In this document: positions 1 through 64,000 of the stretch, piece after piece | Position numbering within the stretch: the first letter of the stretch is position 1 | Layout of the letters: each line of letters starts with the position of its first letter | Origin: Bacillota bacterium | Lineage (GTDB): Bacteria > Bacillota > Negativicutes > Sporomusales > Sporomusaceae | Reading direction: 5' to 3' | Length of the DNA stretch: 64,000 bases | NCBI GenBank assembly: GCA_017889705.1 | Contig: JAGGAB010000017.1 | Span: forward strand, 1-64,000 | Program-made: the position numbers and the translations under genes | Notes under the pieces: model-generated | The model's input: only the letters and a program-made list of their open reading frames with translations | The model's database searches: none | What the model was told of the DNA's origin: nothing

Positions 1-187
1 CTCACCTTCTCAATCAGCATTTGACTATATTTTAACATATTTGTAGTTTTATGTGAATTTTAACCACTTTTCACACAGTCTGACAGGTTCCTTGTCCCAT
101 TTTATCGCCCTTTTGGGCGTTAGGGGCTGTCGCAATTAGTGCAACAGACTTGGCAGAATTCTCCGGGAATTGCAACCTAGGTGTGCC

Positions 188-216
188 TTTACTAGCCGAG
201 CCGGTCATGGTATAAT
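188..216 (+). promoter_or_regulatory. Sigma-A-type promoter of the zinc-ribbon gene
   Basis: TTTACT at 188-193 and a perfect TATAAT at 211-216 are separated by 17 bases. The gene starts about 36 bases after the -10 box. The -35 is imperfect. Nothing else is seen in bases 1-187. Confidence 0.5.
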
Positions 217-251
217 CTGTGGCAAAGCTATTGCTTAGGGGGAAATCGTTC

Positions 252-638
252 ATGATGACAGTAAGTTTGTTAATTGGGGCGCTTGCAGCCTATTGGGTAT
301 ATAATGATGCCAGAGGACGCGGTCATGAGTTGAGTTCAGCATTACTATGGGCAGGCGGAACTATGTTTGCTTTAATCATTTTTCTGCCGCTTTATCTTTT
401 GCTTGGTCGTAAACCGTCGCTGAAACCGCATCGCAGCCAGGAGATCATTGATATTGAGGCAACACCGGTGGAAGAGACCATCAAATGTCCGATGTGTTCA
501 ATGAGAGTCAAAGAAGAGTTCAAGCTCTGCCCTTACTGCGGCTTTACACTAAAGCCTGCTTGTTCTTCCTGTGGCAAGGAAATGAACCGCGAATGGCGAG
601 CATGTCCTTATTGCCAGACGCCTGCAGAGGATAAATAA
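252..638 (+). CDS. Membrane-anchored double zinc-ribbon protein
   Basis: A small protein of 128 residues. One hydrophobic N-terminal segment (about residues 1-15) and a second one (about 32-52) predict a two-pass membrane anchor. The C-terminal half has two zinc-ribbon-like Cys pairs: CPMC and CPYC near residues 80-100, then CSSC and CPYC near 105-122. Such proteins (DUF2116/zinc-ribbon families) have no assigned function. The ATG at 252 is chosen because a GGGG-rich Shine-Dalgarno lies just before it; the in-frame ATG 33 bases upstream has none. It is a single gene ahead of a tRNA. Confidence 0.75.
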   Translation: MMTVSLLIGALAAYWVYNDARGRGHELSSALLWAGGTMFALIIFLPLYLLLGRKPSLKPHRSQEIIDIEATPVEETIKCPMCSMRVKEEFKLCPYCGFTLKPACSSCGKEMNREWRACPYCQTPAEDK

Positions 639-679
639 ACTCATAGGGTAAAACTTACAAATAAATTATGACAAATTTA

Positions 680-710
680 TTGGACACAGGGATACCTGGT
701 ATGCTATAAT
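680..710 (+). promoter_or_regulatory. Promoter of the tRNA-Arg gene
   Basis: TTGGAC at 680-685 and TATAAT at 705-710 are separated by 19 bases. This precedes the tRNA by about 30 bases. A short CGTGGC/GCCACG hairpin lies between the promoter and the tRNA. Confidence 0.55.
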
Positions 711-739
711 GTGTTTCGTGGCTGATGCCACGACATAAT

Positions 740-814
740 GCGCCCGTAGCTCAGGGGATAGAGCACCGGTCTCCGGAACCGGGAGCGCAGGTTCGATTCC
801 TGCCGGGCGCACCA
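740..814 (+). tRNA. tRNA-Arg (anticodon CCG)
   Basis: The acceptor arm GCGCCCG (740-746) pairs perfectly with CGGGCGC (804-810), followed by discriminator A and an encoded CCA. The anticodon stem CCGGT/ACCGG closes a seven-base loop CTCCGGA, giving anticodon CCG (Arg, codon CGG). The T-loop GTTCGATTC is canonical. Length is 75 nt with CCA. Confidence 0.96.
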
Positions 815-824
815 TAGGAAGATT

Positions 825-858
825 AAGCCTTCTAGCAATTTTGCTAGAAGGCTTTTTT
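825..858. terminator. Bidirectional terminator between tRNA-Arg and lysR-type gene
   Basis: A near-perfect 14-bp stem (825-838 with 841-854) is followed by a T run on the plus strand, and by A-rich flank that gives Us on the minus strand. It fits termination of both the tRNA and the convergent LysR gene. Confidence 0.85.
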
Positions 859-879
859 ATGGTTAACACTTTGTGCTCT

Positions 880-1752
880 TTACGCTGGATATTCACGCAA
901 TATAAAATCAATAAATGTTTTAGTTACAGGTTGTTCTACGGTATTATTGTTATACATCATAACGGTTTTTCGCAATAGTGTGTGCCCATCACGGAAGGTA
1001 ACTGGGCAAGAAAAGAGTGATCGAAAATTACTGATATGAAGTTTGGGAACAATGCACCAGCCTAGGCCGTGAGAAACCATCTGTAAACAAGCATCAATAG
1101 AATCAACTTTAATAATTGGTGGCAATGGGCAATTAAACTGCTCTTGCCACCAAAGGTATTGTTCGTCTTCAGTCTTGGTAAGTGCTGAGACATCATATTG
1201 AATCCATTGAGTTTTTGGCAGCTGTTTAAGAATAATGGGTTGAGAAGCTGTAATACACATTGGTTCTTCGAATAGTACATAGGTATTTTCCGGCCATGTC
1301 GCACCGCCCCTGAGTATGGCAACATCTAGTTCGTTGTTTTGTAGCATAGCAGGAAGTGTTAAAGTACTGGATCCTGTTTTTAAGCTGACATCGACATTAG
1401 GAAAGTGTTTATGATAGCTTTTCAAAAGTGGCGCCATTTTATATCGTGCAAATACTCTAGAAACGCCTAAGCGTAATGTGCCGCTTACTGAGGGCGTCAT
1501 ATTACAAACATGTTTTTTTACAGCCTCTAATCGTTCTAACATTTCTTCAGAGTATTTTACAAGGTACAGGCCTTGCTGGGTAAAACATACGCCATTGGAA
1601 TACCGGTTTAAAATTCGAACACCAATATCCTTTTCAAGATTTTGGAGTCGATGGCTTAGCGCTGGCTGGGAAATAAAGAGGCGTTGTGCTGCTTTTGTCA
1701 GGCTTCGTTCTTCTTTAATTGTTTTTAGAACTACCCAATCTTTGTAATCCAT
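880..1752 (-). CDS. LysR-family transcriptional regulator
   Basis: About 290 residues. The N-terminal 60 residues carry the LysR winged helix-turn-helix (SLTKAAQRLFISQPALSHRLQNLE), followed by a linker helix and a type 2 periplasmic-binding-like effector domain (about residues 90-285). The ATG at 1752 has a GGAG eight bases upstream; an upstream GTG at 1761 would overlap that site and is less likely. It is divergent from the M20 peptidase/DcuC operon across a 366-base gap containing a LysR-type palindrome. It is therefore probably the regulator of that operon, but the effector is unknown. Confidence 0.9.
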   Translation of the reverse strand: MDYKDWVVLKTIKEERSLTKAAQRLFISQPALSHRLQNLEKDIGVRILNRYSNGVCFTQQGLYLVKYSEEMLERLEAVKKHVCNMTPSVSGTLRLGVSRVFARYKMAPLLKSYHKHFPNVDVSLKTGSSTLTLPAMLQNNELDVAILRGGATWPENTYVLFEEPMCITASQPIILKQLPKTQWIQYDVSALTKTEDEQYLWWQEQFNCPLPPIIKVDSIDACLQMVSHGLGWCIVPKLHISNFRSLFSCPVTFRDGHTLLRKTVMMYNNNTVEQPVTKTFIDFILREYPA

Positions 1753-1792
1753 GTAGTCCACTCCAACGTAAGATGTTTTCTAAAACTTTTAA

Positions 1793-1812
1793 ATCATTAT
1801 ACTACAAATGAT
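1793..1812. promoter_or_regulatory. Candidate LysR operator palindrome
   Basis: ATCATT (1793-1798), eight bases, then AATGAT (1807-1812) form a perfect dyad. Within it the T-N11-A pattern typical of LysR boxes can be read. It lies 40 bases upstream of the regulator start, inside the divergent intergenic region. The rest of 1813-2118 is AT-rich with no promoter I can defend. Confidence 0.45.
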
Positions 1813-2118
1813 AGCAAAAGCAATGAAAAACATATTTGGAAAAAGAAGTTTAAAAGGTTAATAAAAGTAATTTTAGGTTGCAGATGCGAAAGCAGTGTTG
1901 AGTTCGCTATAGTTTATGGCACATTTAACATTGCTTTCTATTTTTTATGCTAATTACAGGAGGCCTAAAAAGTGCTCCTGATAAACTCTTACCGATAAAT
2001 TGTTTTTATGGGGAGCCAATAAGAAACCAATATTTCTGCTTTGAAAAAAATTAAACTATACTGAATTTAGCAAGAGTAGATAAATAGCTGTTCATTATGA
2101 GCGAGAAAGGTGCGGCCT

Positions 2119-3318
2119 ATGCAAGACATTTTTGAGGCATGTAAGAAAGTGCAACCCGATTTGATAAATTTGTGGAGAGATATTGTCAATATTGATACCG
2201 GTACTGGTTATAGTAAAGGGTTAAAACAGGTTGGTGAAATAATCAGTGAGTTTTGTATAAGGCAAGGCATGCAAGTAGAGCGCTATCCGGTTAATGGTCC
2301 GCAAAGTGAATTTAATATATGTGCACGGCGTAAAGGGGCGGGGGAAAAGTCAATCTTATTATTAGCCCATATGGATACTGTTTTTCCCGAGGGAACTGCT
2401 GTAGAACGACCATTCAGGACTGACAGTGAGTGGGCTTATGGTCCAGGTGTATCAGATTGTAAAGGCGGCATAGTTCTTGCTCTATATGCAATGGAAATAC
2501 TGAAAAAGTTTGAGATATCCAGCTATGGGCATATTACTTGTTGTTTTAACTGTGATGAAGAAATATCATCTCCTGGATCGCGCGATTTAATTATGGAGTT
2601 AGCGAAACAACATGATTATGTATTGTCCTTGGAACCTGGACAGACCAATGATGGGGTTGTTGCATGGCGTAAAGGGGTAGGTAAGCTCAAGGTGGAGGTT
2701 CATGGCAAGAGTTCGCATGCGGGGAGCGACCCGGATAATGGCTGTAATGCTTTGCTAGAATTGACTCACAAGATTAACAGTATGGCTGGCCTTGCTGATA
2801 GAGATAAACAAACGACAGTTACTTTTACTAAAGCAATAGCTGGAGACAGACTTAATGTGGTCACCGATTTTGCAGAAGCTTGGGCTGATGTTAGAGTAGT
2901 TTATGCAGAGGAATTTGATCGGATTGAAAGCGATGCACGGAGATTGGCTGATGCGAGTGTAATCGAGGGAACAAATACGGTTGTAACCCTTACAAGGGGC
3001 AGGCCGCCGTTTGCTCCAAATGAGGGAACGGAAATGTTAATTGCTCAGGCGGAAAAAATATATGCGGAGATTGGCAGAACGCTACATAAAAGTGGTGTAG
3101 GCGGGGCTTCGGATGCAAATTTGGCAGCAGCGGCAGGTGCCATTGTTCTTGATAGTTTAGGACCGGTAAAAGGCGGTCCTAACCATACAGCAGATGAAAA
3201 AACACGATTAGAATCTTTAGTCCCACGGCTCTATCTGTTAACCCGATTAATTATAGAGTTAGGGAATAGGGATTTTAACAAAAACATGCTTTCATTTGAA
3301 AAGGAGGTTAGAGGCTAG
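2119..3318 (+). CDS. M20-family metallopeptidase, glutamate carboxypeptidase-like
   Basis: About 399 residues, the normal size for carboxypeptidase G2-like M20 enzymes. Di-zinc site residues are visible: H and D in LAHMDTVF, the bridging D in GVSDCKGG, the catalytic EE in CDEEISS, and the last His in GGPNHTADE. A dimerisation insert follows the GKSSHAG motif. The ATG at 2119 has AAAGG eight bases upstream and is preferred over GTG at 2110. It heads an operon with a DcuC carrier and a second M20 enzyme, so it probably hydrolyses an imported N-acyl amino acid or peptide. The substrate is not predictable. Confidence 0.85.
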   Translation: MQDIFEACKKVQPDLINLWRDIVNIDTGTGYSKGLKQVGEIISEFCIRQGMQVERYPVNGPQSEFNICARRKGAGEKSILLLAHMDTVFPEGTAVERPFRTDSEWAYGPGVSDCKGGIVLALYAMEILKKFEISSYGHITCCFNCDEEISSPGSRDLIMELAKQHDYVLSLEPGQTNDGVVAWRKGVGKLKVEVHGKSSHAGSDPDNGCNALLELTHKINSMAGLADRDKQTTVTFTKAIAGDRLNVVTDFAEAWADVRVVYAEEFDRIESDARRLADASVIEGTNTVVTLTRGRPPFAPNEGTEMLIAQAEKIYAEIGRTLHKSGVGGASDANLAAAAGAIVLDSLGPVKGGPNHTADEKTRLESLVPRLYLLTRLIIELGNRDFNKNMLSFEKEVRG

Positions 3319-3363
3319 CAAAAGTTAATTCTGGAATAAACAATTTAGGGGAGGTATAATAAA

Positions 3364-4746
3364 ATGTTAGGTCTGATAATTGCACTTTTAGTAGTAACGG
3401 TATGTGGCTATTTAATTATTAAAAAATATAAAGCCCAAGCAGTACTTATTTGCGGCGGTTTTATAATGATGGCCGTAGCAATTATATTCAACTTTGGCCC
3501 CATAGTGCCGGCCAAACTATCAACTGGATTTTCCTGGTTCGATATGTTTAAGTTTGTAGATGAGTTAGCCTCAAAACGCACTGCTGAATTAGGGCTGATG
3601 ATTATGGTATGTGCCGGGTTCGCTAAATACATGGAGAAGATAGGGGCAAGCCGGGCGATGGTTCATGTTGCTGTTAAACCCCTGAGTTTATTGCGGTCAC
3701 CTTATTTGGTACTATGCGGCGGATTTCTTATTGGACAAGTTCTACACCCGTTTATTCCTAGCGCTTCCGGTTTTGGCATGCTATTAATGGTTACCATGTA
3801 TCCTATCTATATTTCTCTTGGAATTAGCAGAACTGCAGCTACGGCCGTCATTGGTACGAATGGCTGTCTTGACCTCGGACCTGCATCAGGAAACTCTATT
3901 TTAGCTGCAAAATATGCAGGTATTTCAGCCGTAGACTATTTTGTTAAATATCAATTGCCGCCTGCTATTGCAATTTCGTTAGTTTTAGTAGTATGTCATT
4001 ACTTTGTGCAAAGATGGTTTGATAAAAAGTATGAAGGCGGATTGGCGCAAGGATTTGCCAAGCAAGAAGTAGCCGCAACTACGGAAAAGGATAAAGAAGA
4101 ACCACTTCCACCGTTATTTTATGCTATACTACCGGCAGTACCTTTACTATTAATGTTAGTATTCGGCTACTTTAAATTTCAAGGTATTAAGATGGATATT
4201 AACGTAGCATTATTTATTGGTTTTGCCGTAGCAATGATGGCGGAGTTTTTTAGAGTTCGCGATTTAAAAAAGGTACTTTCGAGTATGCAAATATTTTTTG
4301 ACGGTATGGGTGTACAGTTTGCAACTGTTGTAACTTTAATAGTTGCTGGGGAAACCTTTGCTAAAGGGTTGACATCATTAGGTGCGATTGATACTCTTAT
4401 TTATTCTGCTCAATCAGCAGGGTTTGGGAAAGATGCAATGATTGTTCTAATGAGTGGTATAATTACGGCTTCATCACTCGTGATGGGTTCTGGAAATGCT
4501 CCTTTTTTTGCCTTTTCCTCGTTTGCACCCGATGTTGCGGCTAAAGTAGGAGCTGAAGCAGTAAATTTTTTACTACCTATGCAGCTTTCGGCCAGTGTGG
4601 CAAGGGCAATGTGTCCGATAACTGCCGTTATCGTTGCAATATCAGGTGTTGCCGGTGTATCACCGTTTGATGTCGTAAAGAGAACGGCGATACCCCTTAC
4701 AGCCGGTTTGCTTACAGTACAAATTGTAACCTTTTTCATGTTTTAG
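3364..4746 (+). CDS. DcuC-family anaerobic C4-dicarboxylate-type carrier
   Basis: 460 residues with about 11-12 hydrophobic segments, matching the DcuC family length (~460). Family-like stretches include FVDELASKRTAELGLMIMV with GFAKYMEKIGA, the SASGFGMLLM segment and the GPASGNSILAAKYAG loop. DcuC proteins exchange or export C4-dicarboxylates such as succinate in anaerobes; related carriers move other carboxylates. Flanked by two M20 hydrolases in one operon, this one may instead carry an acyl-amino acid. A strong GGGGAGG site precedes the ATG. Confidence 0.85.
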   Translation: MLGLIIALLVVTVCGYLIIKKYKAQAVLICGGFIMMAVAIIFNFGPIVPAKLSTGFSWFDMFKFVDELASKRTAELGLMIMVCAGFAKYMEKIGASRAMVHVAVKPLSLLRSPYLVLCGGFLIGQVLHPFIPSASGFGMLLMVTMYPIYISLGISRTAATAVIGTNGCLDLGPASGNSILAAKYAGISAVDYFVKYQLPPAIAISLVLVVCHYFVQRWFDKKYEGGLAQGFAKQEVAATTEKDKEEPLPPLFYAILPAVPLLLMLVFGYFKFQGIKMDINVALFIGFAVAMMAEFFRVRDLKKVLSSMQIFFDGMGVQFATVVTLIVAGETFAKGLTSLGAIDTLIYSAQSAGFGKDAMIVLMSGIITASSLVMGSGNAPFFAFSSFAPDVAAKVGAEAVNFLLPMQLSASVARAMCPITAVIVAISGVAGVSPFDVVKRTAIPLTAGLLTVQIVTFFMF

Positions 4747-4807
4747 GTAGTAAGTGAGAGGGGCGATTAATGAGTTTACCTAATCGAATTTTGCTGGAGG
4801 AGTTAAC

Positions 4808-6001
4808 GTGGAGATAAGCGATAAACAAATTATTCAACAGGAAATAGATCAAGTAAAAGAAGCATTATGGGAATTAAGCCACAAGATACATAAAAATCCC
4901 GAACTTGGATTTCAGGAAGAACAAGCAGTGAAATGGCAGACTGAACTACTTAAACAGCATGGCTTTCATATACAAGTTCCTTTTGCTGGACTTGATACTT
5001 CTTATAAAGCAACGTTCGCCGGAAAAGGCAAAGGGCCCAAAATTGCTTTTCTTGCAGAATATGATGCGTTAAAAGGACTGGGACATGCGTGCGGGCATAA
5101 TTTAATTGCTGCGATGTCTGTAGGGGCGGCAATTGGGTTATCTAAACTGATTCACAAGCTAGATGGGGAAATTATTGTTTTGGGTTGCCCTGGCGAAGAG
5201 GGTGGCAAAGGAAAAGTTATCATGCTCAATAATGGGGGTTTTGATGATATTGACTTTGCGATGATGATTCATCCGGCGACTCGAAACTTAATTGGAAGGG
5301 GAGGCTTAGCTAGCAGCGTTCTTGATGTCGAGTTTTTTGGTAAAGCAGCGCATTCGAAGGAGCCAGCTGAGGGAATTAACGCATTGACCGCAATTATTAA
5401 CACTTTTACGGGTATTGATACGGTACGACAGCTATGGCGTGATGACAGTAGAATTAACGGTATTATAGTAAGTGGCGGAACGGCTCCTAACATTATTCCT
5501 GAGTATGCGTCTGCGCGTTTTACTGTTCGGGCAAAAACGAGTAAGTACCTCTTAAAAATGATTGAAGATATAAAGAAAGTGACAGAAGCCGCAGGTTTAA
5601 TCACTGGAGCCAGACCGAATGTAAAGGTTGGTTTAGTATCTACAGAAAGATATTCTAATTCGGTTATGGGTAAAACTATACAGGCTAATATGAAAGAGCT
5701 CGGGATAGCAATGGAATATCCCCCTCAAGGGCTTGCTGTAGGTTCTTCCGATTTTGGTAATGTTTCAATGACGGTACCAGCTATTCACGAATATCTTGCT
5801 ATTGCCCCTTTAAGTGTGAAAAATCATACGAAGCAAATGGCAGAGGCAGCTATTAGCAAAGACGCGGATGAAGTTCTGATTAAGGGCGCTAAAGGATTAG
5901 CAATGACTGGTTATGATATTTTATATAATGAAGATTTGCGTGATCAAATTAGGTTTGAATTTCAAAAAACGATTACTACCTTAAGTAGTGGTCAAGACTA
6001 A
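4808..6001 (+). CDS. M20-family amidohydrolase (AbgB/PM20D2-like)
   Basis: 397 residues. Metal-site motifs of the aminoacylase-1-like/AbgB branch are present: GHACGHN, the catalytic GEEGG, HPATRN, and a C-terminal IHEYLAI region. AAHSKEP marks the lid domain. This subgroup splits amide bonds of p-aminobenzoyl-glutamate or other N-acyl amino acids. The GTG start is supported by GGAGG eight bases upstream. It is the last gene of the operon with the DcuC carrier, which suggests import followed by hydrolysis. The exact substrate is unknown. Confidence 0.85.
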   Translation: MEISDKQIIQQEIDQVKEALWELSHKIHKNPELGFQEEQAVKWQTELLKQHGFHIQVPFAGLDTSYKATFAGKGKGPKIAFLAEYDALKGLGHACGHNLIAAMSVGAAIGLSKLIHKLDGEIIVLGCPGEEGGKGKVIMLNNGGFDDIDFAMMIHPATRNLIGRGGLASSVLDVEFFGKAAHSKEPAEGINALTAIINTFTGIDTVRQLWRDDSRINGIIVSGGTAPNIIPEYASARFTVRAKTSKYLLKMIEDIKKVTEAAGLITGARPNVKVGLVSTERYSNSVMGKTIQANMKELGIAMEYPPQGLAVGSSDFGNVSMTVPAIHEYLAIAPLSVKNHTKQMAEAAISKDADEVLIKGAKGLAMTGYDILYNEDLRDQIRFEFQKTITTLSSGQD

Positions 6002-6098
6002 TCTCAATGTTATGATCTTAATAACCTTTTCAAACTATAGAGGAAGACTAAGCTGGGTTACAATTTTGGGATTAAATAGTGCTATTAATGCTTAAGTC

Positions 6099-6127
6099 TT
6101 GACAACTGTTTCCATTAATGGTATTTT
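6099..6127 (+). promoter_or_regulatory. Sigma-A promoter of the riboswitch-controlled importer
   Basis: TTGACA (6099-6104) and TATTTT (6122-6127) are 17 bases apart. Transcription would start about 20-25 bases before the cobalamin riboswitch. Confidence 0.75.
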
Positions 6128-6154
6128 AGTAACGAAGTAAAAATCGAATAGTAC

Positions 6155-6322
6155 GAGATAGGTGCCCTTCGGGGCTTAATAGGGAAGACCGGTTAAAAGC
6201 CGGCGCGGTCCCGCCACTGTAACGGGGAGCAAGCTTAAGATATGCCACTGGGATGAAAAGTCTTGGGAAGGTTTAAGTAAGTGATGATCCGGAGTCAGGA
6301 GAACTGCCTGTCTGACAATCAC
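6155..6322 (+). ncRNA. Cobalamin (AdoCbl) riboswitch
   Basis: Conserved features are visible in order: GGTGCCC near 6161, the GGGAAG-type segment at 6182, the GCCGGCGCGGTCCCGCCACTG region with the central junction near 6200-6220, and the B12-box-like segment GTCAGGAGAACTGCC near 6294-6309. The layout and ~170 nt length match the AdoCbl class. It precedes a five-gene ABC importer, with two hairpins in between. Confidence 0.9.
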
Positions 6323-6392
6323 CGTTATGTTACCCACGAGGTATGGGGAGGGGATTACAGTAGGCACTTTTTCGTGTACCTAGTTTAATTCG

Positions 6393-6420
6393 CTCCTGGT
6401 TAACCACCAGGAGTTTTTTA
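6393..6420 (+). terminator. Riboswitch expression-platform terminator (first hairpin)
   Basis: CTCCTGGT pairs with ACCAGGAG around a five-base loop and is followed by six Ts. It lies 70 bases after the cobalamin aptamer, fitting transcription termination when cobalamin is bound. Confidence 0.8.
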
Positions 6421-6434
6421 TTTGCTTACTTGTT

Positions 6435-6474
6435 AAAACTCCTGACTTTCGGCGGTCAGGAGTTTTATTATTTT
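6435..6474 (+). promoter_or_regulatory. Second hairpin of the expression platform
   Basis: A 12-bp stem AAAACTCCTGAC/GTCAGGAGTTTT is followed by ATTATTTT. Its 5' arm is also complementary to the 3' arm and T run of the preceding terminator (CAGGAGTTTT with AAAACTCCTG). The two hairpins could therefore exclude each other. It may be a second terminator or an antiterminator partner. Confidence 0.55.
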
Positions 6475-6494
6475 GAGGAAGAGGTGATGATGGT

Positions 6495-7436
6495 TTGAAA
6501 CGAAATGAAATTGTGCACCGTTTAGCGCAGATGCTCATTACACTTGTTGGCGTGAGCTTTCTGACGTTTTCTCTGATGTATTTGTCACCAGGGGATCCGG
6601 CAGAAATGCTGCTAGAAGTTGCCGACACGATTGTTTCGAAAGAAACGCTTGACGAGACGCGGGCGCAGCTCGGGCTGGATCAACCGTTTCATGTACAGTA
6701 TATTCGCTGGATTACCGGTGTTTTGCAGGGCGATATGGGGATGTCATATTCGGCGAAGATGCCGGTAACGGAACGTCTCTGGCAGTGTCTTCCAGGAACA
6801 TTAGTGCTGGCAGGCTCAGCCACTGTAATGATGCTTCTGATAGCGGTGCCGTGCGGGATATTGTCTGCGGTGTATCGTAACCGTGCTGTGGATTATTTAA
6901 TTCGCGGAATTTCCTTTTTAGGCGTGTCTATGCCAAGCTTTTGGGTCGGTCTTATTTTATTGTACATTTTGGGGCTGAAGCTGAAGCTGTTTCCAATAAC
7001 CGGCGGAGCTGTGTCTTTGGAACGGATGGTGCTGCCGGCGCTGACGCTGGCGATCGCGATGTCGGCTAAATACACGCGGCAGGTACGTACTGCCGTTTTG
7101 GAGGAACTGGGACAGGATTATATCTTTGGGGCGCGGACGCGAGGCATTCCCCTGCGAAAGATTCTCTGGCGGCATGTGCTGCCGAATGCCTGCCTGCCGC
7201 TGATTACGCTCTTGGGTATGTCGATTGGCTGGCTGCTGGGCGGCGTGGCAGTTATTGAGATGGTATTCGCCTGGCCGGGACTTGGTAAGATGGCGGTGCA
7301 TGCCATTGAGATGCGTGATTATCCGCTTGTACAAGGATTTGTCCTTTGGATTGCTGTTTTGTATATGGGGATTAATCTGTTAGTTGATATTTCCTATACC
7401 TATCTTGATCCGCGGTTGAAAAAAGGAGGACACTGA
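6495..7436 (+). CDS. Nickel/peptide-type ABC transporter permease (NikB-like)
   Basis: 313 residues. It has the N-terminal hydrophobic segment, the LAGSATVMMLLIAVPCGI region, and the inner-membrane signature EELGQDYIFGARTRGI (EAA loop) near residue 205 typical of DppB/NikB proteins. The start is a TTG with GAGG ten bases upstream; the nearby ATGs are out of frame. It abuts the next permease (TGA then GTG). The whole operon is under a cobalamin riboswitch, so I infer cobalt or another corrinoid-related cargo rather than peptides. Confidence 0.85.
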   Translation: MKRNEIVHRLAQMLITLVGVSFLTFSLMYLSPGDPAEMLLEVADTIVSKETLDETRAQLGLDQPFHVQYIRWITGVLQGDMGMSYSAKMPVTERLWQCLPGTLVLAGSATVMMLLIAVPCGILSAVYRNRAVDYLIRGISFLGVSMPSFWVGLILLYILGLKLKLFPITGGAVSLERMVLPALTLAIAMSAKYTRQVRTAVLEELGQDYIFGARTRGIPLRKILWRHVLPNACLPLITLLGMSIGWLLGGVAVIEMVFAWPGLGKMAVHAIEMRDYPLVQGFVLWIAVLYMGINLLVDISYTYLDPRLKKGGH

Positions 7437-8258
7437 GTGGCATTGCTGACAAAAGACAAATTTTTGTTTGGTTTGTATACGGTTTTGGTACTTGTGCTTG
7501 CCGGATTTGCGCTATTTGCGCCATGGCTTGCACCTTATGATCCGTATGATGCGGTGATGCGGCATTCGTTGCAGGCTCCCTCGGCGGAACATGTATTTGG
7601 TACAGATAAACTTGGGCGAGACTGCTTATCTCGTATTCTTTACGGGACGAGGACTTCACTCTTAATGACGTTGTCGCTGGTGGGTATTATTGCTGGGATA
7701 GGGACGTTTGTCGGCGTGGTTTCCGGGTACATGGGGGGCAAGGTGGATGCCGTACTCATGCGGATTGTGGATATGATGCTAGCCTTTCCTGGCATTGTGC
7801 TGGCGATTGCAATTGCTGGTATGATGGGCGGAAATATAGTAAATACAATTTTGGCACTGGCGGCAGTGAGTTGGACCAAGTATGCGCGTTTGGGACGCAG
7901 CCTTACGCTCAAGCTGCGCGAACGTGACTTTATCGCAGCCGCCGTGACCACCGGAACAAGGCCTCGCCAAATCCTATGGCGTCATGTGCTGCCAAATATT
8001 TTGCCAACGATTGTTGTAACGGCTGCTATGGATATCGGTACGATGATTATCGAGCTTGCCGGTTTGTCCTTTCTTGGTTTCGGTGCGCAGCCGCCGACGC
8101 CGGAATGGGGGCTTATGCTCAATGAGGGCAGACAGCATATTCAGACGGCTCCCTGGTTAATGCTGTATCCGGGGGCTGCAATCCTAATTGTTGTGGCAGT
8201 CTTCAATTTATGGGGAGACAGCCTGCGCGACATCCTGGCCCCACAGCGGGCCAACTAA
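7437..8258 (+). CDS. Nickel/peptide-type ABC transporter permease (NikC-like)
   Basis: 273 residues. N-terminal membrane segment, then the DppC/NikC landmark HVFGTDKLGRDCLSRILYG near residues 52-70, and an EAA loop around LRERDFIAAAVTTGTRP. The GTG start immediately follows the stop of the upstream permease with AAAGGAGG before it, so translation is coupled. It forms the channel heterodimer with that permease. Confidence 0.88.
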   Translation: MALLTKDKFLFGLYTVLVLVLAGFALFAPWLAPYDPYDAVMRHSLQAPSAEHVFGTDKLGRDCLSRILYGTRTSLLMTLSLVGIIAGIGTFVGVVSGYMGGKVDAVLMRIVDMMLAFPGIVLAIAIAGMMGGNIVNTILALAAVSWTKYARLGRSLTLKLRERDFIAAAVTTGTRPRQILWRHVLPNILPTIVVTAAMDIGTMIIELAGLSFLGFGAQPPTPEWGLMLNEGRQHIQTAPWLMLYPGAAILIVVAVFNLWGDSLRDILAPQRAN

Positions 8259-8284
8259 GTAAAATAACTGAAGGGATGAAGAGA

Positions 8285-9856
8285 ATGAAAAGATGGGGAA
8301 ATTTGATTTGTGTGTTGCTACTGATTTGTTTGGCGGCAGTTATTATGACAGGCTGCGGAGGGAACGGCAAAAAGGAAACTGACAAGAAAACGCTGAAAAT
8401 GGGTGTAACTAATTTTGCCGACTCACTAGAACCGACGGAAAACTATTTTGGCTGGGTTGTTATGCGCTATGGCATTGGCGAAAGCCTTACGAAATTTGAT
8501 GAAAAAATGAATGTAACACCATGGTTGGCTGAAAGCTGGCAAATCAGCGCCGACCACATGGCCTGGACGTTGAAGATCAGAGACGGGGTGAAATTCTCGA
8601 ACGGCAAGCCCTTAGATGCAGCCGCTGTCAAGGCTTCACTGGAAAGATCTTTTGCTAAGAATAAGCGCGCGGTAACCTTTTTTAAATATAACGAAATAAA
8701 GGCTGAAGGCCAAACGCTTACCATTTTTACAGAAAAGCCGGAACCGAATATGCCGGGCTTTTTAGCCGATCCCCTCTTTTTAATTGTTGATGTATCGGCT
8801 GAAGCAAGCCGCAATTTTGCTAAGGAAGGCCCAATCGGCACCGGTCCCTATATGTGCCAGTCTTTTGTCAAAGATAAAGCGGTGATGGTAAAAAATCCGC
8901 ATTACTGGGACGGTGAAGTTCCTTATGAAACAGTCGAAATCCCGTCAATTGACGATCCGAATACGCGCGCCATGGCTTTGCAGTCCGGTGAAGTCGATAT
9001 GGCAGTTAATATTGCGGCAGGAGATATCACTTTGTTCAATGATAAGGCAAAGTTTCATATCGACAGAATTTCTTCGCTGCGCACCGTATTGGCCAGGATT
9101 AATCAAAAAGGTATTTTGGGAGATGCAAAGGTCCGAGCAGCTTTTATTAGTGCCTGCGATAGAAAGGTATACAATGAGGTTATTTTGAAAGGTACTTTTA
9201 TTGAGGGGAAAGCGCCTGTTCCGCCATCGATGGACTACGGTTTCGACCAGATTCAAGATCCGAACAGCTACAATTTTGAACGCGCAAAACAACTGTTGGC
9301 AGAAGCTGGCTGGAAAGATACGGACGGTGACGGCATACTTGAAAAGGCTGGTAAAAAGTTGACTGTAGATTTTGTAGTGTATAACAGCCGTGCAGAACTG
9401 CCAATTTATGCGGAGGCCGTCCAGGCAGATACGAAAAAAGTCGGATTTGACGTAAAAATTAAGACAGTAGACTATAATTTGATTGATAAAATGGGTATAA
9501 ACGGCGAATATGATCTTTTGATCTCGAACATCACAACAGCAAATACCGGAGATCCGGAAATTTTCTTAAACTGGTATTGGAGATCAAATCATAGCGGCGA
9601 GAATCCACAGAACGGTTCCGGTTACAGCAATCCGGCACTGGATGACAAGTTTGCGCAGCTTTCCATTGAGTTTGACCGTCAAAAACGCCGTCAGCTCATT
9701 ATCGATATTCAGCAGATGATAGTAAACGATGGAGCAGCGCTCTTCTTTGGTTATCCGGAAACGAATATCATCAGTTCGACTTCAATTGAAGGTGCGAAGA
9801 TGTACCCGTCCGATTACTACTGGTTGACGAACAAGATTAAACCGGCGAAAAAGTAA
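8285..9856 (+). CDS. ABC transporter substrate-binding lipoprotein (NikA/DppA family)
   Basis: 523 residues. A signal peptide with lipobox MTGC near residue 20 predicts a lipid-anchored exported protein. Family 5 solute-binding features follow: PWLAESWQISADHMAWTLKI, the KFSNGKPLDA region and IGTGPYM. The ATG at 8285 has AAGGG nine bases upstream; an ATG at 8276 abuts that site. Family members bind peptides, heme, or metal-chelate complexes such as Ni. The riboswitch context favours cobalt or a corrinoid-related ligand, which sequence alone cannot settle. Confidence 0.85.
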   Translation: MKRWGNLICVLLLICLAAVIMTGCGGNGKKETDKKTLKMGVTNFADSLEPTENYFGWVVMRYGIGESLTKFDEKMNVTPWLAESWQISADHMAWTLKIRDGVKFSNGKPLDAAAVKASLERSFAKNKRAVTFFKYNEIKAEGQTLTIFTEKPEPNMPGFLADPLFLIVDVSAEASRNFAKEGPIGTGPYMCQSFVKDKAVMVKNPHYWDGEVPYETVEIPSIDDPNTRAMALQSGEVDMAVNIAAGDITLFNDKAKFHIDRISSLRTVLARINQKGILGDAKVRAAFISACDRKVYNEVILKGTFIEGKAPVPPSMDYGFDQIQDPNSYNFERAKQLLAEAGWKDTDGDGILEKAGKKLTVDFVVYNSRAELPIYAEAVQADTKKVGFDVKIKTVDYNLIDKMGINGEYDLLISNITTANTGDPEIFLNWYWRSNHSGENPQNGSGYSNPALDDKFAQLSIEFDRQKRRQLIIDIQQMIVNDGAALFFGYPETNIISSTSIEGAKMYPSDYYWLTNKIKPAKK

Positions 9857-9875
9857 GATTGAGAGGAAAAATGGG

Positions 9876-10664
9876 ATGTTAATTGAGGTATCAGACCTTT
9901 CGGTATCCTACGGAGGACTGGAGCTCGTCCGGGATGTAAGTTTTTCACTTCATAGCGGAGATGTACTTGCCATTGTGGGCGAAAGCGGCAGCGGCAAGAC
10001 GACGGTTATCCGCGCCATTCTCGGCTGCTTGCCGCATGAAGGCCGTGTGAGCGGCGGCAAGGTTTTGTTTGAAGGCGAAGATGTATTGGCATATACACCT
10101 GCGAAGTGGCGCCATCTCTATGGAACAAAAGCGGCCATGATCTTTCAGGACAGTGGTAGTATGTTGAATCCGATTCAACGAGTCGAATCTCAGTTTGTTG
10201 AGTATATTCGTGAGCATTCGCCGATGACAAAACAGGAAGCAGCAAAGGCCGCTGAAGCTATGCTCAAAAAAATGCATCTGCCCAATCCAGAAAATGTAAT
10301 GAAGAGCTATCCATTTGAACTGAGCGGTGGTATGCGCCAGCGTGTCGGCGTGGCTATGGCTATGTTTTTTGAGCCGCGCCTTTTGTTGGCGGATGAACCG
10401 ACTTCGGCGTTAGATGTGACGACACAGGCGCAAGTGGTAAAAGAGATGCTGGAAATTTGCCGCAAGGATAAAACCACTATTATTATTGTTACACACAATA
10501 TCGGCGTAGCAGCTTATATGTCGGAGCAACTGATTGTCATGCGTGAAGGGCAAATCGTTGAGGCCGGCAAAACAGATACGATCATATCACAGCCGCGCTC
10601 GGCATATACCAAAGAACTTTTAAAAGCGGTACCGCAGGTCGGAGGGGAAAGATATGTCAGCTGA
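9876..10664 (+). CDS. ABC transporter ATP-binding protein (NikD/DppD-like)
   Basis: 262 residues. Walker A GESGSGKTT near residue 35, Q-loop FQDSGSMLNP, signature LSGGMRQR and Walker B LLLADEPTSALD are all intact, with the H-loop in IIVTHNIG. It lacks the long C-terminal oligopeptide-transporter extension seen in its partner. Its 3' end overlaps the start of the next gene by 11 bases. It powers the importer with the next subunit. Confidence 0.88.
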   Translation: MLIEVSDLSVSYGGLELVRDVSFSLHSGDVLAIVGESGSGKTTVIRAILGCLPHEGRVSGGKVLFEGEDVLAYTPAKWRHLYGTKAAMIFQDSGSMLNPIQRVESQFVEYIREHSPMTKQEAAKAAEAMLKKMHLPNPENVMKSYPFELSGGMRQRVGVAMAMFFEPRLLLADEPTSALDVTTQAQVVKEMLEICRKDKTTIIIVTHNIGVAAYMSEQLIVMREGQIVEAGKTDTIISQPRSAYTKELLKAVPQVGGERYVS

Positions 10665-11610
10665 AAAAGAAAAAATCCTGGAAATTGCGCATGCCAGCAA
10701 ACAGTTTCCGGTATCTGACGGGCGTATGCTGACAGCCTGCGATGATGTATCGCTGTCGTTATATCAAGGTGAAACACTGGGGATTGTGGGTGAAAGTGGC
10801 TGCGGTAAAAGTACGCTTGTAAAGCTGATTATGCAACTATATCCGCCGACAAGCGGGGTGATTTGCTATCGTGGCGAAGAACTTACACGCCTTAAGGGCG
10901 AACGTAGGCGGCAAAGCAGGAGACATATCCAGATGGTATTTCAGGATCCGTCACAGGCTTTTAACCCAAAGATGAAAATAAAAGACATTATCTGCGAACC
11001 GCTGCACAATTTTAATTTGATAAAAAAGAGTGAGACAGGAAAAAAAGCCGGAGAACTGCTCAAACGGGTAGAATTGCCGGAGGAATTTGCTGAGCGCTAT
11101 CCTGGCAATATGAGCGGCGGTCAGCGTCAGCGCATCGGGATTGCCCGAGCGCTGGCGCTTATGCCGGAAATTCTTGTTTGCGATGAAGCGACAAGCGCAC
11201 TGGATGTATCGGTTCAGAAAAAAATCATGGAATTGTTGGTCAAAATACAGCAGGAAAAGAAGTTGTCGATGGTTTTCATTTGTCACGATTTGGCACTAGT
11301 GTCACAGATTAGCCATCGTATCGCTGTCATGTATCTTGGTAATATTGTAGAAGTTCTTGAAGGCAGCGCTCTCAAAGAAGCAAAACACCCTTATACCAAG
11401 GCGCTTTTGCGGGCTGTTTTTCCAGTAAGGACAAAAGGAAGTGCTGTGATTGGGCTGCTGGAAGGAGAAGTGCCAAGCCCGCTGGAACTGCCGAAAGGGT
11501 GTCCCTTTCAGACACGCTGCCCGGAGTGCAGGGAACTGTGCAGACAAGAAAAGCCGGTGTTGAAAGAGATAACTGGAGAACATAGTGCTGCTTGCCATTT
11601 CATTTCTTAG
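10654..11610 (+). CDS. ABC transporter ATP-binding protein (NikE/DppF-like)
   Basis: 318 residues. Walker A GESGCGKST, signature MSGGQRQR, Walker B ILVCDEATSALD and H-loop ICHDLAL are present. The C-terminal oligo_HPY-type tail contains the Cys motif CPFQTRCPEC and a further Cys near the end. GGAGG precedes the ATG. Last gene of the importer operon. Confidence 0.88.
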   Translation: MSAEKEKILEIAHASKQFPVSDGRMLTACDDVSLSLYQGETLGIVGESGCGKSTLVKLIMQLYPPTSGVICYRGEELTRLKGERRRQSRRHIQMVFQDPSQAFNPKMKIKDIICEPLHNFNLIKKSETGKKAGELLKRVELPEEFAERYPGNMSGGQRQRIGIARALALMPEILVCDEATSALDVSVQKKIMELLVKIQQEKKLSMVFICHDLALVSQISHRIAVMYLGNIVEVLEGSALKEAKHPYTKALLRAVFPVRTKGSAVIGLLEGEVPSPLELPKGCPFQTRCPECRELCRQEKPVLKEITGEHSAACHFIS

Positions 11611-11700
11611 TTTGTAAGGCGCCAAACTGAGGTGGACAATAGCATACGCCCTTGTTGGATTGCAACAGAATTCCTTTGTTGGAAATTTTATGGTTAAGGA

Positions 11701-11729
11701 TTGCAATGTCGTTCTGGATAAGTTATAAT
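11701..11729 (+). promoter_or_regulatory. Promoter of the methyltransferase leader
   Basis: TTGCAA (11701-11706) and TATAAT (11724-11729) are 17 bases apart. It would start a ~180 nt leader carrying a structured segment and a strong terminator before the methyltransferase. Confidence 0.6.
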
Positions 11730-11750
11730 TTTCGCAAGTATCGACTTGAA

Positions 11751-11856
11751 GGTCGGTAATTTAGTTGGCTGGAGTCTAAAGCTCAATAATTACGACATAT
11801 CCACGAAGGGTATCAGGACTAGTAGAGTCCTGATACCCTTCGTGGTTTTTGTTTTT
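11751..11856 (+). terminator. Structured leader ending in a 20-bp terminator
   Basis: GGTCGGTAATT near 11751 can pair with AATTACGAC near 11787, with GGCT/AGCT inside, giving an upstream fold. It is followed by a perfect 20-bp stem (11801-11820 with 11826-11845) and a T run. The layout suggests attenuation of the methyltransferase. Alternatively the terminator simply ends transcription from the importer operon. I do not recognise the upstream fold as a known aptamer. Confidence 0.7.
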
Positions 11857-11917
11857 CTAGAGAAAATTTGTATCACAAGGCATTATGTTAAAATTACCTT
11901 ACAAGGAGAGTAATGTT

Positions 11918-12664
11918 ATGCTGGAGAAAAGAATTGAAGCATACTGGGATGGACGTGCTGACAGCTATAGTGAACTTATAAAAAGGGAAATGGCCTGTAA
12001 TAAAAAACAGGAATGGGAATCATTATTGCGCAAATACGCTGGCAAACAAGATAATATAAAAGTATTGGACGTGGGGACCGGACCGGGGTTTTTTGCTATT
12101 TTATTAGCCGGAATGAACTATTCGGTAACAGCGATTGATAAATGTGAAGAAATGCTAAAACAGGCTAGAAAAAACGCAATGGCAGCCGGAATGACAATAA
12201 AGTTTATGAAAACTGAGGCGCATGATGTTGCTTTGCCTAATGAGAGTTTTGACTTGATTGTTTCAAGAAATGTAACTTGGTTATTGCCGAATCCGCTGGA
12301 CGTGTACCATATGTGGTATCGTTTGTTAAGACCGGAGGGGAAAGTTTTGGTTTTTGATGCAAATTGGCATTTGCACTTAAGTGATCCGGAACTTCAACAG
12401 GAGCATGACAAATACTTGAAGGCGGCAATGGAAAAGGGATATCAACAGAAGATTTCGCCGGAACAGCAAAAAGAAAATGAGACTATTGCTCGGAAGTTAC
12501 CATTGACGTATGAAAAACGGCCATTATGGGATGAGCATGCTTTGCGGTATTGTGGATTTAAAAAAGTAGAAATTCAAAATAATATTAGTTCGCTGGTACA
12601 TGATGAAATGGAACAAGTGTTGTATGCTGCGAGCCCGATGTTTGCCATCTGCGCGACAAAATGA
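11918..12664 (+). CDS. Class I SAM-dependent methyltransferase
   Basis: 248 residues. The Rossmann SAM-binding motif VLDVGTGPGFFAILLA lies near residue 53, then TAIDKCEEML (motif II) and SFDLIVSRNVTWLLPNP (motif IV region). The acceptor is not predictable. The ATG at 11918 has AAGGAGAG eight bases upstream; the upstream ATG at 11885 has none. It follows the riboswitch-controlled importer and is preceded by its own promoter and terminated leader, so it may act in the same metal or corrinoid context. That is only positional evidence. Confidence 0.8.
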   Translation: MLEKRIEAYWDGRADSYSELIKREMACNKKQEWESLLRKYAGKQDNIKVLDVGTGPGFFAILLAGMNYSVTAIDKCEEMLKQARKNAMAAGMTIKFMKTEAHDVALPNESFDLIVSRNVTWLLPNPLDVYHMWYRLLRPEGKVLVFDANWHLHLSDPELQQEHDKYLKAAMEKGYQQKISPEQQKENETIARKLPLTYEKRPLWDEHALRYCGFKKVEIQNNISSLVHDEMEQVLYAASPMFAICATK

Positions 12665-12720
12665 AGTTGAATATGACAGTACAACCGTATTGTAAATTAA
12701 CAGGAGAAATGACACAGACT

Positions 12721-13257
12721 ATGAATTTGAGTTTAGCATTAATAGATGTCTTTGCGATGTGGAAGATTGCTTTGCCGGCTATGTTTTGGGGTGTTACGGT
12801 TTTCTATTTTAGCCGGTTTTAATTACCGGGCTGGGTTGGCATTTGGGTAGTGCATTTATTGGTATCAATATTGGCATAAGTACCCTTGTTACCATTAGTG
12901 GTTTTTTATGGAATAGATTATGCGGACAGAAAGAAGCCACTTATCTGCCTGAAATGCAGGAAGATTGTTGCGCAGAGCCTGAGAAAACTGATCTAACTAC
13001 CGCTGGTAAGACGGCTTTTAAGCAATTTTGGGACATTGCTGCAAAGTGGTTCGCTGGCTGTACACGACGTAATTTTTGTGCTGTTGTTAGCGTCATTTTT
13101 TCACAATATTTACGATGCCTTATCCCGGGTGCTTCCTACTAATCTCTCTATTTTTGGAACTAAGATAGGAGTTAATGTTACTATTGTAGGGACTGGCGTT
13201 TACCTTGCAATGGTTGCTATGGGAGCTAGTGTTGCACTATATGTGAAAAACATATAA
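12721..13257 (+). pseudogene. Decayed membrane-protein gene (at least two frameshifts)
   Basis: Hydrophobic coding potential passes through three segments in alternating frames: 12721-12822, then about 12819-13050 in the next frame (AFIGINIGISTLVTISGF, then a Cys-containing soluble stretch), then 13036-13257 back in the first frame (VIFVLLLASFFHNIYD, then TIVGTGVYLAMVAMGASVALY). The frame changes lie near a T run at ~12817 and near 13045. Joined, it gives roughly a 175-residue protein with several membrane segments. I do not recognise the family. Genuine decay and sequencing errors cannot be told apart here. Confidence 0.6.
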
Positions 13258-13345
13258 AGTTTAGGCTGCAACAAATAATTATTCAAATTGACACTGAAAA
13301 ATATTATTTTCACAAGGTTAAGCCAGCAAAAATAATTAAGGTTGC

Positions 13346-13374
13346 TTGACAACGAAGTTGATTTGCATTAATAT
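13346..13374 (+). promoter_or_regulatory. Sigma-A promoter upstream of the Ssu-like operon
   Basis: TTGACA (13346-13351) and TAATAT (13369-13374) are 17 bases apart. It drives a short terminated leader and then the binding-protein gene. Confidence 0.7.
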
Positions 13375-13386
13375 ATTCAAAAAGGT

Positions 13387-13446
13387 TTAATTTGGTTGAC
13401 TAGATAACTAGAGACCAATTCCGTTGAGGAATTGGTCTCTTTTTTA
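13387..13446 (+). terminator. Short leader with mutually exclusive hairpins
   Basis: GAGACCAATTCC (13411-13422) pairs with GGAATTGGTCTC (13428-13439), then six Ts: a strong terminator. Just upstream, TTGGT (13392-13396) can instead pair with ACCAA (13414-13418) around a CTAG/CTAG inner stem. That would break the terminator. This is attenuator architecture within ~65 nt of the predicted transcript start. The 13447-13589 stretch to the gene holds only its ribosome site. Confidence 0.6.
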
Positions 13447-13589
13447 TTCTAAACAAGTATTAACGATGCCGGTGAGAAAGGGGATAGAGAATAGGGATAT
13501 GGGTTTAGTAGATTAGGTAAGGGAGGAGTAAAATCTATATAGTGTTTTACGCTTTGGCTATATTTTACTAATAAGGAGAGGTAGACAAA

Positions 13590-14542
13590 ATGAAAAAATA
13601 TAAAGTGTTTCTATTATCCCTATTATTGATAATACCATTAACTTTATTGGGCTGCGGAAATTCAAAAACTGACACTGAGAGTACCAAAAAAGTGACATCC
13701 AATACCGATGTGGATTTGTCTGGGGTGGTTCTAAGAATCGGAGCAGCTGAAGGGAAAAATGGTCAGGCAATTATTGAAGCAGCCGGCTTAGATAAAACAC
13801 CATATAAAGTTGAATTTCATGTAATGCAAGGTGGAAATCTTGTACTGGAGGCAATGGCAGCCAATCAGCTTGATTTGGGAACTGGCAGTCAGATTCCGCC
13901 GATTTTTGCTTCGCAGTCAAGGAACGAAGGTAACTTAAAAATTATCGCAACAAAAAAATCGTCGACCTTGGATCAGGAATTAATTGTTTCGGCAAATTCA
14001 GCAATTAAATCTGTAAAGGATTTAAAAGGAAAGAAAATTGCATATGTAAAAAGCACAACCTCACAATACTTTCTTGCAAAAATGCTAGAAAATGCCGGTC
14101 TCTCTTGGGGGGATACGCAATACGGTCAGCTCGTGCAAAGGGCGCCGTCACATTACAATCAGCAGTAGGTATTCTTTCAGGCGATTTTTACTGGTATGCA
14201 ACTCCTGATGCTATAAAAGACCCCAAAAAACATGCGGCAATAATAGATTACTTGTCGCGGTTTCATGAAGCTAATGAGTGGGCAAGACAAAATCCTGATA
14301 AATGGGCAGCGCATTATGCACCGCAAATTAATCAAAAAACTCAGGACTATTTAAGTCAGTTTAAGGAAGAAAGTCAACAAACGAAAACAGTAATTGTTCC
14401 GATTGATGATGCAACAATTGCTTCTGAGCAAGATATTGTAAATACATTCGCCAAGTTAGGATTGTTAAAGAGCGGGATTGATATCAGTAAACTATTTGAT
14501 CACTCGTTTAATGCTGACATCAGCAAATTCAAAAAATATTAG
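13590..14542 (+). pseudogene. Disrupted SsuA/TauA-like substrate-binding lipoprotein
   Basis: The 5' part (13590 to ~14110) encodes a signal peptide with lipobox LLGC and the N-terminal lobe of a NitT/TauT-family binding protein (VLRIGAAEGKNGQAIIEAAG, then LDLGTGSQIPPIF). After LENAGLSWGD the frame breaks. The family-typical C-terminal part (AKGAVTLQSAVGILSGDFYW through ISKFKKY) continues in another frame from about 14105 to 14542. The segment expected between the lobes is also missing (a few tens of residues), so this is a deletion plus frameshift, not a simple one-base error. The permease and ATPase downstream are intact. Confidence 0.75.
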
Positions 14543-14562
14543 TATAGGAAGGGGTGGGTAAT

Positions 14563-15330
14563 TTGAATAACAAATTTGTAGCTTCCGATCTACTGCTTTC
14601 TTGGAGTATTCCATTTGTTGTACTTATATTTTGGTATGTCGTAACGCTAGGGCAAAGTAGCGCAAGTTTATTTCCACCCCCTAGTGATGTTGGGAATGCT
14701 GTAATTAGGCTAATGAAAGATGGGACATTAGCAAAAAATATTGAGATTAGTTCGGTAAGAGCAGCGGCGGGATTTGTTATCGGCGGATTAATTGGTTTTT
14801 TTCTCGGCGTGGTAAATGGGCAGTTTCGGCTTGCCGAAAAGATATTGAATACGCCGATCCAAATGATTCGTAATGTTCCGCATCTTGCTATGATTCCGCT
14901 GATCCTTATCTGGTTTGGTATTGGAGAAACAGCTAAAATCATTTTGATTTCCCTGGGAACGTTCTTTCCGATATATCTCAACACTTTTCATGGAATCCGG
15001 TATGTTGATAATAGCTTAATTGAAATGGGAAAGACGTATGGTCTGACGAGATTTGAACTATTCAAAGATATCATTTTTCCTGGTTCGATATCCTCAATTA
15101 TGATAGGTATACGTCAATCGCTTGGCCGCATGTGGTTAACCTTGATTGTAGCTGAAACGGTGGCTGCAAAATCAGGTATAGGCTTTATGGCTACTAATGC
15201 AAGGGAATTTATGCTAATGGATGTTATTGTGTTAAGCCTTATCATTTATGCCTTATTAGGAAGTATCTCGGATTATGTAGCTGGTTTAATTGAGAAAAGA
15301 GTATTAAGATGGCATCCAAATTATAGATAA
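14563..15330 (+). CDS. SsuC/TauC-like ABC transporter permease
   Basis: 255 residues with about six membrane segments. The EAA-type loop MGKTYGLTRFELFKDIIFPGSI near residue 165 is typical of NitT/TauT-family permeases (sulfonate, taurine, nitrate, aromatic acids). A TTG at 14563 is preferred, with GGAAGGGG upstream at workable spacing; a GTG at 14554 is too close to that site. Works with the next-gene ATPase; its cognate binding protein gene is broken. Confidence 0.85.
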   Translation: MNNKFVASDLLLSWSIPFVVLIFWYVVTLGQSSASLFPPPSDVGNAVIRLMKDGTLAKNIEISSVRAAAGFVIGGLIGFFLGVVNGQFRLAEKILNTPIQMIRNVPHLAMIPLILIWFGIGETAKIILISLGTFFPIYLNTFHGIRYVDNSLIEMGKTYGLTRFELFKDIIFPGSISSIMIGIRQSLGRMWLTLIVAETVAAKSGIGFMATNAREFMLMDVIVLSLIIYALLGSISDYVAGLIEKRVLRWHPNYR

Positions 15331-15348
15331 GGGTAACAGGAGAACAAA

Positions 15349-16116
15349 ATGAGCGAGAGAAAAGGCTTCGAAATTAAAATAAAGAATTTGAGTAAATTCT
15401 TTGGTGACTTTCAAGTATTAAAAGATATCAATCTTACCATCGAGCAAGGAGAATTCGTAGCTTTAGTTGGACATAGTGGCTGCGGAAAAAGTACGCTGTT
15501 ACGACTTATCTCAAAGCTTGAGGCGCCAACTAATGGAGAAATCACACTAAATGATGTGCCAGTAAAAAAAATTAATCCAGCTGTTCGGTATTTGTTTCAG
15601 GAAGCGAGATTGTTGCCGTGGAAATCTGTATGGGAAAACGTCGCGATAGGATCAACGGATAGAAGTAAAGAGAAAGCCTTGCATGCTTTAAAAGAAGTTG
15701 ATTTAGAAAATAAAGCTGAGGAGTGGCCGGCAGTTCTGTCGGGAGGGCAAAAGCAACGTGTTTCTTTAGCTCGTGCTTTGGCAGGGAACCCTAAATTGTT
15801 GTTATTGGATGAACCATTAGGTGCGCTTGATGCCTTGACTCGCATTAACATGCAGGCATTAATTGAGAAACTGTGGAGAGAGCAAGGGTTTTCAGTTGTC
15901 TTAGTTACCCATGACGTGAGTGAAGCAATTTACTTGGCTGATCGGGTAGTGCTAATAGAAGACGGGAAAATATCTATGGATAAAAAAATAACACTTGCTC
16001 GTCCACGGGTAAAAGATAATAATTTTGCATTTTTCGAAAGACTAATTTTAGATAAAGTAATGAAAAATGATAAAGAATCTATAAATGAAGCGGCAGATCG
16101 GGTTTATTCTATTTAG
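15349..16116 (+). CDS. SsuB/TauB-like ABC transporter ATP-binding protein
   Basis: 255 residues. Walker A GHSGCGKST near residue 45, Q-loop LFQEARLLPWKSVWENV (the LLPW motif is typical of nitrate/sulfonate importers), signature LSGGQKQR, Walker B LLLLDEPLGALD and H-loop VTHDVSEA. AGGAG precedes the ATG. It energises uptake with the preceding permease; the substrate is unknown. Confidence 0.9.
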   Translation: MSERKGFEIKIKNLSKFFGDFQVLKDINLTIEQGEFVALVGHSGCGKSTLLRLISKLEAPTNGEITLNDVPVKKINPAVRYLFQEARLLPWKSVWENVAIGSTDRSKEKALHALKEVDLENKAEEWPAVLSGGQKQRVSLARALAGNPKLLLLDEPLGALDALTRINMQALIEKLWREQGFSVVLVTHDVSEAIYLADRVVLIEDGKISMDKKITLARPRVKDNNFAFFERLILDKVMKNDKESINEAADRVYSI

Positions 16117-16137
16117 AACGAAAAGGTGGGTTTATAA

Positions 16138-17313
16138 ATGAAAATTACACAGGTGGAAGTATTCCATGTGCATTTACGCAAGAACTCCGGCCAACGTCCT
16201 ATTTTAGTAAGAATTGATACAGATGAGGGCATCTTTGGCGTAGGGGAAGCGGGGATGGCTTATGGTGTAGGCGGAAGTGGCGCAGCAGGTATGATTAAGG
16301 ATCTTTCCCGGTTGATAATTGGATTGGATCCATTTGATACGGAATTTATATGGGAAAAATTCTTCAAAAAAACCTTCTGGGGTCAAGGCGGGGGAACTGT
16401 TGTTTTTTCTGGAATGAGTGCACTTGATATGGCGCTTTGGGATATTAAGGGCAAAGCTTTAGGGTTGCCATTATATAAGCTTTTAGGTGGAAAATGCAGA
16501 AATGACCTAAGGGTATATGCTTCGCAAATTCAGTTTGGCTGGGGTTTAGAAAGAAAGCCCAAGGGGATAAAAGAAGAATATGCAGAAGAAGCCTTGAAGG
16601 CTGTTGCGCAAGGGTATGATGCTGTAAAAGTTGACGTGCTGGCGCTTGATCGTAACGGAAATAAAGATAAGATACATTTAGAAGGTCCGCTGCCTAATTC
16701 AGTAATTCAGATGGGAGTCGAACGTGTGAAAGCGATTCGCGAGGCGGTTGGTCCAGACGTTGATATCATTGTTGAAAATCATGCCAATACAGATATGGTT
16801 AGTGCAATTCAGTTCGCAAGAGCAATTGAGGAATATAACATCTTCTTTTACGAAGAAATTAATACACCATTAAATCCTAAATTGTTGCAAAAGGCAAAAG
16901 AAAAGATCAACATTCCGATTGCTTCAGGTGAAAGAATATATACCCGATGGGGCTACTTACCATTCTTTGCCGATCGCTCTATAGATGTAATTCAGCCGGA
17001 TATTGGTTCGTGCGGTGGAATTTCTGAATTCAAAAAAATTGCAGATTTAGCGCATGCCTATGAGGTTACTGTGCAAGCCCATGTAGCAGGTACTGGCGTA
17101 GCAGAAGCGGCAGCACTGCATGCCGAAATCGCAATTCCTAATTTCTGCATCCATGAGCACCATCAAAAAACATTACTGCCGGAATATGTTGAGCTATGTG
17201 TACATAATTATCAACCAGTAAACGGGCGCTATACTGCTCCGGAGCTTCCTGGCATAGGACAAGATTTTACGGAAGTAGTATATAAAGATTCTGATAGAGT
17301 GTTAATTAAATAA
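16138..17313 (+). CDS. Mandelate racemase/muconate lactonizing-family enzyme (paralog 1)
   Basis: 391 residues. Enolase-superfamily fold: N-terminal capping domain, then a barrel. Visible residues include Lys in YDAVKVDV, the first metal ligand region VENHANTD, the second in FYEEINTP, the third in ASGERIYTRWGY, and the C-terminal His region HVAGTGVAEAAALHAE. The ENH motif and this C-terminus resemble sugar-acid dehydratases such as galactonate/mannonate dehydratase-like groups, so acid-sugar dehydration is plausible. It directly follows the Ssu-like importer genes, which suggests the importer brings in its substrate. Confidence 0.82.
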   Translation: MKITQVEVFHVHLRKNSGQRPILVRIDTDEGIFGVGEAGMAYGVGGSGAAGMIKDLSRLIIGLDPFDTEFIWEKFFKKTFWGQGGGTVVFSGMSALDMALWDIKGKALGLPLYKLLGGKCRNDLRVYASQIQFGWGLERKPKGIKEEYAEEALKAVAQGYDAVKVDVLALDRNGNKDKIHLEGPLPNSVIQMGVERVKAIREAVGPDVDIIVENHANTDMVSAIQFARAIEEYNIFFYEEINTPLNPKLLQKAKEKINIPIASGERIYTRWGYLPFFADRSIDVIQPDIGSCGGISEFKKIADLAHAYEVTVQAHVAGTGVAEAAALHAEIAIPNFCIHEHHQKTLLPEYVELCVHNYQPVNGRYTAPELPGIGQDFTEVVYKDSDRVLIK

Positions 17314-17356
17314 GCGCAAAAACTCTTATATCAAAGGGTGCCTGATCAGAACAACT

Positions 17357-17403
17357 GAAGGCTAAGAAATCAGGGGCGTTGATTTTTTAGCCTTCTTGTT
17401 TTT
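17357..17403 (+). terminator. Terminator between the two enolase paralogs
   Basis: A 16-bp stem (17357-17372 with 17380-17395) is followed by TTGTTTTT. It partly separates transcription of the second paralog from the first. Confidence 0.8.
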
Positions 17404-17448
17404 CCTGCGGAAGGAGTTTGTAATTATTTATTTGTATGGGAGGTAACT

Positions 17449-18666
17449 ATGAAGATTGTTAGTGTTGACGTTATGCAAGTTCCGAGCGGAAATGCTGGAT
17501 CATCAAGAGGGGATTGGTGTCCAGTTATTGTACGTATCAATACCGATGAAGGAATAAGCGGATTTGGTGAGGTTGGTCTTGCTTACGGTAAGGGGTGGCG
17601 TGCCGGATTTGGAATGGTTCAGGATTTTGCCGAAGTAATTATCGGAGAAGATCCCATGAATATCGAAAAAATATGGGAAACCATTTTCAGAAAAACTTTC
17701 TGGGGTATGGGGGGCGGAACTATTGTCAATGCAGGTATTAGTGGTATTGATATCGCTCTTTGGGACTTGAAGGGTAAGGCGCTTGGGTTACCGGTGTGGC
17801 AGCTTTTGGGCGGAAAAACGAACGACAATCTGCGTACCTATGCCAGCCAATTACAGTTTAACTGGGGTTCCCAGACAGACAAACAAGTTCTTATTACTCC
17901 AGAAGAATATGCTGAAGTTACAAGAGTCGCAATAGCTGATGGTTATAATAGCATTAAGGTTGATCCAATAGTTTTTAGTGCTCAGGCAGATGGAAAAGGG
18001 CCTTGGAAAATTACCGGACCTTTAGAGCACAGAGTAATAAAAACGGTTTATGACCGTGTTGCCGCCATGCGTAAAGCGGGTGGAGATGCATTAGATATTA
18101 TTATCGAAAATCATTCTAATACCGACACAATATCGGCCATTCAGATTGGACAAGCTCTTGAAGAACTGAGAATATTTTATTATGAAGAACCATGTCATCC
18201 CTTAAATGCAAAGTCAATGTTAGAGGTCCGTAACAATGTTAAAATACCAATTGCTTCAGGCGAAAGAATATATACGAGATTTGGTTATAGAGAGTTCTTA
18301 GAAAATAGATCGCTTCATGTTATTCAGCCGGATATTTGCCTGTGCGGTGGTATTACCGAGGCAAAGAAAATTTGTGATATGGCATATACGTATGATTGTG
18401 CTGTTCAGATTCATGTTTGTGGAAGCCCTATTTCCAAGGCTGCAGCTCTTCAAATTGAAGCAGTCATTCCCAACTTCATTATTCATGAACATCATCAACG
18501 AGCTCTTAATCCAGAAAGCCGTGCTACATGCCTTTATGATTATCAGCCGGTTAATGGTAAGTATAAAGTGCCTGATAGGCCGGGAATCGGACAAGAATTA
18601 ACACCCGAAACTATTGCGAAATGTAATATTGTTACGGTTTCTAGAGCGAAAAAGTATATGAGTTAA
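17449..18666 (+). CDS. Mandelate racemase/muconate lactonizing-family enzyme (paralog 2)
   Basis: 405 residues, clearly a paralog of the preceding enzyme (shared AGFGM, KTFWGMGGGT, ASGERIYTRFGY, IIHEHHQRA segments). Active-site regions are retained: YNSIKVDP, IIENHSNTDT, YYEEPCHP. Differences include a Cys after the second metal ligand (EEPCHP versus EEINTP) and an extra segment near residues 138-150. It probably acts on a related acid sugar, or on the other epimer. The true substrate is unknown. GGGAGG precedes the ATG. Confidence 0.82.
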   Translation: MKIVSVDVMQVPSGNAGSSRGDWCPVIVRINTDEGISGFGEVGLAYGKGWRAGFGMVQDFAEVIIGEDPMNIEKIWETIFRKTFWGMGGGTIVNAGISGIDIALWDLKGKALGLPVWQLLGGKTNDNLRTYASQLQFNWGSQTDKQVLITPEEYAEVTRVAIADGYNSIKVDPIVFSAQADGKGPWKITGPLEHRVIKTVYDRVAAMRKAGGDALDIIIENHSNTDTISAIQIGQALEELRIFYYEEPCHPLNAKSMLEVRNNVKIPIASGERIYTRFGYREFLENRSLHVIQPDICLCGGITEAKKICDMAYTYDCAVQIHVCGSPISKAAALQIEAVIPNFIIHEHHQRALNPESRATCLYDYQPVNGKYKVPDRPGIGQELTPETIAKCNIVTVSRAKKYMS

Positions 18667-18715
18667 TGAAGCTTATTTTGTTGAACATGAACTTGGTGTG
18701 TTTTTGTTAATTTGG

Positions 18716-18743
18716 AAAAGCCTAATAACCTGCGGCTTTTTTA
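18716..18743 (+). terminator. Terminator after the second enolase paralog
   Basis: AAAAGCC/GGCTTTT stem with an 11-base loop and two further Ts. A second stem follows at 18767-18818. Confidence 0.6.
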
Positions 18744-18766
18744 CAGATAGATCTAAATATAAATAA

Positions 18767-18818
18767 TAACCGTAAAATAGGGCCATTTCACAATGATCAT
18801 TATTTACGGTATTTTTTT
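18767..18818 (+). terminator. Second tandem terminator
   Basis: ACCGTAAA (18769-18776) pairs with TTTACGGT (18803-18810), followed by seven Ts after one A. The loop is long, so strength is uncertain. Confidence 0.5.
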
Positions 18819-18860
18819 GCTGAGGAAAGAAGAAGGCAATGTAGTGTATAATTAATAAAT

Positions 18861-19430
18861 ATGAACACAAATATAGTATATAAGTATACGACAAAGCCCA
18901 TGAATACTAAAAAGTTGCTGGCGGAATCTCTTGAAAAACTGCTGCTCAAGAAAAATCTTGATGATATTCAGGTTAGCGAAATTGTAGCAGGCACACCGCT
19001 TTCCAGAAAGACCTTTTACCGCCACTTTAAAGACAAATATGATCTTGCCAGCTGGTACTTTGCCCAGTTTTATGAAGCCAGTTTTGGCCGCATAACAGAG
19101 GATCTTAGCTGGGAAGAGGCCTTGCTGCGCTATCTTGATATTTATCAGGAAAAATATAGTGTACTGAAAAATGCCTATGCCAGCCGGGATATTAACGGCC
19201 TGCGTAATTATGATATTGCAGTCACACGAAGAACATATGAGAAATATCTGGCGCTTAAAGGAGCTGATATAACTTCAGAGACAATGCATTTTGCTATTGA
19301 GATAGCATCTCGTGGTGGCACAGATATGGTTATCGATTGGCTGCTGAAAGGGATGAAGATGGAAAAGTGCAGACTTGTTTATCTGCTGAAAACAACATTG
19401 CCAAGCGATATTCTAAAATATATTGATTGA
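18861..19430 (+). CDS. TetR-family regulator (DhaS-like)
   Basis: 189 residues from the ATG at 18861; an in-frame ATG at 18900 would give 176. Neither has a clear ribosome site, so the start is uncertain. The HTH region (DDIQVSEIVAGTPLSRKTFYRHFKDK) is typical TetR, and the C-terminus (RGGTDMVIDWLLKG) resembles the DhaS-like/TetR_C group of Firmicutes, which includes activators. A TATAAT at 18846-18851 lies very near the first ATG, which would favour the second start if it is the real -10. It ends in its own terminator. Its target is unknown; the enolase operon is the nearest candidate. Confidence 0.8.
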   Translation: MNTNIVYKYTTKPMNTKKLLAESLEKLLLKKNLDDIQVSEIVAGTPLSRKTFYRHFKDKYDLASWYFAQFYEASFGRITEDLSWEEALLRYLDIYQEKYSVLKNAYASRDINGLRNYDIAVTRRTYEKYLALKGADITSETMHFAIEIASRGGTDMVIDWLLKGMKMEKCRLVYLLKTTLPSDILKYID

Positions 19431-19432
19431 AA

Positions 19433-19479
19433 AAGTCACAAGTGACACATATATGTCATTCTGTGACTTTACTTTTTGT
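19433..19479 (+). terminator. Terminator of the TetR gene
   Basis: AAAGTCACA (19433-19441) pairs with TGTGACTTT (19463-19471), followed by ACTTTTTG. Confidence 0.75.
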
Positions 19480-19514
19480 GTATGAGCAATTAAAATTTAA
19501 TAAAATTGAATTAT

Positions 19515-19776
19515 GCAAAGGCTATGAAAAGAAGAAGTAGGTTGGGTTACGTCATTCAGAGAGCAGCTGGTTGGTGCGAGGTTGCAGATGTACTGATCCG
19601 AATACCTCCTGGAGCCGCTGCCTGAAGTAATAGTAGGGCTTGACGGGTACGCCCGATACAGCGTGTGGGTGTGTTTGCACTCGTTGAGGGGAATTTTGCG
19701 AGGAATTCCCGAGTCAGAGGTGGTACCGCAATTTTTGCCTTCTGTTCCGATTGGAGCAGAAGGCATTTTTATTTTG
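19515..19776 (+). ncRNA. T-box leader (tyrosine specific)
   Basis: The T-box sequence AGAGGTGGTACCGC lies at 19716-19729, directly followed by a terminator (TGCCTTCTG 19736-19744 with CAGAAGGCA 19757-19765 and Ts). Stem I features (CAGAGAGC near 19556, GAATACC near 19600) suggest UAC at 19603-19605 as specifier, matching Tyr. It regulates the downstream tyrS by reading uncharged tRNA-Tyr. Confidence 0.92.
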
Positions 19777-19793
19777 TGAGAGGGGTTATTGTA

Positions 19794-21017
19794 ATGAAGA
19801 TGTATGATGAATTGGTAGCACGTGGTTTGATTGCCCAAGTTACTGATGAAACAGAAATTAGAGAACTAATTAATAGTGGCAGGGCAACCTTTTATATTGG
19901 CTTTGATCCTACTGCGGATTCTTTGCACGTTGGCCACTTTATGGCATTATGCCTGATGAAAAGGTTGCAGATGGCTGGTAATAAGCCGGTTGTTCTTGTT
20001 GGCGGTGGCACCGGTTATGTTGGTGATCCATCTGGCCGGACGGAATTGCGATCTCAGATGTCACCTGAAACAATCCAGCACAACTGCGACTGTTTTAAGA
20101 AACAGATGGAACGATTCATCGAATTCGGTGAGGATAAAGCCATTATGGTTAACAATGCAGACTGGCTATTAAAGCTGAATTATATGGAATTGCTTCGTGA
20201 CGTTGGCGCTTGTTTCTCGGTAAACAATATGCTGCGGGCAGAGTGTTATAAACAGAGAATGGAAAAGGGCCTGTCCTTTTTAGAATTTAACTATATGATT
20301 ATGCAGTCGTATGATTTTTATCATCTCTATCAGAATTATGGCTGTAATATGCAGTTTGGTGGCGACGACCAGTGGTCTAATATGTTGGGCGGTACTGAAC
20401 TCATTCGCCGCAAGTTAGGCAAAGATGCTTATGCCATGACAATTACGCTGCTAATGAATTCAGAAGGCAACAAGATGGGGAAGACGGCAAAGGGGGCTGT
20501 TTGGCTTGATCCCAATAAAACCTCACCGTTTACTTTCTACCAGTATTGGCGGAATGTCAGCGATGCTGATGTTCTTAAATGCATACGGATGCTGACTTTT
20601 TTGCCGGTTGAGGAAATTGAGGCCATGGACAAATGGGAAGGCAGTGAGTTAAACGTGGCCAAGGAAATATTGGCATATGAACTGACTCAATTGGTGCATG
20701 GTGAAGAAGAGGCACAAAAGGCGAAGGCTGCTTCTCACGCGCTTTTCGCAGAAGGCATAGAGGATTCCAATATGCCAACAACTGAAATTGCAGCCGCACA
20801 GCTGCCAACGGGCGTTATCGGTATCGTGGACTTGCTGGTGGCATGCGGCCTGACTGCTTCTAAGAGTGAGGCAAGACGGTTGATTCAGCAGGGTGGTGTT
20901 GTTGTTAATGATAGTAAAATTGAGTCTGTTGACTATACTATTACTACTGATCAATTAAAAAACAGTGTTAAAATACGCAAGGGGAAAAAGACGTATCATA
21001 AGGCTTTTAGCCGATGA
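19794..21017 (+). CDS. tyrS: Tyrosyl-tRNA synthetase
   Basis: 407 residues. Class I motifs HVGH (HIGH-like, near residue 47) and KMGKT (KMSKS-like, near 228), Tyr-binding YMIMQSYDFYHLY, QFGGDDQW, and a C-terminal S4 RNA-binding domain (SKSEARRLIQQGGVVVN). The ATG at 19794 follows GAGAGGGG and the T-box terminator; an upstream in-frame ATG at 19665 would lie within the T-box and is rejected. Controlled by the T-box leader. Confidence 0.96.
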   Translation: MKMYDELVARGLIAQVTDETEIRELINSGRATFYIGFDPTADSLHVGHFMALCLMKRLQMAGNKPVVLVGGGTGYVGDPSGRTELRSQMSPETIQHNCDCFKKQMERFIEFGEDKAIMVNNADWLLKLNYMELLRDVGACFSVNNMLRAECYKQRMEKGLSFLEFNYMIMQSYDFYHLYQNYGCNMQFGGDDQWSNMLGGTELIRRKLGKDAYAMTITLLMNSEGNKMGKTAKGAVWLDPNKTSPFTFYQYWRNVSDADVLKCIRMLTFLPVEEIEAMDKWEGSELNVAKEILAYELTQLVHGEEEAQKAKAASHALFAEGIEDSNMPTTEIAAAQLPTGVIGIVDLLVACGLTASKSEARRLIQQGGVVVNDSKIESVDYTITTDQLKNSVKIRKGKKTYHKAFSR

Positions 21018-21030
21018 GTGTATAATGCCC

Positions 21031-21067
21031 AGAAAAAAATCCTTCCAGCAATTTGTTGGAAGGATTT
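21031..21067. terminator. Convergent terminator between tyrS and the STAS-domain gene
   Basis: AAATCCTTCCA (21037-21047) pairs with TGGAAGGATTT (21057-21067). The run of As on its left gives a U tract for the minus-strand gene, so it is strongest in that direction, but it can also end tyrS transcription. Confidence 0.75.
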
Positions 21068-21082
21068 GCTCGATTTCTTACA

Positions 21083-22054
21083 TTAAATAGTATCATGAAT
21101 AATATCAAAGTATTTGTTGCAAGCCCGCATAATCTCAGTTTCGACAAGTTCGCCGTCTTTTAGCTGGCAGGCGAATCTTCCAACAACAGTATTGCTGGAG
21201 TCTAAAAGAGCAGTGATGTTTTTCATGCATTCTCCGGCATAACCGGAATAGGGATAGTTTTGCATGACTGTAAAGATAGCCAGTTTTTGATTGTGTAAAT
21301 TCTTTAAAAAACTGGCTGACTCCGGATTGGCACTACCCTGGTCGACCCACAGAACAACTGAGAGCAAATCAAACTGCTCTTCAGGCGTGGCAGACTTTAT
21401 GGCAGTACACGCAATATCCTTCTGAACAGTTTGCTCAATGGCCTGAGCAAGTTGCTTGACTGACTCAGAACCGCTCGAATAAACGATTTGCTGCCGTTGG
21501 ATTGCAGGTACAAGGAGTGGAGTTTCATCTTCAAGTGGTGTGCTGGGGATAATGAGTACTCTGGCATCTTTGATTTCGTGTTCCAGGCTGTGGCGGATAA
21601 GGTTAACGGTTTGCTGCACCTCTTGCATGGTTTCGCTGGCGGCAAACTCCAAATATATTTCAATATGGGCAATATCATTTTCCATACGAACCTTGAGATC
21701 CAGTATATTTTCATAGTACTCAAAATAAGTTACCAAATTTTTAAGGGCGACAACTGCGACTGATTCTTCTACACTATAAAACTTAAATAACTGCGGCTGG
21801 GGTATCGCTGATTTAACTTCAGTGCGGATACGGCAAATGCCAAGTTCGCCGTCAGTTTTAGTCAGAAAACGGGCTACGTTGACAAGCTCTTCGGCTCCTT
21901 CCGGGGAGAGAAATTCGGTAGCGGAGAAATCGCAGATAATTTTTCGTGCGCCTTCATTGATGAACTTAATTAGATTGGCTTTTAAAACAACGGCCGCTTC
22001 ATCGTCAACCCGTGAAGGCAGCGCCAGCGTTCTGACTGTTTTACTGTCGGGCAT
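21083..22054 (-). CDS. STAS domain fused to a flavodoxin-like domain
   Basis: 323 residues. Residues ~1-105 look like a STAS (anti-sigma-antagonist-like) domain: strands and helix around ARKIICDFSATEFLSPEGAEELV, where the usual phosphorylatable Ser position is not clear. A middle segment (~105-180) is not recognised. Residues ~185-320 resemble the flavodoxin-like/BilS family: IVYSSGSESVKQLAQAIEQ (FMN phosphate-loop-like start), then DLLSVVLWVDQGSANPESASF and QNYPYSGYAGECMKNITALL, which correspond to that family's WVDRG and YP segments. A GGAG site precedes the ATG. Role unknown; redox-linked signalling is a guess. Confidence 0.65.
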   Translation of the reverse strand: MPDSKTVRTLALPSRVDDEAAVVLKANLIKFINEGARKIICDFSATEFLSPEGAEELVNVARFLTKTDGELGICRIRTEVKSAIPQPQLFKFYSVEESVAVVALKNLVTYFEYYENILDLKVRMENDIAHIEIYLEFAASETMQEVQQTVNLIRHSLEHEIKDARVLIIPSTPLEDETPLLVPAIQRQQIVYSSGSESVKQLAQAIEQTVQKDIACTAIKSATPEEQFDLLSVVLWVDQGSANPESASFLKNLHNQKLAIFTVMQNYPYSGYAGECMKNITALLDSSNTVVGRFACQLKDGELVETEIMRACNKYFDIIHDTI

Positions 22055-22191
22055 ATAGTTGCTCCTTTTTGTGTAAAATATATATGGTTAATTATACCAG
22101 GATAAGATTGCAGGGGCAATTAAAATAGCTGAAGCCATGACGGATAAAGTCTAAAAATGCGATTATAATAAATAGTTCCGGAAAATAGTTA

Positions 22192-22317
22192 TTGACAAAT
22201 AATCTACCGATTGGTACGATATGGGTAGTAGGATTGGCATTAATGCCATACTCTCTTCTCCTTTTTTCTAACATACATTTCATTTTGAACCCTACCCTTG
22301 TGGTAGGGTTCTTTTTT
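22192..22317 (+). ncRNA. Promoter and short terminated transcript unit 1
   Basis: TTGACA (22192-22197), 17 bases, TACGAT form a promoter-like pair. About 70 bases on, AACCCTACC (22288-22296) pairs with GGTAGGGTT (22302-22310), then C and six Ts. GGGTAG near 22220 could pair with the CTACCC of the terminator arm. No coding frame lies between, so it is either a small RNA or an attenuator. Confidence 0.4.
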
Positions 22318-22355
22318 GGGGGCAGTGCTGATTTATCGCCAGGGTCAATCCGGCA

Positions 22356-22385
22356 TTGACAAAAAACTCCAAGGAAGAGTACAAT
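22356..22385 (+). promoter_or_regulatory. Promoter upstream of the thioesterase operon
   Basis: TTGACA (22356-22361), 18 bases, TACAAT (22380-22385). Its transcript meets a small terminator-like stem within 30 bases. Confidence 0.6.
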
Positions 22386-22406
22386 AAAAGAGTAATTGTT
22401 TCTACC

Positions 22407-22432
22407 AGCATGCTGATAGCGTGCTTTTTTAT
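22407..22432 (+). terminator. Small terminator-like hairpin
   Basis: AGCATGC pairs with GCGTGCT around TGATA, followed by six Ts. It lies about 20 bases after a predicted transcript start, so it may attenuate the operon below. Confidence 0.5.
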
Positions 22433-22435
22433 TTA

Positions 22436-22545
22436 TCCGATGACTAACCCGCTCTAAGACTCCTTCTTCTAACGGGAGAGAGTGGCTAGACGTTAGGATA
22501 ATTTCGACTAGAATTCAGATAGCGCCCGCCGTCTGAATTAAGTCT
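22436..22545. repeat. Palindromic intergenic repeat, left copy
   Basis: About 110 bp. Its first 28 bases and the last ~10 match, in inverted orientation, a ~118 bp element at 26234-26351. The middle is diverged but keeps TTCGACTA and an AATTCAGA.../TCTGAATT inner dyad. The copies bracket five genes. It may be a MITE or a relic of an IS200/IS605-type end; I cannot assign a family. Confidence 0.75.
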
Positions 22546-22574
22546 ACATTTATCAATAAGAATAGGACAGGTAT

Positions 22575-22973
22575 ATGATCACAGTAAGAGAAAAAGTAAG
22601 ATTTGTGGAAACCGATATGATGGGAGTAGTGCATCACTCCAATTATTTTCGCTGGTTTGAAATGGCCAGGGTTGAGTATTTGCGGCAAGTGGGCATTTTG
22701 CTTACTGATATGATGGACGAAAATATTGTTTTTCCAATCACCAATGTAGATTGCAAATATATGGCATCAGCCAGATTTGACGATTATATTCTTATTGAAG
22801 CTGTTCTGGCTGAGGTATCAAAAGCCAAGATGGTATTCACTTACCGTGTGTTGCGGGAAAGAGATGGGACATTACTGGCTACAGGTAGTACGCAAAACGT
22901 GTTTACCAACGACCAGGGAAAAATAATCCGTCTTCCAGACAAATACTTTGGAAAATTGCAGAAGCCTTCCTAA
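22575..22973 (+). CDS. YbgC/FcbC-family acyl-CoA thioesterase
   Basis: 132 residues, the usual size of a single hotdog domain. VRFVETDMMGVVHHSNYFRWFEMAR carries the active-site region of 4-hydroxybenzoyl-CoA/YbgC thioesterases (Asp/His position: D...GVVHH). They hydrolyse acyl-CoA esters in the cytoplasm. An AGGACAGG lies upstream of the ATG. First gene of a run with murI and others. Confidence 0.88.
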   Translation: MITVREKVRFVETDMMGVVHHSNYFRWFEMARVEYLRQVGILLTDMMDENIVFPITNVDCKYMASARFDDYILIEAVLAEVSKAKMVFTYRVLRERDGTLLATGSTQNVFTNDQGKIIRLPDKYFGKLQKPS

Positions 22974-23068
22974 AATTAAGGCTGTTTGATGCCGGTAATT
23001 GCGGACAGTTTGCCTGCTGCATATTATATATGGCGTCAAGAGAGACTAATTTGATAGGAGGTGGCGTC

Positions 23069-23902
23069 ATGGGAAATAATGCGCCAATCGGGATATTTGA
23101 TTCCGGACTGGGTGGGCTTACTGTTGTCAGAGAAGTGCTCAATCTATTGCCGGGAGAAGATATTATATATTTTGGCGATACTGCCCGGACACCGTATGGT
23201 TCGCGGCCACCAGCCGAGATTTTAGGGTTTATGCATGAGATACTTACCTTTTTTTCTACTCAGAATGTAAAAATGGCGATTACCGCTTGTAATACTATGA
23301 CAGCGCTTGGTCTTGAACAGGCAAAAAAAGAGTTTCCTTTTTTGCTAATCGGCGTAAATAACGGAGCTGAGGTTGCTCTCAGGGTTAGCAAAAATAAGCA
23401 TATCGGCGTTATTGCAACAGAAGCTACTATAAATAGTGGTAAACATGCCAGTGCCATTATGGCACGAGATCCGGCAGTAAGCGTCTATCCGCAGGCATGC
23501 CGGCAATTTGTGCCGCTGATCGAGCAAGAAAAGCTGCATGGCCTTGAGATTGAAAATGCTGCAAGGGAATACCTTGCGCCGCTGCACGAAAACGGTGTAG
23601 ATACCATTATCTTCGGATGCACACATTATCCGTTCATTAATGATATAATTAAAGAAATTATGGGAACGGAGGTTGCCCTTGTTGACCCGGCCAGAGAAAC
23701 CGCTGCTCAGGCGCGTACTGAACTTGCGCATCAGGATAAACTTTCTACCCGGGCACGGGGGCGGGTGCGCCTATGTTTTTCAGCTGATTTGTCGCGGGCC
23801 GAGAGGTTTACTAATTGCGCCATCAATTTTTCACGGGAAATGGGATTTGCGGCTTCGTTTGAGTTGATTAATTTACAGGACTATAGTGTTACTAAAGTTT
23901 AA
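23069..23902 (+). CDS. murI: Glutamate racemase
   Basis: 277 residues. Makes D-glutamate for peptidoglycan. IGIFDSGLGGLTVVREV at the N-terminus, the first catalytic Cys in TACNTMTA (near residue 73) and the second in GCTHYPF (near 186) are intact. The ATG at 23069 follows a perfect AGGAGG; the in-frame ATG at 23030 lacks a site and adds a non-family extension. Confidence 0.93.
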   Translation: MGNNAPIGIFDSGLGGLTVVREVLNLLPGEDIIYFGDTARTPYGSRPPAEILGFMHEILTFFSTQNVKMAITACNTMTALGLEQAKKEFPFLLIGVNNGAEVALRVSKNKHIGVIATEATINSGKHASAIMARDPAVSVYPQACRQFVPLIEQEKLHGLEIENAAREYLAPLHENGVDTIIFGCTHYPFINDIIKEIMGTEVALVDPARETAAQARTELAHQDKLSTRARGRVRLCFSADLSRAERFTNCAINFSREMGFAASFELINLQDYSVTKV

Positions 23903-23944
23903 AATCAGGGTTTCTTATTGATACCCAGACACGGAGGCCTTAGT

Positions 23945-24502
23945 GTGGAATTTTTAATTATTTTACTTGTGGTTGTGTTAGGGGCAGCTATTGGTGTGTG
24001 GCTATATATAGCTAAACAAGGCGATGCTCACTTTACCTTTTTGGTTGACCAACGGACTGATTTTACGCTTACTGCAATAACAACAGATACGGCAACTTTT
24101 TCAACCACTGTGCCATTTGTTAACAATGGTACACAAGATGGTACGTTGATGGATGTTTTCCCCCGACATTTTTTGCCTTATGAACAGTTTGATGCAGTGG
24201 ATACCGACTCGCGGCTGACACTTGATACAGCCAACAGAAGTGACGGATACTGGGAAGCCTATATTGTTCCGGTGTCTACGGGCGGCTCGATTATTTTGAC
24301 TGTAAAGTTTACTGCTAAGTCTGGTGATATCAAAACAGCTCTCAAGGATATGGTTGATATGCCGATTGATATTATTTATCAGGTGGTTGCTCGCAGTCTC
24401 TGGTATCTCGCCAAAGAACGGCTGATCATGACAGCTGACGAAATACATAAGGTTCTTGCTGCCGGTGAAAAGGCTGTAGCCAGATCGGAGGAACAGATAT
24501 GA
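23945..24502 (+). CDS. Single-pass membrane protein of unknown function
   Basis: About 185 residues. A hydrophobic N-terminal helix ([20 protein letters not shown]) anchors a soluble domain. GTG at 23945 has GGAGG seven bases upstream. The soluble part has beta-rich character ([24 protein letters not shown]) and a C-terminal helix. The last bases overlap the next gene by four, so it is translationally coupled to the CofE-like ligase. I do not recognise the family. Confidence 0.75.
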
Positions 24503-25170
24503 CAGAGCAGGCGTTAGAATTAAAACCGGTACCTACCCGTATACTTACCGATAAAGATAACATTGTTGATGTGATTGAGAGTTATGCCAAAGCTGATATC
24601 GGCCCCAATGACGTGGTATCGGTGGCAGAGAGTGTTGTAGCTATTACTCAAGGTCGGTTTGTCCGCCCGGAAGAAATCCAGCCATCGTTCAATGCCCGGA
24701 TACTTTGCCGGTTTATTCCGAAGGAAGGCAGCTTGGCAAGCGCTTATGGCATGCAAACCGCTATGAATGCCGAAGGCACCTGGCGGGTAACTTGGGCATT
24801 GTTTGTCGGGATGCTAGGTAAGCTGATCGGACGCCGGGGGTTATTCTATGAACTAGCCGGTGAGCAGGCAGCCTTGATTGATGATGTTACCGGCACGATG
24901 CCACCTTTTGACAAATGTCTGGTGTTCGGCCCGGCTGATCCAAATGGCGTGGCTGAAGCCATTAAACAGCGTTTAGGTTGTTATGGCGCGGTGGTAGCCG
25001 ATGTTAATGACTTGAAACGGGCTGCTGTACTGGGGGCGACCCAAGGCTTGGTGCCTAAAGAGGTCGCACAGATTCTTATCAACAACCCTTTTGGCAATGC
25101 CAGTCAGAAAACACCTATTGTTATTATCAAAAATTACGGATTAGCTGCACAAAAAGCGACCGCACAATAG
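24499..25170 (+). CDS. F420-0:gamma-glutamyl ligase-family (CofE-like) protein
   Basis: 223 residues. Resembles the CofE fold: [16 protein letters not shown] near residue 40, and [18 protein letters not shown] near 145. CofE adds glutamate to coenzyme F420, but nothing else for F420 synthesis is present here and these bacteria are not known for F420, so the substrate probably differs. It overlaps the upstream membrane protein by four bases and lies just before a 2-hydroxyacyl-CoA dehydratase-like gene. Confidence 0.75.
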
Positions 25171-25181
25171 CTTGAGTCTAA

Positions 25182-25210
25182 AAAACAGAGGGTACACTAT
25201 CCTCTGTTTT
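25182..25210 (+). terminator. Hairpin between the ligase and dehydratase-like genes
   Basis: A perfect 10-bp stem AAAACAGAGG/CCTCTGTTTT with a nine-base loop. The U tract is part of the stem, so it may be an attenuator rather than a full stop. Confidence 0.55.
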
Positions 25211-25233
25211 ACATATCTAGGGAGGCTGATATT

Positions 25234-26229
25234 ATGGCCCGCATCGGCATAACAACTACTGTGCCGGTAGAGATCATTTTGGCAGCAGGACATGTTCCTG
25301 TGGACCTTAACAATATATTTATTACCAGTCCTGAGGCCGGACATATGGTGGAAACAGCCGAAGAAGCCGGATATCCGCGAAATATTTGCGGCTGGATAAA
25401 GGGATTATATGCCGTAATGGTAAATAAGGAACTTAATGACAGTTTTGGCGGGATTGACAAGGTTATTGCCGTCACACAGGGTGATTGCAGCAATACCCAT
25501 GCCCTGATGGAGACTTATCAACTGGCAGGTATTGAAACCATTCCGTTTGCTTATCCGTTTGACCGCGATTATGACCTGCTGAAACTACAAATGGAAAAAT
25601 TAATGAATGTCTTAGGGACAAACTGGGAAGCTGTTTATAATGTTAAGCGCGAGCTGGACAAACTGCGCCTCAGGGTAGCCGAGATTGACCGGCGTACCTG
25701 GGAAGATAACACGGTGAGCGGGTTTCATAATCATTTGTATCAGGTAAGTTGCAGTGATTTTAACAGTGATACGGCAGCTTTTACCGCTGATGTAGAACAG
25801 TTTTTACAGCAGACGGCCGAGGCTGCCGAATATGCCGATGAACTTCGGTTGGGCTTTATCGGCGTACCGCCGATTTTTACCGATTTGTATCCCTATATGG
25901 AGACCATGGGAGCGCGCGTTGTATATAATGAAGTGCAGCGGCAGTTTGCTATGCCGTATTTTACCGATGATATTGTGGAGCAATACCGCATGTACACCTA
26001 TCCTTATGGCGTGTTTAATCGGATTAAGGATGTTGAAGCCGAAATTGAACGGCGCAACCTGGATGGGCTGATTCATTATGTTCAGAGTTTTTGTTTCCGG
26101 CAGATCGAGGACATGATTCTGCGGGAAAAGCTTGATATACCGATTTTAACTATTGAAGGTGACAAACCAGGAAAAGTAGACGCCAGAACCAAGCTTAGAA
26201 TTGAGGGGTTTCTGGAAATGCTGCGCTAA
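25234..26229 (+). CDS. 2-hydroxyacyl-CoA dehydratase D-component-like protein
   Basis: 331 residues. Shares the HgdB/YjiM-type fold: VPVEIILAAGHVPVDLN at the N-terminus, Cys in YPRNICGWIKG, GDCSNTHAL and QSFCFRQIED as likely [4Fe-4S] ligands, and ILTIEGDKPG near the end. Family members are the catalytic subunits of radical dehydratases that need an ATP-dependent activase; such an activase follows after a repeat. Only one subunit is present, so a homomeric or non-canonical enzyme is likely. Confidence 0.82.
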   Translation: MARIGITTTVPVEIILAAGHVPVDLNNIFITSPEAGHMVETAEEAGYPRNICGWIKGLYAVMVNKELNDSFGGIDKVIAVTQGDCSNTHALMETYQLAGIETIPFAYPFDRDYDLLKLQMEKLMNVLGTNWEAVYNVKRELDKLRLRVAEIDRRTWEDNTVSGFHNHLYQVSCSDFNSDTAAFTADVEQFLQQTAEAAEYADELRLGFIGVPPIFTDLYPYMETMGARVVYNEVQRQFAMPYFTDDIVEQYRMYTYPYGVFNRIKDVEAEIERRNLDGLIHYVQSFCFRQIEDMILREKLDIPILTIEGDKPGKVDARTKLRIEGFLEMLR

Positions 26230-26233
26230 ATGG

Positions 26234-26351
26234 AGACTTAATTCAGATGTGTTTTGACGCCGTCTGAATTTTAGTCGAATTTATCCAGGGACTTAGCCGC
26301 ACTTACTCACGATTGTTGAAGCGGGAGTCTTAGAGCGGGTTAGTCATCGGA
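26234..26351. repeat. Palindromic intergenic repeat, right copy (inverted)
   Basis: About 118 bp, inverted relative to 22436-22545. It includes the 28 identical outer bases ending at 26351 and the AATTCAGA/TCTGAATT dyad. It ends six bases before the ribosome-binding site of the activase gene, so it sits in that gene's leader and may affect its expression. Confidence 0.75.
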
Positions 26352-26369
26352 CAGGCAAGGAGGGTGAGT

Positions 26370-27128
26370 ATGCGCTGTGGCATCGATTTAGGCAGTCGTA
26401 GTGTAAAATTAGTCATGCTGGATGACAATAAACAACTTACGACCGCCAATGTTTATGAGACCGCCAAGTTTTACCGGGATTACGGACAGCGGTCTGAGGC
26501 CGGACTGGTGGTGGACTTTGCGGCGCTTGGCTTTCCTGAAGTCAGCAAAATTACCGCTACCGGTTATGGACGCAATACCATCGACATTGTCGGCGCAACT
26601 GTCATTCCTGAGCTAAAGGCTCATATGCTGGGGGCGATTGCGCAGACCGGCCTGATGGATTTTACGCTGCTCGATTTAGGCGGTCAAGACAGCAAGGTAA
26701 TCAAAGTCCGCAAGGGGCGAATGATAGATTTTCAGACTAATGATAAATGTGCTGCCAGCACCGGTCGGTATCTGGAAAATATGGCTGGAGTGCTTGATAT
26801 CGGTTTAGAGGAACTGGCAGGCTATTATGAGAATCCGGTCGAGCTTAGCGCCACTTGCGCTATCTTCGGCGAATCAGAACTGATTGGTTGTATTGTGGAA
26901 GGGTATAGTACGCCTGAATTGGCGGCCGGCGTCAACTATACTATTTATAAACGGATCAAACCTATGCTGACCGCGTTAAAGAGTGACAAACTTGTGTTTA
27001 CAGGCGGGGTGGCACTTGGCAGAGCGATCAGGGAATTTATTACCCGGGAAATGGGTATAGAGGTTATTGTGCCTGAGCATCCCCAACTTAACGGTGCCAT
27101 TGGTTGCGCCGTATATGAGGGCAAATAG
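26370..27128 (+). CDS. 2-hydroxyacyl-CoA dehydratase activase (HgdC-like)
   Basis: 252 residues. ASKHA ATPase fold: GIDLGSRSVKLVMLD (phosphate 1), LLDLGGQDSKVI (phosphate 2), and adenosine-site KLVFTGGVALG. The two Cys that bridge a [4Fe-4S] cluster across the dimer are in NDKCAASTGRYLE (near 123) and SATCAIFGESE (near 162). It injects an electron into the dehydratase with ATP hydrolysis. ATG at 26370 has AAGGAGG; GTG at 26364 is too close. Confidence 0.92.
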   Translation: MRCGIDLGSRSVKLVMLDDNKQLTTANVYETAKFYRDYGQRSEAGLVVDFAALGFPEVSKITATGYGRNTIDIVGATVIPELKAHMLGAIAQTGLMDFTLLDLGGQDSKVIKVRKGRMIDFQTNDKCAASTGRYLENMAGVLDIGLEELAGYYENPVELSATCAIFGESELIGCIVEGYSTPELAAGVNYTIYKRIKPMLTALKSDKLVFTGGVALGRAIREFITREMGIEVIVPEHPQLNGAIGCAVYEGK

Positions 27129-27157
27129 CTGACCAAGCTGTTTTGGAGGCGAATAGT

Positions 27158-28834
27158 ATGCTGCTAGGAATTGATGTGGGGGGAACCTTTACTGATGCGG
27201 TAGTAATCAAGGATGGACAGGTCTGGGCGTCAGCCAAGACGCCGACAACCCACGGACAGTTGCTGCGCGGGATTATAATGGTTATTGACAAGGTGCTAGC
27301 AGGTATTAACCAAGCAGATGTCAGGCGGGTAGCGCTGTCGACAACCATTGTAACCAATGCTCTGATTGAAGGAGAAATTGACAAAGTAGCACTCTTGCTA
27401 TTGCCGGGTCCTGGCCTTAATCTGGAAGGGTTGACACCGGGAGAGCCGCACTTTTTGTCAGGATATACCGATCACCGCGGGCGGGAAAAAGCGCTGCCGG
27501 TTAAAGACGAAGTATCGACTGTATGCCGAAAAATTGGCGGTTCCAAGGCGGCTGCTGTTGTCGGTAAATTTGCGGTACGCAATCCGGCACAGGAACGGCA
27601 GGTTGCCGACTGGGTGCAGGAATGCCTGCGACCGGATCATATAACGGTAGGGGCGGAATTGTCAGGTTCGCTAAATTATCTCAGACGAATTAATTCTGCT
27701 TACTATAATGCGGCTGTATGGCGCATTTTTACTGATTTTGCGGCAGCGATTGAGAACGCTGTTGCCGAACGAGGTATTACAGCCCCGGTACATATTTTGA
27801 AAGCAGACGGCGGTACATTGCCGCTGGGGGCAGCTCAGGAAAGACCGGTGGAAGCTATTTTTACCGGTCCGGCGGCCAGTGTCCTTGGCATTATGGCTCT
27901 GACTAATCTTACTGAACCAGTTATTTCTTTGGATATCGGCGGGACCAGCACCGATATTGCACTGTGGCAAAACGGTGTGCCGCTATTGGCTACCGGTGGT
28001 GCCGTCGTTAACGGCTATCCTACGGCAGTGCGTTCCTTCTGGCTAAGTTCAGTGGGAATTGGCGGTGACAGCTATGTCCGACGGCAGGGTGATAAGCTAC
28101 TTGTCGGTCCCATGCGCCGCGGTCCGGCTATGGCCTGCGGCGGCCCAGAACCCACGGTAACCGATGCGCTTAGGGTTGCCGGAATGATTGAATATGGTGA
28201 CCAAGAGTTGGCTAGAAAAGCCATGCTGTTGGTGGCGGCTGAGGGGCAGACGCCTGACGAGGCAGCCGGTGAGACCTTGCGAGCAGCAACCCATACAGTG
28301 TGCAAGGCAGTGGCTGATATGTTGAGTGAACAGGCAGCGCGACCGGTATATAAAGTTGAAGATATTGTGCATGGTACGGTTTTTAAACCTGAACTGGTAA
28401 TTGGTGTTGGCGGCGCGGCAAAAGGACTTGTTCCTATGGTGGCCCAAGAGCTTAGTCTGCCTTGGCAGGTGCCGGACGGACATATGGTGGCGAATGCCAT
28501 TGGTGCAGCTTCTTCCCGACCGACAACCGAGATTACACTTAGAGCCGACAGTGCCGAAGGGTATTATACTGTACCTGAACTTGGCATTAAGCGGCCTGTG
28601 GATAAACAGCGTTTTAGCCTGGCAGATGCCTGGGCGGCAGCCGAAACCCATCTTGCTGAACGAGCGGTTGCAGGCGGCATTAATGAAACTGCGCCTGTAA
28701 GTGAGCGCATATATGAGGAAGAATTCAATGTCATTCGCGGCTTTACGACAATCGGCAAAATCATGACCTGCAAACTGCAGCTAAAACCTGGTGTACTTGT
28801 GCCGGTGCAGGCGGGGAGGTTTGGCGATGAATAA
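27158..28834 (+). CDS. Hydantoinase/oxoprolinase-family protein
   Basis: About 558 residues. N-terminal GIDVGGTFTDAVVI and the central DIGGTSTDIALW are the two ASKHA-like nucleotide-binding motifs of hydantoinase A/5-oxoprolinase alpha families. These enzymes use ATP to open cyclic amides or carboxylate ketones. It is shorter than full HyuA (~680) and has no HyuB partner nearby, so its reaction is uncertain. ATG at 27158 has GGAGG eight bases upstream. It overlaps the next gene by eight bases. Confidence 0.8.
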   Translation: MLLGIDVGGTFTDAVVIKDGQVWASAKTPTTHGQLLRGIIMVIDKVLAGINQADVRRVALSTTIVTNALIEGEIDKVALLLLPGPGLNLEGLTPGEPHFLSGYTDHRGREKALPVKDEVSTVCRKIGGSKAAAVVGKFAVRNPAQERQVADWVQECLRPDHITVGAELSGSLNYLRRINSAYYNAAVWRIFTDFAAAIENAVAERGITAPVHILKADGGTLPLGAAQERPVEAIFTGPAASVLGIMALTNLTEPVISLDIGGTSTDIALWQNGVPLLATGGAVVNGYPTAVRSFWLSSVGIGGDSYVRRQGDKLLVGPMRRGPAMACGGPEPTVTDALRVAGMIEYGDQELARKAMLLVAAEGQTPDEAAGETLRAATHTVCKAVADMLSEQAARPVYKVEDIVHGTVFKPELVIGVGGAAKGLVPMVAQELSLPWQVPDGHMVANAIGAASSRPTTEITLRADSAEGYYTVPELGIKRPVDKQRFSLADAWAAAETHLAERAVAGGINETAPVSERIYEEEFNVIRGFTTIGKIMTCKLQLKPGVLVPVQAGRFGDE

Positions 28835-30146
28835 TAAAAAACTGGGGTTGGTTTTCTTTCCGGCCTTTGACTGGGCCATTACTCCATCTCACCCGGAACG
28901 GGAGGAACGCCTGCTTTATACCCGGGATCAGATTGTGGAAGAAGGACTTCTAGATTTGCCGGCAATTAGAGAGTATCGCCCTAAACTGGCAACAATTCAG
29001 GATGCCCAGCGCGTTCATATTGGTGTGCCTGATATTGCATCATTAATTACCGATGCTCATCTGGTGTCAGCCGGTGGGGCAATAACGGCTGCCGAGGCTG
29101 TTATGCGCCGGGAGGTCACCAATGCCTTTGCACTGGTGCGGCCGCCCGGACATCATGCCATGCGGGTGGTGCATGGTACAAGAGGTTTTTGCACCATAAA
29201 TATTGAAGCTATCATGGTAGAATATTTACGACGTCATTATGGACTTAATAAAATTGCTATTGTAGATACTGATGTTCATCATGGGGACGGAACCCAGGAT
29301 ATCTTTTATCATGATCCGGATACCTTATTTATCTCGTTTCATCAGGATGGACGGACACTCTATCCGGGAACAGGTGCTGTTGCTGAGCTGGGCAGTCCAA
29401 GTGCTTTGTGTTCAACTGTCAATATTCCGCTGCCCCCGGGTACTACTGATGCCGGGCTACACTATGTACTGGATAATCTGGTATTACCGGTGCTCGAAGA
29501 TTTCCGGCCGGACATTATTATTAACTCAGCCGGGCAGGATAATCATTATAGTGATCCCCTGGCTAATATGGCAATTACAGCGCAGGGGTATGCGCGGCTG
29601 GCCGAAAAGCTGAATGCTGATATTGCTGTGCTTGAAGGCGGCTATTCGATTGAAGAGGCGCTGCCTTATGTTAATACTGGCATTATCCTGGCTATGGCCG
29701 GTCTGGATTACAGCCGGGTAGTCGAGCCAGATATTGCTCGCTGCCCGCGACAAAGTGAGGATAACACCCGCTATATTGCTCAATTAGTCGGCAAGTGGCA
29801 GGAGATATGGGGCGAGCGGGAAACGCTACGGCGTGAGGCTATCGCACAGGCAGGGGATTTTTGGCAACGACGGCGAAGCATTTATTATGATGACAGCGGT
29901 ATTCAGGAACGCCAGAGCGAGACGGTGAGAATCTGTCCGCATTGTCTGGGATATCAGACGGTTTCAACCCAGGCCGAAGGCCATTCTTTTGGTGTGAAAT
30001 CAGCCTTTGCGGCTATTATTCCCCGTAATAGCTGCAACGCCTGCCGCACTCAGGCGCAGGATGCTCTATATAAAGCTAAAAAAGAAAATAGCCATGACCA
30101 TTATTTCCTTCAGGACAAAGAAATGGATGTACTACAACAAATCTAA
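28827..30146 (+). CDS. Histone deacetylase/AcuC-family protein with Cys-rich tail
   Basis: 439 residues. Arginase/deacetylase fold: LVRPPGHHAM carries the tandem catalytic His, VDTDVHHGDGTQD holds zinc ligands (Asp, His), GQDNHYSDPL supplies a further Asp. Such bacterial enzymes remove acetyl groups from proteins, acetoin-linked targets or polyamines. The C-terminal ~65 residues have CPHC and CNAC pairs, a zinc-ribbon-like addition not usual for AcuC. ATG at 28827 has GGGGAGG upstream. Coupled to the hydantoinase-like gene. Confidence 0.85.
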   Translation: MNNKKLGLVFFPAFDWAITPSHPEREERLLYTRDQIVEEGLLDLPAIREYRPKLATIQDAQRVHIGVPDIASLITDAHLVSAGGAITAAEAVMRREVTNAFALVRPPGHHAMRVVHGTRGFCTINIEAIMVEYLRRHYGLNKIAIVDTDVHHGDGTQDIFYHDPDTLFISFHQDGRTLYPGTGAVAELGSPSALCSTVNIPLPPGTTDAGLHYVLDNLVLPVLEDFRPDIIINSAGQDNHYSDPLANMAITAQGYARLAEKLNADIAVLEGGYSIEEALPYVNTGIILAMAGLDYSRVVEPDIARCPRQSEDNTRYIAQLVGKWQEIWGERETLRREAIAQAGDFWQRRRSIYYDDSGIQERQSETVRICPHCLGYQTVSTQAEGHSFGVKSAFAAIIPRNSCNACRTQAQDALYKAKKENSHDHYFLQDKEMDVLQQI

Positions 30147-30175
30147 GTAAAATACGATAAAATAAGGAGGTCATT

Positions 30176-30919
30176 ATGACCAGAGCAGACGGACGTTCAG
30201 CCGATGAATTAAGAAAAGTTAAAATTACCCGGAATTATTTAAAATATGCCGAGGGTTCTGTGCTTGTTGAATTTGGTGATACCAAGGTGATTTGCGCTGC
30301 GACTGTTGAAGAAAGAGTGCCGCCGTTTTTAAAAGGCTCAGGGGAAGGCTGGGTTAGTGCCGAATACTCACTGTTGCCACGCTCTACCCAAAGCCGCAAT
30401 ATCCGCGAAGCAGCCAAAGGAAAACAAACAGGTCGTACTCATGAAATTCAGCGTTTGATTGGCCGGGCTTTGCGCAGTGTTATCGATCTGAAAGCACTGG
30501 GCGAAAAAACCATCTGGCTGGATTGCGATGTGATTCAGGCTGATGGCGGTACACGGACTGCTGCTATAACAGGTTCGTTTGTTGCGCTGGTTGATGCTAT
30601 TCACAGCATTTGGGGTGATAGTCCTAAACCGTTTCCGGTCAAGGATTTCTTAGCTGCAGTCAGTGTAGGGATTTTGCCGGCAGGGGCTTATCTTGACTTG
30701 TGCTACAGTGAGGATTCCACTGCTGTTGTTGACATGAATCTGGTTATGACCGGCAGTGGACAGTTTGTTGAAGTCCAGGGAACCGGCGAAAAAGGAACCT
30801 TTACTCAGGAGCAGTTAAACGAGATGCTGACCATTGGCAGTCAGGGCATTAATGCCTTGCTTGATATTCAAAAAGAAACACTGGGGCCACTTTCGTGGAA
30901 AGTTGGCCGGGAGGGATAA
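30176..30919 (+). CDS. rph: Ribonuclease PH
   Basis: 247 residues. Phosphorolytic 3' trimming of tRNA precursors. Family landmarks: [15 protein letters not shown] at the start, [33 protein letters not shown] (phosphate-binding Arg) and [23 protein letters not shown] precedes the ATG. It leads a conserved run with rdgB and a phosphodiesterase gene. Confidence 0.96.
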
Positions 30920-30921
30920 AA

Positions 30922-31530
30922 GTGGCAGAGGCGATACAAGAAATTATTGTTGCCACAAAAAATGCCGGTAAAGTGGCTGAATTCAAAATGGCATTAAGCG
31001 GACTTCCGTATAAAGTATTGTCTCTCGCCGATTTGGGGAGCTTTCCGGAAGCGCCGGAAGAGGGTCAAACCTTTGCGGAGAATGCTTGCTCGAAAGCTCA
31101 GTTTTACGCCAAACTGACAGGCAAACTGTGTCTGGCAGACGACTCAGGCCTGGAAGTTGATTATCTTAACGGTGCGCCAGGCGTGTATTCTGCCAGATAT
31201 GCCGGCGAACACGCCAGCGACGAGGACAATAACCAAAAACTGCTACAGCAGCTGGCAGGCGTGGCGTCTGAAGAACGTACAGGCCGTTTTCGCTGCGTGC
31301 TGGTACTCGCCGACAATGAGAAAGTCTGGTGCACGTCTGATGGCACGGTGGAAGGTATTGTTTTAACCGAGCCGCGTGGTAATAACGGCTTTGGTTATGA
31401 TCCCTTGCTGTTTGTCCCTGCGCTGGGACGCAGTATGGCTGAACTGTCTCCAGTCGAAAAAAATGAGATTAGTCACCGGGGGCGAGCCATCAGGGAATTA
31501 GTAAAACAATTGGCGGTGCTGGAAAAATGA
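30922..31530 (+). CDS. rdgB: XTP/dITP diphosphatase (RdgB/HAM1)
   Basis: 202 residues. Removes non-canonical purine nucleotides. IIVATKNAGKVAEF at the N-terminus, LADDSGLEVDYLNGAPGVYSARYAG, and GFGYDPLFV-like GFGYDPLLF near residue 150 are family hallmarks. GTG at 30922 sits three bases after the rph stop, with GGGAGGG upstream. It overlaps the next gene by four bases. Confidence 0.95.
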   Translation: MAEAIQEIIVATKNAGKVAEFKMALSGLPYKVLSLADLGSFPEAPEEGQTFAENACSKAQFYAKLTGKLCLADDSGLEVDYLNGAPGVYSARYAGEHASDEDNNQKLLQQLAGVASEERTGRFRCVLVLADNEKVWCTSDGTVEGIVLTEPRGNNGFGYDPLLFVPALGRSMAELSPVEKNEISHRGRAIRELVKQLAVLEK

Positions 31531-32006
31531 GAATTGGCGTTGTCAGTGATACACATGGCGACATTTATATGCTGAAAAAAGTAATTGCGGCTGCCGGCAA
31601 AGTCGATCTGTGGCTTCATGCCGGCGATTACTGCCAGGACGCCTGGCGGCTAAAAGAACTAACCGGTCTGCCGATAACTGTTGTTGCCGGCAACTGTGAC
31701 CGGACAAAGGCGGTGCCGCCTGATGAATATGTGGAAATTGGCGATACGCTTATCTGGCTAACGCATGGACATAATTATGATGTAAAACATGGTGTTGAAC
31801 ATCTGCGCATGTGGGCGGAGGAATATGAGGCTGATGTTGTGGTTTATGGTCATAGTCATACTCCATATAATGACTGGCATGAAGGCGTCCTGATATTCAA
31901 TCCCGGCAGTCCGGCTTCGCCACGGGGTGGGTCACAGCCAAGTTTTGGCATTTTGGAGTTTGCCGAAAACGGCAATAATATAGCTGGATATATTGTGGAA
32001 ATCTGA
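31527..32006 (+). CDS. YfcE/MJ0936-family metallophosphoesterase
   Basis: 159 residues. Metal-site motifs VSDTHGD, HAGDYCQD, VAGNCD, THGHNYD and YGHSHTP are complete. Members are small cytoplasmic phosphodiesterases with in vitro activity on artificial or cyclic substrates. Coupled with rdgB by an ATGA overlap. Confidence 0.92.
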   Translation: MRIGVVSDTHGDIYMLKKVIAAAGKVDLWLHAGDYCQDAWRLKELTGLPITVVAGNCDRTKAVPPDEYVEIGDTLIWLTHGHNYDVKHGVEHLRMWAEEYEADVVVYGHSHTPYNDWHEGVLIFNPGSPASPRGGSQPSFGILEFAENGNNIAGYIVEI

Positions 32007-32031
32007 CCTCGCTGTTTGCGGGGTTATTTTT
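32006..32031 (+). terminator. Weak terminator after the phosphodiesterase gene
   Basis: ACCTCGC pairs with GCGGGGT (with G-U pairs), followed by TATTTTT. It overlaps the stop codon. The rest of 32031-32175 holds no feature I can support. Confidence 0.5.
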
Positions 32032-32175
32032 CTTGTGCCATAAAGAAGACCTTGCAGCGAAACGATAATTCTTTTTAATAACGAATAATTTTTGATTTCG
32101 GGCGATTTGACGGAAATTGGATGGATTTTTGCATGGTAGCTCTTTCCTGTTACCGGTAAGTTGCTTTAGGTCGGC

Positions 32176-32217
32176 TTGACGTGTTTAATGATAAAACGTA
32201 CAATATATAGTATATTG
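32176..32217 (+). promoter_or_regulatory. nrdJ promoter with overlapping palindrome
   Basis: TTGACG (32176-32181), 17 bases, TACAAT (32199-32204). A perfect dyad CAATATATAGTATATTG (32201-32217) overlaps the -10 and start site. NrdR boxes are AT-rich palindromes at this kind of position, so it is a candidate NrdR operator, though its sequence is not a clean match. Confidence 0.6.
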
Positions 32218-32263
32218 GAAAAACAAGGACACTAAATATTGTGCTTCTACAGGGGGTTATTGT

Positions 32264-34486
32264 ATGAACTTATCAGATAATGCAGTTAAGGTTTTGGAAA
32301 AACGCTATTTATCAAAAGATGAAAACGGCCAGTTATTGGAAGATGCTGATGGGATGTTTCGAAGAGTTGCCAAAGCTGTTGCCGGCGCAGATGCTGCGTA
32401 TGTTTCGGCAGCGGCAGTGAAGAAGACGGAGAAGGCATTTTATGAAATGATGTCTGGTCTCGAGTTTCTGCCCAATTCGCCAACACTTATGAATGCCGGC
32501 AGGCCGCTCGGGCAATTAAGTGCTTGTTTTGTGCTGCCGGTAGAAGACACTATGGAAGCCATCTTTGAAGCGCTGAAAAATGCCGCCATGATTCACAAGA
32601 GTGGCGGCGGGACAGGGTTTAGTTTCTCACGGCTGCGGCAAAAAGGCGCGTCGGTAAACTCCACCGGCGGAGTTGCCAGCGGTCCGATCAGCTTTATGAA
32701 AGTATTTAACGCCGCAACTGAAGCGGTAAAACAGGGGGGCACGCGCCGGGGTGCCAATATGGGTATTCTTCGGGTTGACCATCCTGATATTATGGAATTT
32801 ATCACCTGCAAACAGGATAATGCCGACATTACCAATTTTAATATCAGTGTGGGTATAACCGAAGCCTTTATGAAGGCAGCGGCGGAAAATCGGGACTATG
32901 ACCTGATCGACCCGCATAAAAAGACAGTAGTGGGAAAATTAAACGCCCGAGAAGTATTTGACATTATTGTGGATATGGCCTGGAGTAATGGCGAACCTGG
33001 CATCATATTTTTAGATAGGCTTAACCAGGATAATGCAACCCCCGGCCTGGGCGAGATTGAGAGCACCAACCCCTGCGGTGAACAGCCGCTATTGCCGTAT
33101 GAGTCCTGCAACCTTGGTTCGATTAATGTCAGTTTGATGATAAAGCAAGACAAAAGTCAGGCTGTCGTTGATTTTGACCGGATTGGCGCAGTCGTAAAAA
33201 ACGCGGTGCACTTTTTGGATAATGTTATTGATATTAATAAATATCCACTGCCGGAAATCGAAGAGATGACCAAAGGCAACCGCAAAATTGGCCTTGGCAT
33301 CATGGGCTGGGCGGATTTGCTTTGCCAGCTGCGCATTCCGTATAATTCGCAGCTGGCGTTAACGCTGGCTGAACAACTTATGCGCTTCATCCAGGAGCAA
33401 GCTAAGAAAGCATCCATGGAATTAGCCGAGCAAAGAGGGGTATTTCCCAACTTTGCTAAAAGCATATATCACCAGCAAGGCATTCAGATCCGGAATGCGA
33501 CAACAACTACCATTGCGCCAACAGGCACACTGAGCATTATTGCCGGCGTTTCTAGCGGCATTGAGCCCGTATTTGCCTTGTCTTACATTCGAAATGTCAT
33601 GGACAATGATGAACTTATTGAAACCAATCCTTATTTCAAGCAAGCAGCCATAACCGGCCAGTTTTACAGTGACAACCTGATGCGGACAGTTGCCAAGAAA
33701 GGCTCGATAAAGGGGCTGGCGGAAATACCGGAGTGGCTGCAAGAAGTTTTTGTTACTGCGCATGATATTTCAGCCGAATGGCATGTGAAAATGCAGGCAG
33801 CTTTTCAGAAATATACTGATAATGCTGTTTCCAAGACTGTTAATCTCAGCAGTCATGCCACCCGGGAAGATGTTCGGGATGTATTTAACATGGCTAATGA
33901 GACTGGCTGCAAAGGCGTAACCATTTACCGGGATGGCAGCCGGGATTCACAGGTGCTTAACATCGGCAAAGTTAATGTAAAAGAGACACCTGCTCCCCAA
34001 ACTGAAGAAGCCAAATCTGCCTTTTTAGCGCCAAGACCCAGACCGGAAATCACAACCGGCTTCACGGAAAAAGTCAAAATTGGCTGCGGCACGATATTTA
34101 TTACGGTAAATTATGACAAACACGGAATCTGCGAAGTCTTCACCAACACTGGCCGGGCAGGAGGATGCCCATCCCAGTCGGAAGCTACGGCAAGGCTGGT
34201 ATCAATCTCCCTGCGCTCTGGCGTCGATGCCAATTCGATCATCGATCAGCTAAAAGGCATCCGCTGCCATTCGACAATCAGGCAAAAAGATTTAAAAGTA
34301 TTATCCTGCCCTGACGCCATTGCCAAGGTTGTCGAAAAAGTAATGAAATTCCAAAACGGCGATAAAGTCGAAGCTGATGATGAGGGTAGTGTATCCAGCA
34401 ACGGCTGCCCCGAATGCGGCAAGAAACTTGAATATGAAGGCGGCTGCGTAATTTGCAGGAATTGCGGGTATAGTAAGTGCGGCTAA
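32264..34486 (+). CDS. nrdJ: Class II (adenosylcobalamin-dependent) ribonucleotide reductase
   Basis: 740 residues. Makes deoxyribonucleotides without oxygen, using B12. NrdJ features: LEFLPNSPTLMNAG, ACFVLPVEDT (first active-site Cys), KSGGGTGFSFSRLR, ESTNPCGEQPLLPYESCNLGSIN (radical Cys and Glu), and TAPTGTLS-like TIAPTGTLSIIAG. The C-terminus carries CPECGKKL...CRNCGYSKCG, a zinc-ribbon-like tail with the redox Cys pair. No cobalamin riboswitch precedes it. It has its own promoter and terminator. Confidence 0.95.
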   Translation: MNLSDNAVKVLEKRYLSKDENGQLLEDADGMFRRVAKAVAGADAAYVSAAAVKKTEKAFYEMMSGLEFLPNSPTLMNAGRPLGQLSACFVLPVEDTMEAIFEALKNAAMIHKSGGGTGFSFSRLRQKGASVNSTGGVASGPISFMKVFNAATEAVKQGGTRRGANMGILRVDHPDIMEFITCKQDNADITNFNISVGITEAFMKAAAENRDYDLIDPHKKTVVGKLNAREVFDIIVDMAWSNGEPGIIFLDRLNQDNATPGLGEIESTNPCGEQPLLPYESCNLGSINVSLMIKQDKSQAVVDFDRIGAVVKNAVHFLDNVIDINKYPLPEIEEMTKGNRKIGLGIMGWADLLCQLRIPYNSQLALTLAEQLMRFIQEQAKKASMELAEQRGVFPNFAKSIYHQQGIQIRNATTTTIAPTGTLSIIAGVSSGIEPVFALSYIRNVMDNDELIETNPYFKQAAITGQFYSDNLMRTVAKKGSIKGLAEIPEWLQEVFVTAHDISAEWHVKMQAAFQKYTDNAVSKTVNLSSHATREDVRDVFNMANETGCKGVTIYRDGSRDSQVLNIGKVNVKETPAPQTEEAKSAFLAPRPRPEITTGFTEKVKIGCGTIFITVNYDKHGICEVFTNTGRAGGCPSQSEATARLVSISLRSGVDANSIIDQLKGIRCHSTIRQKDLKVLSCPDAIAKVVEKVMKFQNGDKVEADDEGSVSSNGCPECGKKLEYEGGCVICRNCGYSKCG

Positions 34487-34519
34487 TAGAAGAAACTGGA
34501 GCTTGAAGTGAATAATAAA

Positions 34520-34559
34520 TAAAGTAAGAGTTCAAGTGCTATTTGGACTCTTACTTTAT
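34520..34559 (+). terminator. Terminator after nrdJ
   Basis: TAAAGTAAGAGT (34520-34531) pairs with ACTCTTACTTTA (34547-34558). The U tract lies within the stem, so strength is moderate. Confidence 0.6.
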
Positions 34560-34674
34560 AACAAACCTGCTGTAATGTTAGAGATACTCAACTGTTCTTC
34601 TGGTATAAGAATAGCTATGCCGTTGCCAAAATTTCGCATCAGAATCTAGCAAAAAAATGTTATACATAAAGGGC

Positions 34675-34703
34675 TTGACTCCGAAGAAAAAAGCGATTAA
34701 ACT
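34675..34703 (+). promoter_or_regulatory. Promoter of leader RNA copy A
   Basis: TTGACT (34675-34680), 17 bases, TAAACT (34698-34703). Transcription would start ~20 bases before the conserved leader fold. Confidence 0.65.
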
Positions 34704-34730
34704 AATATTAAAATGAGAATATTCATTAAA

Positions 34731-34846
34731 GTCGCTTGCGTATAGTATCTGAGCAAAACTCAGACACAGAATAGACAAGCCTAGCTTTTTCTTAAGACAC
34801 AGCAAATTGTTGCTGTGCTAGAGGGCTGGGCTTGTTATTTTTTAGG
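34731..34846 (+). ncRNA. Unrecognised structured leader RNA, copy A
   Basis: P1 GCTTG (34734-34738) pairs with CAAGC (34776-34780). Inside, P3 CTGAG (34749-34753) pairs with CTCAG (34759-34763) around a CAAAA loop, after a conserved TATAGTA segment. The P1 3' strand is also the 5' arm of a terminator (34776-34785 with 34825-34834, then a T-rich tail). Same fold as copies B, C and D. It precedes the first DUF3870-like gene. Bases 34850-35011 hold no other feature. Confidence 0.75.
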
Positions 34847-35011
34847 TAGGGACATTAAGCTGGAGAGGGAATAGGGCTAAAGAATATTTCGCAAGAAATG
34901 TCGAAATTTTTAATAAGTTACAGAGGATTTTGACTACTATAGATAGAATATTGCGACACAGAAGGTGCTAATTGTAATGCCTGCTCAAACTAAATAATAG
35001 GAGGGTAAATC

Positions 35012-35398
35012 TTGAAGGCGATACATCTTTTTTCCGGACATGGGCAACTCCCCGCCGGCACAGATTTATATGAGACAAGCCGCTATGCCACTATTGTCTT
35101 AACAGTCAATATCGAAACCGGAGAAGTTATAGACTGCGTTATCCCAAATTACTGCGAGATGCATCAGAGTTTTGTAGCAGATATCATTCGGGGTAAGTAT
35201 TTGGATAGTGATAGTGTGTCTATAATTTCTGAACTTGAGGAAAGAGTCCATAGCTTATCGACACGAGCCTTAATCACGGCGTTTCAGCAGGCACATAATC
35301 GGTATATGGTATACAAGGGACATTCTGTCAGTCAGTATTCTGGAAACGGTAGAAGTGTCTTAGCCAGAGAAAAAAAATTACGAAAAGTGGCAGATTAG
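35012..35398 (+). CDS. DUF3870-like small protein, copy 1
   Basis: 128 residues, starting at TTG with AGGAGGG upstream. IHLFSGHGQLPAGTDLYETSRYATIVLTV at the N-terminus and VHSLSTRALITAFQQAHNRYMVYKG near residue 90 are shared with the second copy at about half identity. I associate the pattern with DUF3870, a family without known function. No signal peptide or membrane segment. The last ~20 residues are basic. It is preceded by leader copy A, so its expression is probably tied to whatever that RNA senses. Confidence 0.7.
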   Translation: MKAIHLFSGHGQLPAGTDLYETSRYATIVLTVNIETGEVIDCVIPNYCEMHQSFVADIIRGKYLDSDSVSIISELEERVHSLSTRALITAFQQAHNRYMVYKGHSVSQYSGNGRSVLAREKKLRKVAD

Positions 35399-35420
35399 AC
35401 TGAAAAAACAAAAAAATCAG

Positions 35421-35448
35421 TTGACTAAAAACAAAAAAATATTATAAT
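35421..35448 (+). promoter_or_regulatory. Promoter of the tandem leaders B and C
   Basis: TTGACT (35421-35426), 16 bases, TATAAT (35443-35448). No further promoter is evident between copies B and C, so both should be on one transcript. Confidence 0.7.
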
Positions 35449-35484
35449 AAATACAGTAAGTTAAAATAAATTCTATTTTACCGA

Positions 35485-35585
35485 GTCGCTTGATTATAGT
35501 AACGGAACAAAATTCCGATATTGAGTAAACAAGCCCAGCTCAGTTCGCGATTACTTAAGATCGTGTATTGTGCTGGGCTTTTTTG
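35485..35585 (+). ncRNA. Unrecognised structured leader RNA, copy B
   Basis: P1 GCTTG (35488-35492)/CAAGC (35530-35534). P3 CGGAA (35503-35507)/TTCCG (35513-35517) around CAAAA. Terminator AAGCCCAGC (35531-35539)/GCTGGGCTT (35572-35580) with T tail shares bases with the P1 3' strand. It is the first member of a tandem pair. Confidence 0.75.
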
Positions 35586-35646
35586 TTTGTTAAGCGCTTA
35601 GGCTAGACGAAAAGTTTGAATTCAACTACATATGCGATGCACGCGA

Positions 35647-35753
35647 GTCGCTTGATTATGGTAACGGAACAAAATTCCGATATTACAAAGTAAGCAAGCT
35701 AAGCTCAGATCACAGTCGTTTTAGATTGTGTATTGAGTTTGGCTTGCTTTTTC
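35647..35753 (+). ncRNA. Unrecognised structured leader RNA, copy C
   Basis: P1 GCTTG (35650-35654)/CAAGC (35695-35699). P3 CGGAA (35665-35669)/TTCCG (35675-35679) around CAAAA, with GTAA/TTAC stacked below. Terminator 35694-35707 with 35734-35747 (14 bp) and five Ts again overlaps the P1 3' strand. Second member of the tandem pair, 30 bases before the second DUF3870-like gene. Confidence 0.78.
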
Positions 35754-35782
35754 ATTTCGCGGTGACATGAGGAGGAGTAAAG

Positions 35783-36121
35783 GTGAATTATATTCATATA
35801 TTTTCCGGTAATGCCCAACTAGCCGAGGGGTCAGATATTCACGAGACATATAAGTACATTACTGTAGTAGCAAAGATTGATGTGCGAAACGGAGAAGTCG
35901 TCGACTGTGATGTCCCGGTTTTTTGTGAGGGAAGCAGTGCTTTTATAGCGGAAATTCTTATTGGTAAGAACATTGCGGAAGATTTGGATGAGGTTATTGA
36001 TGAGATTGAAACCCGCATGCATTCATTATCAAAATGGGCGCTTATTACCGCTATTCAGACCATGCACAATCGCTATATCATGTACAAAAGAAATTGCTTG
36101 AAGAGTAGTAATTGCTCCTGA
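35783..36121 (+). CDS. DUF3870-like small protein, copy 2
   Basis: 112 residues, GTG start with GAGGAG upstream. Paralog of the protein at 35012 (IHIFSGNAQLAEGSDIHETYKYITVV; MHSLSKWALITAIQTMHNRYIMYK). Function unknown. It follows the tandem leaders B and C. No terminator is visible between it and the cupin gene at 36217, so it may be the first gene of the long catabolic operon. Confidence 0.7.
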   Translation: MNYIHIFSGNAQLAEGSDIHETYKYITVVAKIDVRNGEVVDCDVPVFCEGSSAFIAEILIGKNIAEDLDEVIDEIETRMHSLSKWALITAIQTMHNRYIMYKRNCLKSSNCS

Positions 36122-36216
36122 GCTGCTTTTTGGCACATGAGAAGTTGGTTAAATAATGGTTTGTGTCTGTTAGCGGTTTTGAGAATACAGCATTGTTGGT
36201 AAGGGGGTGAAATAGA

Positions 36217-36552
36217 GTGAAAGTTATCAAGGCTAATGAGGGAAATGTTTATGAAGCACAAAACCACTTTAACATGTGGGGCATTAGAAAGTTTGGTCCG
36301 TCAGATGGCTCTAAATCTGTAAATGTATCCATTTCGGAGTTTCTGCCAAATGGCGGCGCATCCATGACAGCTTCCAACAAAGAAAGGATTTATTGCGTTC
36401 TTCGGGGTTCGATTACTGTACATGATGAGAATGGACAAGCCCATGTACTTGATGCAGGAGATATGATTTACATTGCCCCGGGGGAAAAACGTGACATGGC
36501 AGTTAACGGCCTCGTCGCAGCCAGAGTTTTAGTCATTGTTACTGATTGTTAA
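36217..36552 (+). CDS. Small single-domain cupin protein
   Basis: 111 residues. Cupin motif region: VLRGSITVHDENGQAHVLDAGDMIYIAPGEKRDMAVNG, with the G-D-x6-P-G turn. The first motif lacks the usual His-x-His pair (ASMTASNKERIYCVLRGS), so metal binding is doubtful. It could be a binding or regulatory protein, or a small isomerase. GGGGGTG precedes the GTG start. It opens the catabolic gene set. Confidence 0.78.
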   Translation: MKVIKANEGNVYEAQNHFNMWGIRKFGPSDGSKSVNVSISEFLPNGGASMTASNKERIYCVLRGSITVHDENGQAHVLDAGDMIYIAPGEKRDMAVNGLVAARVLVIVTDC

Positions 36553-36583
36553 ACCCGGTTCACAGAGACAAAAGGAGACTACT

Positions 36584-37543
36584 ATGAAAATTGAGGACCT
36601 TAAGAAAATCGCCGTATTAGGCACTGGGACAATGGGGCCTGGTATAGCGCAGAGCTATGCTATGGGTGGTTTTGAAGTAAATGTATATGACAAAAGCGAA
36701 AGCGCAATGGAAAAGGCCGAGATCATGCTGCAGGCCAATTTGGACACATTTGTGGAGGAAGGATTACTAACAGCCGACGAAGCGCGGCAAGTCGCGGGCC
36801 GGATATCTTACTGTAAAACTATATCTGAAGCAGTTGCCGGTGTGCAGTTCGTACAGGAGACTGTGAGTGAGAAACCGGAAATAAAAACAACGGTCTTTGC
36901 AGAACTGGACCAGCTGCTTCCTGATGATGTCATCATTGCATCAAATGCATCTGCACTGAATCCATTTACCTGTGTGCCGGAGCGGAGATTGCCGAATTTT
37001 ACCACAGCACACTGGTATGCTCCTCCTCATATAATCCCGTTGGTTGAGGTAGCTAAAGGAGAAAGAACTTCTGAAGATGCAATGTCGGTAACCGTTGAAC
37101 TGCTCCAGCGCTGTGGAAAGACTGCTGTCAGAATGGAGAAGTTTGTCCCAGGCTATATCATAAACAGAATTCAGATACTTCTTAATACTGAAGTCTTTTA
37201 TTTACTGGATAACGGCATATGTACGCCGGAGCAAATAGATCTTGCGGTCAAAGCGAGTTTTATGCCTCGCGGCATGGTATTAGGACTTGTGCAACGGTAT
37301 GATTTCACCGGCCTAGATATCAGTGCCAATAATATTGTAAACGCAAGCTATGTTATGCCTGAGACCAGCAAACGTCCCAAAGTCTTGTTTGACCATGTGG
37401 ACAAAGGTGAGCTTGGTGTCAAGACCGGTAAGGGCTTTTTCGACTACAGCGGCCGTAGTGCTGCAGAGGTGTGCCAAAAACGTGATAGGATGCTACTCAA
37501 GGTATTTAAAGAAACAAAAAATCTTATCAACGAAAAAATCTAA
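36584..37543 (+). CDS. 3-hydroxyacyl-CoA dehydrogenase-family oxidoreductase
   Basis: 319 residues. NAD-binding VLGTGTMGPGIAQSYAMGG at the N-terminus; the middle holds VQETVSEKPEIKTTVFAELD, and TTAHWYAPPHIIPLVEVAKG replaces the usual HFFNP stretch of beta-oxidation enzymes. The C-terminal domain has PGYIINRIQILLNTEVFYLLDNG. The HWYAPP variation suggests a substrate other than a CoA thioester. In this context I infer the oxidation of 3-hydroxy-5-oxohexanoate to triacetate, the role of the HOHDH enzyme in phloroglucinol degradation. ATG at 36584 has AAAGGAGA. Confidence 0.78.
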   Translation: MKIEDLKKIAVLGTGTMGPGIAQSYAMGGFEVNVYDKSESAMEKAEIMLQANLDTFVEEGLLTADEARQVAGRISYCKTISEAVAGVQFVQETVSEKPEIKTTVFAELDQLLPDDVIIASNASALNPFTCVPERRLPNFTTAHWYAPPHIIPLVEVAKGERTSEDAMSVTVELLQRCGKTAVRMEKFVPGYIINRIQILLNTEVFYLLDNGICTPEQIDLAVKASFMPRGMVLGLVQRYDFTGLDISANNIVNASYVMPETSKRPKVLFDHVDKGELGVKTGKGFFDYSGRSAAEVCQKRDRMLLKVFKETKNLINEKI

Positions 37544-37585
37544 ATTGCTAAAAATAATTAGTACTCTTTGAACGGAGGCGAATTT

Positions 37586-38887
37586 GTGGATCCGACAATT
37601 GTTGGTATTATTGGGTCGGTTGCCATGATTGTATTTATCGTGCTTGGCGTACATATCGGCACGAGTATGGCGATAACTGGTTTCTTGGGAATGGTGGCGC
37701 TAACCAATCTAGATGCTGCCTGGGGTATTTTACAGACTACTCCTTACAGCAGTATGGCTAACTATGGCTTAAGCGTAATTGTGCTATTTGTATTAATGGG
37801 GCAGTTGGCTTATCATTCAGGACTTAGTTATGACATGTACCGGGCGGCTTACACCTGGCTTGGACATTTGCCAGGAGGATTGGCTATGTCGACCATTGTT
37901 GCCTGTACAGGAATTGGAGCTTTATGTGGTTCGACAACCGCCACTACGGCTACGATGGGGATTGTTGCATTGCCGGAAATGAAAAAGTTTGGTTATCAGG
38001 GCGGTTTTTCCGCTGCGACGGTAGCTTGTGCAGGGACTTTGGGCACCATGGTGCCGCCCAGCGTGCTGCTGATGTTATATGGTGTTATGTGTTCTTTGTC
38101 AATTGGAAAGCTGTTTTCTGCCGTTATTATTCCAGGTGTATCTTTGATGTTTGCCTATATAGTTGTAGCTTATATTATGATCAAACGGAGGCCGGAACTG
38201 GGGCCGCAGGGGCAGAAGTACAGCTGGAAAGAGCGTTTTGAAGCCCTTTATCATGTTAAAGATTTGCTGCTCCTGATAGTTATTGTTATTGGCGGGATGC
38301 TTGCAGGGCTCTTTACCGTCAATGAGGGAGGCGCCATGGGGGTATTTGGAGCGCTTATCGTTGCGGCTTTACGTCGAAAACTGAGTGTTGAAATGCTTAA
38401 AAAGGCACTCCTTGATGCCGGTAAAACTTCAGCCATGATTTTCATGATTATCATCGGCGCGATGATTTTTAATCAATTCCTAGCCGTATCTCGTTTGCCT
38501 GGTGAGATGGCATCCTTCTTCTCTGATTTGCCGGTTCACCGTAATCTGGTAATGGTTGGGATGATCATCGTTTATATTTTTCTCGGTGCAATCATGGATG
38601 AAATTGGAATGCTGCTGCTAACAATACCTATCTTTTACCCTGTTATTCAGGCGCTTCAGTTTAACCCATACTGGTTTGGCGTAATTCTGGTGCTTGTTAT
38701 GGCATCAGGTATGATATGCCCGCCTGTAGGTATGAATTGTTTCATTATTGCTGGTGTAGATAAATCAATCAGCTTACAAACAATCTATAAGGGCGTTTGG
38801 CCCTACTGGTTTGCTCTTGTTGCAATGATGGTGTTAATGTTTATTATTCCAGAACTAGCTACATTCTTACCACAATTTCTCGAATAG
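37586..38887 (+). CDS. TRAP transporter large permease (DctM-like)
   Basis: About 433 residues with ~12 hydrophobic segments. DctM signatures: GALCGSTTATTATMGIVALPEM, GTLGTMVPPSVLLMLYG and GAIMDEIGMLLLTIPIFYPV. GTG at 37586 follows GGAGG by seven bases. Together with the DctP and DctQ genes below it forms a sodium-coupled carboxylate (or aromatic) importer. The order M-P-Q is unusual; P-Q-M is commoner. Confidence 0.9.
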   Translation: MDPTIVGIIGSVAMIVFIVLGVHIGTSMAITGFLGMVALTNLDAAWGILQTTPYSSMANYGLSVIVLFVLMGQLAYHSGLSYDMYRAAYTWLGHLPGGLAMSTIVACTGIGALCGSTTATTATMGIVALPEMKKFGYQGGFSAATVACAGTLGTMVPPSVLLMLYGVMCSLSIGKLFSAVIIPGVSLMFAYIVVAYIMIKRRPELGPQGQKYSWKERFEALYHVKDLLLLIVIVIGGMLAGLFTVNEGGAMGVFGALIVAALRRKLSVEMLKKALLDAGKTSAMIFMIIIGAMIFNQFLAVSRLPGEMASFFSDLPVHRNLVMVGMIIVYIFLGAIMDEIGMLLLTIPIFYPVIQALQFNPYWFGVILVLVMASGMICPPVGMNCFIIAGVDKSISLQTIYKGVWPYWFALVAMMVLMFIIPELATFLPQFLE

Positions 38888-38938
38888 GTCACTGACAAAC
38901 GTCAGGACACTATAAAAAAATCAAGGGGGAAAAAAGAA

Positions 38939-40000
38939 ATGAAGAAAAAGTGGAAGATTTTAACCGTGGGTTTACTGGTGTTGTCTTTAGCTATTAGTTT
39001 GCTGGCAGGATGCGGCAGTTCAAAAGATGCTGCGAGCGACGGTAAAAAGGTAACAAAGCTAAAATTTACGCACCATAACCCGCCGAATGCGTTTGTTTGT
39101 ACGCAAGGTATGGAGCCATGGGCAAAAGAGATCGAAAAGAAAACTGGCGGTCAAGTCAAAATTGATATCTATCCGTCTTCAACGCTGGCTAAACCGCAGG
39201 ATGCTTATGACTCAGTTATTAAGGGAACAGCAGATATTGCTTGGGGCTATATTACTTATTATCCGGGACGCTTCCCGCTGACAGAGGTATTGAATTTGCC
39301 TATGTTAGGAGTAAATAAGGCTACTATGGGCAGTAAAGTTATATGGGAATTGTTCCAAAAAACTCCGGCCATGCAAAAAGAATTTGCTGACGTAAAAGTG
39401 CTGATGCTCCACACGCATGACGGTGCGCCTGTAACCTCGCGCAAGCCAATTAATAACCTGGATGACATGGCCGGTAAAAAATTGCGTACAGCCGGAGGAC
39501 CGTTAGTACCTTATCTCCAGTCGATTGGCGCATCTCCAATGGCAATGCCGGCTCCTGACACTTACCAGGCAACTGAAAAAGGCGTTATTGACGGAGCCGT
39601 TATGGCGTGGGAAGCAGTTGAAATGTTGAATTTACAGGAAGTCGCCAAAAATGCTGTTGATGCTAATGTTGCTTCAGGTACCTTTTTCTTAATAATGAAT
39701 AAAAAGGCCTGGGACAGCCTGACACCAGAACAACAAAAAGTATTTGAAGAAGAAAGCGGCGACAAAGCCAGTCAGTTATTTGCTAAGGCATGGGACAACA
39801 CTAAGACTTCGTCCACTAATAAATTTACTAAAGCCGGTGGAAAAATTTTAACTCCTGATGCAGCAGAATTAGCCCGCTGGAAGGAAAAGGCAAAGCCTGT
39901 CTGGGATAAATGGGCAAATGATCTAGAGGCAAAAGGGTTGCCCGGGAAAGCAGTGTTGGCTGACACCTTACAATTGATTGAAAAATATAAAGGACAATAG
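38939..40000 (+). CDS. TRAP transporter substrate-binding lipoprotein (DctP-like)
   Basis: 353 residues. Lipoprotein signal with lipobox LAGC near residue 24. DctP features: WAKEIEKKTGGQVKIDIYPSSTLAKPQDAYDSVIKG and MAGKKLRTAGGP, where the Arg normally binds a substrate carboxylate. Most TRAP ligands are carboxylates, so gallate or another aromatic acid would fit, but free phenols are less typical. The true ligand is unknown. Confidence 0.9.
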   Translation: MKKKWKILTVGLLVLSLAISLLAGCGSSKDAASDGKKVTKLKFTHHNPPNAFVCTQGMEPWAKEIEKKTGGQVKIDIYPSSTLAKPQDAYDSVIKGTADIAWGYITYYPGRFPLTEVLNLPMLGVNKATMGSKVIWELFQKTPAMQKEFADVKVLMLHTHDGAPVTSRKPINNLDDMAGKKLRTAGGPLVPYLQSIGASPMAMPAPDTYQATEKGVIDGAVMAWEAVEMLNLQEVAKNAVDANVASGTFFLIMNKKAWDSLTPEQQKVFEEESGDKASQLFAKAWDNTKTSSTNKFTKAGGKILTPDAAELARWKEKAKPVWDKWANDLEAKGLPGKAVLADTLQLIEKYKGQ

Positions 40001-40057
40001 GCCGGATATGCTTTTGTGTAAAGGTTAGACTCTGTAATTTGAGGAGGTGTGAGCGGG

Positions 40058-40564
40058 TTGTTACTATTTAAAGAGTACGTCTATAAACTAAGCGCCAGTT
40101 TGAATCTAATTGGCCTTTCGCTGACATTAGTCATGGTTGCAACAGTGGTAGTGGATATCTTTGGGCGTGCTCTCTTTAATATACCGCTGCAAGGATCTTA
40201 TGAATTAGTCGAGTGCATCATGGGTTTGGTTATTGTATTCGCCATTGGTTATACGCAGGTGCGTAATTCCCATATTAATGTACCCGGCGTAATCGAGCTG
40301 CTTCCGCAAAGCGGTCAGAGAACAGCGAATGCAGTTGTCAATTTGATTGGTTTTGTCACATATAGTTTGTTTGCTTGGCAGGCCTTTATCAAGGCAGGCA
40401 CGGAAATCAAAGCTCAAACTGTATCAGCAGTGCTGGCAATTCCCAAATATCCTTTCTTGTATGCCTGTGCCTTTGGCTTTGGTGTTCTGGCGCTGGTTTA
40501 TCTGGCGCAAGCTTTTGCACCAGATGAGGTGGAAGAAAGTGATGAAACGGAAATAGGTGTTTGA
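40058..40564 (+). CDS. TRAP transporter small permease (DctQ-like)
   Basis: 168 residues with four membrane segments (for example LIGLSLTLVMVATVVVDIFGRALFN and LVECIMGLVIVFAIGYTQV). The DctQ-type FGRALFNIPLQGSYELVE segment is present. The start is uncertain: GTG at 40049 is one base from AGGAGG, so TTG at 40058 (ten-base gap) is preferred. Confidence 0.85.
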   Translation: MLLFKEYVYKLSASLNLIGLSLTLVMVATVVVDIFGRALFNIPLQGSYELVECIMGLVIVFAIGYTQVRNSHINVPGVIELLPQSGQRTANAVVNLIGFVTYSLFAWQAFIKAGTEIKAQTVSAVLAIPKYPFLYACAFGFGVLALVYLAQAFAPDEVEESDETEIGV

Positions 40565-40599
40565 GCTTTACGCAGACAAGTGGTAGAGGAGTTGTTTAT

Positions 40600-41379
40600 A
40601 TGTTGGAGTTGTTTTCACTCAAAGGAAAAAACGCGATTGTTATTGGCGGTGCCGGCGGTATTGGCCAAGCGATCGCCCAAGGCTTGGCAGCAGCAGGCGC
40701 CACGGTAGGCATTGCCAGTAGAAGTGTTGAGTCTTTGCAAAGAGCAGTGCAGGAAATAAAGGAAGCCTGTCAGCTTGATGTCAGATATTACACGGTTGAC
40801 GCAGCTAATGAAGAGAGTATTGCGGCGTTGGTCAAGGCTTCGGTTTTAGATATGGGTAAAGTTGATATATTAGTCAATGCTCAGGGTTTTAATAAAAAGT
40901 TCAACGCGGAAGAGTTCCCTGCAGATGTTTTCAGGCAGATGTTTGACGTAAATGTCACTGGCGTAATGCTGTGCTGTAAACATTTCGGCAAGCACATGAT
41001 TAAGAACGGGTATGGCAAAATCGTTAACGTATCATCTGTTCGCGGCAGAATTGCCACCCGTCATCCAGGTAATGCAGGATATTGCGGCACCAAGGGCGCT
41101 TTGGACATGATTACCCGTCAGTTAGCGTCCGAGTTTGGCAAATACAACGTTACCGTTAATGCTATTGGGCCGACAGTTACGGAAACACCGATGATGACTG
41201 AGATTCTGAATAGCCGTGGACCAGATGCAAGAAAAGAAATGGCGGAGCAGTTGCCAATGAAACGAATGGCTCTGCCGTCTGATTGTGTAGGACCTGCTGT
41301 GTTCTTGTGTTCTGATGCATCAGGCTTTGTAACCGGCAATATCATTTATCCAGATGGTGGTCTTACAGCTATTGGTTAA
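40600..41379 (+). CDS. Short-chain dehydrogenase/reductase; candidate phloroglucinol reductase
   Basis: 259 residues. Rossmann GGAGGIGQAIA near residue 15, NAQG motif (VNAQGFN), catalytic Ser in NVSSVRGR and YCGTK (Tyr-x3-Lys), C-terminal GNIIYPDGG. The fold is shared by many alcohol and naphthol reductases. Phloroglucinol reductases are NADPH-dependent SDR proteins, and this is the only SDR among the ring-opening genes. The assignment is an inference from context. ATG at 40600 has AGAGGAG seven bases upstream; the earlier frame-open start lies within dctQ. Confidence 0.8.
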   Translation: MLELFSLKGKNAIVIGGAGGIGQAIAQGLAAAGATVGIASRSVESLQRAVQEIKEACQLDVRYYTVDAANEESIAALVKASVLDMGKVDILVNAQGFNKKFNAEEFPADVFRQMFDVNVTGVMLCCKHFGKHMIKNGYGKIVNVSSVRGRIATRHPGNAGYCGTKGALDMITRQLASEFGKYNVTVNAIGPTVTETPMMTEILNSRGPDARKEMAEQLPMKRMALPSDCVGPAVFLCSDASGFVTGNIIYPDGGLTAIG

Positions 41380-41402
41380 ACACTACTAAGGGAGATGCAG
41401 AT

Positions 41403-43652
41403 ATGGGATACGATAAAATTGTTACATCAACAGCATGGTCTCCTGGCCCTGGTTGTCACGGTGGATGTGGTGTGAAGCTATATGTTCAGGATGACAAGGT
41501 TGTACACGTAGAAGGTGATGAACAGCACCCCTTTAGCAATGGCCGCGCCTGTCCTCGCTTGTTGGCAATGACACAATATATGTATCACCCCGACCGTATT
41601 ACCTACCCGCTTAAACGGGTAGGTGAACGGGGTGAAGGGAATTTTGAGCGGATTACCTGGGACGAAGCGTTGGATATTATTGAGGAAAAATTAAGCGGCA
41701 TAAAAGAAGAATACGGTCCTGAGTCAGTGCTGTTTTGTCAGGGAACCGGACGGGATATTGGTGGGCCTATTTCTTTCTTGGCTTATTCTTATGGCAGTCC
41801 CAATTGGGTTCAATTAGGATTAGGCGGTCATTCGTGTTATACACCTCGGCTTGGCGCCATGATGGCAACACATGGTGACTATGCGGTTATGGATGCGGCT
41901 CAATTTTCGGAACAACGATATGATGACCCAGAGTATCAAGTGCCCAAGGTTATTATAATCTGGGGACAAAATCCAATGCCAGGTTGTCCGGATGGCTTTT
42001 TCGGCCACTGGGTTGTTGATTGCATGAAGCGGGGTTCAAAACTGATAGTTATTGATCCACGTTGGACCTGGTTCTCTTCCCGGGCAGAACAGTTTTTGCA
42101 AATCAGGCCTGGTACTGATGGCGCACTGGCATTAGGCTTTATTAATGTCATTATCGATGAAGAACTGTACGACAAGGAATTTGTTGAAAACTGGACAGAA
42201 GGCTTTGAAGAGCTGCGGCAGCGAGCAGCAGAATATCCACCCGAACGGGTTGCGGAAATCACCTGGATTCCGAAGGAAGATATCATTGCTGCTGCCCGGC
42301 TGTATGCGGGTGCTAAGCCGGCTGCTATTCATTGGGGTGTTCCAATCGATATGAATCCGGAAGGCTCAACCGTTGCTCAGGCTATCAGCCATTTATGGTG
42401 TTTAACCGGCAATTTGGAGGTACCGGGTGGTAATATCATTGCCCGGCCCTCGCATGGTGTAACTACGTATCCCTTCTCTACTCAAGAAATGCATGAACTC
42501 TATGGCGAAGATTTTGTAAAGCGTATGAATGAAAAACGGATCGGAGCCAAAGAGTATGCGATGGTCAGAAACTTCCGGGGCTGGGCGCAACCTGATGTAA
42601 CGGTGCAACAGATGCTGAGCGGTAAACCTTACCCGATCAAAGCCTGCTGGATTCAAACCAGTAATATATTGGGGGGCCAAGCGGTTGATGTGAAACTGCA
42701 TCACGAAGCGTTGAAAAAGATGGATTTTGTTGTAGTGGCTGATCTGTTCCACAATCCGACATCAATGGCTGTTGCAGACATCATTCTGCCTGTTGCCTCT
42801 TTTGCCGAAAAGGAAAGTTTCCGCTCCTGGTGGGCGCCGTTGCAGGTGATTTCACCGGCAGTCAAGGTCGGCGAATGCCGGTCAGATTGGGAAATTAATC
42901 TGGAGCTGGCCAAACGGTTTAATCCAGAACTCAAAAGACGTTATGAAACTGTTAAAGATCTTATTAATGACAGGATGAAAATCGCTGGGACAACCTATGA
43001 GCAATTGCAGAAAGATGGCGGTTGGGTAATGCCTGCTAGGAACAGTTCCACACGGCCTTACCGACGGCATGAAAAAGGGTTGCTGCGTCCTGATGGAAAG
43101 CCAGGTTTTCGGACACCGTCAGGCAAAGTTGAATTTTCCAGCCGAAGTTATGGCGAGTGGGGGCTTGATCCCTTACCCTACTTCAGTGAGCCGCCGGCAA
43201 GTGAAGTACGTACGCCGGAACAATTTGAAAAGTATCCGTTAATCATGGTGACAGGGCGTCGTTCATCCGTGTATTTCCACTCCGAACACCGAATGATTCC
43301 ATGGCTGCGTGAGTGTGATCCTGACCCAGTTGTTGAAATCCACCCCAGTGTGGCTAACCCATTAGGGGTTGAGAATGGCGAATGGGTTTATATTGAGAAT
43401 GATCAAGGGCGGATTAGACGCAAGGCAGTGGTGACACCGATTGTGCATCCCAAAGTAATTAGTGTACCTCATGGTTGGTGGCTGCCGGAGCAGTCCGGCA
43501 AAGAACCAAACTTGTTTGGTATCTGGGATATCAATTGTAATGTGCTGACGCCGACTGGTACTCAAAGCAAATCCGGCTATGGCGGCGGGGCTTATAAAAC
43601 TACGCTGGTTAAGATTGTGAAGATCAGGGAAAGGCAGGAGCGCAATGGCTAG
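41403..43652 (+). CDS. Bis-MGD molybdoenzyme, catechol-dehydroxylase-like catalytic subunit
   Basis: 749 residues. DMSO-reductase superfamily: N-terminal GPGCHGGCGV, RITWDEALDIIEEKL, IWGQNPMPGCPDG, IQTSNILGG and a C-terminal dinucleotide-binding domain. Cluster Cys are at 18, 22 and 50 only (the first of the usual four is absent), so a normal [4Fe-4S] at this end is uncertain. LGGHSCYTPR (~143-149) may hold the Mo ligand. This N-terminus recalls gut catechol dehydroxylase-like enzymes. It may remove or move a ring hydroxyl. No Tat signal, so cytoplasmic. It overlaps its ferredoxin partner by eight bases. Confidence 0.75.
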   Translation: MGYDKIVTSTAWSPGPGCHGGCGVKLYVQDDKVVHVEGDEQHPFSNGRACPRLLAMTQYMYHPDRITYPLKRVGERGEGNFERITWDEALDIIEEKLSGIKEEYGPESVLFCQGTGRDIGGPISFLAYSYGSPNWVQLGLGGHSCYTPRLGAMMATHGDYAVMDAAQFSEQRYDDPEYQVPKVIIIWGQNPMPGCPDGFFGHWVVDCMKRGSKLIVIDPRWTWFSSRAEQFLQIRPGTDGALALGFINVIIDEELYDKEFVENWTEGFEELRQRAAEYPPERVAEITWIPKEDIIAAARLYAGAKPAAIHWGVPIDMNPEGSTVAQAISHLWCLTGNLEVPGGNIIARPSHGVTTYPFSTQEMHELYGEDFVKRMNEKRIGAKEYAMVRNFRGWAQPDVTVQQMLSGKPYPIKACWIQTSNILGGQAVDVKLHHEALKKMDFVVVADLFHNPTSMAVADIILPVASFAEKESFRSWWAPLQVISPAVKVGECRSDWEINLELAKRFNPELKRRYETVKDLINDRMKIAGTTYEQLQKDGGWVMPARNSSTRPYRRHEKGLLRPDGKPGFRTPSGKVEFSSRSYGEWGLDPLPYFSEPPASEVRTPEQFEKYPLIMVTGRRSSVYFHSEHRMIPWLRECDPDPVVEIHPSVANPLGVENGEWVYIENDQGRIRRKAVVTPIVHPKVISVPHGWWLPEQSGKEPNLFGIWDINCNVLTPTGTQSKSGYGGGAYKTTLVKIVKIRERQERNG

Positions 43653-43974
43653 AAAAGGCTTACTGATTGACTATGAGTATTGTACCGGTTGTCATACATG
43701 CGAGGTGGCTTGTAAGCAAGAGCACCATTATCCGCCAGGCAAGTGGGGTATAAAAATAAATGAAGTGGTGCTGGAAACCTTTAATAAAGTAGAAATTGAT
43801 TATCTCCCCTTTCCCACTGATCTTTGCGATCTTTGTCAGCATAGAACAGTAAATGGCGAGCTGCCTTCCTGCGTGAAACACTGTCAAGCGGCTTGTATGG
43901 CATATGGAGAGATTAGCGAATTAGCAAAACAAATGGAAGAAAAGCCCAAAACAGTATTGTTTGCTCCTAGATGA
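43645..43974 (+). CDS. Ferredoxin-like electron-transfer subunit
   Basis: 109 residues. First Cys set CTGCHTCEVAC (C13, C16, C19, C23); second region CDLC...SCVKHCQAAC. This supports two [4Fe-4S] clusters in a minimal HybA/DmsB-type fold. It overlaps the preceding molybdoenzyme gene by eight bases, so it is almost certainly its electron partner. ATG with GGCAGGAG upstream. Confidence 0.85.
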   Translation: MARKGLLIDYEYCTGCHTCEVACKQEHHYPPGKWGIKINEVVLETFNKVEIDYLPFPTDLCDLCQHRTVNGELPSCVKHCQAACMAYGEISELAKQMEEKPKTVLFAPR

Positions 43975-44035
43975 GGGCCTTAGCCTGAGTTATGAGCAGT
44001 GTGCTAGTGAATACATTGAGGAGGTATACAAAAAT

Positions 44036-46567
44036 ATGGCTGATCAGGAGCAAGTATTTTGTAATTTGACCAATGGTGGTCCGATTTCCGTCTATGTACG
44101 AGACGGAAAAATTGTCCGAGTCCGTCCTTTGCAAATCCCGGAAGCGGAGTATAAGCCTTGGGTGATTGAAGCTGGCGGCAAAAAGTACTCTCCGCCTAAA
44201 GCGGTGCGTTTATCGCCGCCGGCACATGCGGAAAGAAACCGGCTTGAATCAGAGAATCGAATTTTGTACCCATTGAAGCGGGTGGATTTTGACCCTAATG
44301 GTGAGCGGAATCCGCAAAACCGTGGTAAATCAGGGTATGTTCGCATTAGCTGGGAAGAGGCGCTTGGAATTGTGTCAAGTGAAATCAAGCGATTAACCGA
44401 CACCTATGGCGGCTCGGCTATTACGGGGATGACATCATCCCACCATAACTGGGGCGTTGTCGGCTATAAAATGGGGCCGTTCTCGCGTTTTATGAATATG
44501 CTCAACTATACTCCGGTGCTTGACAATCCGGACAGCTGGGAAGGCTGGCACTGGGGCGCAACTCATATGTATGGTTTTCAGTGGCGTCTCGGCATGCCTG
44601 AACAATTTGATCTGTTGGAAGACGCACTGCAAAACACCGAAATGATCGTTTTTTGGTCTAACGACCCGGACACCACGCGCGGTACCTATAGCGGTCAAGA
44701 GTCGGCAATCTGGCGTGTATGGTTAAAGGAAAAGGGAATCAAAACAGTTTTTATTGATCCATTCTACAATTATACGGCCGCCGCTATGGATGGTACTTGG
44801 CTTCCACCAAGGCCGGGAACAGATACGGCACTGGCAATGGCTATTGCATATGTGTGGCTCACAGAAGGCACATATGATAAAGAATATATTGAAGAAAAAA
44901 CCATAGGCTTTAATGAATTTAAGGACTATATCCTTGGTGCCGGTGATGATAGTATCGCCAAAAGTCCGGAATGGGCTGCTGCCGAATGCGGCATTGAGGC
45001 CCGTAAAATTGTTGCTTTAGCACGGGAGTGGGCATCTAAACGGACAAGCCTGAGCAGTGGTGCGCGCGGCGGAGAAGGCAGTGCCTGCCGGACTGCATAC
45101 GGAACTGAATGGGCGCGGATGATGGTTGCGCTTCAAGCCATGCAAGGACTTGGCAAACCAGGAATTTCAATTTGGGGAACATCCATGGGAGCGCCTGCCG
45201 ATAGTGATACCTGGTTCCCGGGCTATGCTGAACCGCGGGGGCAGATGGGCAAATCTGATGTAGCGAAAAATAAGCTATCGCTGCAAAACAAAACAAAGCA
45301 GCGGTTATTCCGCTTGACCCTGCCGGAAGCCATTTTGACAGGCAAAGAAGAATTCTGGGGTGATGGCTTCTGCGGTCAGAACCTGGAGCAGCAGTTTAAA
45401 CAAAACATTTACCCGATGGAGGGGCATTCCACTGTCAAGATGTTCTATCGCTATGGTGGTTCCTTTATGGGCACCATGTCAGATACGAATAAATGGGTAA
45501 AAATGTACCAAAGCGATAAACTTGAATTTGTTATAAACCAAGACTGCTGGTATGGCAGTGAAGCTAAGTTTGCTGATATTATCCTGCCGGCTTGTACCAA
45601 CCTGGAGCGTAATGATATAGGCGAATGGGCAGCCTGCGGCGGCTACACTACCAATGCGCATATCGGTAATAATTACCGGGTAATTGTCAGACAGCAAAAA
45701 TGCGTAGAGCCTCTGGGCGAATCGAAATCAGACTATGAAATTTTCACCCTCCTGGCCGATAAGCTGGGGATGAAGGATTTGTATACCGAAGGAAATAACG
45801 AAGACGACTGGGCAAGACTGTTCTACGAGTCGTCCGATGTAGCTAAAACCCTCTCTTGGGACGAGTTCAACAAAAAAGGTTATCACCTCATTCCGGTTCC
45901 GGAAAATTATAAATCCAAACCAGGCTTACGCTGGTTTGCTGAAGGCCGGGACGTTGATACTGCAGATAGCGGCAACCCTAAACGCGGTACAGAAAAGGCT
46001 AAGGAATTGGGAACCTATTCCGGAAAAATTGAGTTTGCATCAGAGAGCCTGAGACAAAATATGCCGGATGACGAAGAGCGCCCAATTGTTCCACATTATA
46101 TCCCGTCCTGGGAAGGGCATAGAAGTGAGGGGTATAAGAAATATCCACTGCAGATTATTTCCCCGCACCCACGCTTTTCTTTCCATACCGCTTATGATAA
46201 TCACACGGCTTGGGTAAACGAGATTCCGCTGCACCGCGTAGAAAAAGACGGTTATCAATGGTGGCCGGTTCGCCTCAATCCGGCGGATGCCAAAGTTAGA
46301 AATGTTAAGGGCGGCGACATTGTGGAGCTGTATAATGACCGGGGCTCAGTGCTGTGTATTGCCGAAGTCACCGAACGTGTTCCTGCTGGCACACTGCACA
46401 GCTATGGCTGTTCGGCTAAATATGATCCGCTGGTGCCGGGTAAACCAGGTTCGACTGACAAAGCCGGCTGCGTAAACCTGTTGACGACTTCGCGGATGCT
46501 GTCAAAACATGCGCCGGGTATGACCCCGAATTCATGTCTTTGCGAATTAAGAAAGTGGGAGGGTTAA
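44036..46567 (+). CDS. Pyrogallol hydroxytransferase-like large subunit
   Basis: 843 residues; the Pelobacter transhydroxylase large subunit is ~875. It shows the same stretches as that enzyme: FDPNGERNPQ, SSHHNWG, NPDSWEGWHWG, FPGYAE, FADIILPACTN, ISPHPRFS. The His, Asp and Tyr used in catalysis correspond to H136, D166 and ~Y397, and the Mo-ligand Ser follows at 167. There is no N-terminal cluster Cys set, also as in that enzyme. It would turn pyrogallol into phloroglucinol with a tetrahydroxybenzene co-substrate. ATG at 44036 has GAGGAGG twelve bases upstream. Confidence 0.87.
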   Translation: MADQEQVFCNLTNGGPISVYVRDGKIVRVRPLQIPEAEYKPWVIEAGGKKYSPPKAVRLSPPAHAERNRLESENRILYPLKRVDFDPNGERNPQNRGKSGYVRISWEEALGIVSSEIKRLTDTYGGSAITGMTSSHHNWGVVGYKMGPFSRFMNMLNYTPVLDNPDSWEGWHWGATHMYGFQWRLGMPEQFDLLEDALQNTEMIVFWSNDPDTTRGTYSGQESAIWRVWLKEKGIKTVFIDPFYNYTAAAMDGTWLPPRPGTDTALAMAIAYVWLTEGTYDKEYIEEKTIGFNEFKDYILGAGDDSIAKSPEWAAAECGIEARKIVALAREWASKRTSLSSGARGGEGSACRTAYGTEWARMMVALQAMQGLGKPGISIWGTSMGAPADSDTWFPGYAEPRGQMGKSDVAKNKLSLQNKTKQRLFRLTLPEAILTGKEEFWGDGFCGQNLEQQFKQNIYPMEGHSTVKMFYRYGGSFMGTMSDTNKWVKMYQSDKLEFVINQDCWYGSEAKFADIILPACTNLERNDIGEWAACGGYTTNAHIGNNYRVIVRQQKCVEPLGESKSDYEIFTLLADKLGMKDLYTEGNNEDDWARLFYESSDVAKTLSWDEFNKKGYHLIPVPENYKSKPGLRWFAEGRDVDTADSGNPKRGTEKAKELGTYSGKIEFASESLRQNMPDDEERPIVPHYIPSWEGHRSEGYKKYPLQIISPHPRFSFHTAYDNHTAWVNEIPLHRVEKDGYQWWPVRLNPADAKVRNVKGGDIVELYNDRGSVLCIAEVTERVPAGTLHSYGCSAKYDPLVPGKPGSTDKAGCVNLLTTSRMLSKHAPGMTPNSCLCELRKWEG

Positions 46568-46569
46568 AA

Positions 46570-47421
46570 ATGGCTAAATATCGTTTTGTTATTGATGTTG
46601 AAAAATGTACCGGCTGTCACTCTTGCTTTCTGGCCTGTAAGGATGAGTACATCGGAAACGACTACCTGCCGACTGCCGCAGCGCAGCCGGAAAAGGGGCA
46701 TACCTGGATTAAACTGAACGAAACAGAGCAAGGCCAGGGAACAAAAATCAAAGTCGATTATATTCCAGTTATGTGTCAGCAGTGTGCGGATACTCCCTGT
46801 GCAGTTGCAGCACCTGCCGGGGCGGTATATAAGAGAGCTGACGGCATCGTCATTATTGATCCGGAGAAAGCCAAAGGCTGCAAAGCAATCGTTAACTCGT
46901 GTCCTTACCGCGCAGTGTATTGGAATGATGAGAAAAACTTGCCGCAAAAATGCACAATGTGTGCCCACATGCTAGATAACGGTGAAAAAACAACTCGCTG
47001 TGCTGAAGCTTGTCCTACCGGGGCATTGGTATTCGGTGATACAGAGGATAAGAACAGTGCTATTTCCAGGATTTTAGCGGAAAAAGCAGGCAGGGTTGAG
47101 GTGTTTAAGCCGGAGTTAGCTGTGGAAGCGACAACAAAATATATCAACTTACCGAAACCGTTTATAGCCGGTGAAGTACTGTTAGCCGACAGACCAGGCG
47201 AATGTTTGAAAGGCGCTAAAGTAACACTGACTGCTAAAGAGGACGATACTTTCCTGCTGGAAGTACAAACCGACGTTTTTGGTGATTTTGAGTTCAAAAA
47301 CTTAGAAAGCAATAAGAACTACATCATAAAAGCTGAATATGAGGGCTATTATTTCACTGAACTCACTGTGCGGACATATGCCAGTCAAAATCTCGGCGAA
47401 ATAGTCCTGAACCCTCGGTAA
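46570..47421 (+). CDS. Pyrogallol hydroxytransferase-like small subunit
   Basis: 283 residues (Pelobacter small subunit ~275). Three ferredoxin-like clusters are supported by CTGCHSCFLAC, CQQCADTPC, CKAIVNSCPY, CTMCAHM and CAEACPTGA. A C-terminal beta domain (~200-283: GAKVTLTAKEDD, GDFEFKNLES) matches the transthyretin-like domain of the known small subunit. ATG at 46570 follows GGGAGGG. It begins two bases after the large subunit's stop. Confidence 0.88.
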   Translation: MAKYRFVIDVEKCTGCHSCFLACKDEYIGNDYLPTAAAQPEKGHTWIKLNETEQGQGTKIKVDYIPVMCQQCADTPCAVAAPAGAVYKRADGIVIIDPEKAKGCKAIVNSCPYRAVYWNDEKNLPQKCTMCAHMLDNGEKTTRCAEACPTGALVFGDTEDKNSAISRILAEKAGRVEVFKPELAVEATTKYINLPKPFIAGEVLLADRPGECLKGAKVTLTAKEDDTFLLEVQTDVFGDFEFKNLESNKNYIIKAEYEGYYFTELTVRTYASQNLGEIVLNPR

Positions 47422-47470
47422 GCTAGTGATGTCAGCAGATATTTACTAGTATCTGGTAAAGCAGGATAGA

Positions 47471-47517
47471 GCCGCCCTAGGCCTTCATAATGTAGCGAAT
47501 TGGAGAAGGGCGGCTTT
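47471..47517 (+). promoter_or_regulatory. Intergenic hairpin before the first thiolase
   Basis: GCCGCCCT (47471-47478) pairs with AGGGCGGC (47507-47514), followed only by TTTA. A weak terminator or RNA-stability element inside the long operon. Confidence 0.45.
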
Positions 47518-47565
47518 ACTGCTAAATTGGGTTTTCGCAAAGGCTTGGTAAATGGGGGATTTGAA

Positions 47566-48756
47566 ATGGAAGAGGTAGTAATTGTGAGTGCTGTGCGAAC
47601 AGCACTTGGAAAAATCGGCGGAACTTTGAAAAATGTACAACCGGAAGATTTAGCAACACTGGTGATGAAAGAATCAGTTCAGCGTGCGCAGATTAAGCCT
47701 GAAAACATAGATGAAGTTATCTTTGGACAGACCAAGCAAAGTGCAGATGCGGCAAATATAGCGCGCGTAGCAGCGTTGAGGGCCGGCATTCCCATTGAGG
47801 TTCCGGCTTTCACGGTAATGCGCCAGTGCGGGTCTGGGCTGCAAGCGGTGAATAATGCCGCCGAAGCCATTATGTGTGGCCGCGCGAATGTAATTGTGGC
47901 CGGTGGTACGGAAAGCATGAGTAATGCGCCGTATTATCTGCGCAATGCCCGGTATGGATATGGAGCAGGAAATGCCGTACTTGTTGATTCCAATACTGAG
48001 AGCCAGCCAGGCTCGCAGCCCCGGGAAGTATACGGTGAGCTGACAATGGGGTTAACCGCAGAAAACTTGGCTGTCAAATACGGAATCAGTCGTGAGGAAC
48101 AGGATGAATTTGCGCTGATGAGTCAGCAGCGGGCGGCACAGGCAATTAGTCAAGGCCGTTTTCAGGACGAAATCGTGCCTGTTGTAATTCCACAGCGTAA
48201 AGGTGAGTCGATAGTGTTTGACACCGATGAATTTCCGCGCAAAACATCGCTTGAACACCTTGCTAAACTAAAACCAGTGTTTAAAGCCGGCGGAACGGTA
48301 ACAGCCGGCAATTCTTCCGGTCGCAATGACGGTGCAGCAAGTTTGGTCATTATGTCGGCAAAAGAAGCGCAGAGGAACAACCTGAAACCGTTAGCCATTC
48401 TGCTGGGGCATGCGGCAGCCGGAGTATCGCCGGAGATCATGGGGATTGGCCCGGCACCTGCTATGCGCAGGGCGCTTAGGATGGCCGGCTTATCAATAAG
48501 CGATATTGGTCTGATTGAGCTGAATGAGGCATTTGCGGCACAGAGCCTGGCCGTAATTAAAGAGCTGGATTTAAACAAGGAAATTGTCAATGTCAACGGC
48601 GGTGCCATTGCCTTAGGTCATCCGTTAGGCTGCTCAGGCGCGAGGATTTTAACGACCTTGATTCACGAAATGAAAAAACGGCAAGTTCGGTATGGTGCAG
48701 CAACACTATGTATTGCCGGTGGGCAGGGAATTGCCAGCGTAGTTGAACTGGCATGA
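47566..48756 (+). CDS. Acetyl-CoA C-acetyltransferase (thiolase), copy 1
   Basis: 396 residues. Catalytic Cys in RQCGSGLQA (near residue 89), [24 protein letters not shown] (His) and the second Cys in LCIAGGQG. Cleaves acetoacetyl-CoA to acetyl-CoA, or the reverse. In this cluster it would finish breakdown of the C6 product. ATG at 47566 with GGGGG upstream; the frame is open further up but without a site. Confidence 0.92.
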
Positions 48757-48763
48757 CAACCGT

Positions 48764-50014
48764 ATGAAAAACTGGACCATGTCAAATGTTGGGCGATGGC
48801 GTTTTGTAATTATCGGCTTTAATATGATGCTCGTATTGGGCTTTTTGGATTCCTGGTCAATTTTTGTATTACCCATAGAGGCGGAATTCGGCTGGCGGCG
48901 TGATCAGACAACACTGGCTTATAGTTTCGCGATGATCAGTTTTTCTCTTGGCATACTTCTGGGAGGGCCGCTGATTGATCGCCGGGGTCCTCGCTTGACA
49001 GCAACTGTGGCAGGAAGTCTGCTTTGTGTTGGCCTATTTGCTGCCGCGTTTACCAGTCAACTGCTTCACTTATATTTCGCCTATGGACTGGTATGTGGTT
49101 TGTCTATCGGTTTACTGTATAACTGCATTATTGCCACTGTTGTCAGATGGTTTCCTGACAAACCGGGTTTGGTCACCGGTCTGCTTATGGTGGGAACAGG
49201 GGCTGGCAGTGTGGCTCTGGGGATATGGGTGGCGCCATTGTTTGACATTATCAGCTGGCGGGTTGTATTGCAGCTGCTGGGGGCTAGTGCCATGCTGCTT
49301 ATTGTTGGTGCCGGTCAGTTGCTGCGCGATCCGGGCAGCTCCCCCGTTACACAGCAGGTTAGCGGCAAAACGGTTGGGCAAAAGCATGATTATCAATGGC
49401 AGGAAGTTATCCGTATGCCCGCCTTTTGGGGCATCTGGTTTTGGCATTTGTTTATTATTGCTGGTGGACAGTCTGCGCTAGGACATATTGTTCCCTATGG
49501 TGTTGAGCAGGGAGTACAAGCGAAGCAGGCGGCGCTGGCAATGGGAGTACTGGCGGTAAGTAATGCTTGTGGACGGGTTGTGTTTGGCTATCTGGCCGAT
49601 CAAGCCGGCCGAAAATTTGCTATGATTTTGGCCGGGGCAACAATGACCATTGCCATGGTCAGTCTTGCCGTTAGTGTGAGTTATCTAGGCTTAGTGGGAT
49701 TGCTGGTTTCCGCAATCTTAATCGGCTTTGGCTATGGCGGGACAATACCACAGGTCTCGGCGGTTGTAGGCGATTTTTTTGGCACCAAACATTTCGGAGT
49801 CAACTTTGGGCTTGCTTCCACCGGCATTGCTGTTGCAGCAATTATTGGCCCGTATCTGAGTGGGTGTATCAAATCGTTTGCTGGCGATTATGAACGTAGT
49901 TTTTACTTGCTGGCAGTGCTGGCGTTAGTCAGCAGCATAATGCCGCTGTATATTCATAATCCACAAGTCGGGCCTGTGACAAAAATTATAAGTGATAAAG
50001 GTGCGGAAGTTTAG
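48764..50014 (+). CDS. MFS transporter, oxalate/formate antiporter-like (OFA/MCT type)
   Basis: About 416 residues, 12 membrane segments. [16 protein letters not shown] between helices 2 and 3 and [12 protein letters not shown] in the second half are MFS loop motifs; [16 protein letters not shown] in helix 1 is typical of OFA/monocarboxylate-type members. It may import or export a carboxylate of the pathway. The start is uncertain (ATG 48764 or 48779, no strong site); the first lies eight bases after the thiolase stop, so coupling is likely. Confidence 0.8.
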
Positions 50015-50046
50015 GGATAGGAAACTGCAGATTGCTGGAGGTAAAG

Positions 50047-50694
50047 ATGAATAAGGTTACCACTGTTGAAAAGGCGATGGAGGGTATTAAGGATTCGACC
50101 ACCATAATGATTGGCGGGTTCCTGGGAGTTGGCACTCCCGAAGAATTCATCAATGCCTTGGTAAAAAAGAATGTTAGGAATCTGACTATTATTGCCAATG
50201 ATACGGCTTTTCCCGATAAGGGTATTGGCAAGCTGGTTGTTAACAAGCAAGTAAAAAAAATAATTGTGTCCCATATTGGAACAAATCCTGAAACAGGTCG
50301 TCAGATGAATAGCAAAGAGATGGAGGTTGAACTGGTTCCGCAGGGAACTCTTGCAGAGCGTATCCGGGCCGGTGGAGCCGGTCTTGGTGGGGTATTGACG
50401 CCAACTGGCATCGGAACCGTTGTTGCCAAAGGCAAGCAAACGCTTGTTATTGATGAGCGCGAATATCTTCTGGAAAAACCGCTAAAAGCAGATTTTGCTT
50501 TGCTTAAAGCCTATAGGGCGGATGAAAAAGGCAATTTGGTATTCCGCCGTTCGGCACGAAATTTTAACCCGTTACTTGCGACAGCCGCCGACACTGTAAT
50601 TGCACAAGTGGAGCAACTCGTTCCTACCGGGAATATTGATCCGGATGCAGTCGTTGTTCCGGGAATCTTTGTTGACTATATTGTGCAAGGGTGA
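50047..50694 (+). CDS. 3-oxoacid CoA-transferase subunit A
   Basis: 215 residues. CoA-transferase A landmarks: [32 protein letters not shown] and [16 protein letters not shown]. With subunit B it would move CoA onto acetoacetate. ATG at 50047 has GGAGG six bases upstream. Similar to AtoD/ScoA, but I do not commit to a gene symbol because substrate is inferred. Confidence 0.9.
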
Positions 50695-50710
50695 GGGGAG
50701 GAAGAGTTTG

Positions 50711-51358
50711 ATGGATAATCGCACGTTGATTGCAAAACGCGTTGCCCAGGAATTTAAAGATGGCGATGTTGTCAATTTAGGCATTGGCATACCAACCTTA
50801 GTTGCTGATTATATTTCGCCTGATATGGATGTAATCTTGCATTCAGAAAATGGCTTTGTTGGTCTGGGACCGGCGGACGGGGCAGAAGATCCGGATTTGA
50901 CTAATGCTGGCGCCAGTCCTGTCACCTGCAAGTCAGGCAGTGCGATGTTTGACAGTGCCTTGTCATTTGCCATTGTACGGGGAGGGCATCTTGATGCAAC
51001 TGTATTAGGAGCATTGGAAGTAGACCAAAAGGGTAATCTGGCCAACTGGATGGTGCCGGGTAAAATGGTTCCTGGAATGGGTGGTGCTATGGATTTGGTT
51101 GTTGGCGCTAGAAAAGTCATCATAGCCATGGAGCATGCCGGTAAAGATGGCTCACCAAAAATTGTCAAAGAATGTTCGCTGCCTTTGACGGCACGCGGAG
51201 AAGTTGACCTAATTGTAACAAATTTGGCAGTTTTCGCCGTCAAGCCTGAGGGGCTCATACTTACTGAACTGGCTCCTGGTGTTGACTTGGAGACCGTCAG
51301 GACATTTACCAGTGCAGACTATATTGTTTCACCGCAAGTTATGACTATGAATGTATAA
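50711..51358 (+). CDS. 3-oxoacid CoA-transferase subunit B
   Basis: 215 residues. The catalytic Glu sits in SENGFVGLGP (near residue 46); GIGIPTLVADYI and MDLVVGARKVIIAMEH are family segments. GGGAGGAAGAG precedes the ATG. Partner of the preceding subunit; probably activates acetoacetate released by the BKACE enzyme next door. Confidence 0.9.
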   Translation: MDNRTLIAKRVAQEFKDGDVVNLGIGIPTLVADYISPDMDVILHSENGFVGLGPADGAEDPDLTNAGASPVTCKSGSAMFDSALSFAIVRGGHLDATVLGALEVDQKGNLANWMVPGKMVPGMGGAMDLVVGARKVIIAMEHAGKDGSPKIVKECSLPLTARGEVDLIVTNLAVFAVKPEGLILTELAPGVDLETVRTFTSADYIVSPQVMTMNV

Positions 51359-51411
51359 AAAAGGATGAGTTGTTTTTAACGACTTAATGTAAAGGAAAGG
51401 GCGATATATTT

Positions 51412-52254
51412 ATGGCAAAAAAATTGATTATTACGGCTGCTCTCTGCGGCGCAGGTACAACCAAGGCACAGACCCAACATGTACCCATCACCCCGGAGGA
51501 AATTGCGGCTGATGCTGTTGCGTGTGCGAAAGCCGGTGCAGCAGTAATACATATTCATGTGCGTGATGAAAATGGTAAAAACACTATGGAGACCGAAAAG
51601 TTTGTTGAAGTGGTAGGCAAGGTACGCAAGGCGCTCGCCGATGAAAATCTCGACACCATATTGAACCTGACTACCTCCGGCAGTGCCTTTTCTGAAGAGC
51701 TGCGCTTAGCCCACTTGCCAGTGCTGAAGCCGGAAATGTGTTCCTATGATCCCGGTTCTATGAATTGGGCAAATAGCTATGTATTTCTAAATACTCCGGC
51801 ATTTTTAGAAAAATTAGGCACAAAGTGCCAAGAACTTGAAATCAAACCCGAAATTGAAATTTTCGATGCCGGTATGATCGGTAATGTTGAGTATTACCTG
51901 AAAAAGGGTTTTCTCAAGGCGCCGCTTCATTGCCAATTTGTGCTTGATGTACCGGGCGGCATGCCGGGCAATCTGGAAACACTGGCTTATCTGCTGCCGA
52001 AACTTCCCGCTGGCTCCACCTGGTCGGTTACCGGTATCGGCAAGGCTCATGTACCGATGATGCTGGCAGGCTTGGCAGCAGGCTGCGACGGACTACGAGT
52101 TGGTTTAGAGGATAATGTCTTTTGGGAAAAAGGGGTCTATGCAACTAATGAGCAGTTGGTTGAACGTGCAGTTGCATATGGCAAAATGGCAGGAAGAGAA
52201 ATTGCTACAGCGCAAGAGGCGAGACAAATTCTCGGCTTAAAGAAACATCAATAA
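51412..52254 (+). CDS. BKACE-family beta-keto acid cleavage enzyme; candidate triacetate acetoacetate-lyase
   Basis: 280 residues, usual family size (DUF849). Zinc-binding HIHVRDE near residue 45, NLTTSG, and SVTGIGKAHVPM with LAAGCDGLRVGLEDN near the end. BKACE enzymes convert a beta-keto acid plus acetyl-CoA into acetoacetate and an acyl-CoA. Next to the CoA-transferase and ring-cleavage candidates, the fitting substrate is triacetate (3,5-dioxohexanoate), giving acetoacetate and acetoacetyl-CoA. Family call is firm; the substrate is inferred. Confidence 0.85.
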   Translation: MAKKLIITAALCGAGTTKAQTQHVPITPEEIAADAVACAKAGAAVIHIHVRDENGKNTMETEKFVEVVGKVRKALADENLDTILNLTTSGSAFSEELRLAHLPVLKPEMCSYDPGSMNWANSYVFLNTPAFLEKLGTKCQELEIKPEIEIFDAGMIGNVEYYLKKGFLKAPLHCQFVLDVPGGMPGNLETLAYLLPKLPAGSTWSVTGIGKAHVPMMLAGLAAGCDGLRVGLEDNVFWEKGVYATNEQLVERAVAYGKMAGREIATAQEARQILGLKKHQ

Positions 52255-52291
52255 ATTTTCACTTTATATATTAGGTAAAGGAGAGAGTATT

Positions 52292-53098
52292 ATGTCGTAT
52301 GTTACTGATCCCTATACAGGACTGCAATTTGTTGAACTAAGCCACAAATGGGGGCATGGCGTCCCCTCATATCCCGGACAGGCAGATGTCAAGATGTCGC
52401 GTGCTGTCAAGCATTCACAACATGGTGTTCTGGCGTGGAAAATTAATACAGTTATGCACACCGGCACACATATGAATGCACCTCTGCACATGATTCAGCG
52501 GGGAGCAGATTTGGCTGAGATTCCGGAAGATCGTTTTTTCGGAAATGGCGTTGTCCTGAGTATCCCTAAAAAGAGCTATGAAGTGATTACTGCGGCAGAC
52601 CTGGAAGCGGCAGCACCGGCAGTGCAGCAAGGAGATATTGTAGTTATCGTCACCGGCTGGCATCATAAATATGCTGATTCGCTGGAGTATTTTGGAGAAT
52701 GCCCGGGTTTGAGTAAAGATGCAGCCGAATGGCTGGTAAAAAAGCAATGTAAAATGGTTGCTGTAGATACCCAACAGATTGATCACCCACTGGCTACGTC
52801 ACTTGGACCGCACCGCGGTGGCCCGACAATGCGGCGTCTGGCTGGCGATTATCAGACTGCTACCGGGTTAGATCATAAAAGAGAGCACGGTGAATGGAAT
52901 ATTGCCCATAAAACATTATTGGCCGCAGGTATTCCGACAATTGAACAAGTAGGTGGCGATGTTGACGTATTACTTGGCAAACGAGCCACATTTGTTGCAA
53001 CCCCTTGGAAATTCAAACGCGGTGATGCCTGCCCGGTTCGGTTTGTGGCAATGGTTGACCCAGCCGGCATGTGCCGTTTAGATTCAGGAAAAGAATAA
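52292..53098 (+). CDS. Cyclase-family hydrolase 1; candidate dihydrophloroglucinol cyclohydrolase
   Basis: 268 residues. Kynurenine formamidase/cyclase superfamily. The metal motif reads HTGTHMNAPLH, with Asn where the usual HxGTHxDxPxH has Asp. VDTQQIDHPLAT resembles the second part of the active site. Family members open rings or cleave amides with Mn or Zn. The dihydrophloroglucinol ring opener belongs to this superfamily, so either this protein or its neighbour is the candidate. AAAGGAGAG precedes the ATG. Confidence 0.78.
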   Translation: MSYVTDPYTGLQFVELSHKWGHGVPSYPGQADVKMSRAVKHSQHGVLAWKINTVMHTGTHMNAPLHMIQRGADLAEIPEDRFFGNGVVLSIPKKSYEVITAADLEAAAPAVQQGDIVVIVTGWHHKYADSLEYFGECPGLSKDAAEWLVKKQCKMVAVDTQQIDHPLATSLGPHRGGPTMRRLAGDYQTATGLDHKREHGEWNIAHKTLLAAGIPTIEQVGGDVDVLLGKRATFVATPWKFKRGDACPVRFVAMVDPAGMCRLDSGKE

Positions 53099-53122
53099 CA
53101 GACAAAGTGAGGAGTGCGTAAC

Positions 53123-53905
53123 ATGAGCTTGCAAATCTATAATCTCAGCCATACTTTTGAACAATTTATGCCAGAATGGCCGTCAAGTCCGGGCGTAAAT
53201 GTGACTATTGATAAGTTTCATGCGAAAGATGGTATTTACCAGGTTAATTGGGAAGGCATCATGCACCGTTGCACACATATGGATGCACCGCTGCATGTAA
53301 CTGAGAATACACCGGATATTACCGGGTATCCGTTATGGCAGCTATGTGGAACAGGGGTGGCTGTATCAATTCCTAAAGAAAAATGGGGCATTATTACACC
53401 GGAAGATCTGGAAAATGCAACGCCAAAGATTCAGGAAGGCGATATCGTTATGATAAATACCGGGTTTCATCGCAAATGGGCAGACTGTGACGATTATTTC
53501 GCCTATGGCTGCGGCATCAGCGGTGCCGGCGCGCAATGGCTTGTTGATAAAAAGGTTAAATTAGTCGGTTACGGCCATCAGGCCAATGACCATCCGATGG
53601 CAACAAAATTAGTTGACCATGGTCTTGGACCAACCCAGCCACATTTAATTGAGGAATGGAAAAAAGAATATGGCCGGGATCCAAAGGTAGACTTCCCGCT
53701 CTGGGAGGATGCGCACAAAAATCTGATGGTTGGCGGCGGCATTCCAGGCATAGAAAATGTTGGCGGAGATTTGGACAAGGTGACTGGCAAAAGATGTTTC
53801 TTTATGGCCTTTCCTTGGCGTTTTGTGGGTGGCGAAGGCTGTATAGTACGTATTTTGGCAATTGTTGATCCTGAGCAGCAATTCCGTTTCGAAGCTGGAA
53901 AATAA
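53123..53905 (+). CDS. Cyclase-family hydrolase 2
   Basis: 260 residues. A diverged paralog of the preceding protein. Its motif reads HRCTHMDAPLH: the canonical Asp is kept but Gly is replaced by Cys. YGHQANDHPMAT corresponds to the neighbour's TQQIDHPLAT. The two could form a heteromer or act on successive ring intermediates. ATG at 53123 has GAGGAG upstream; an in-frame GTG at 53114 is less well placed. Confidence 0.78.
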   Translation: MSLQIYNLSHTFEQFMPEWPSSPGVNVTIDKFHAKDGIYQVNWEGIMHRCTHMDAPLHVTENTPDITGYPLWQLCGTGVAVSIPKEKWGIITPEDLENATPKIQEGDIVMINTGFHRKWADCDDYFAYGCGISGAGAQWLVDKKVKLVGYGHQANDHPMATKLVDHGLGPTQPHLIEEWKKEYGRDPKVDFPLWEDAHKNLMVGGGIPGIENVGGDLDKVTGKRCFFMAFPWRFVGGEGCIVRILAIVDPEQQFRFEAGK

Positions 53906-53909
53906 ACAT

Positions 53910-53944
53910 AATATGCCCAGTGCGGCTATCGCACTGGGCATATT
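53910..53944 (+). promoter_or_regulatory. Perfect 15-bp hairpin inside the operon
   Basis: AATATGCCCAGTGCG (53910-53924), loop GCTAT, then its exact complement (53930-53944). No T run follows, so it is more likely an RNA-processing or stability element than a terminator. Confidence 0.6.
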
Positions 53945-53971
53945 GCAATTGATGTAAAGGAGCGTAATCCC

Positions 53972-55330
53972 ATGCAAACCCTCAATGTAAAACAGTTAAT
54001 TGATGAAGGGGCTTTAACAAGATTCCATATCCGGGTTTTTCTGTGCTGTATCATATCACTCACTTTTGAAGGTTATGATCTTGTTGCATTTGGCGCAACA
54101 ATTCCGCTGCTGTTATCTGAGTGGAACATGTCGCCGGCTTATGCTGGTGTTATTGCTAGTTATGGATTTGGGGCAGCGGTTATTGGTGCGATTATCGGTG
54201 GTGCACTTGGTGATAAATGGGGGAGAAAAAATACCATTATTACCTCGGTAATCATTTTCTCCTTAGGAACACTTGCATGCGCTTTGTCTAAAGACCCAAC
54301 CACCTTTGCTTTTTTTCGGACTTTGACGGGAATCGGCATGGGAATGACACTCCAAAACGAAGTGGGGCTGGTTTCTGAGTACTTTCCTAATAAATATCGG
54401 CAGACAGCGGTTGCCGGTGTTGCAACCGGCATGCAATTAGGCGGAATTATGTCGGCGTTTGCGGCGATGTGGCTGATGATACCTTATGGCTGGCCGTCAG
54501 TATATTACCTTGGGGCTTTGCCGATCCTGCTTGTTCCCGTCTTGCTTAAATATATGCCTGAAGCACCGTGGCTGCTTGTTGCTAAAAAGCGGCAGACGGA
54601 CCTCGAAGCGGTATTGAAGAAGCTACGTCCAGATGTGAAGGTAACACCAGAGGACACTTTCGAGTATCCCAAGGCCTTTGATAAGTCTTCACTAGCAAAG
54701 GTTTTTGCAGATAATCGCGCTTTGAGTGCGATCTTATTTTGGATTGTATATTTTATGAACATCTTTGTCATTTGGGGAACAAACACATGGATTCCCAAGC
54801 TAATGATGGATGCTGGACATGGTTTAGGAGCCAGCTTATGGATTTACATGAGTATGTATCTAGGGGCACTTGTTGCTAGCCCGATTTTTGGTCAGTTTGC
54901 CGATCGCTTTGGAGCAAAGAAGGTTTCTGTTTTTGCATATTTTATTGGCTTTATCAGCATTCTGCAATTAAGCATGCCTATGGATATAGCTGCGACAATG
55001 GCTGTGGTTGCGATCGCCGGAGCCTGCAATGCGGGGGCACAGAATTTGACTCATGCTTATGTGGCGCAGTTTTTTTCGCCAAATGTTAAATCGACAATGA
55101 TGGGCTGGGGGTTATCGATCGGCCGCATCGGTGGACTGCTTGGACCAGTCGTCGGCGGAGTCTTGCTGTCAATGAAGGTCTCCTTATTTCAGAGTTTTCT
55201 CGCGTTCGCAACGCCGTGTTTATGCTCTGCTTTGGCCATTTACTTTGTTCAAGATCAATATAGTTATATGAATGAAACCGAAGCGCAAGTAGAATTGGCA
55301 GCAGAACCTACTGTAAATAAAGGTTTATAG
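53972..55330 (+). CDS. MFS transporter, aromatic acid:H+ symporter (AAHS)-like
   Basis: 452 residues with 12 membrane segments. FEGYDLVAFGATIPLLLSEW with the Asp of helix 1, and GALGDKWGRKNTI in the loop after helix 2, are AAHS (PcaK-like) traits. The family carries benzoates and other aromatic acids. Placed among ring-cleavage genes it may import gallate or a trihydroxybenzoate. AAAGGAG precedes the ATG. Confidence 0.85.
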   Translation: MQTLNVKQLIDEGALTRFHIRVFLCCIISLTFEGYDLVAFGATIPLLLSEWNMSPAYAGVIASYGFGAAVIGAIIGGALGDKWGRKNTIITSVIIFSLGTLACALSKDPTTFAFFRTLTGIGMGMTLQNEVGLVSEYFPNKYRQTAVAGVATGMQLGGIMSAFAAMWLMIPYGWPSVYYLGALPILLVPVLLKYMPEAPWLLVAKKRQTDLEAVLKKLRPDVKVTPEDTFEYPKAFDKSSLAKVFADNRALSAILFWIVYFMNIFVIWGTNTWIPKLMMDAGHGLGASLWIYMSMYLGALVASPIFGQFADRFGAKKVSVFAYFIGFISILQLSMPMDIAATMAVVAIAGACNAGAQNLTHAYVAQFFSPNVKSTMMGWGLSIGRIGGLLGPVVGGVLLSMKVSLFQSFLAFATPCLCSALAIYFVQDQYSYMNETEAQVELAAEPTVNKGL

Positions 55331-55359
55331 CGAAAAACGTCTGCGATTGGGGGAAGGCG

Positions 55360-56010
55360 ATGAAAAAAGGAGATTGTTTATGGTTGGCAGCGTTAATCAC
55401 TGTGAGCACTTTGTTGTTCTTGCCGGAATTTCACCAAGCATTTCTTGTACTTACCAAGAACCATCCATATCTAATGGGGTTTATAAAATTCTCGTTGCTT
55501 GCGACTATGGGCGAAATGCTTGCTTTACGGATTGAGAAGAAAACTTGGTCTCAACCACCTATACTTCCTGCCCGCATTGTGATTTGGGGCTTAATTGGCA
55601 TAATGATCGTACTGATGTTTGAACTATACATGAGCGGGGTACATGGCGTTGCTGCTAAAGGGCTTTTGTGGACAGGCCAAGGAGCAACAAGAGAGTTTTG
55701 GTTTGCATTTTATGTCTCTGTAACCATGAATTTGACGTTTGCGCCGATTTTTATGGCTGTTCACCGCGTTTTGGATACCTATTTGGACGTGATTGCAAAC
55801 TCAATAGAGACTTGGCCGCGGTTTGCATTAAGTGATTTACTAAATCGCATCAACTGGCAAGTATTTATCATTTTTATTGCTAAGACAGTGATTTTCTTTT
55901 GGATACCTGCACATACACTTACTTTTTTACTGCCGCCGGAATATCGGGTTGTAGTCGCAGCATATCTGTCTATTGTTTTAGGGGCAATTTTAGCATATGG
56001 CAAAAGATGA
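55360..56010 (+). CDS. Multi-pass membrane protein (possibly Mpv17/PMP22-like)
   Basis: 216 residues, five or so hydrophobic segments. HPYLMGFIKFSLLATMGEMLALRIEKK in the N-terminal third and LLPPEYRVVVAAYLSIVLGAILAYGKR at the end faintly resemble Mpv17/PMP22-type proteins. No function can be given. It lies 30 bases after the AAHS carrier and before the chemoreceptor, with GGGGGAAGG upstream of the ATG. Confidence 0.6.
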   Translation: MKKGDCLWLAALITVSTLLFLPEFHQAFLVLTKNHPYLMGFIKFSLLATMGEMLALRIEKKTWSQPPILPARIVIWGLIGIMIVLMFELYMSGVHGVAAKGLLWTGQGATREFWFAFYVSVTMNLTFAPIFMAVHRVLDTYLDVIANSIETWPRFALSDLLNRINWQVFIIFIAKTVIFFWIPAHTLTFLLPPEYRVVVAAYLSIVLGAILAYGKR

Positions 56011-56065
56011 TATAGGTAGTTGCACCGCAAAGGCAAAAAATAGATTTAAGTGAGAGGTGTATCTT

Positions 56066-58039
56066 GTGAAGAGTATCAGAGCTAAGCTTGCTATAATCGT
56101 GATTGCATTATTCATAGTTTCCCTCTGCGGATTAAGTGGGCTGAATTACTGGCAAGCCCGCAATATACTGGTTGGAGAGTTGGAAACCGAGTTAGCATTG
56201 CAAACTCAAAGCTATAGTAAGGAATTTGCAGCCTGGATTAAATATTCGCAAACAGAAGTTGCAACAATTAGTCGGTCACCCATTTTAAGAAGCAGTAATA
56301 ACGCGACAATCGTGCCCTATATTGCTGCTGAAGTAAAGAATAACAGCTTGTATGAAACGATGCTTTGGATTGACGCTACAGGAAAATCGGTTAATGCCGA
56401 TGGTGTTGTTCGCAATGACAGTGAACGTGATTATTTTAAGCAAGCTATGACTGGTAAAACAGTTGTTTCAGGCCCGAACGTTTCCAAGGGTACGGGAAAA
56501 CCGATTATATCTATCGCTGTACCTGTACGTGAAAATAATCATGTGATTGGAGTTCTAGCCGGCATTGTCACCGTTGAAAAACTTGAAGAATTGGTACTCG
56601 GTATCAAATCAGGTGATAGTGGATATGCCTTTGTTGTTAGAGGAGACGGTCTCACGCTAATACATCCAGACAAAGATAAAGCAGGAAAAGAGAATATCAT
56701 TACAGCCAGCGCTAATGCACCTGACTTTGCGACAATGGCAAATAAGATGGTATTGGGCGAGCGTGGCTTTGGTGTATACAGCGATAAAGGGATCACAAAA
56801 TATCTGGCCTATGAACCTATTGCGGGAACTAACTGGTCACTGGGTATTAACATTCCCGTGCATGAAGCGACAGCGCGCCTTAGTGTATTTGCCTGGACCT
56901 CGCTTGTCACAATCAGCATTGTCTTAATTGTAGCTATCGGTATCATATTTATGATAGCGAGTTTTTTGGTAAAACCATTGCGGGAATTAACAGGTGCAGC
57001 TCAAGCTATTGCTGACGGAGACCTTAGGCTGCAGCGACTATCTGTTAATTCCCAAGATGAAGTAGGGCGGCTGGCTCGCTCCTTCGAAACGATGATCGAA
57101 AACTTGCGTAGTCTTGTTAAACGTATCGGCACATCATCAGAGACTCTCTCTGTTTCAACAGATGAATTAGCTAATAACTTTGACAACTCTGCCCAAGCAG
57201 TCACTCAGGTCGCAGTTGCCATATCCGATGCGACGCAAGGCCTTGAACGCCAGGTAAGAGCCATTAGCGCTGCTATGAAGAAAGGCGAAGAAATTGCCAC
57301 CGCAGCCAGCAAAGATGTTACAAAAATGAAAACGGCAACAGATAGTGCTGATAATGCGGTAGTGGCTGTAGAAACCGGTATTACAGCTGTAACTTCTGCT
57401 GTCGATCAAATGTACCAAATTCGCCAAGTGGTTGATAATTCGGCAACAGTAATAACCGAGCTTGGTAGTCAGTCGAACGCGATTGGCCAAATTGTCGAAA
57501 CGATTTCCAATATTGCTGGACAAACTAATTTATTGGCACTTAATGCGGCAATAGAAGCTGCGCGGGCCGGGGAACAAGGGCGCGGCTTTGCCGTTGTTGC
57601 CGAAGAAGTACGAAAGCTTGCTGAGCAGTCGCAAGAGGCGGCAAAAAAAATTGCGACATTAATTAGCGATATTCAAGATAAAACAAATCATGCAGTTAAG
57701 GCAATGCAAGACGGGACACAAGAAGTCCTTCGGGGCGAAAAAGTTGTCACGCAAGCCGGAAAAGCGTTTGATGATGTTAGTTCCCATATTAAAGCAGTTG
57801 CGGGCATAGCTCGAGAAACGGTTGTGGCACTGGAACAAACAGCAGCTGACGGACTGAAGCTTAGCTCAGTTTTGCAAGAAGCGGAACAAATCAGCCGTGA
57901 AATTTTAAATCAAACAGAAACTATGTCTGCTGCGATCGAGGAACAATCGGCTGCGATGGAGGAAGTTGCCTCTTCCGGCCAAGAACTGGCAGGCTTGGCA
58001 GACGGACTGAAAGTAGAAATAGCTAGGTTTAAATGCTAA
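56066..58039 (+). CDS. Methyl-accepting chemotaxis protein (dCache)
   Basis: 657 residues. TM1 (~5-28), an extracellular double-Cache-like sensor (~30-275, with [12 protein letters not shown]-like [13 protein letters not shown] and [13 protein letters not shown]), TM2 (~280-302), HAMP, and a cytoplasmic signalling domain with the hairpin tip near [28 protein letters not shown]. It would steer cells toward a small ligand. GTG at 56066 follows GAGAGG by eight bases. Its place in a catabolic operon suggests it senses a pathway substrate. Confidence 0.9.
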
Positions 58040-58085
58040 CAAGCAGTGTGGTTAGTGATATTTAAGGAGCGAAAGGGGTTATATT

Positions 58086-59267
58086 ATGAGAGATGTTGTT
58101 ATTGTTAGTGCAGTTAGAACGGCTGTAGGAAGTTTCAATGGGGCATTGGCTTCATTTTCTGCTGTTGAATTGGGTGCGAGTGTTATCCGAGAGGCGGTGG
58201 CGCGAGCTGGTATTAAACCGGGAGCAGTGGATGACCTGGCTTTTGGCCATGTTTTGCAAGCTGGACAAGGACAGAATACAGCCCGACAGGCGGCCCTTGT
58301 GGCAGAATTGCCTACTGAAACCCCTGCGTTTACTATTAACAAAGTATGTGGTTCTGGTTTAAAGAGTGTCAATTTAGCTGCTCAGGCAATTCGCGCTGGC
58401 GATGCCGATATTATTGTTGCAGGCGGTATGGAAAGCATGACAAATGCTGCCTATGTTCTAGATGGAAAAACGCGCTGGGGTATGCGGATGGGGCATGGTG
58501 CCATTACAGACACCATGATTAACGATGGGCTGTGGTGTGCATTTAATAACTATCACATGGGGATTACTGCAGAAAATGTTGCGGACAAGTATGGTATATC
58601 CCGCGAAGAGCAGGATATGGTAGCTTATGAGTCGCAGATGAAAGCTGTGGCAGCTATTGGCCGGGGTGATTTCAAGAAAGAAATATTGCCAATAACAATT
58701 AAAACGAAAAAAAGCGAAATAGTGTTTGATACAGATGAATTTCCAAAGGAACAAACTACACTGGCCGGTTTGAACGCTTTACGGCCAGCTTTTAAAAAGG
58801 ATGGTACGGTAACTGCGGGTAATGCATCCGGAATTAATGATGGTGCAGCAGCATTAGTTATCATGTCCTCCGATAAAGCCAAGGAACTTGGGGTAAAACC
58901 ATTGGCTCGTATCCGGTCCTACGCCGCTGGGGGAGTCGATCCTAAGCTTATGGGAATGGGCCCTGTGCCTGCTACTCAAAAAGCATTAGCTAAAGCTGGC
59001 CTGACAGTAAATGACCTAGATTTAATAGAAGCTAATGAGGCTTTTGCTGCGCAATTTCTGGCGGTTAGCCAGCAATTGGGATTTGTGAAGGAAAAAGTTA
59101 ATGTTAACGGTGGGGCAATAGCTTTAGGGCATCCTATTGGTGCCAGCGGGGCGCGAATTTTGGTCACGTTGCTGCATGCTTTGGAAACTCGTCAAGCTAA
59201 GCTCGGGTTGGCGACACTTTGCATCGGCGGCGGTCAGGGTGTTGCCACGATTGTTGAGCGGCTATAA
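58086..59267 (+). CDS. Acetyl-CoA C-acetyltransferase (thiolase), copy 2
   Basis: 393 residues. Catalytic Cys in [11 protein letters not shown] (near residue 88), [24 protein letters not shown] and LCIGGGQG. Typical biosynthetic-type thiolase, distinct from copy 1 at 47566 (VCGSGLK versus QCGSGLQ). Last gene before a strong terminator. Confidence 0.93.
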
Positions 59268-59343
59268 CACTACTTAGTTATAATAGACTTTAACTTAATA
59301 ATAAATATTTTAAACACAAGTTAGATTGTTGTTTGGCTTGTAT

Positions 59344-59408
59344 TGCCCCTTTTAACCGTGCTCATTCCAATTTTTCCTGGGATGGTACGGTTAGGGGGCA
59401 TTTTTTTG
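59344..59408 (+). terminator. Terminator at the end of the catabolic gene set
   Basis: TGCCCC (59344-59349)/GGGGCA (59395-59400) and TAACCGT (59353-59359)/ACGGTTA (59387-59393) form a long stem, then seven Ts. This is the first clear terminator since the tandem leaders at 35.7 kb. Confidence 0.85.
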
Positions 59409-59478
59409 CAAAGGATTTGCCGGGTTATTGGGGAATATATTATTTCTGAACTCTTATTTGAAGGGGCGAGACTTGTTA

Positions 59479-60840
59479 ATGGGTGACCAAATACAAACTA
59501 ATGCAGCAGCTTCTAAGAAAACATGGTGTCGGTGGTTTGTTTTATTACTGGTTGCTTTAGTCTATTGTCTTAGTTTTATGGATCGTGTAAATATAGGGGT
59601 GGTATTACCTGTACTTAGAAGTGAATATTCGCTTACTAATGCTCAAGCAGGACAACTGGCCAGTATGTATTTTGTCGGATATATAATCGCAGTAGTGCCT
59701 GCTGGATTCTTAATCAGTAAATATGGTTCGCGTAGTATTACCCTTTTTGGAATCATAGGATTTTCGCTGTGTACCTTTTTGATTGGAACGGCAACTTCGG
59801 CTAATCAAATTCTTTGGTACCGAGTAGGTTTAGGTAGCGCAGAAGCGCCGATTCCGCCAGGTGGAGCAACAATAATCAAGTCCTGGTTTCCGAACCGTGA
59901 GCAGGCTACAGCATCGGGGATCTTTATGGGCGCAAGTACACTGGGAATGATTTTAGCGCCTCCGGTGGCTGTTTGGATACTGGTCAACTATAATTGGAAT
60001 TATGTATTTTATTTTTTTGCTATTCCCGGGTTTATTATATCTGTACTGTGGAGGTTGTTGATACGAAATCAGCCTGAACAAATGATTCTATGCAACTTGG
60101 CTGAGCAGCAGTATATAAAATCAGGGCAAAACGCATCTGAAGGTTCAAGTGATTTTTTTCAAGAAAAGGATAATGTTTATATTCGATTTGTCGATAAGTT
60201 TCTTTCGCAAAAATCAATAAAGTTATATGAAACACTGATTGACTTATTACAGTCACGGGACTTTTGGGGATTAATTGGCGGTTTCTGCTTTATGGGATTC
60301 GTATCAGTTGGCATAGTAATGTGGATTCCGGCTTATCTAGTGGATGTTAAAGCCATGCAATTAAGTGATATAGGATGGCTTGCTGCGGCGCAAGCTATCG
60401 GGGGCCTTGTTGGTTGTGTTGTAGGTGGTATGGTCTCAGATAATGTTCTTAATAAACGCCGCAAACCCAATATGTTGTTCACGCCAATTTCAGTACCTGT
60501 TATATTGATGTTGCTAATAGATGGAGCTGATAATACAATTGTTCTAGGTATCGAACTAATTTTACTCGGCTTTTTTCTCTATATTGCATGGTCCTGCTAT
60601 TTCGCATATTTGATGCAAATTGCAGGAACCAAGATCTATCCAATTGCTTCTGCTATAATGATTGGATTTATTAGTATTTCCGGGTTCTTTTCACCAATAG
60701 TCTGTGGATATTTACTAGATGTTTATAAAAGCTATGATAATGTATTTTATTTCTGGATGCTTTCTTCATTTATGAGTTTGCTAAGCATAAGCATGATTAC
60801 TGAGATGGTAGGAGAAAAGCGTGAAGAGAACAATGCTTAG
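59479..60840 (+). CDS. MFS transporter, anion:cation symporter (ACS)-like
   Basis: About 453 residues with 12 membrane segments. FMDRVNIGVVLPVL in helix 1 and GLGSAEAPIPPGG in helix 4 are ACS-family (hexuronate/phthalate carrier-like) traits. Substrates are organic anions; none can be named. ATG at 59479 or TTG at 59473 are both possible; AAGGGGCGAG lies upstream. It follows the terminator of the catabolic set and so is probably separately expressed. Confidence 0.85.
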   Translation: MGDQIQTNAAASKKTWCRWFVLLLVALVYCLSFMDRVNIGVVLPVLRSEYSLTNAQAGQLASMYFVGYIIAVVPAGFLISKYGSRSITLFGIIGFSLCTFLIGTATSANQILWYRVGLGSAEAPIPPGGATIIKSWFPNREQATASGIFMGASTLGMILAPPVAVWILVNYNWNYVFYFFAIPGFIISVLWRLLIRNQPEQMILCNLAEQQYIKSGQNASEGSSDFFQEKDNVYIRFVDKFLSQKSIKLYETLIDLLQSRDFWGLIGGFCFMGFVSVGIVMWIPAYLVDVKAMQLSDIGWLAAAQAIGGLVGCVVGGMVSDNVLNKRRKPNMLFTPISVPVILMLLIDGADNTIVLGIELILLGFFLYIAWSCYFAYLMQIAGTKIYPIASAIMIGFISISGFFSPIVCGYLLDVYKSYDNVFYFWMLSSFMSLLSISMITEMVGEKREENNA

Positions 60841-60897
60841 CCATAACCATTGAGAAGAAATGAGATAGCCATTTTACGTATATTTTTTACAAAACTA

Positions 60898-60926
60898 TTG
60901 AAAAAGTCAAAATTATCTATTATAAT
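60898..60926 (+). promoter_or_regulatory. Promoter of leader RNA copy D and the moa operon
   Basis: TTGAAA (60898-60903), 17 bases, perfect TATAAT (60921-60926). It drives the leader RNA, the Moco riboswitch and moaA in series. Confidence 0.8.
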
Positions 60927-60954
60927 AAATTCATAAATTAATATCTGTACTTGA

Positions 60955-61060
60955 GTAGCTTGAGTATGGTATCAGAATAAAGTTTTGGTACATAGTAAGC
61001 AAGCCTAGCTCCTTAGAAAACAACAATTTATGTTGTTTTCTACGAGCTAGGCTTTTTTAT
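60955..61060 (+). ncRNA. Unrecognised structured leader RNA, copy D
   Basis: P1 GCTTG (60958-60962)/CAAGC (61000-61004). P2/P3 GTAT-CAGAA (60969-60977) pairs with TTTTG-GTAC (60983-60991) around TAAAG. Terminator AAGCCTAGCTC (61001-61011)/GAGCTAGGCTT (61044-61054) plus Ts overlaps P1. An inner AACAACA/TGTTGTT hairpin sits in its loop. Same architecture as copies A-C. It lies directly before a Moco riboswitch. Confidence 0.8.
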
Positions 61061-61077
61061 TTGAATTTAATAAATTG

Positions 61078-61190
61078 CACTCCGAGCAGCATAAACCTAA
61101 AGTCAACAAGGTTAGGCAGCCTGAACTCAGGTTCACAGGGTAGTGAAAGAAATTTCCCTACCTCCACTTTTGGAAAGGAGGCACTTCAAG
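61078..61190 (+). ncRNA. Molybdenum cofactor (Moco) riboswitch
   Basis: Begins with CACTCCGAGC and ends with CTCCACTTTTGGAAAGGAGGCACTTC. The 3' part parallels the E. coli moaA leader (CTCC...TGGAAAGG...GGCTTCAC). Internal stems are visible: ACCTAA/TTAGG, TGAAC/GTTCA and GGTAG/CTACC. It lies before moaA and is followed by a terminator. The call is from remembered motif features, not a covariance search. Confidence 0.7.
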
Positions 61191-61193
61191 TTT

Positions 61194-61238
61194 AGACAAA
61201 CTTTTTTTGTGCGCTTCTACATAAGTTTGTCTTTTTTG
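61194..61238 (+). terminator. Moco riboswitch expression-platform terminator
   Basis: AGACAAACTT (61194-61203) pairs with AAGTTTGTCT (61223-61232), followed by TTTTTG. It starts just after the aptamer and ends 34 bases before moaA. Confidence 0.85.
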
Positions 61239-61271
61239 TTACCTTCAATTTAATGCAAAGGATGATCTTGT

Positions 61272-62252
61272 GTGTTTGACAATTTTGCGAGAAACATCGA
61301 ATATTTACGCGTTTCTGTTACAAACAAATGCAATCTTCGCTGTAAATACTGTATGCCGGAAGAAGGCATAGCCGATATAGGTCACGAGAATATTCTATCA
61401 ATCGAAGAAATAGGACGACTGGTGAGGATAGGTGCCCGATTGGGAATTCGTAAAGTTAGGTTAACCGGCGGCGAACCGCTAGTTCGCAAAAATATAGCCA
61501 CCCTAATTGCAGATATTGCTGCCATTCCCAAAATCTCAGATATATCCATAACAACAAACGGAATGCTTTTTGCTGATATGGCGGAAGACTTAAAAAAGGC
61601 TGGTTTAAAAAGAGTCAACTTCAGTTTAGATAGCCTCGACCCGGACCGGTTTAAGTATATTACGAGTCGCGGAATTTTAAAGAATGTAATTCGTTCGATA
61701 TCAAAAGCCATGGAACTGGACATGGGACCGGTCAAGATCAATATGGTCGTCATGAAGGGGGCTAATGATCATGAGATATTGGACTTTGTTGAGTTAGCCA
61801 AAAAAATGCCGCTTAATGTTCGGTTTATTGAATTTATGCCTGTAGGAGACTTGCCTTTTTATAAGACAGACCGTGTGGTAACAGTACATGATATCAGAAA
61901 GATTATTGAACAAAAGTACGAGCTGACTAAAAATGTAACAATTCAAGGGAATGGCCCTGCGAAATCATATCAAATTCGTGGTGGGCTTGGCACCATAGGG
62001 TTTATAAGTGCTATGAGCGATCATTTTTGCGGTGAATGCAACCGAATTCGTATGACGGCAGATGGCAAACTGCGAAGTTGTTTGTTTAGTAATAACGAGC
62101 TAAATATGAAGCTGGCTCTTAAAAATAATGCTAGTGATGATAAAATTGCAGAAATATTTACTAAAGCCATTAAGGAAAAGCCTAATCGGCATCATATGAA
62201 TGAAGGCTGGGGTGCAGACAATAAACGCAAGATGTACCAAATAGGAGGCTAA
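61272..62252 (+). CDS. moaA: GTP 3',8-cyclase (radical SAM), molybdopterin step 1
   Basis: 326 residues. Radical SAM cluster Cys in CNLRCKYC (C20, C24, C27) and the C-terminal cluster in FCGECNRIRMTADGKLRSC. LTGGEPLVRKN is the SAM-binding motif. GTG start with AAAGGATG upstream. Turns GTP into the cyclic intermediate used by MoaC. The C-terminal Gly-Gly (QIGG) of the family is present. Controlled by two tandem leader RNAs. Confidence 0.95.
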   Translation: MFDNFARNIEYLRVSVTNKCNLRCKYCMPEEGIADIGHENILSIEEIGRLVRIGARLGIRKVRLTGGEPLVRKNIATLIADIAAIPKISDISITTNGMLFADMAEDLKKAGLKRVNFSLDSLDPDRFKYITSRGILKNVIRSISKAMELDMGPVKINMVVMKGANDHEILDFVELAKKMPLNVRFIEFMPVGDLPFYKTDRVVTVHDIRKIIEQKYELTKNVTIQGNGPAKSYQIRGGLGTIGFISAMSDHFCGECNRIRMTADGKLRSCLFSNNELNMKLALKNNASDDKIAEIFTKAIKEKPNRHHMNEGWGADNKRKMYQIGG

Positions 62253-62253
62253 T

Positions 62254-62742
62254 ATGGAGTTTACACATTTTAATAATGCGGGGTACGCTCGCATGGTAGA
62301 CGTTAGTGAAAAAAATGATACAGTGCGCGTTGCAACGGCGCAGGCGGTAGTTCATATGCAGCCATCCACCTTGGCGGCTATAAAAGGTGGTGGCGTTAAA
62401 AAAGGGGACGTACTTGGCGTTGCCCAGGTTGCAGGAGTTATGGCAGCAAAACAGACTTCCAATATTATCCCGATGTGTCACCCGCTTATGCTGACCTCGA
62501 TTGACATTGCTTTTGAAACTGACGAAGCAGACTCGCGTATAGTTATTTGCTGCCAGGTTAAGACGACAGGAAAGACCGGAGTGGAGATGGAGGCAATTAA
62601 CGGTGTAAGTATTGCGGCTATGACAATCTATGATATGAGCAAGGCTATTGATCGGTGGATGACAATCACTGACATAATGCTTCTTGAAAAATCGGGTGGA
62701 AAAAACGGTTCTGTCAAACGGCTAGAAGCGCAATTAGATTAA
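62254..62742 (+). CDS. moaC: Cyclic pyranopterin monophosphate synthase
   Basis: 162 residues. IPMCHPLMLTSID (active-site region) and EMEAINGVSIAAMTIYDMSKAID are MoaC hallmarks. Starts just after moaA with AGGAGG overlapping the moaA end. Makes cPMP from the MoaA product. Confidence 0.96.
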   Translation: MEFTHFNNAGYARMVDVSEKNDTVRVATAQAVVHMQPSTLAAIKGGGVKKGDVLGVAQVAGVMAAKQTSNIIPMCHPLMLTSIDIAFETDEADSRIVICCQVKTTGKTGVEMEAINGVSIAAMTIYDMSKAIDRWMTITDIMLLEKSGGKNGSVKRLEAQLD

Positions 62743-62761
62743 ATAATAACGGGGGATAGAG

Positions 62762-63196
62762 ATGACAAAAGTACTTGCGGTCAATATCAGTGAAAAAAAG
62801 GGAGAACCCAAACAGACAATTGCGAAGGGGTATTTTGAAGTCAATAACGGCCTGCAGGGAGACGCTCACGCCGCCAATTGGCATAGACAGGTTAGTCTGC
62901 TTGGTAATGAAAGTGTGGAGAAAATTAGGATGATGGGCATTGAGGACCTGGAAGCAGGCAGTTTTGCAGAGAATCTTACAACAGAAGGCATAACTTTATA
63001 CGAACTTCCGATCGGTACCAAGCTGATGATTGGTGAAACACTGATGGAAGTTACACAGATTGGTAAAGAGTGTCATATGGGTTGTGCGATTCGGCAAAAA
63101 ACCGGTGACTGCGTGATGCCAAGAGAAGGGATATTTGCAAAAGTATTGACACCAGGGTGGATTATTCCGGGTGATTCAATTGAGATTGTTAATTAA
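62762..63196 (+). CDS. MOSC-domain protein
   Basis: 144 residues, one MOSC domain. NGLQGDAHAANWHRQVSLL at the start; the conserved Cys lies in GKECHMGCAIRQ. MOSC domains carry or transfer sulfur to the molybdenum cofactor, or deliver it to enzymes. GGGGGATAGAG precedes the ATG. Operon context with moaA/moaC supports the role. Confidence 0.9.
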   Translation: MTKVLAVNISEKKGEPKQTIAKGYFEVNNGLQGDAHAANWHRQVSLLGNESVEKIRMMGIEDLEAGSFAENLTTEGITLYELPIGTKLMIGETLMEVTQIGKECHMGCAIRQKTGDCVMPREGIFAKVLTPGWIIPGDSIEIVN

Positions 63197-63236
63197 AATT
63201 GAGGTAAGTATTTAACCTTGAGAGGGGCCGGAGTAT

Positions 63237-64000
63237 ATGCAAATAGTTAGAGTTGAAGAATCTGTAGGCAATGTGCTATGCCATGACATAACAAAAATTG
63301 TACCTGGTGAATTTAAAGGCCAAGCCTTCAAAAAGGGTCACGTCGTCAGTCGAGAAGACATACCAGAGCTATTAAAACTAGGGAAAGAGCATGTATACGT
63401 TTGGGAGATTAAAGATGGATTTGTTCATGAGAATGAAGCCGGTGTAAGGATAGCTAACGCTATTCATGGTTCAGGTATCAGATTAACCGAACCAAGGGAA
63501 GGCAAAGTAAATCTAGTAGCGGAACATGACGGTTTGCTTACCGTAAATGAATTGTTTTTGACCCAGATCAACATGATCGAAGAAGTTATTGTTGCCACCC
63601 GAAATAATAAACGTCCGGTAAAAAAAGGCGATATTGTAGCAGGTGTTCGGGTAATACCGTTAATTATTGATGAAGAAAAACTAAAATTAGTAGATGAAAT
63701 AGGTAAAAGAGTTAAGATTGCCAACGTCATCCCTTTCCGATCACGCAAGGTTGGTATTATAACGACAGGTAGTGAAGTATATCATGGCCGTATTCAAGAT
63801 AAGTTTGGACCAGTTGTCAAAGAAAAGGTTACAGAATTTGGCTGTAAGGTAGTTGAGCACATCATTGTCCCTGATGATGCTGATAAAATAGCACAGGCGG
63901 TAGACAACCTGCTGGCTAAAGGGGCTGAATTAATATTGACAACAGGTGGGATGTCAGTCGATCCTGATGATGTAACTCCCAATGGCATCAAAAAAGCCGG
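63237..64000 (+). CDS. Molybdopterin-binding protein, MoeA/MoaB-like (partial)
   Basis: Runs off the window's right edge; 254 codons are visible. The N-terminal ~165 residues include SVGNVLCHDITKIVPGEFKG. From ~175 a MoCF-like domain starts with VGIITTGSEVYHGR and continues to ILTTGGMSVDPDD, the molybdopterin-binding motif. This order differs from standard MoeA, so it may be a molybdenum-insertion or MoCF variant. GAGGGGCCGG precedes the ATG. Confidence 0.82.
   Translation, partial: MQIVRVEESVGNVLCHDITKIVPGEFKGQAFKKGHVVSREDIPELLKLGKEHVYVWEIKDGFVHENEAGVRIANAIHGSGIRLTEPREGKVNLVAEHDGLLTVNELFLTQINMIEEVIVATRNNKRPVKKGDIVAGVRVIPLIIDEEKLKLVDEIGKRVKIANVIPFRSRKVGIITTGSEVYHGRIQDKFGPVVKEKVTEFGCKVVEHIIVPDDADKIAQAVDNLLAKGAELILTTGGMSVDPDDVTPNGIKKA

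Follow-up and report, generated by a model that had tools for sequence, protein, structure and literature searches.

Two leader elements ahead of moaA

The window analyzed here is a stretch of 64,000 nucleotides from a Sporomusaceae genome (contig JAGGAB010000017.1). Near its end lie moaA for GTP 3',8-cyclase (61272-62252, +; NCBIfam TIGR02666 equivalog), moaC (62254-62742, +; equivalog), and a gene for a MOSC-domain-like protein (62762-63196, +), the last two together filling 62254-63196. The order on the moaA transcript is promoter, leader copy D (60953-61060), molybdenum cofactor (Moco) riboswitch (61068-61196), Moco terminator, and moaA. A sigma-70-type promoter for the whole leader, TTGAAA-17-TATAAT with 11 of 12 consensus matches, is predicted at 60898-60926 (+) by consensus scan only. 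The consensus scan found no further promoter-like site on the + strand from 60926 to 61276, and thus there is no sign of a start between copy D and the riboswitch.

The antiterminator hairpin of copy D occupies 60953-61011 (+) and matches the covariance model of its family with 79.7 bits. Its structure, derived from covariation, consists of P1a (GAGU/GCUC), a 1x3 loop (A/CUA), P1b (GCUUG/CAAGC), P2 (UAU/GUA), another 1x3 loop, and P3. The isolated copy D sequence reaches this hairpin in folding without constraints. Folding and the terminator test place an intrinsic terminator with the T tract TTTTTT at 61001-61060 (+). Positions 61001-61011 are the 5' arm of this terminator and also the 3' arm of P1; therefore, the two folds are mutually exclusive. 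The folding energy of 60932-61062 is -50.1 kcal/mol (z -7.4), and none of 200 shuffled sequences was as good. Because the closing helix P1 takes the 5' arm of the terminator, the hairpin is regarded as an antiterminator, whose stabilization would turn the gene ON. The sequence marks copy D as an antiterminator/terminator switch that acts in cis, and we infer the direction in which it operates in vivo.

The second element is a complete match (model positions 1-135) to the Moco riboswitch aptamer RF01055 at 61068-61196 (+). Folding indicates its terminator at 61194-61238 (+), ahead of the Moco genes, which begin with moaA at 61272. The terminator arms are AGACAAACTT (from 61194) and AAGTTTGTCT (61223-61232), followed by TTTTTT. 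The 3' strand of aptamer P1 (GGAGGCAC) can also pair with the terminator loop (GUGCGCUUC), which gives an alternative fold weaker by only 2 kcal/mol. This fits a predicted OFF switch, where the aptamer and the terminator would both be formed with Moco. Other riboswitches were also observed: a cobalamin riboswitch (108 bits) at 6143-6325 (+) in the window, and ZTP and cobalamin riboswitches near the leader cluster of the related genome G006 (L075, 6817-6901 and 9196-9378).

According to the initial annotation, transcription from a single promoter passes through two successive leader elements, both with a terminator, before it reaches moaA. The promoter scan, folding, and the covariance model all bear this out. 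Two findings that would speak against the claim had been named, a second element missing the Moco covariance model and a start site between the elements. Neither was the case: the second element scores 61.8 bits, where the gathering score is 36, and the scan found no other promoter-like site on the + strand before 61276. The two-input gate before moaA is real in its anatomy.

The RNA family of copy D and its regulon

Alignment places copies A, B, C, and D of the window in one RNA family, here called the type 1 leader. Copy A (34729-34845, +; hairpin 34729-34787) precedes a DUF3870 gene, and copy B (35483-35590, +; hairpin 35483-35541) and copy C (35645-35758, +; hairpin 35645-35706) stand in tandem. 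All three were identified, each with its terminator, by the covariance model and the terminator test. The model was built from the aligned copies A-D and searched in 300 genomes of the class. With a presence threshold of E < 1e-4, about 50 members are found in 11 of the 300 genomes (G000, G001, G006, G008, G013, G016, G020, G021, G024, G027, and G137), with E values down to 4e-21 and up to 11 members per genome.

The aligned family supports a single long hairpin with P1a GAGU/GCUC, a 1x3 loop (N / CUA), P1b GCUUG/CAAGC, and P2 UAU/GUA, followed by a second 1x3 loop (G / NNA) and P3. In the extended structure, 94.1% of cells are paired, and there are 76 double-change cells versus 20 in shuffles, with none of 500 shuffles as high. 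Isolated type 1 sequences adopt this structure in unconstrained folding. The form 5'-U-N / N-N-A-G is common to the two 1x3 loops, which are separated by 11 nt on the 5' strand, a spacing that would correspond to about one helical turn. The terminator test, which asks for a downstream arm complementary to the 3' arm of the hairpin plus a T tract, was applied to 53 covariance matches. It was passed by 46 of them (46 of the 50 best), with the terminator 38-51 nt downstream. The three weakest matches, L091-L093 (22-31 bits), were treated as false; they have neither a terminator nor the canonical motif.

No Rfam family was found above its gathering score for the leader copies of the window, also at permissive thresholds. 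The permissive matches of copy D, to microRNA families and to RF03530, were rejected as low-scoring chance matches. Searches of the open PMC literature, supplementary motif lists of ncRNA surveys aside, turned up no published account of the type 1 RNA or of DUF3870 as a regulator. Copy D belongs to a real, undescribed RNA family absent from Rfam.

The window carries pyrogallol/phloroglucinol degradation genes at 36217-59267 (+), named from Pfam and NCBIfam matches, with the pathway assigned by analogy with PMC10470551. They include a cupin, a 3HCDH-like dehydrogenase, a TRAP transporter, an SDR, molybdopterin enzymes (an AhtL-like one at 43961), a BKACE protein (51412), cyclases (52292 and 53114), and thiolases. 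The phloroglucinol cluster of Clostridium scatologenes contains PGR, DPGC, the 3-hydroxyacyl-CoA dehydrogenase-like TfD, TAL, thiolase, and CoA transferase (PMC10470551). The enzyme set here matches that cluster, together with a molybdopterin pyrogallol hydroxytransferase-like protein (PF21423 match).

The genes behind type 1 leaders, several of which were named by eye from their sequences outside the window, are the cupin/3HCDH-like dehydrogenase operon, genes for pyrogallol hydroxytransferase-like proteins, cyclases, BKACE, and thiolase, phosphate butyryltransferase-like and butyrate kinase-like genes, MFS and tripartite transporters, DUF3870, and molybdenum-cofactor genes. By analogy with the characterized cluster, the type 1 regulon is assigned to pyrogallol/phloroglucinol degradation with a molybdenum enzyme, plus cofactor synthesis. 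Since the pathway uses a molybdopterin enzyme, molybdenum-cofactor synthesis would be a part of the same program. One unexpected regulon member is a gene for a protein of ~500 residues resembling a cell-surface (S-layer-homology) protein, which follows a type 1 leader (L078, 678-2381).

The two-gate layout recurs outside the window, in Sporomusa silvacetica, where the order is leader, YitT-like gene, Moco riboswitch (69 bits), and moaA. In the Sporomusaceae MAG bin42, the leader lies ahead of moeA/moaA/moaC genes without a Moco riboswitch.

DUF3870 proteins and the RNAs beside them

Two genes of a DUF3870 subfamily, encoding candidate antiterminator proteins, sit among leader copies A-C, 25 kb upstream of copy D. 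They lie at 35012-35398 (+) and 35783-36121 (+), and their products score 56.7 and 71.7 bits with PF12986 (Pfam gathering score 22) and 160.6 and 159.6 bits with the subfamily profile. The subfamily, whose members score at least 148 bits where the next best protein scores 71, is present in exactly the 11 leader genomes of the 300. Members and non-members occur inside the same genus and inside family f3. The 11 genomes are related and horizontal transfer is possible, so the co-occurrence represents fewer than 11 independent events. The leader tracks the subfamily better than the pathway marker AhtL: AhtL occurs in three genomes that lack both leader and subfamily, and it is missing from three that have both.

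The leader lies immediately 3' of 11 of the 18 DUF3870-subfamily genes. These genes are upstream of the adjoining leader and so not in the position of a target. In S. silvacetica, 11 leaders go with a single subfamily gene, a ratio that supports action in trans of the putative regulator. The DUF3870-subfamily protein is the most likely trans-acting partner of copy D, with RNA binding suggested by this genomic association.

The AlphaFold2 model of the protein encoded at 35783 (pLDDT 87.7, pTM 0.82) has the order beta-beta-beta-alpha-alpha-alpha. Its nearest folds are IscU/SufU-like proteins and the C-terminal domain of xanthine-dehydrogenase-type flavoproteins; the best match has Z 8.4 at 16% identity, and Z values up to 8.4 fall in the "common arrangement" range of the tool. 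Among the Foldseek/VIA matches of the model, none was conspicuous as a known RNA-binding fold, which is not evidence of absence. The modeled fold neither proves nor excludes RNA binding. PDB sequence searches with a single DUF3870 sequence and with a profile gave no match. The only paper on DUF3870/PF12986 that searches of the open PMC literature brought up is PMC4387736, which gives the name DUF3870 to a beta-rich domain of Bacteroides (3kog). That structure is unlike the model and the sequences here, and nothing was transferred from it; this use of the name is a name clash or a redefinition.

Antiterminator/terminator RNAs of other sequence, named types 2, 3, and 4, were found beside three other DUF3870 clades by reading the DNA by eye. 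In each of them, the terminator takes the 3' arm of the hairpin and a 1x3-type loop is present (the upper loop of type 2 is 1x4). Type 2 RNAs come from Desulfallas sp. Bu1-1 and a Syntrophomonadaceae MAG, where the cluster also contains a DUF3870 gene from a separate clade. They were seen to adjoin xanthine dehydrogenase genes, at 13665-13780 and 13490-13550 of locus L100 and at 2605-2700 of locus L099. The type 3 RNA, GCUG-C-UUYRUUUAU...GUAAAUGAA-AUC-CAGC, lies directly 3' of 17 DUF3870 genes. The type 4 RNA, GUCUUAUUUAU-U-GGU...ACC-GAG-AUAGAUAAGAC, lies 3' of four DUF3870 genes; the sites are in L016, L019, L020, and L023, about 50-100 nt past the DUF3870 stop.

With the covariance model of type 3 (97.9% paired), 25 genomes yield 28 sites. 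Most of these, about 23, are just 3' of a DUF3870 gene, and five are elsewhere, before dipeptide epimerase-like or other genes. The exceptions are the three genomes G004, G012, and G026, which lack a type 3 DUF3870 gene despite a type 3 site. G004 keeps the leader and has a DUF3870 remnant with two stops (G004:C47:51817-51957). The genome of the window itself contains a type 3 DUF3870 gene and a type 3 leader before a racemase-like gene (G000:C126:14523-14559; L015 and L122).

An automatic detector of mutually exclusive antiterminator and terminator folds at most 300 nt downstream of a gene was devised with the pattern already known from visual inspection. It is positive for 18 of the 21 type 3/4 DUF3870 genes (two clades) and for 41 of 410 control genes from the same sampled loci. 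In a further DUF3870 clade of nine genes, it is positive for only one. A tree built from 49 DUF3870 proteins accounts for the RNA types with four changes, which is the minimum, where shuffled types need 25 on average; the agreement between RNA type and protein tree is exact. The further clade (L025-L033; LFSGYAKLPTGITASELYK), essentially without an antiterminator RNA alongside, perhaps has a different role. By eye, its genes are next to an Asp23/Gls24-like gene, and several have a TauE/SafE-like gene on the other side.

The proposed gate and known systems

The initial annotation had proposed a two-input gate made of two riboswitches in tandem. Two distinct regulatory RNAs do stand in series and the second is a Moco riboswitch, but copy D is better read otherwise than as a second metabolite riboswitch. 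The co-occurrence with DUF3870, the adjacency, and the clade-specific RNAs favor, for the first gate, an antiterminator that depends on a protein, as in LicT/RAT systems. Protein-dependent antitermination at copy D by DUF3870, followed by the Moco riboswitch, is the best explanation, to which we assign a probability of about two in three; the binding, the inducer, and the directions in vivo are part of what is proposed. By default, the nascent RNA would form the copy D terminator and transcription would stop. An aromatic substrate or a pathway intermediate would make DUF3870 bind the copy D hairpin, possibly at the two 1x3 loops, and clamp P1, so that the terminator loses its 5' arm and the polymerase passes. 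The polymerase would next reach the Moco riboswitch and terminate when Moco is abundant. Expression of moaA-moaC would thus require both induction of the molybdenum-dependent pyrogallol/phloroglucinol pathway and a shortage of Moco, that is, "substrate AND NOT Moco".

Copy D could instead be an ON riboswitch that binds pyrogallol, phloroglucinol, an intermediate, or a general signal, with DUF3870 merely a neighbor from the same pathway; the leader would then be a true heterotypic tandem with Moco. The conserved internal-loop nucleotides, the riboswitch-like expression platform, and a regulon centered on one pathway are all compatible with such an aptamer. This explanation is unlikely, as the subfamily genes are mostly upstream of the leader rather than simply its target, the leader follows DUF3870 better than AhtL, and a shared aptamer would not predict the different but similarly built RNAs that other DUF3870 clades have with other gene sets.

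More doubtful still is a reading in which the leader is controlled by an established antiterminator of the ANTAR or BglG/LicT family, and DUF3870 only modulates this control. The architecture is that of RAT and ANTAR leaders (PMC3369936), and an ANTAR protein is encoded in each of the 11 leader genomes (one noted in each). No ANTAR gene was seen beside type 1 leaders, and copy D is a single hairpin instead of the P1/P2 hairpin-loop pair of ANTAR targets. Proteins with the CAT RNA-binding domain (PF03123) number zero in the genome of the window and are missing from 10 of the 11 leader genomes, with one genome having it. The RAT consensus RF03530 reaches only 24.9 bits in copy D against a gathering score of 80. 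Least probable of all, and very improbable, is a plain attenuator or a temperature or processing element without a specific effector, the copies being duplicated terminators. Terminators alone are common and copies B and C are tandem duplicates, but the covariation lies in the non-terminator fold, the internal-loop nucleotides are conserved, and the leader is restricted to genomes with the DUF3870 subfamily.

A broader reading extends the protein-dependent switch at copy D to the whole domain, and we consider it slightly better than an even bet. DUF3870 would be an unrecognized family of metabolite-responsive RNA-binding antiterminators with an IscU-like fold and, for each clade, an antiterminator RNA of its own that carries 1x3-type internal loops (types 1-4), and the moaA leader would be an AND-NOT gate joining a protein switch to the Moco riboswitch. 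As a part of this reading, held with the same narrow leaning, type 1 would serve phloroglucinol/pyrogallol degradation and Moco synthesis, type 2 xanthine dehydrogenase and purines, and type 3 dipeptide or peptidoglycan catabolism. A testable function is thereby proposed for DUF3870, with the cognate RNAs named, and at least two regulatory RNA families missing from Rfam are added. If the proposal is true, a cofactor pathway is naturally gated by demand, through substrate-induced protein antitermination, and by supply, through the Moco riboswitch; a Sporomusa-like host would make the cofactor only when it is needed for the degradation of plant phenols and is scarce. The hairpin of ~60 nt and the protein of ~110 aa could serve as a compact antitermination tool.

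The closest parallels are BglG/LicT/SacY with their RAT hairpins. They share an internal-loop hairpin that overlaps and excludes a terminator, an exclusivity found in copy D and in 46 of the 50 best family members. They also share several targets per genome, catabolic operons as targets, and a regulator gene that adjoins or lies among the targets it controls; the layout at 11 of 18 subfamily genes is that of a bglG/RAT operon. Unlike these regulators, the protein here is DUF3870, with an IscU-like predicted fold and without CAT or PRD domains, and the RNA sequence and internal loops differ. The ANTAR antiterminators (AmiR, NasR, and EutV) are similar in that a signal-dependent protein stabilizes the antiterminator against the terminator. 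Their targets are two successive hairpins with recognized loops (PMC3369936), whereas the comparative structure of the type 1 leader is one long hairpin whose internal loops are 1x3.

The second element is like the described Moco riboswitches RF01055 (Regulski 2008, PMC2408646) in matching the covariance model as a full member, standing before moaA, and having a terminator as its expression platform. Known tandem Moco RNAs are doublets or triplets of Moco itself (PMC9481103), while here the Moco element comes after an unrelated RNA. Heterotypic tandem riboswitches, such as guanine-PRPP (PMC5912903), likewise place two different sensors in series as a logic gate on one transcript. In contrast to them, the first sensor ahead of moaA is probably protein-dependent, which would make this leader a mixed protein/riboswitch gate.
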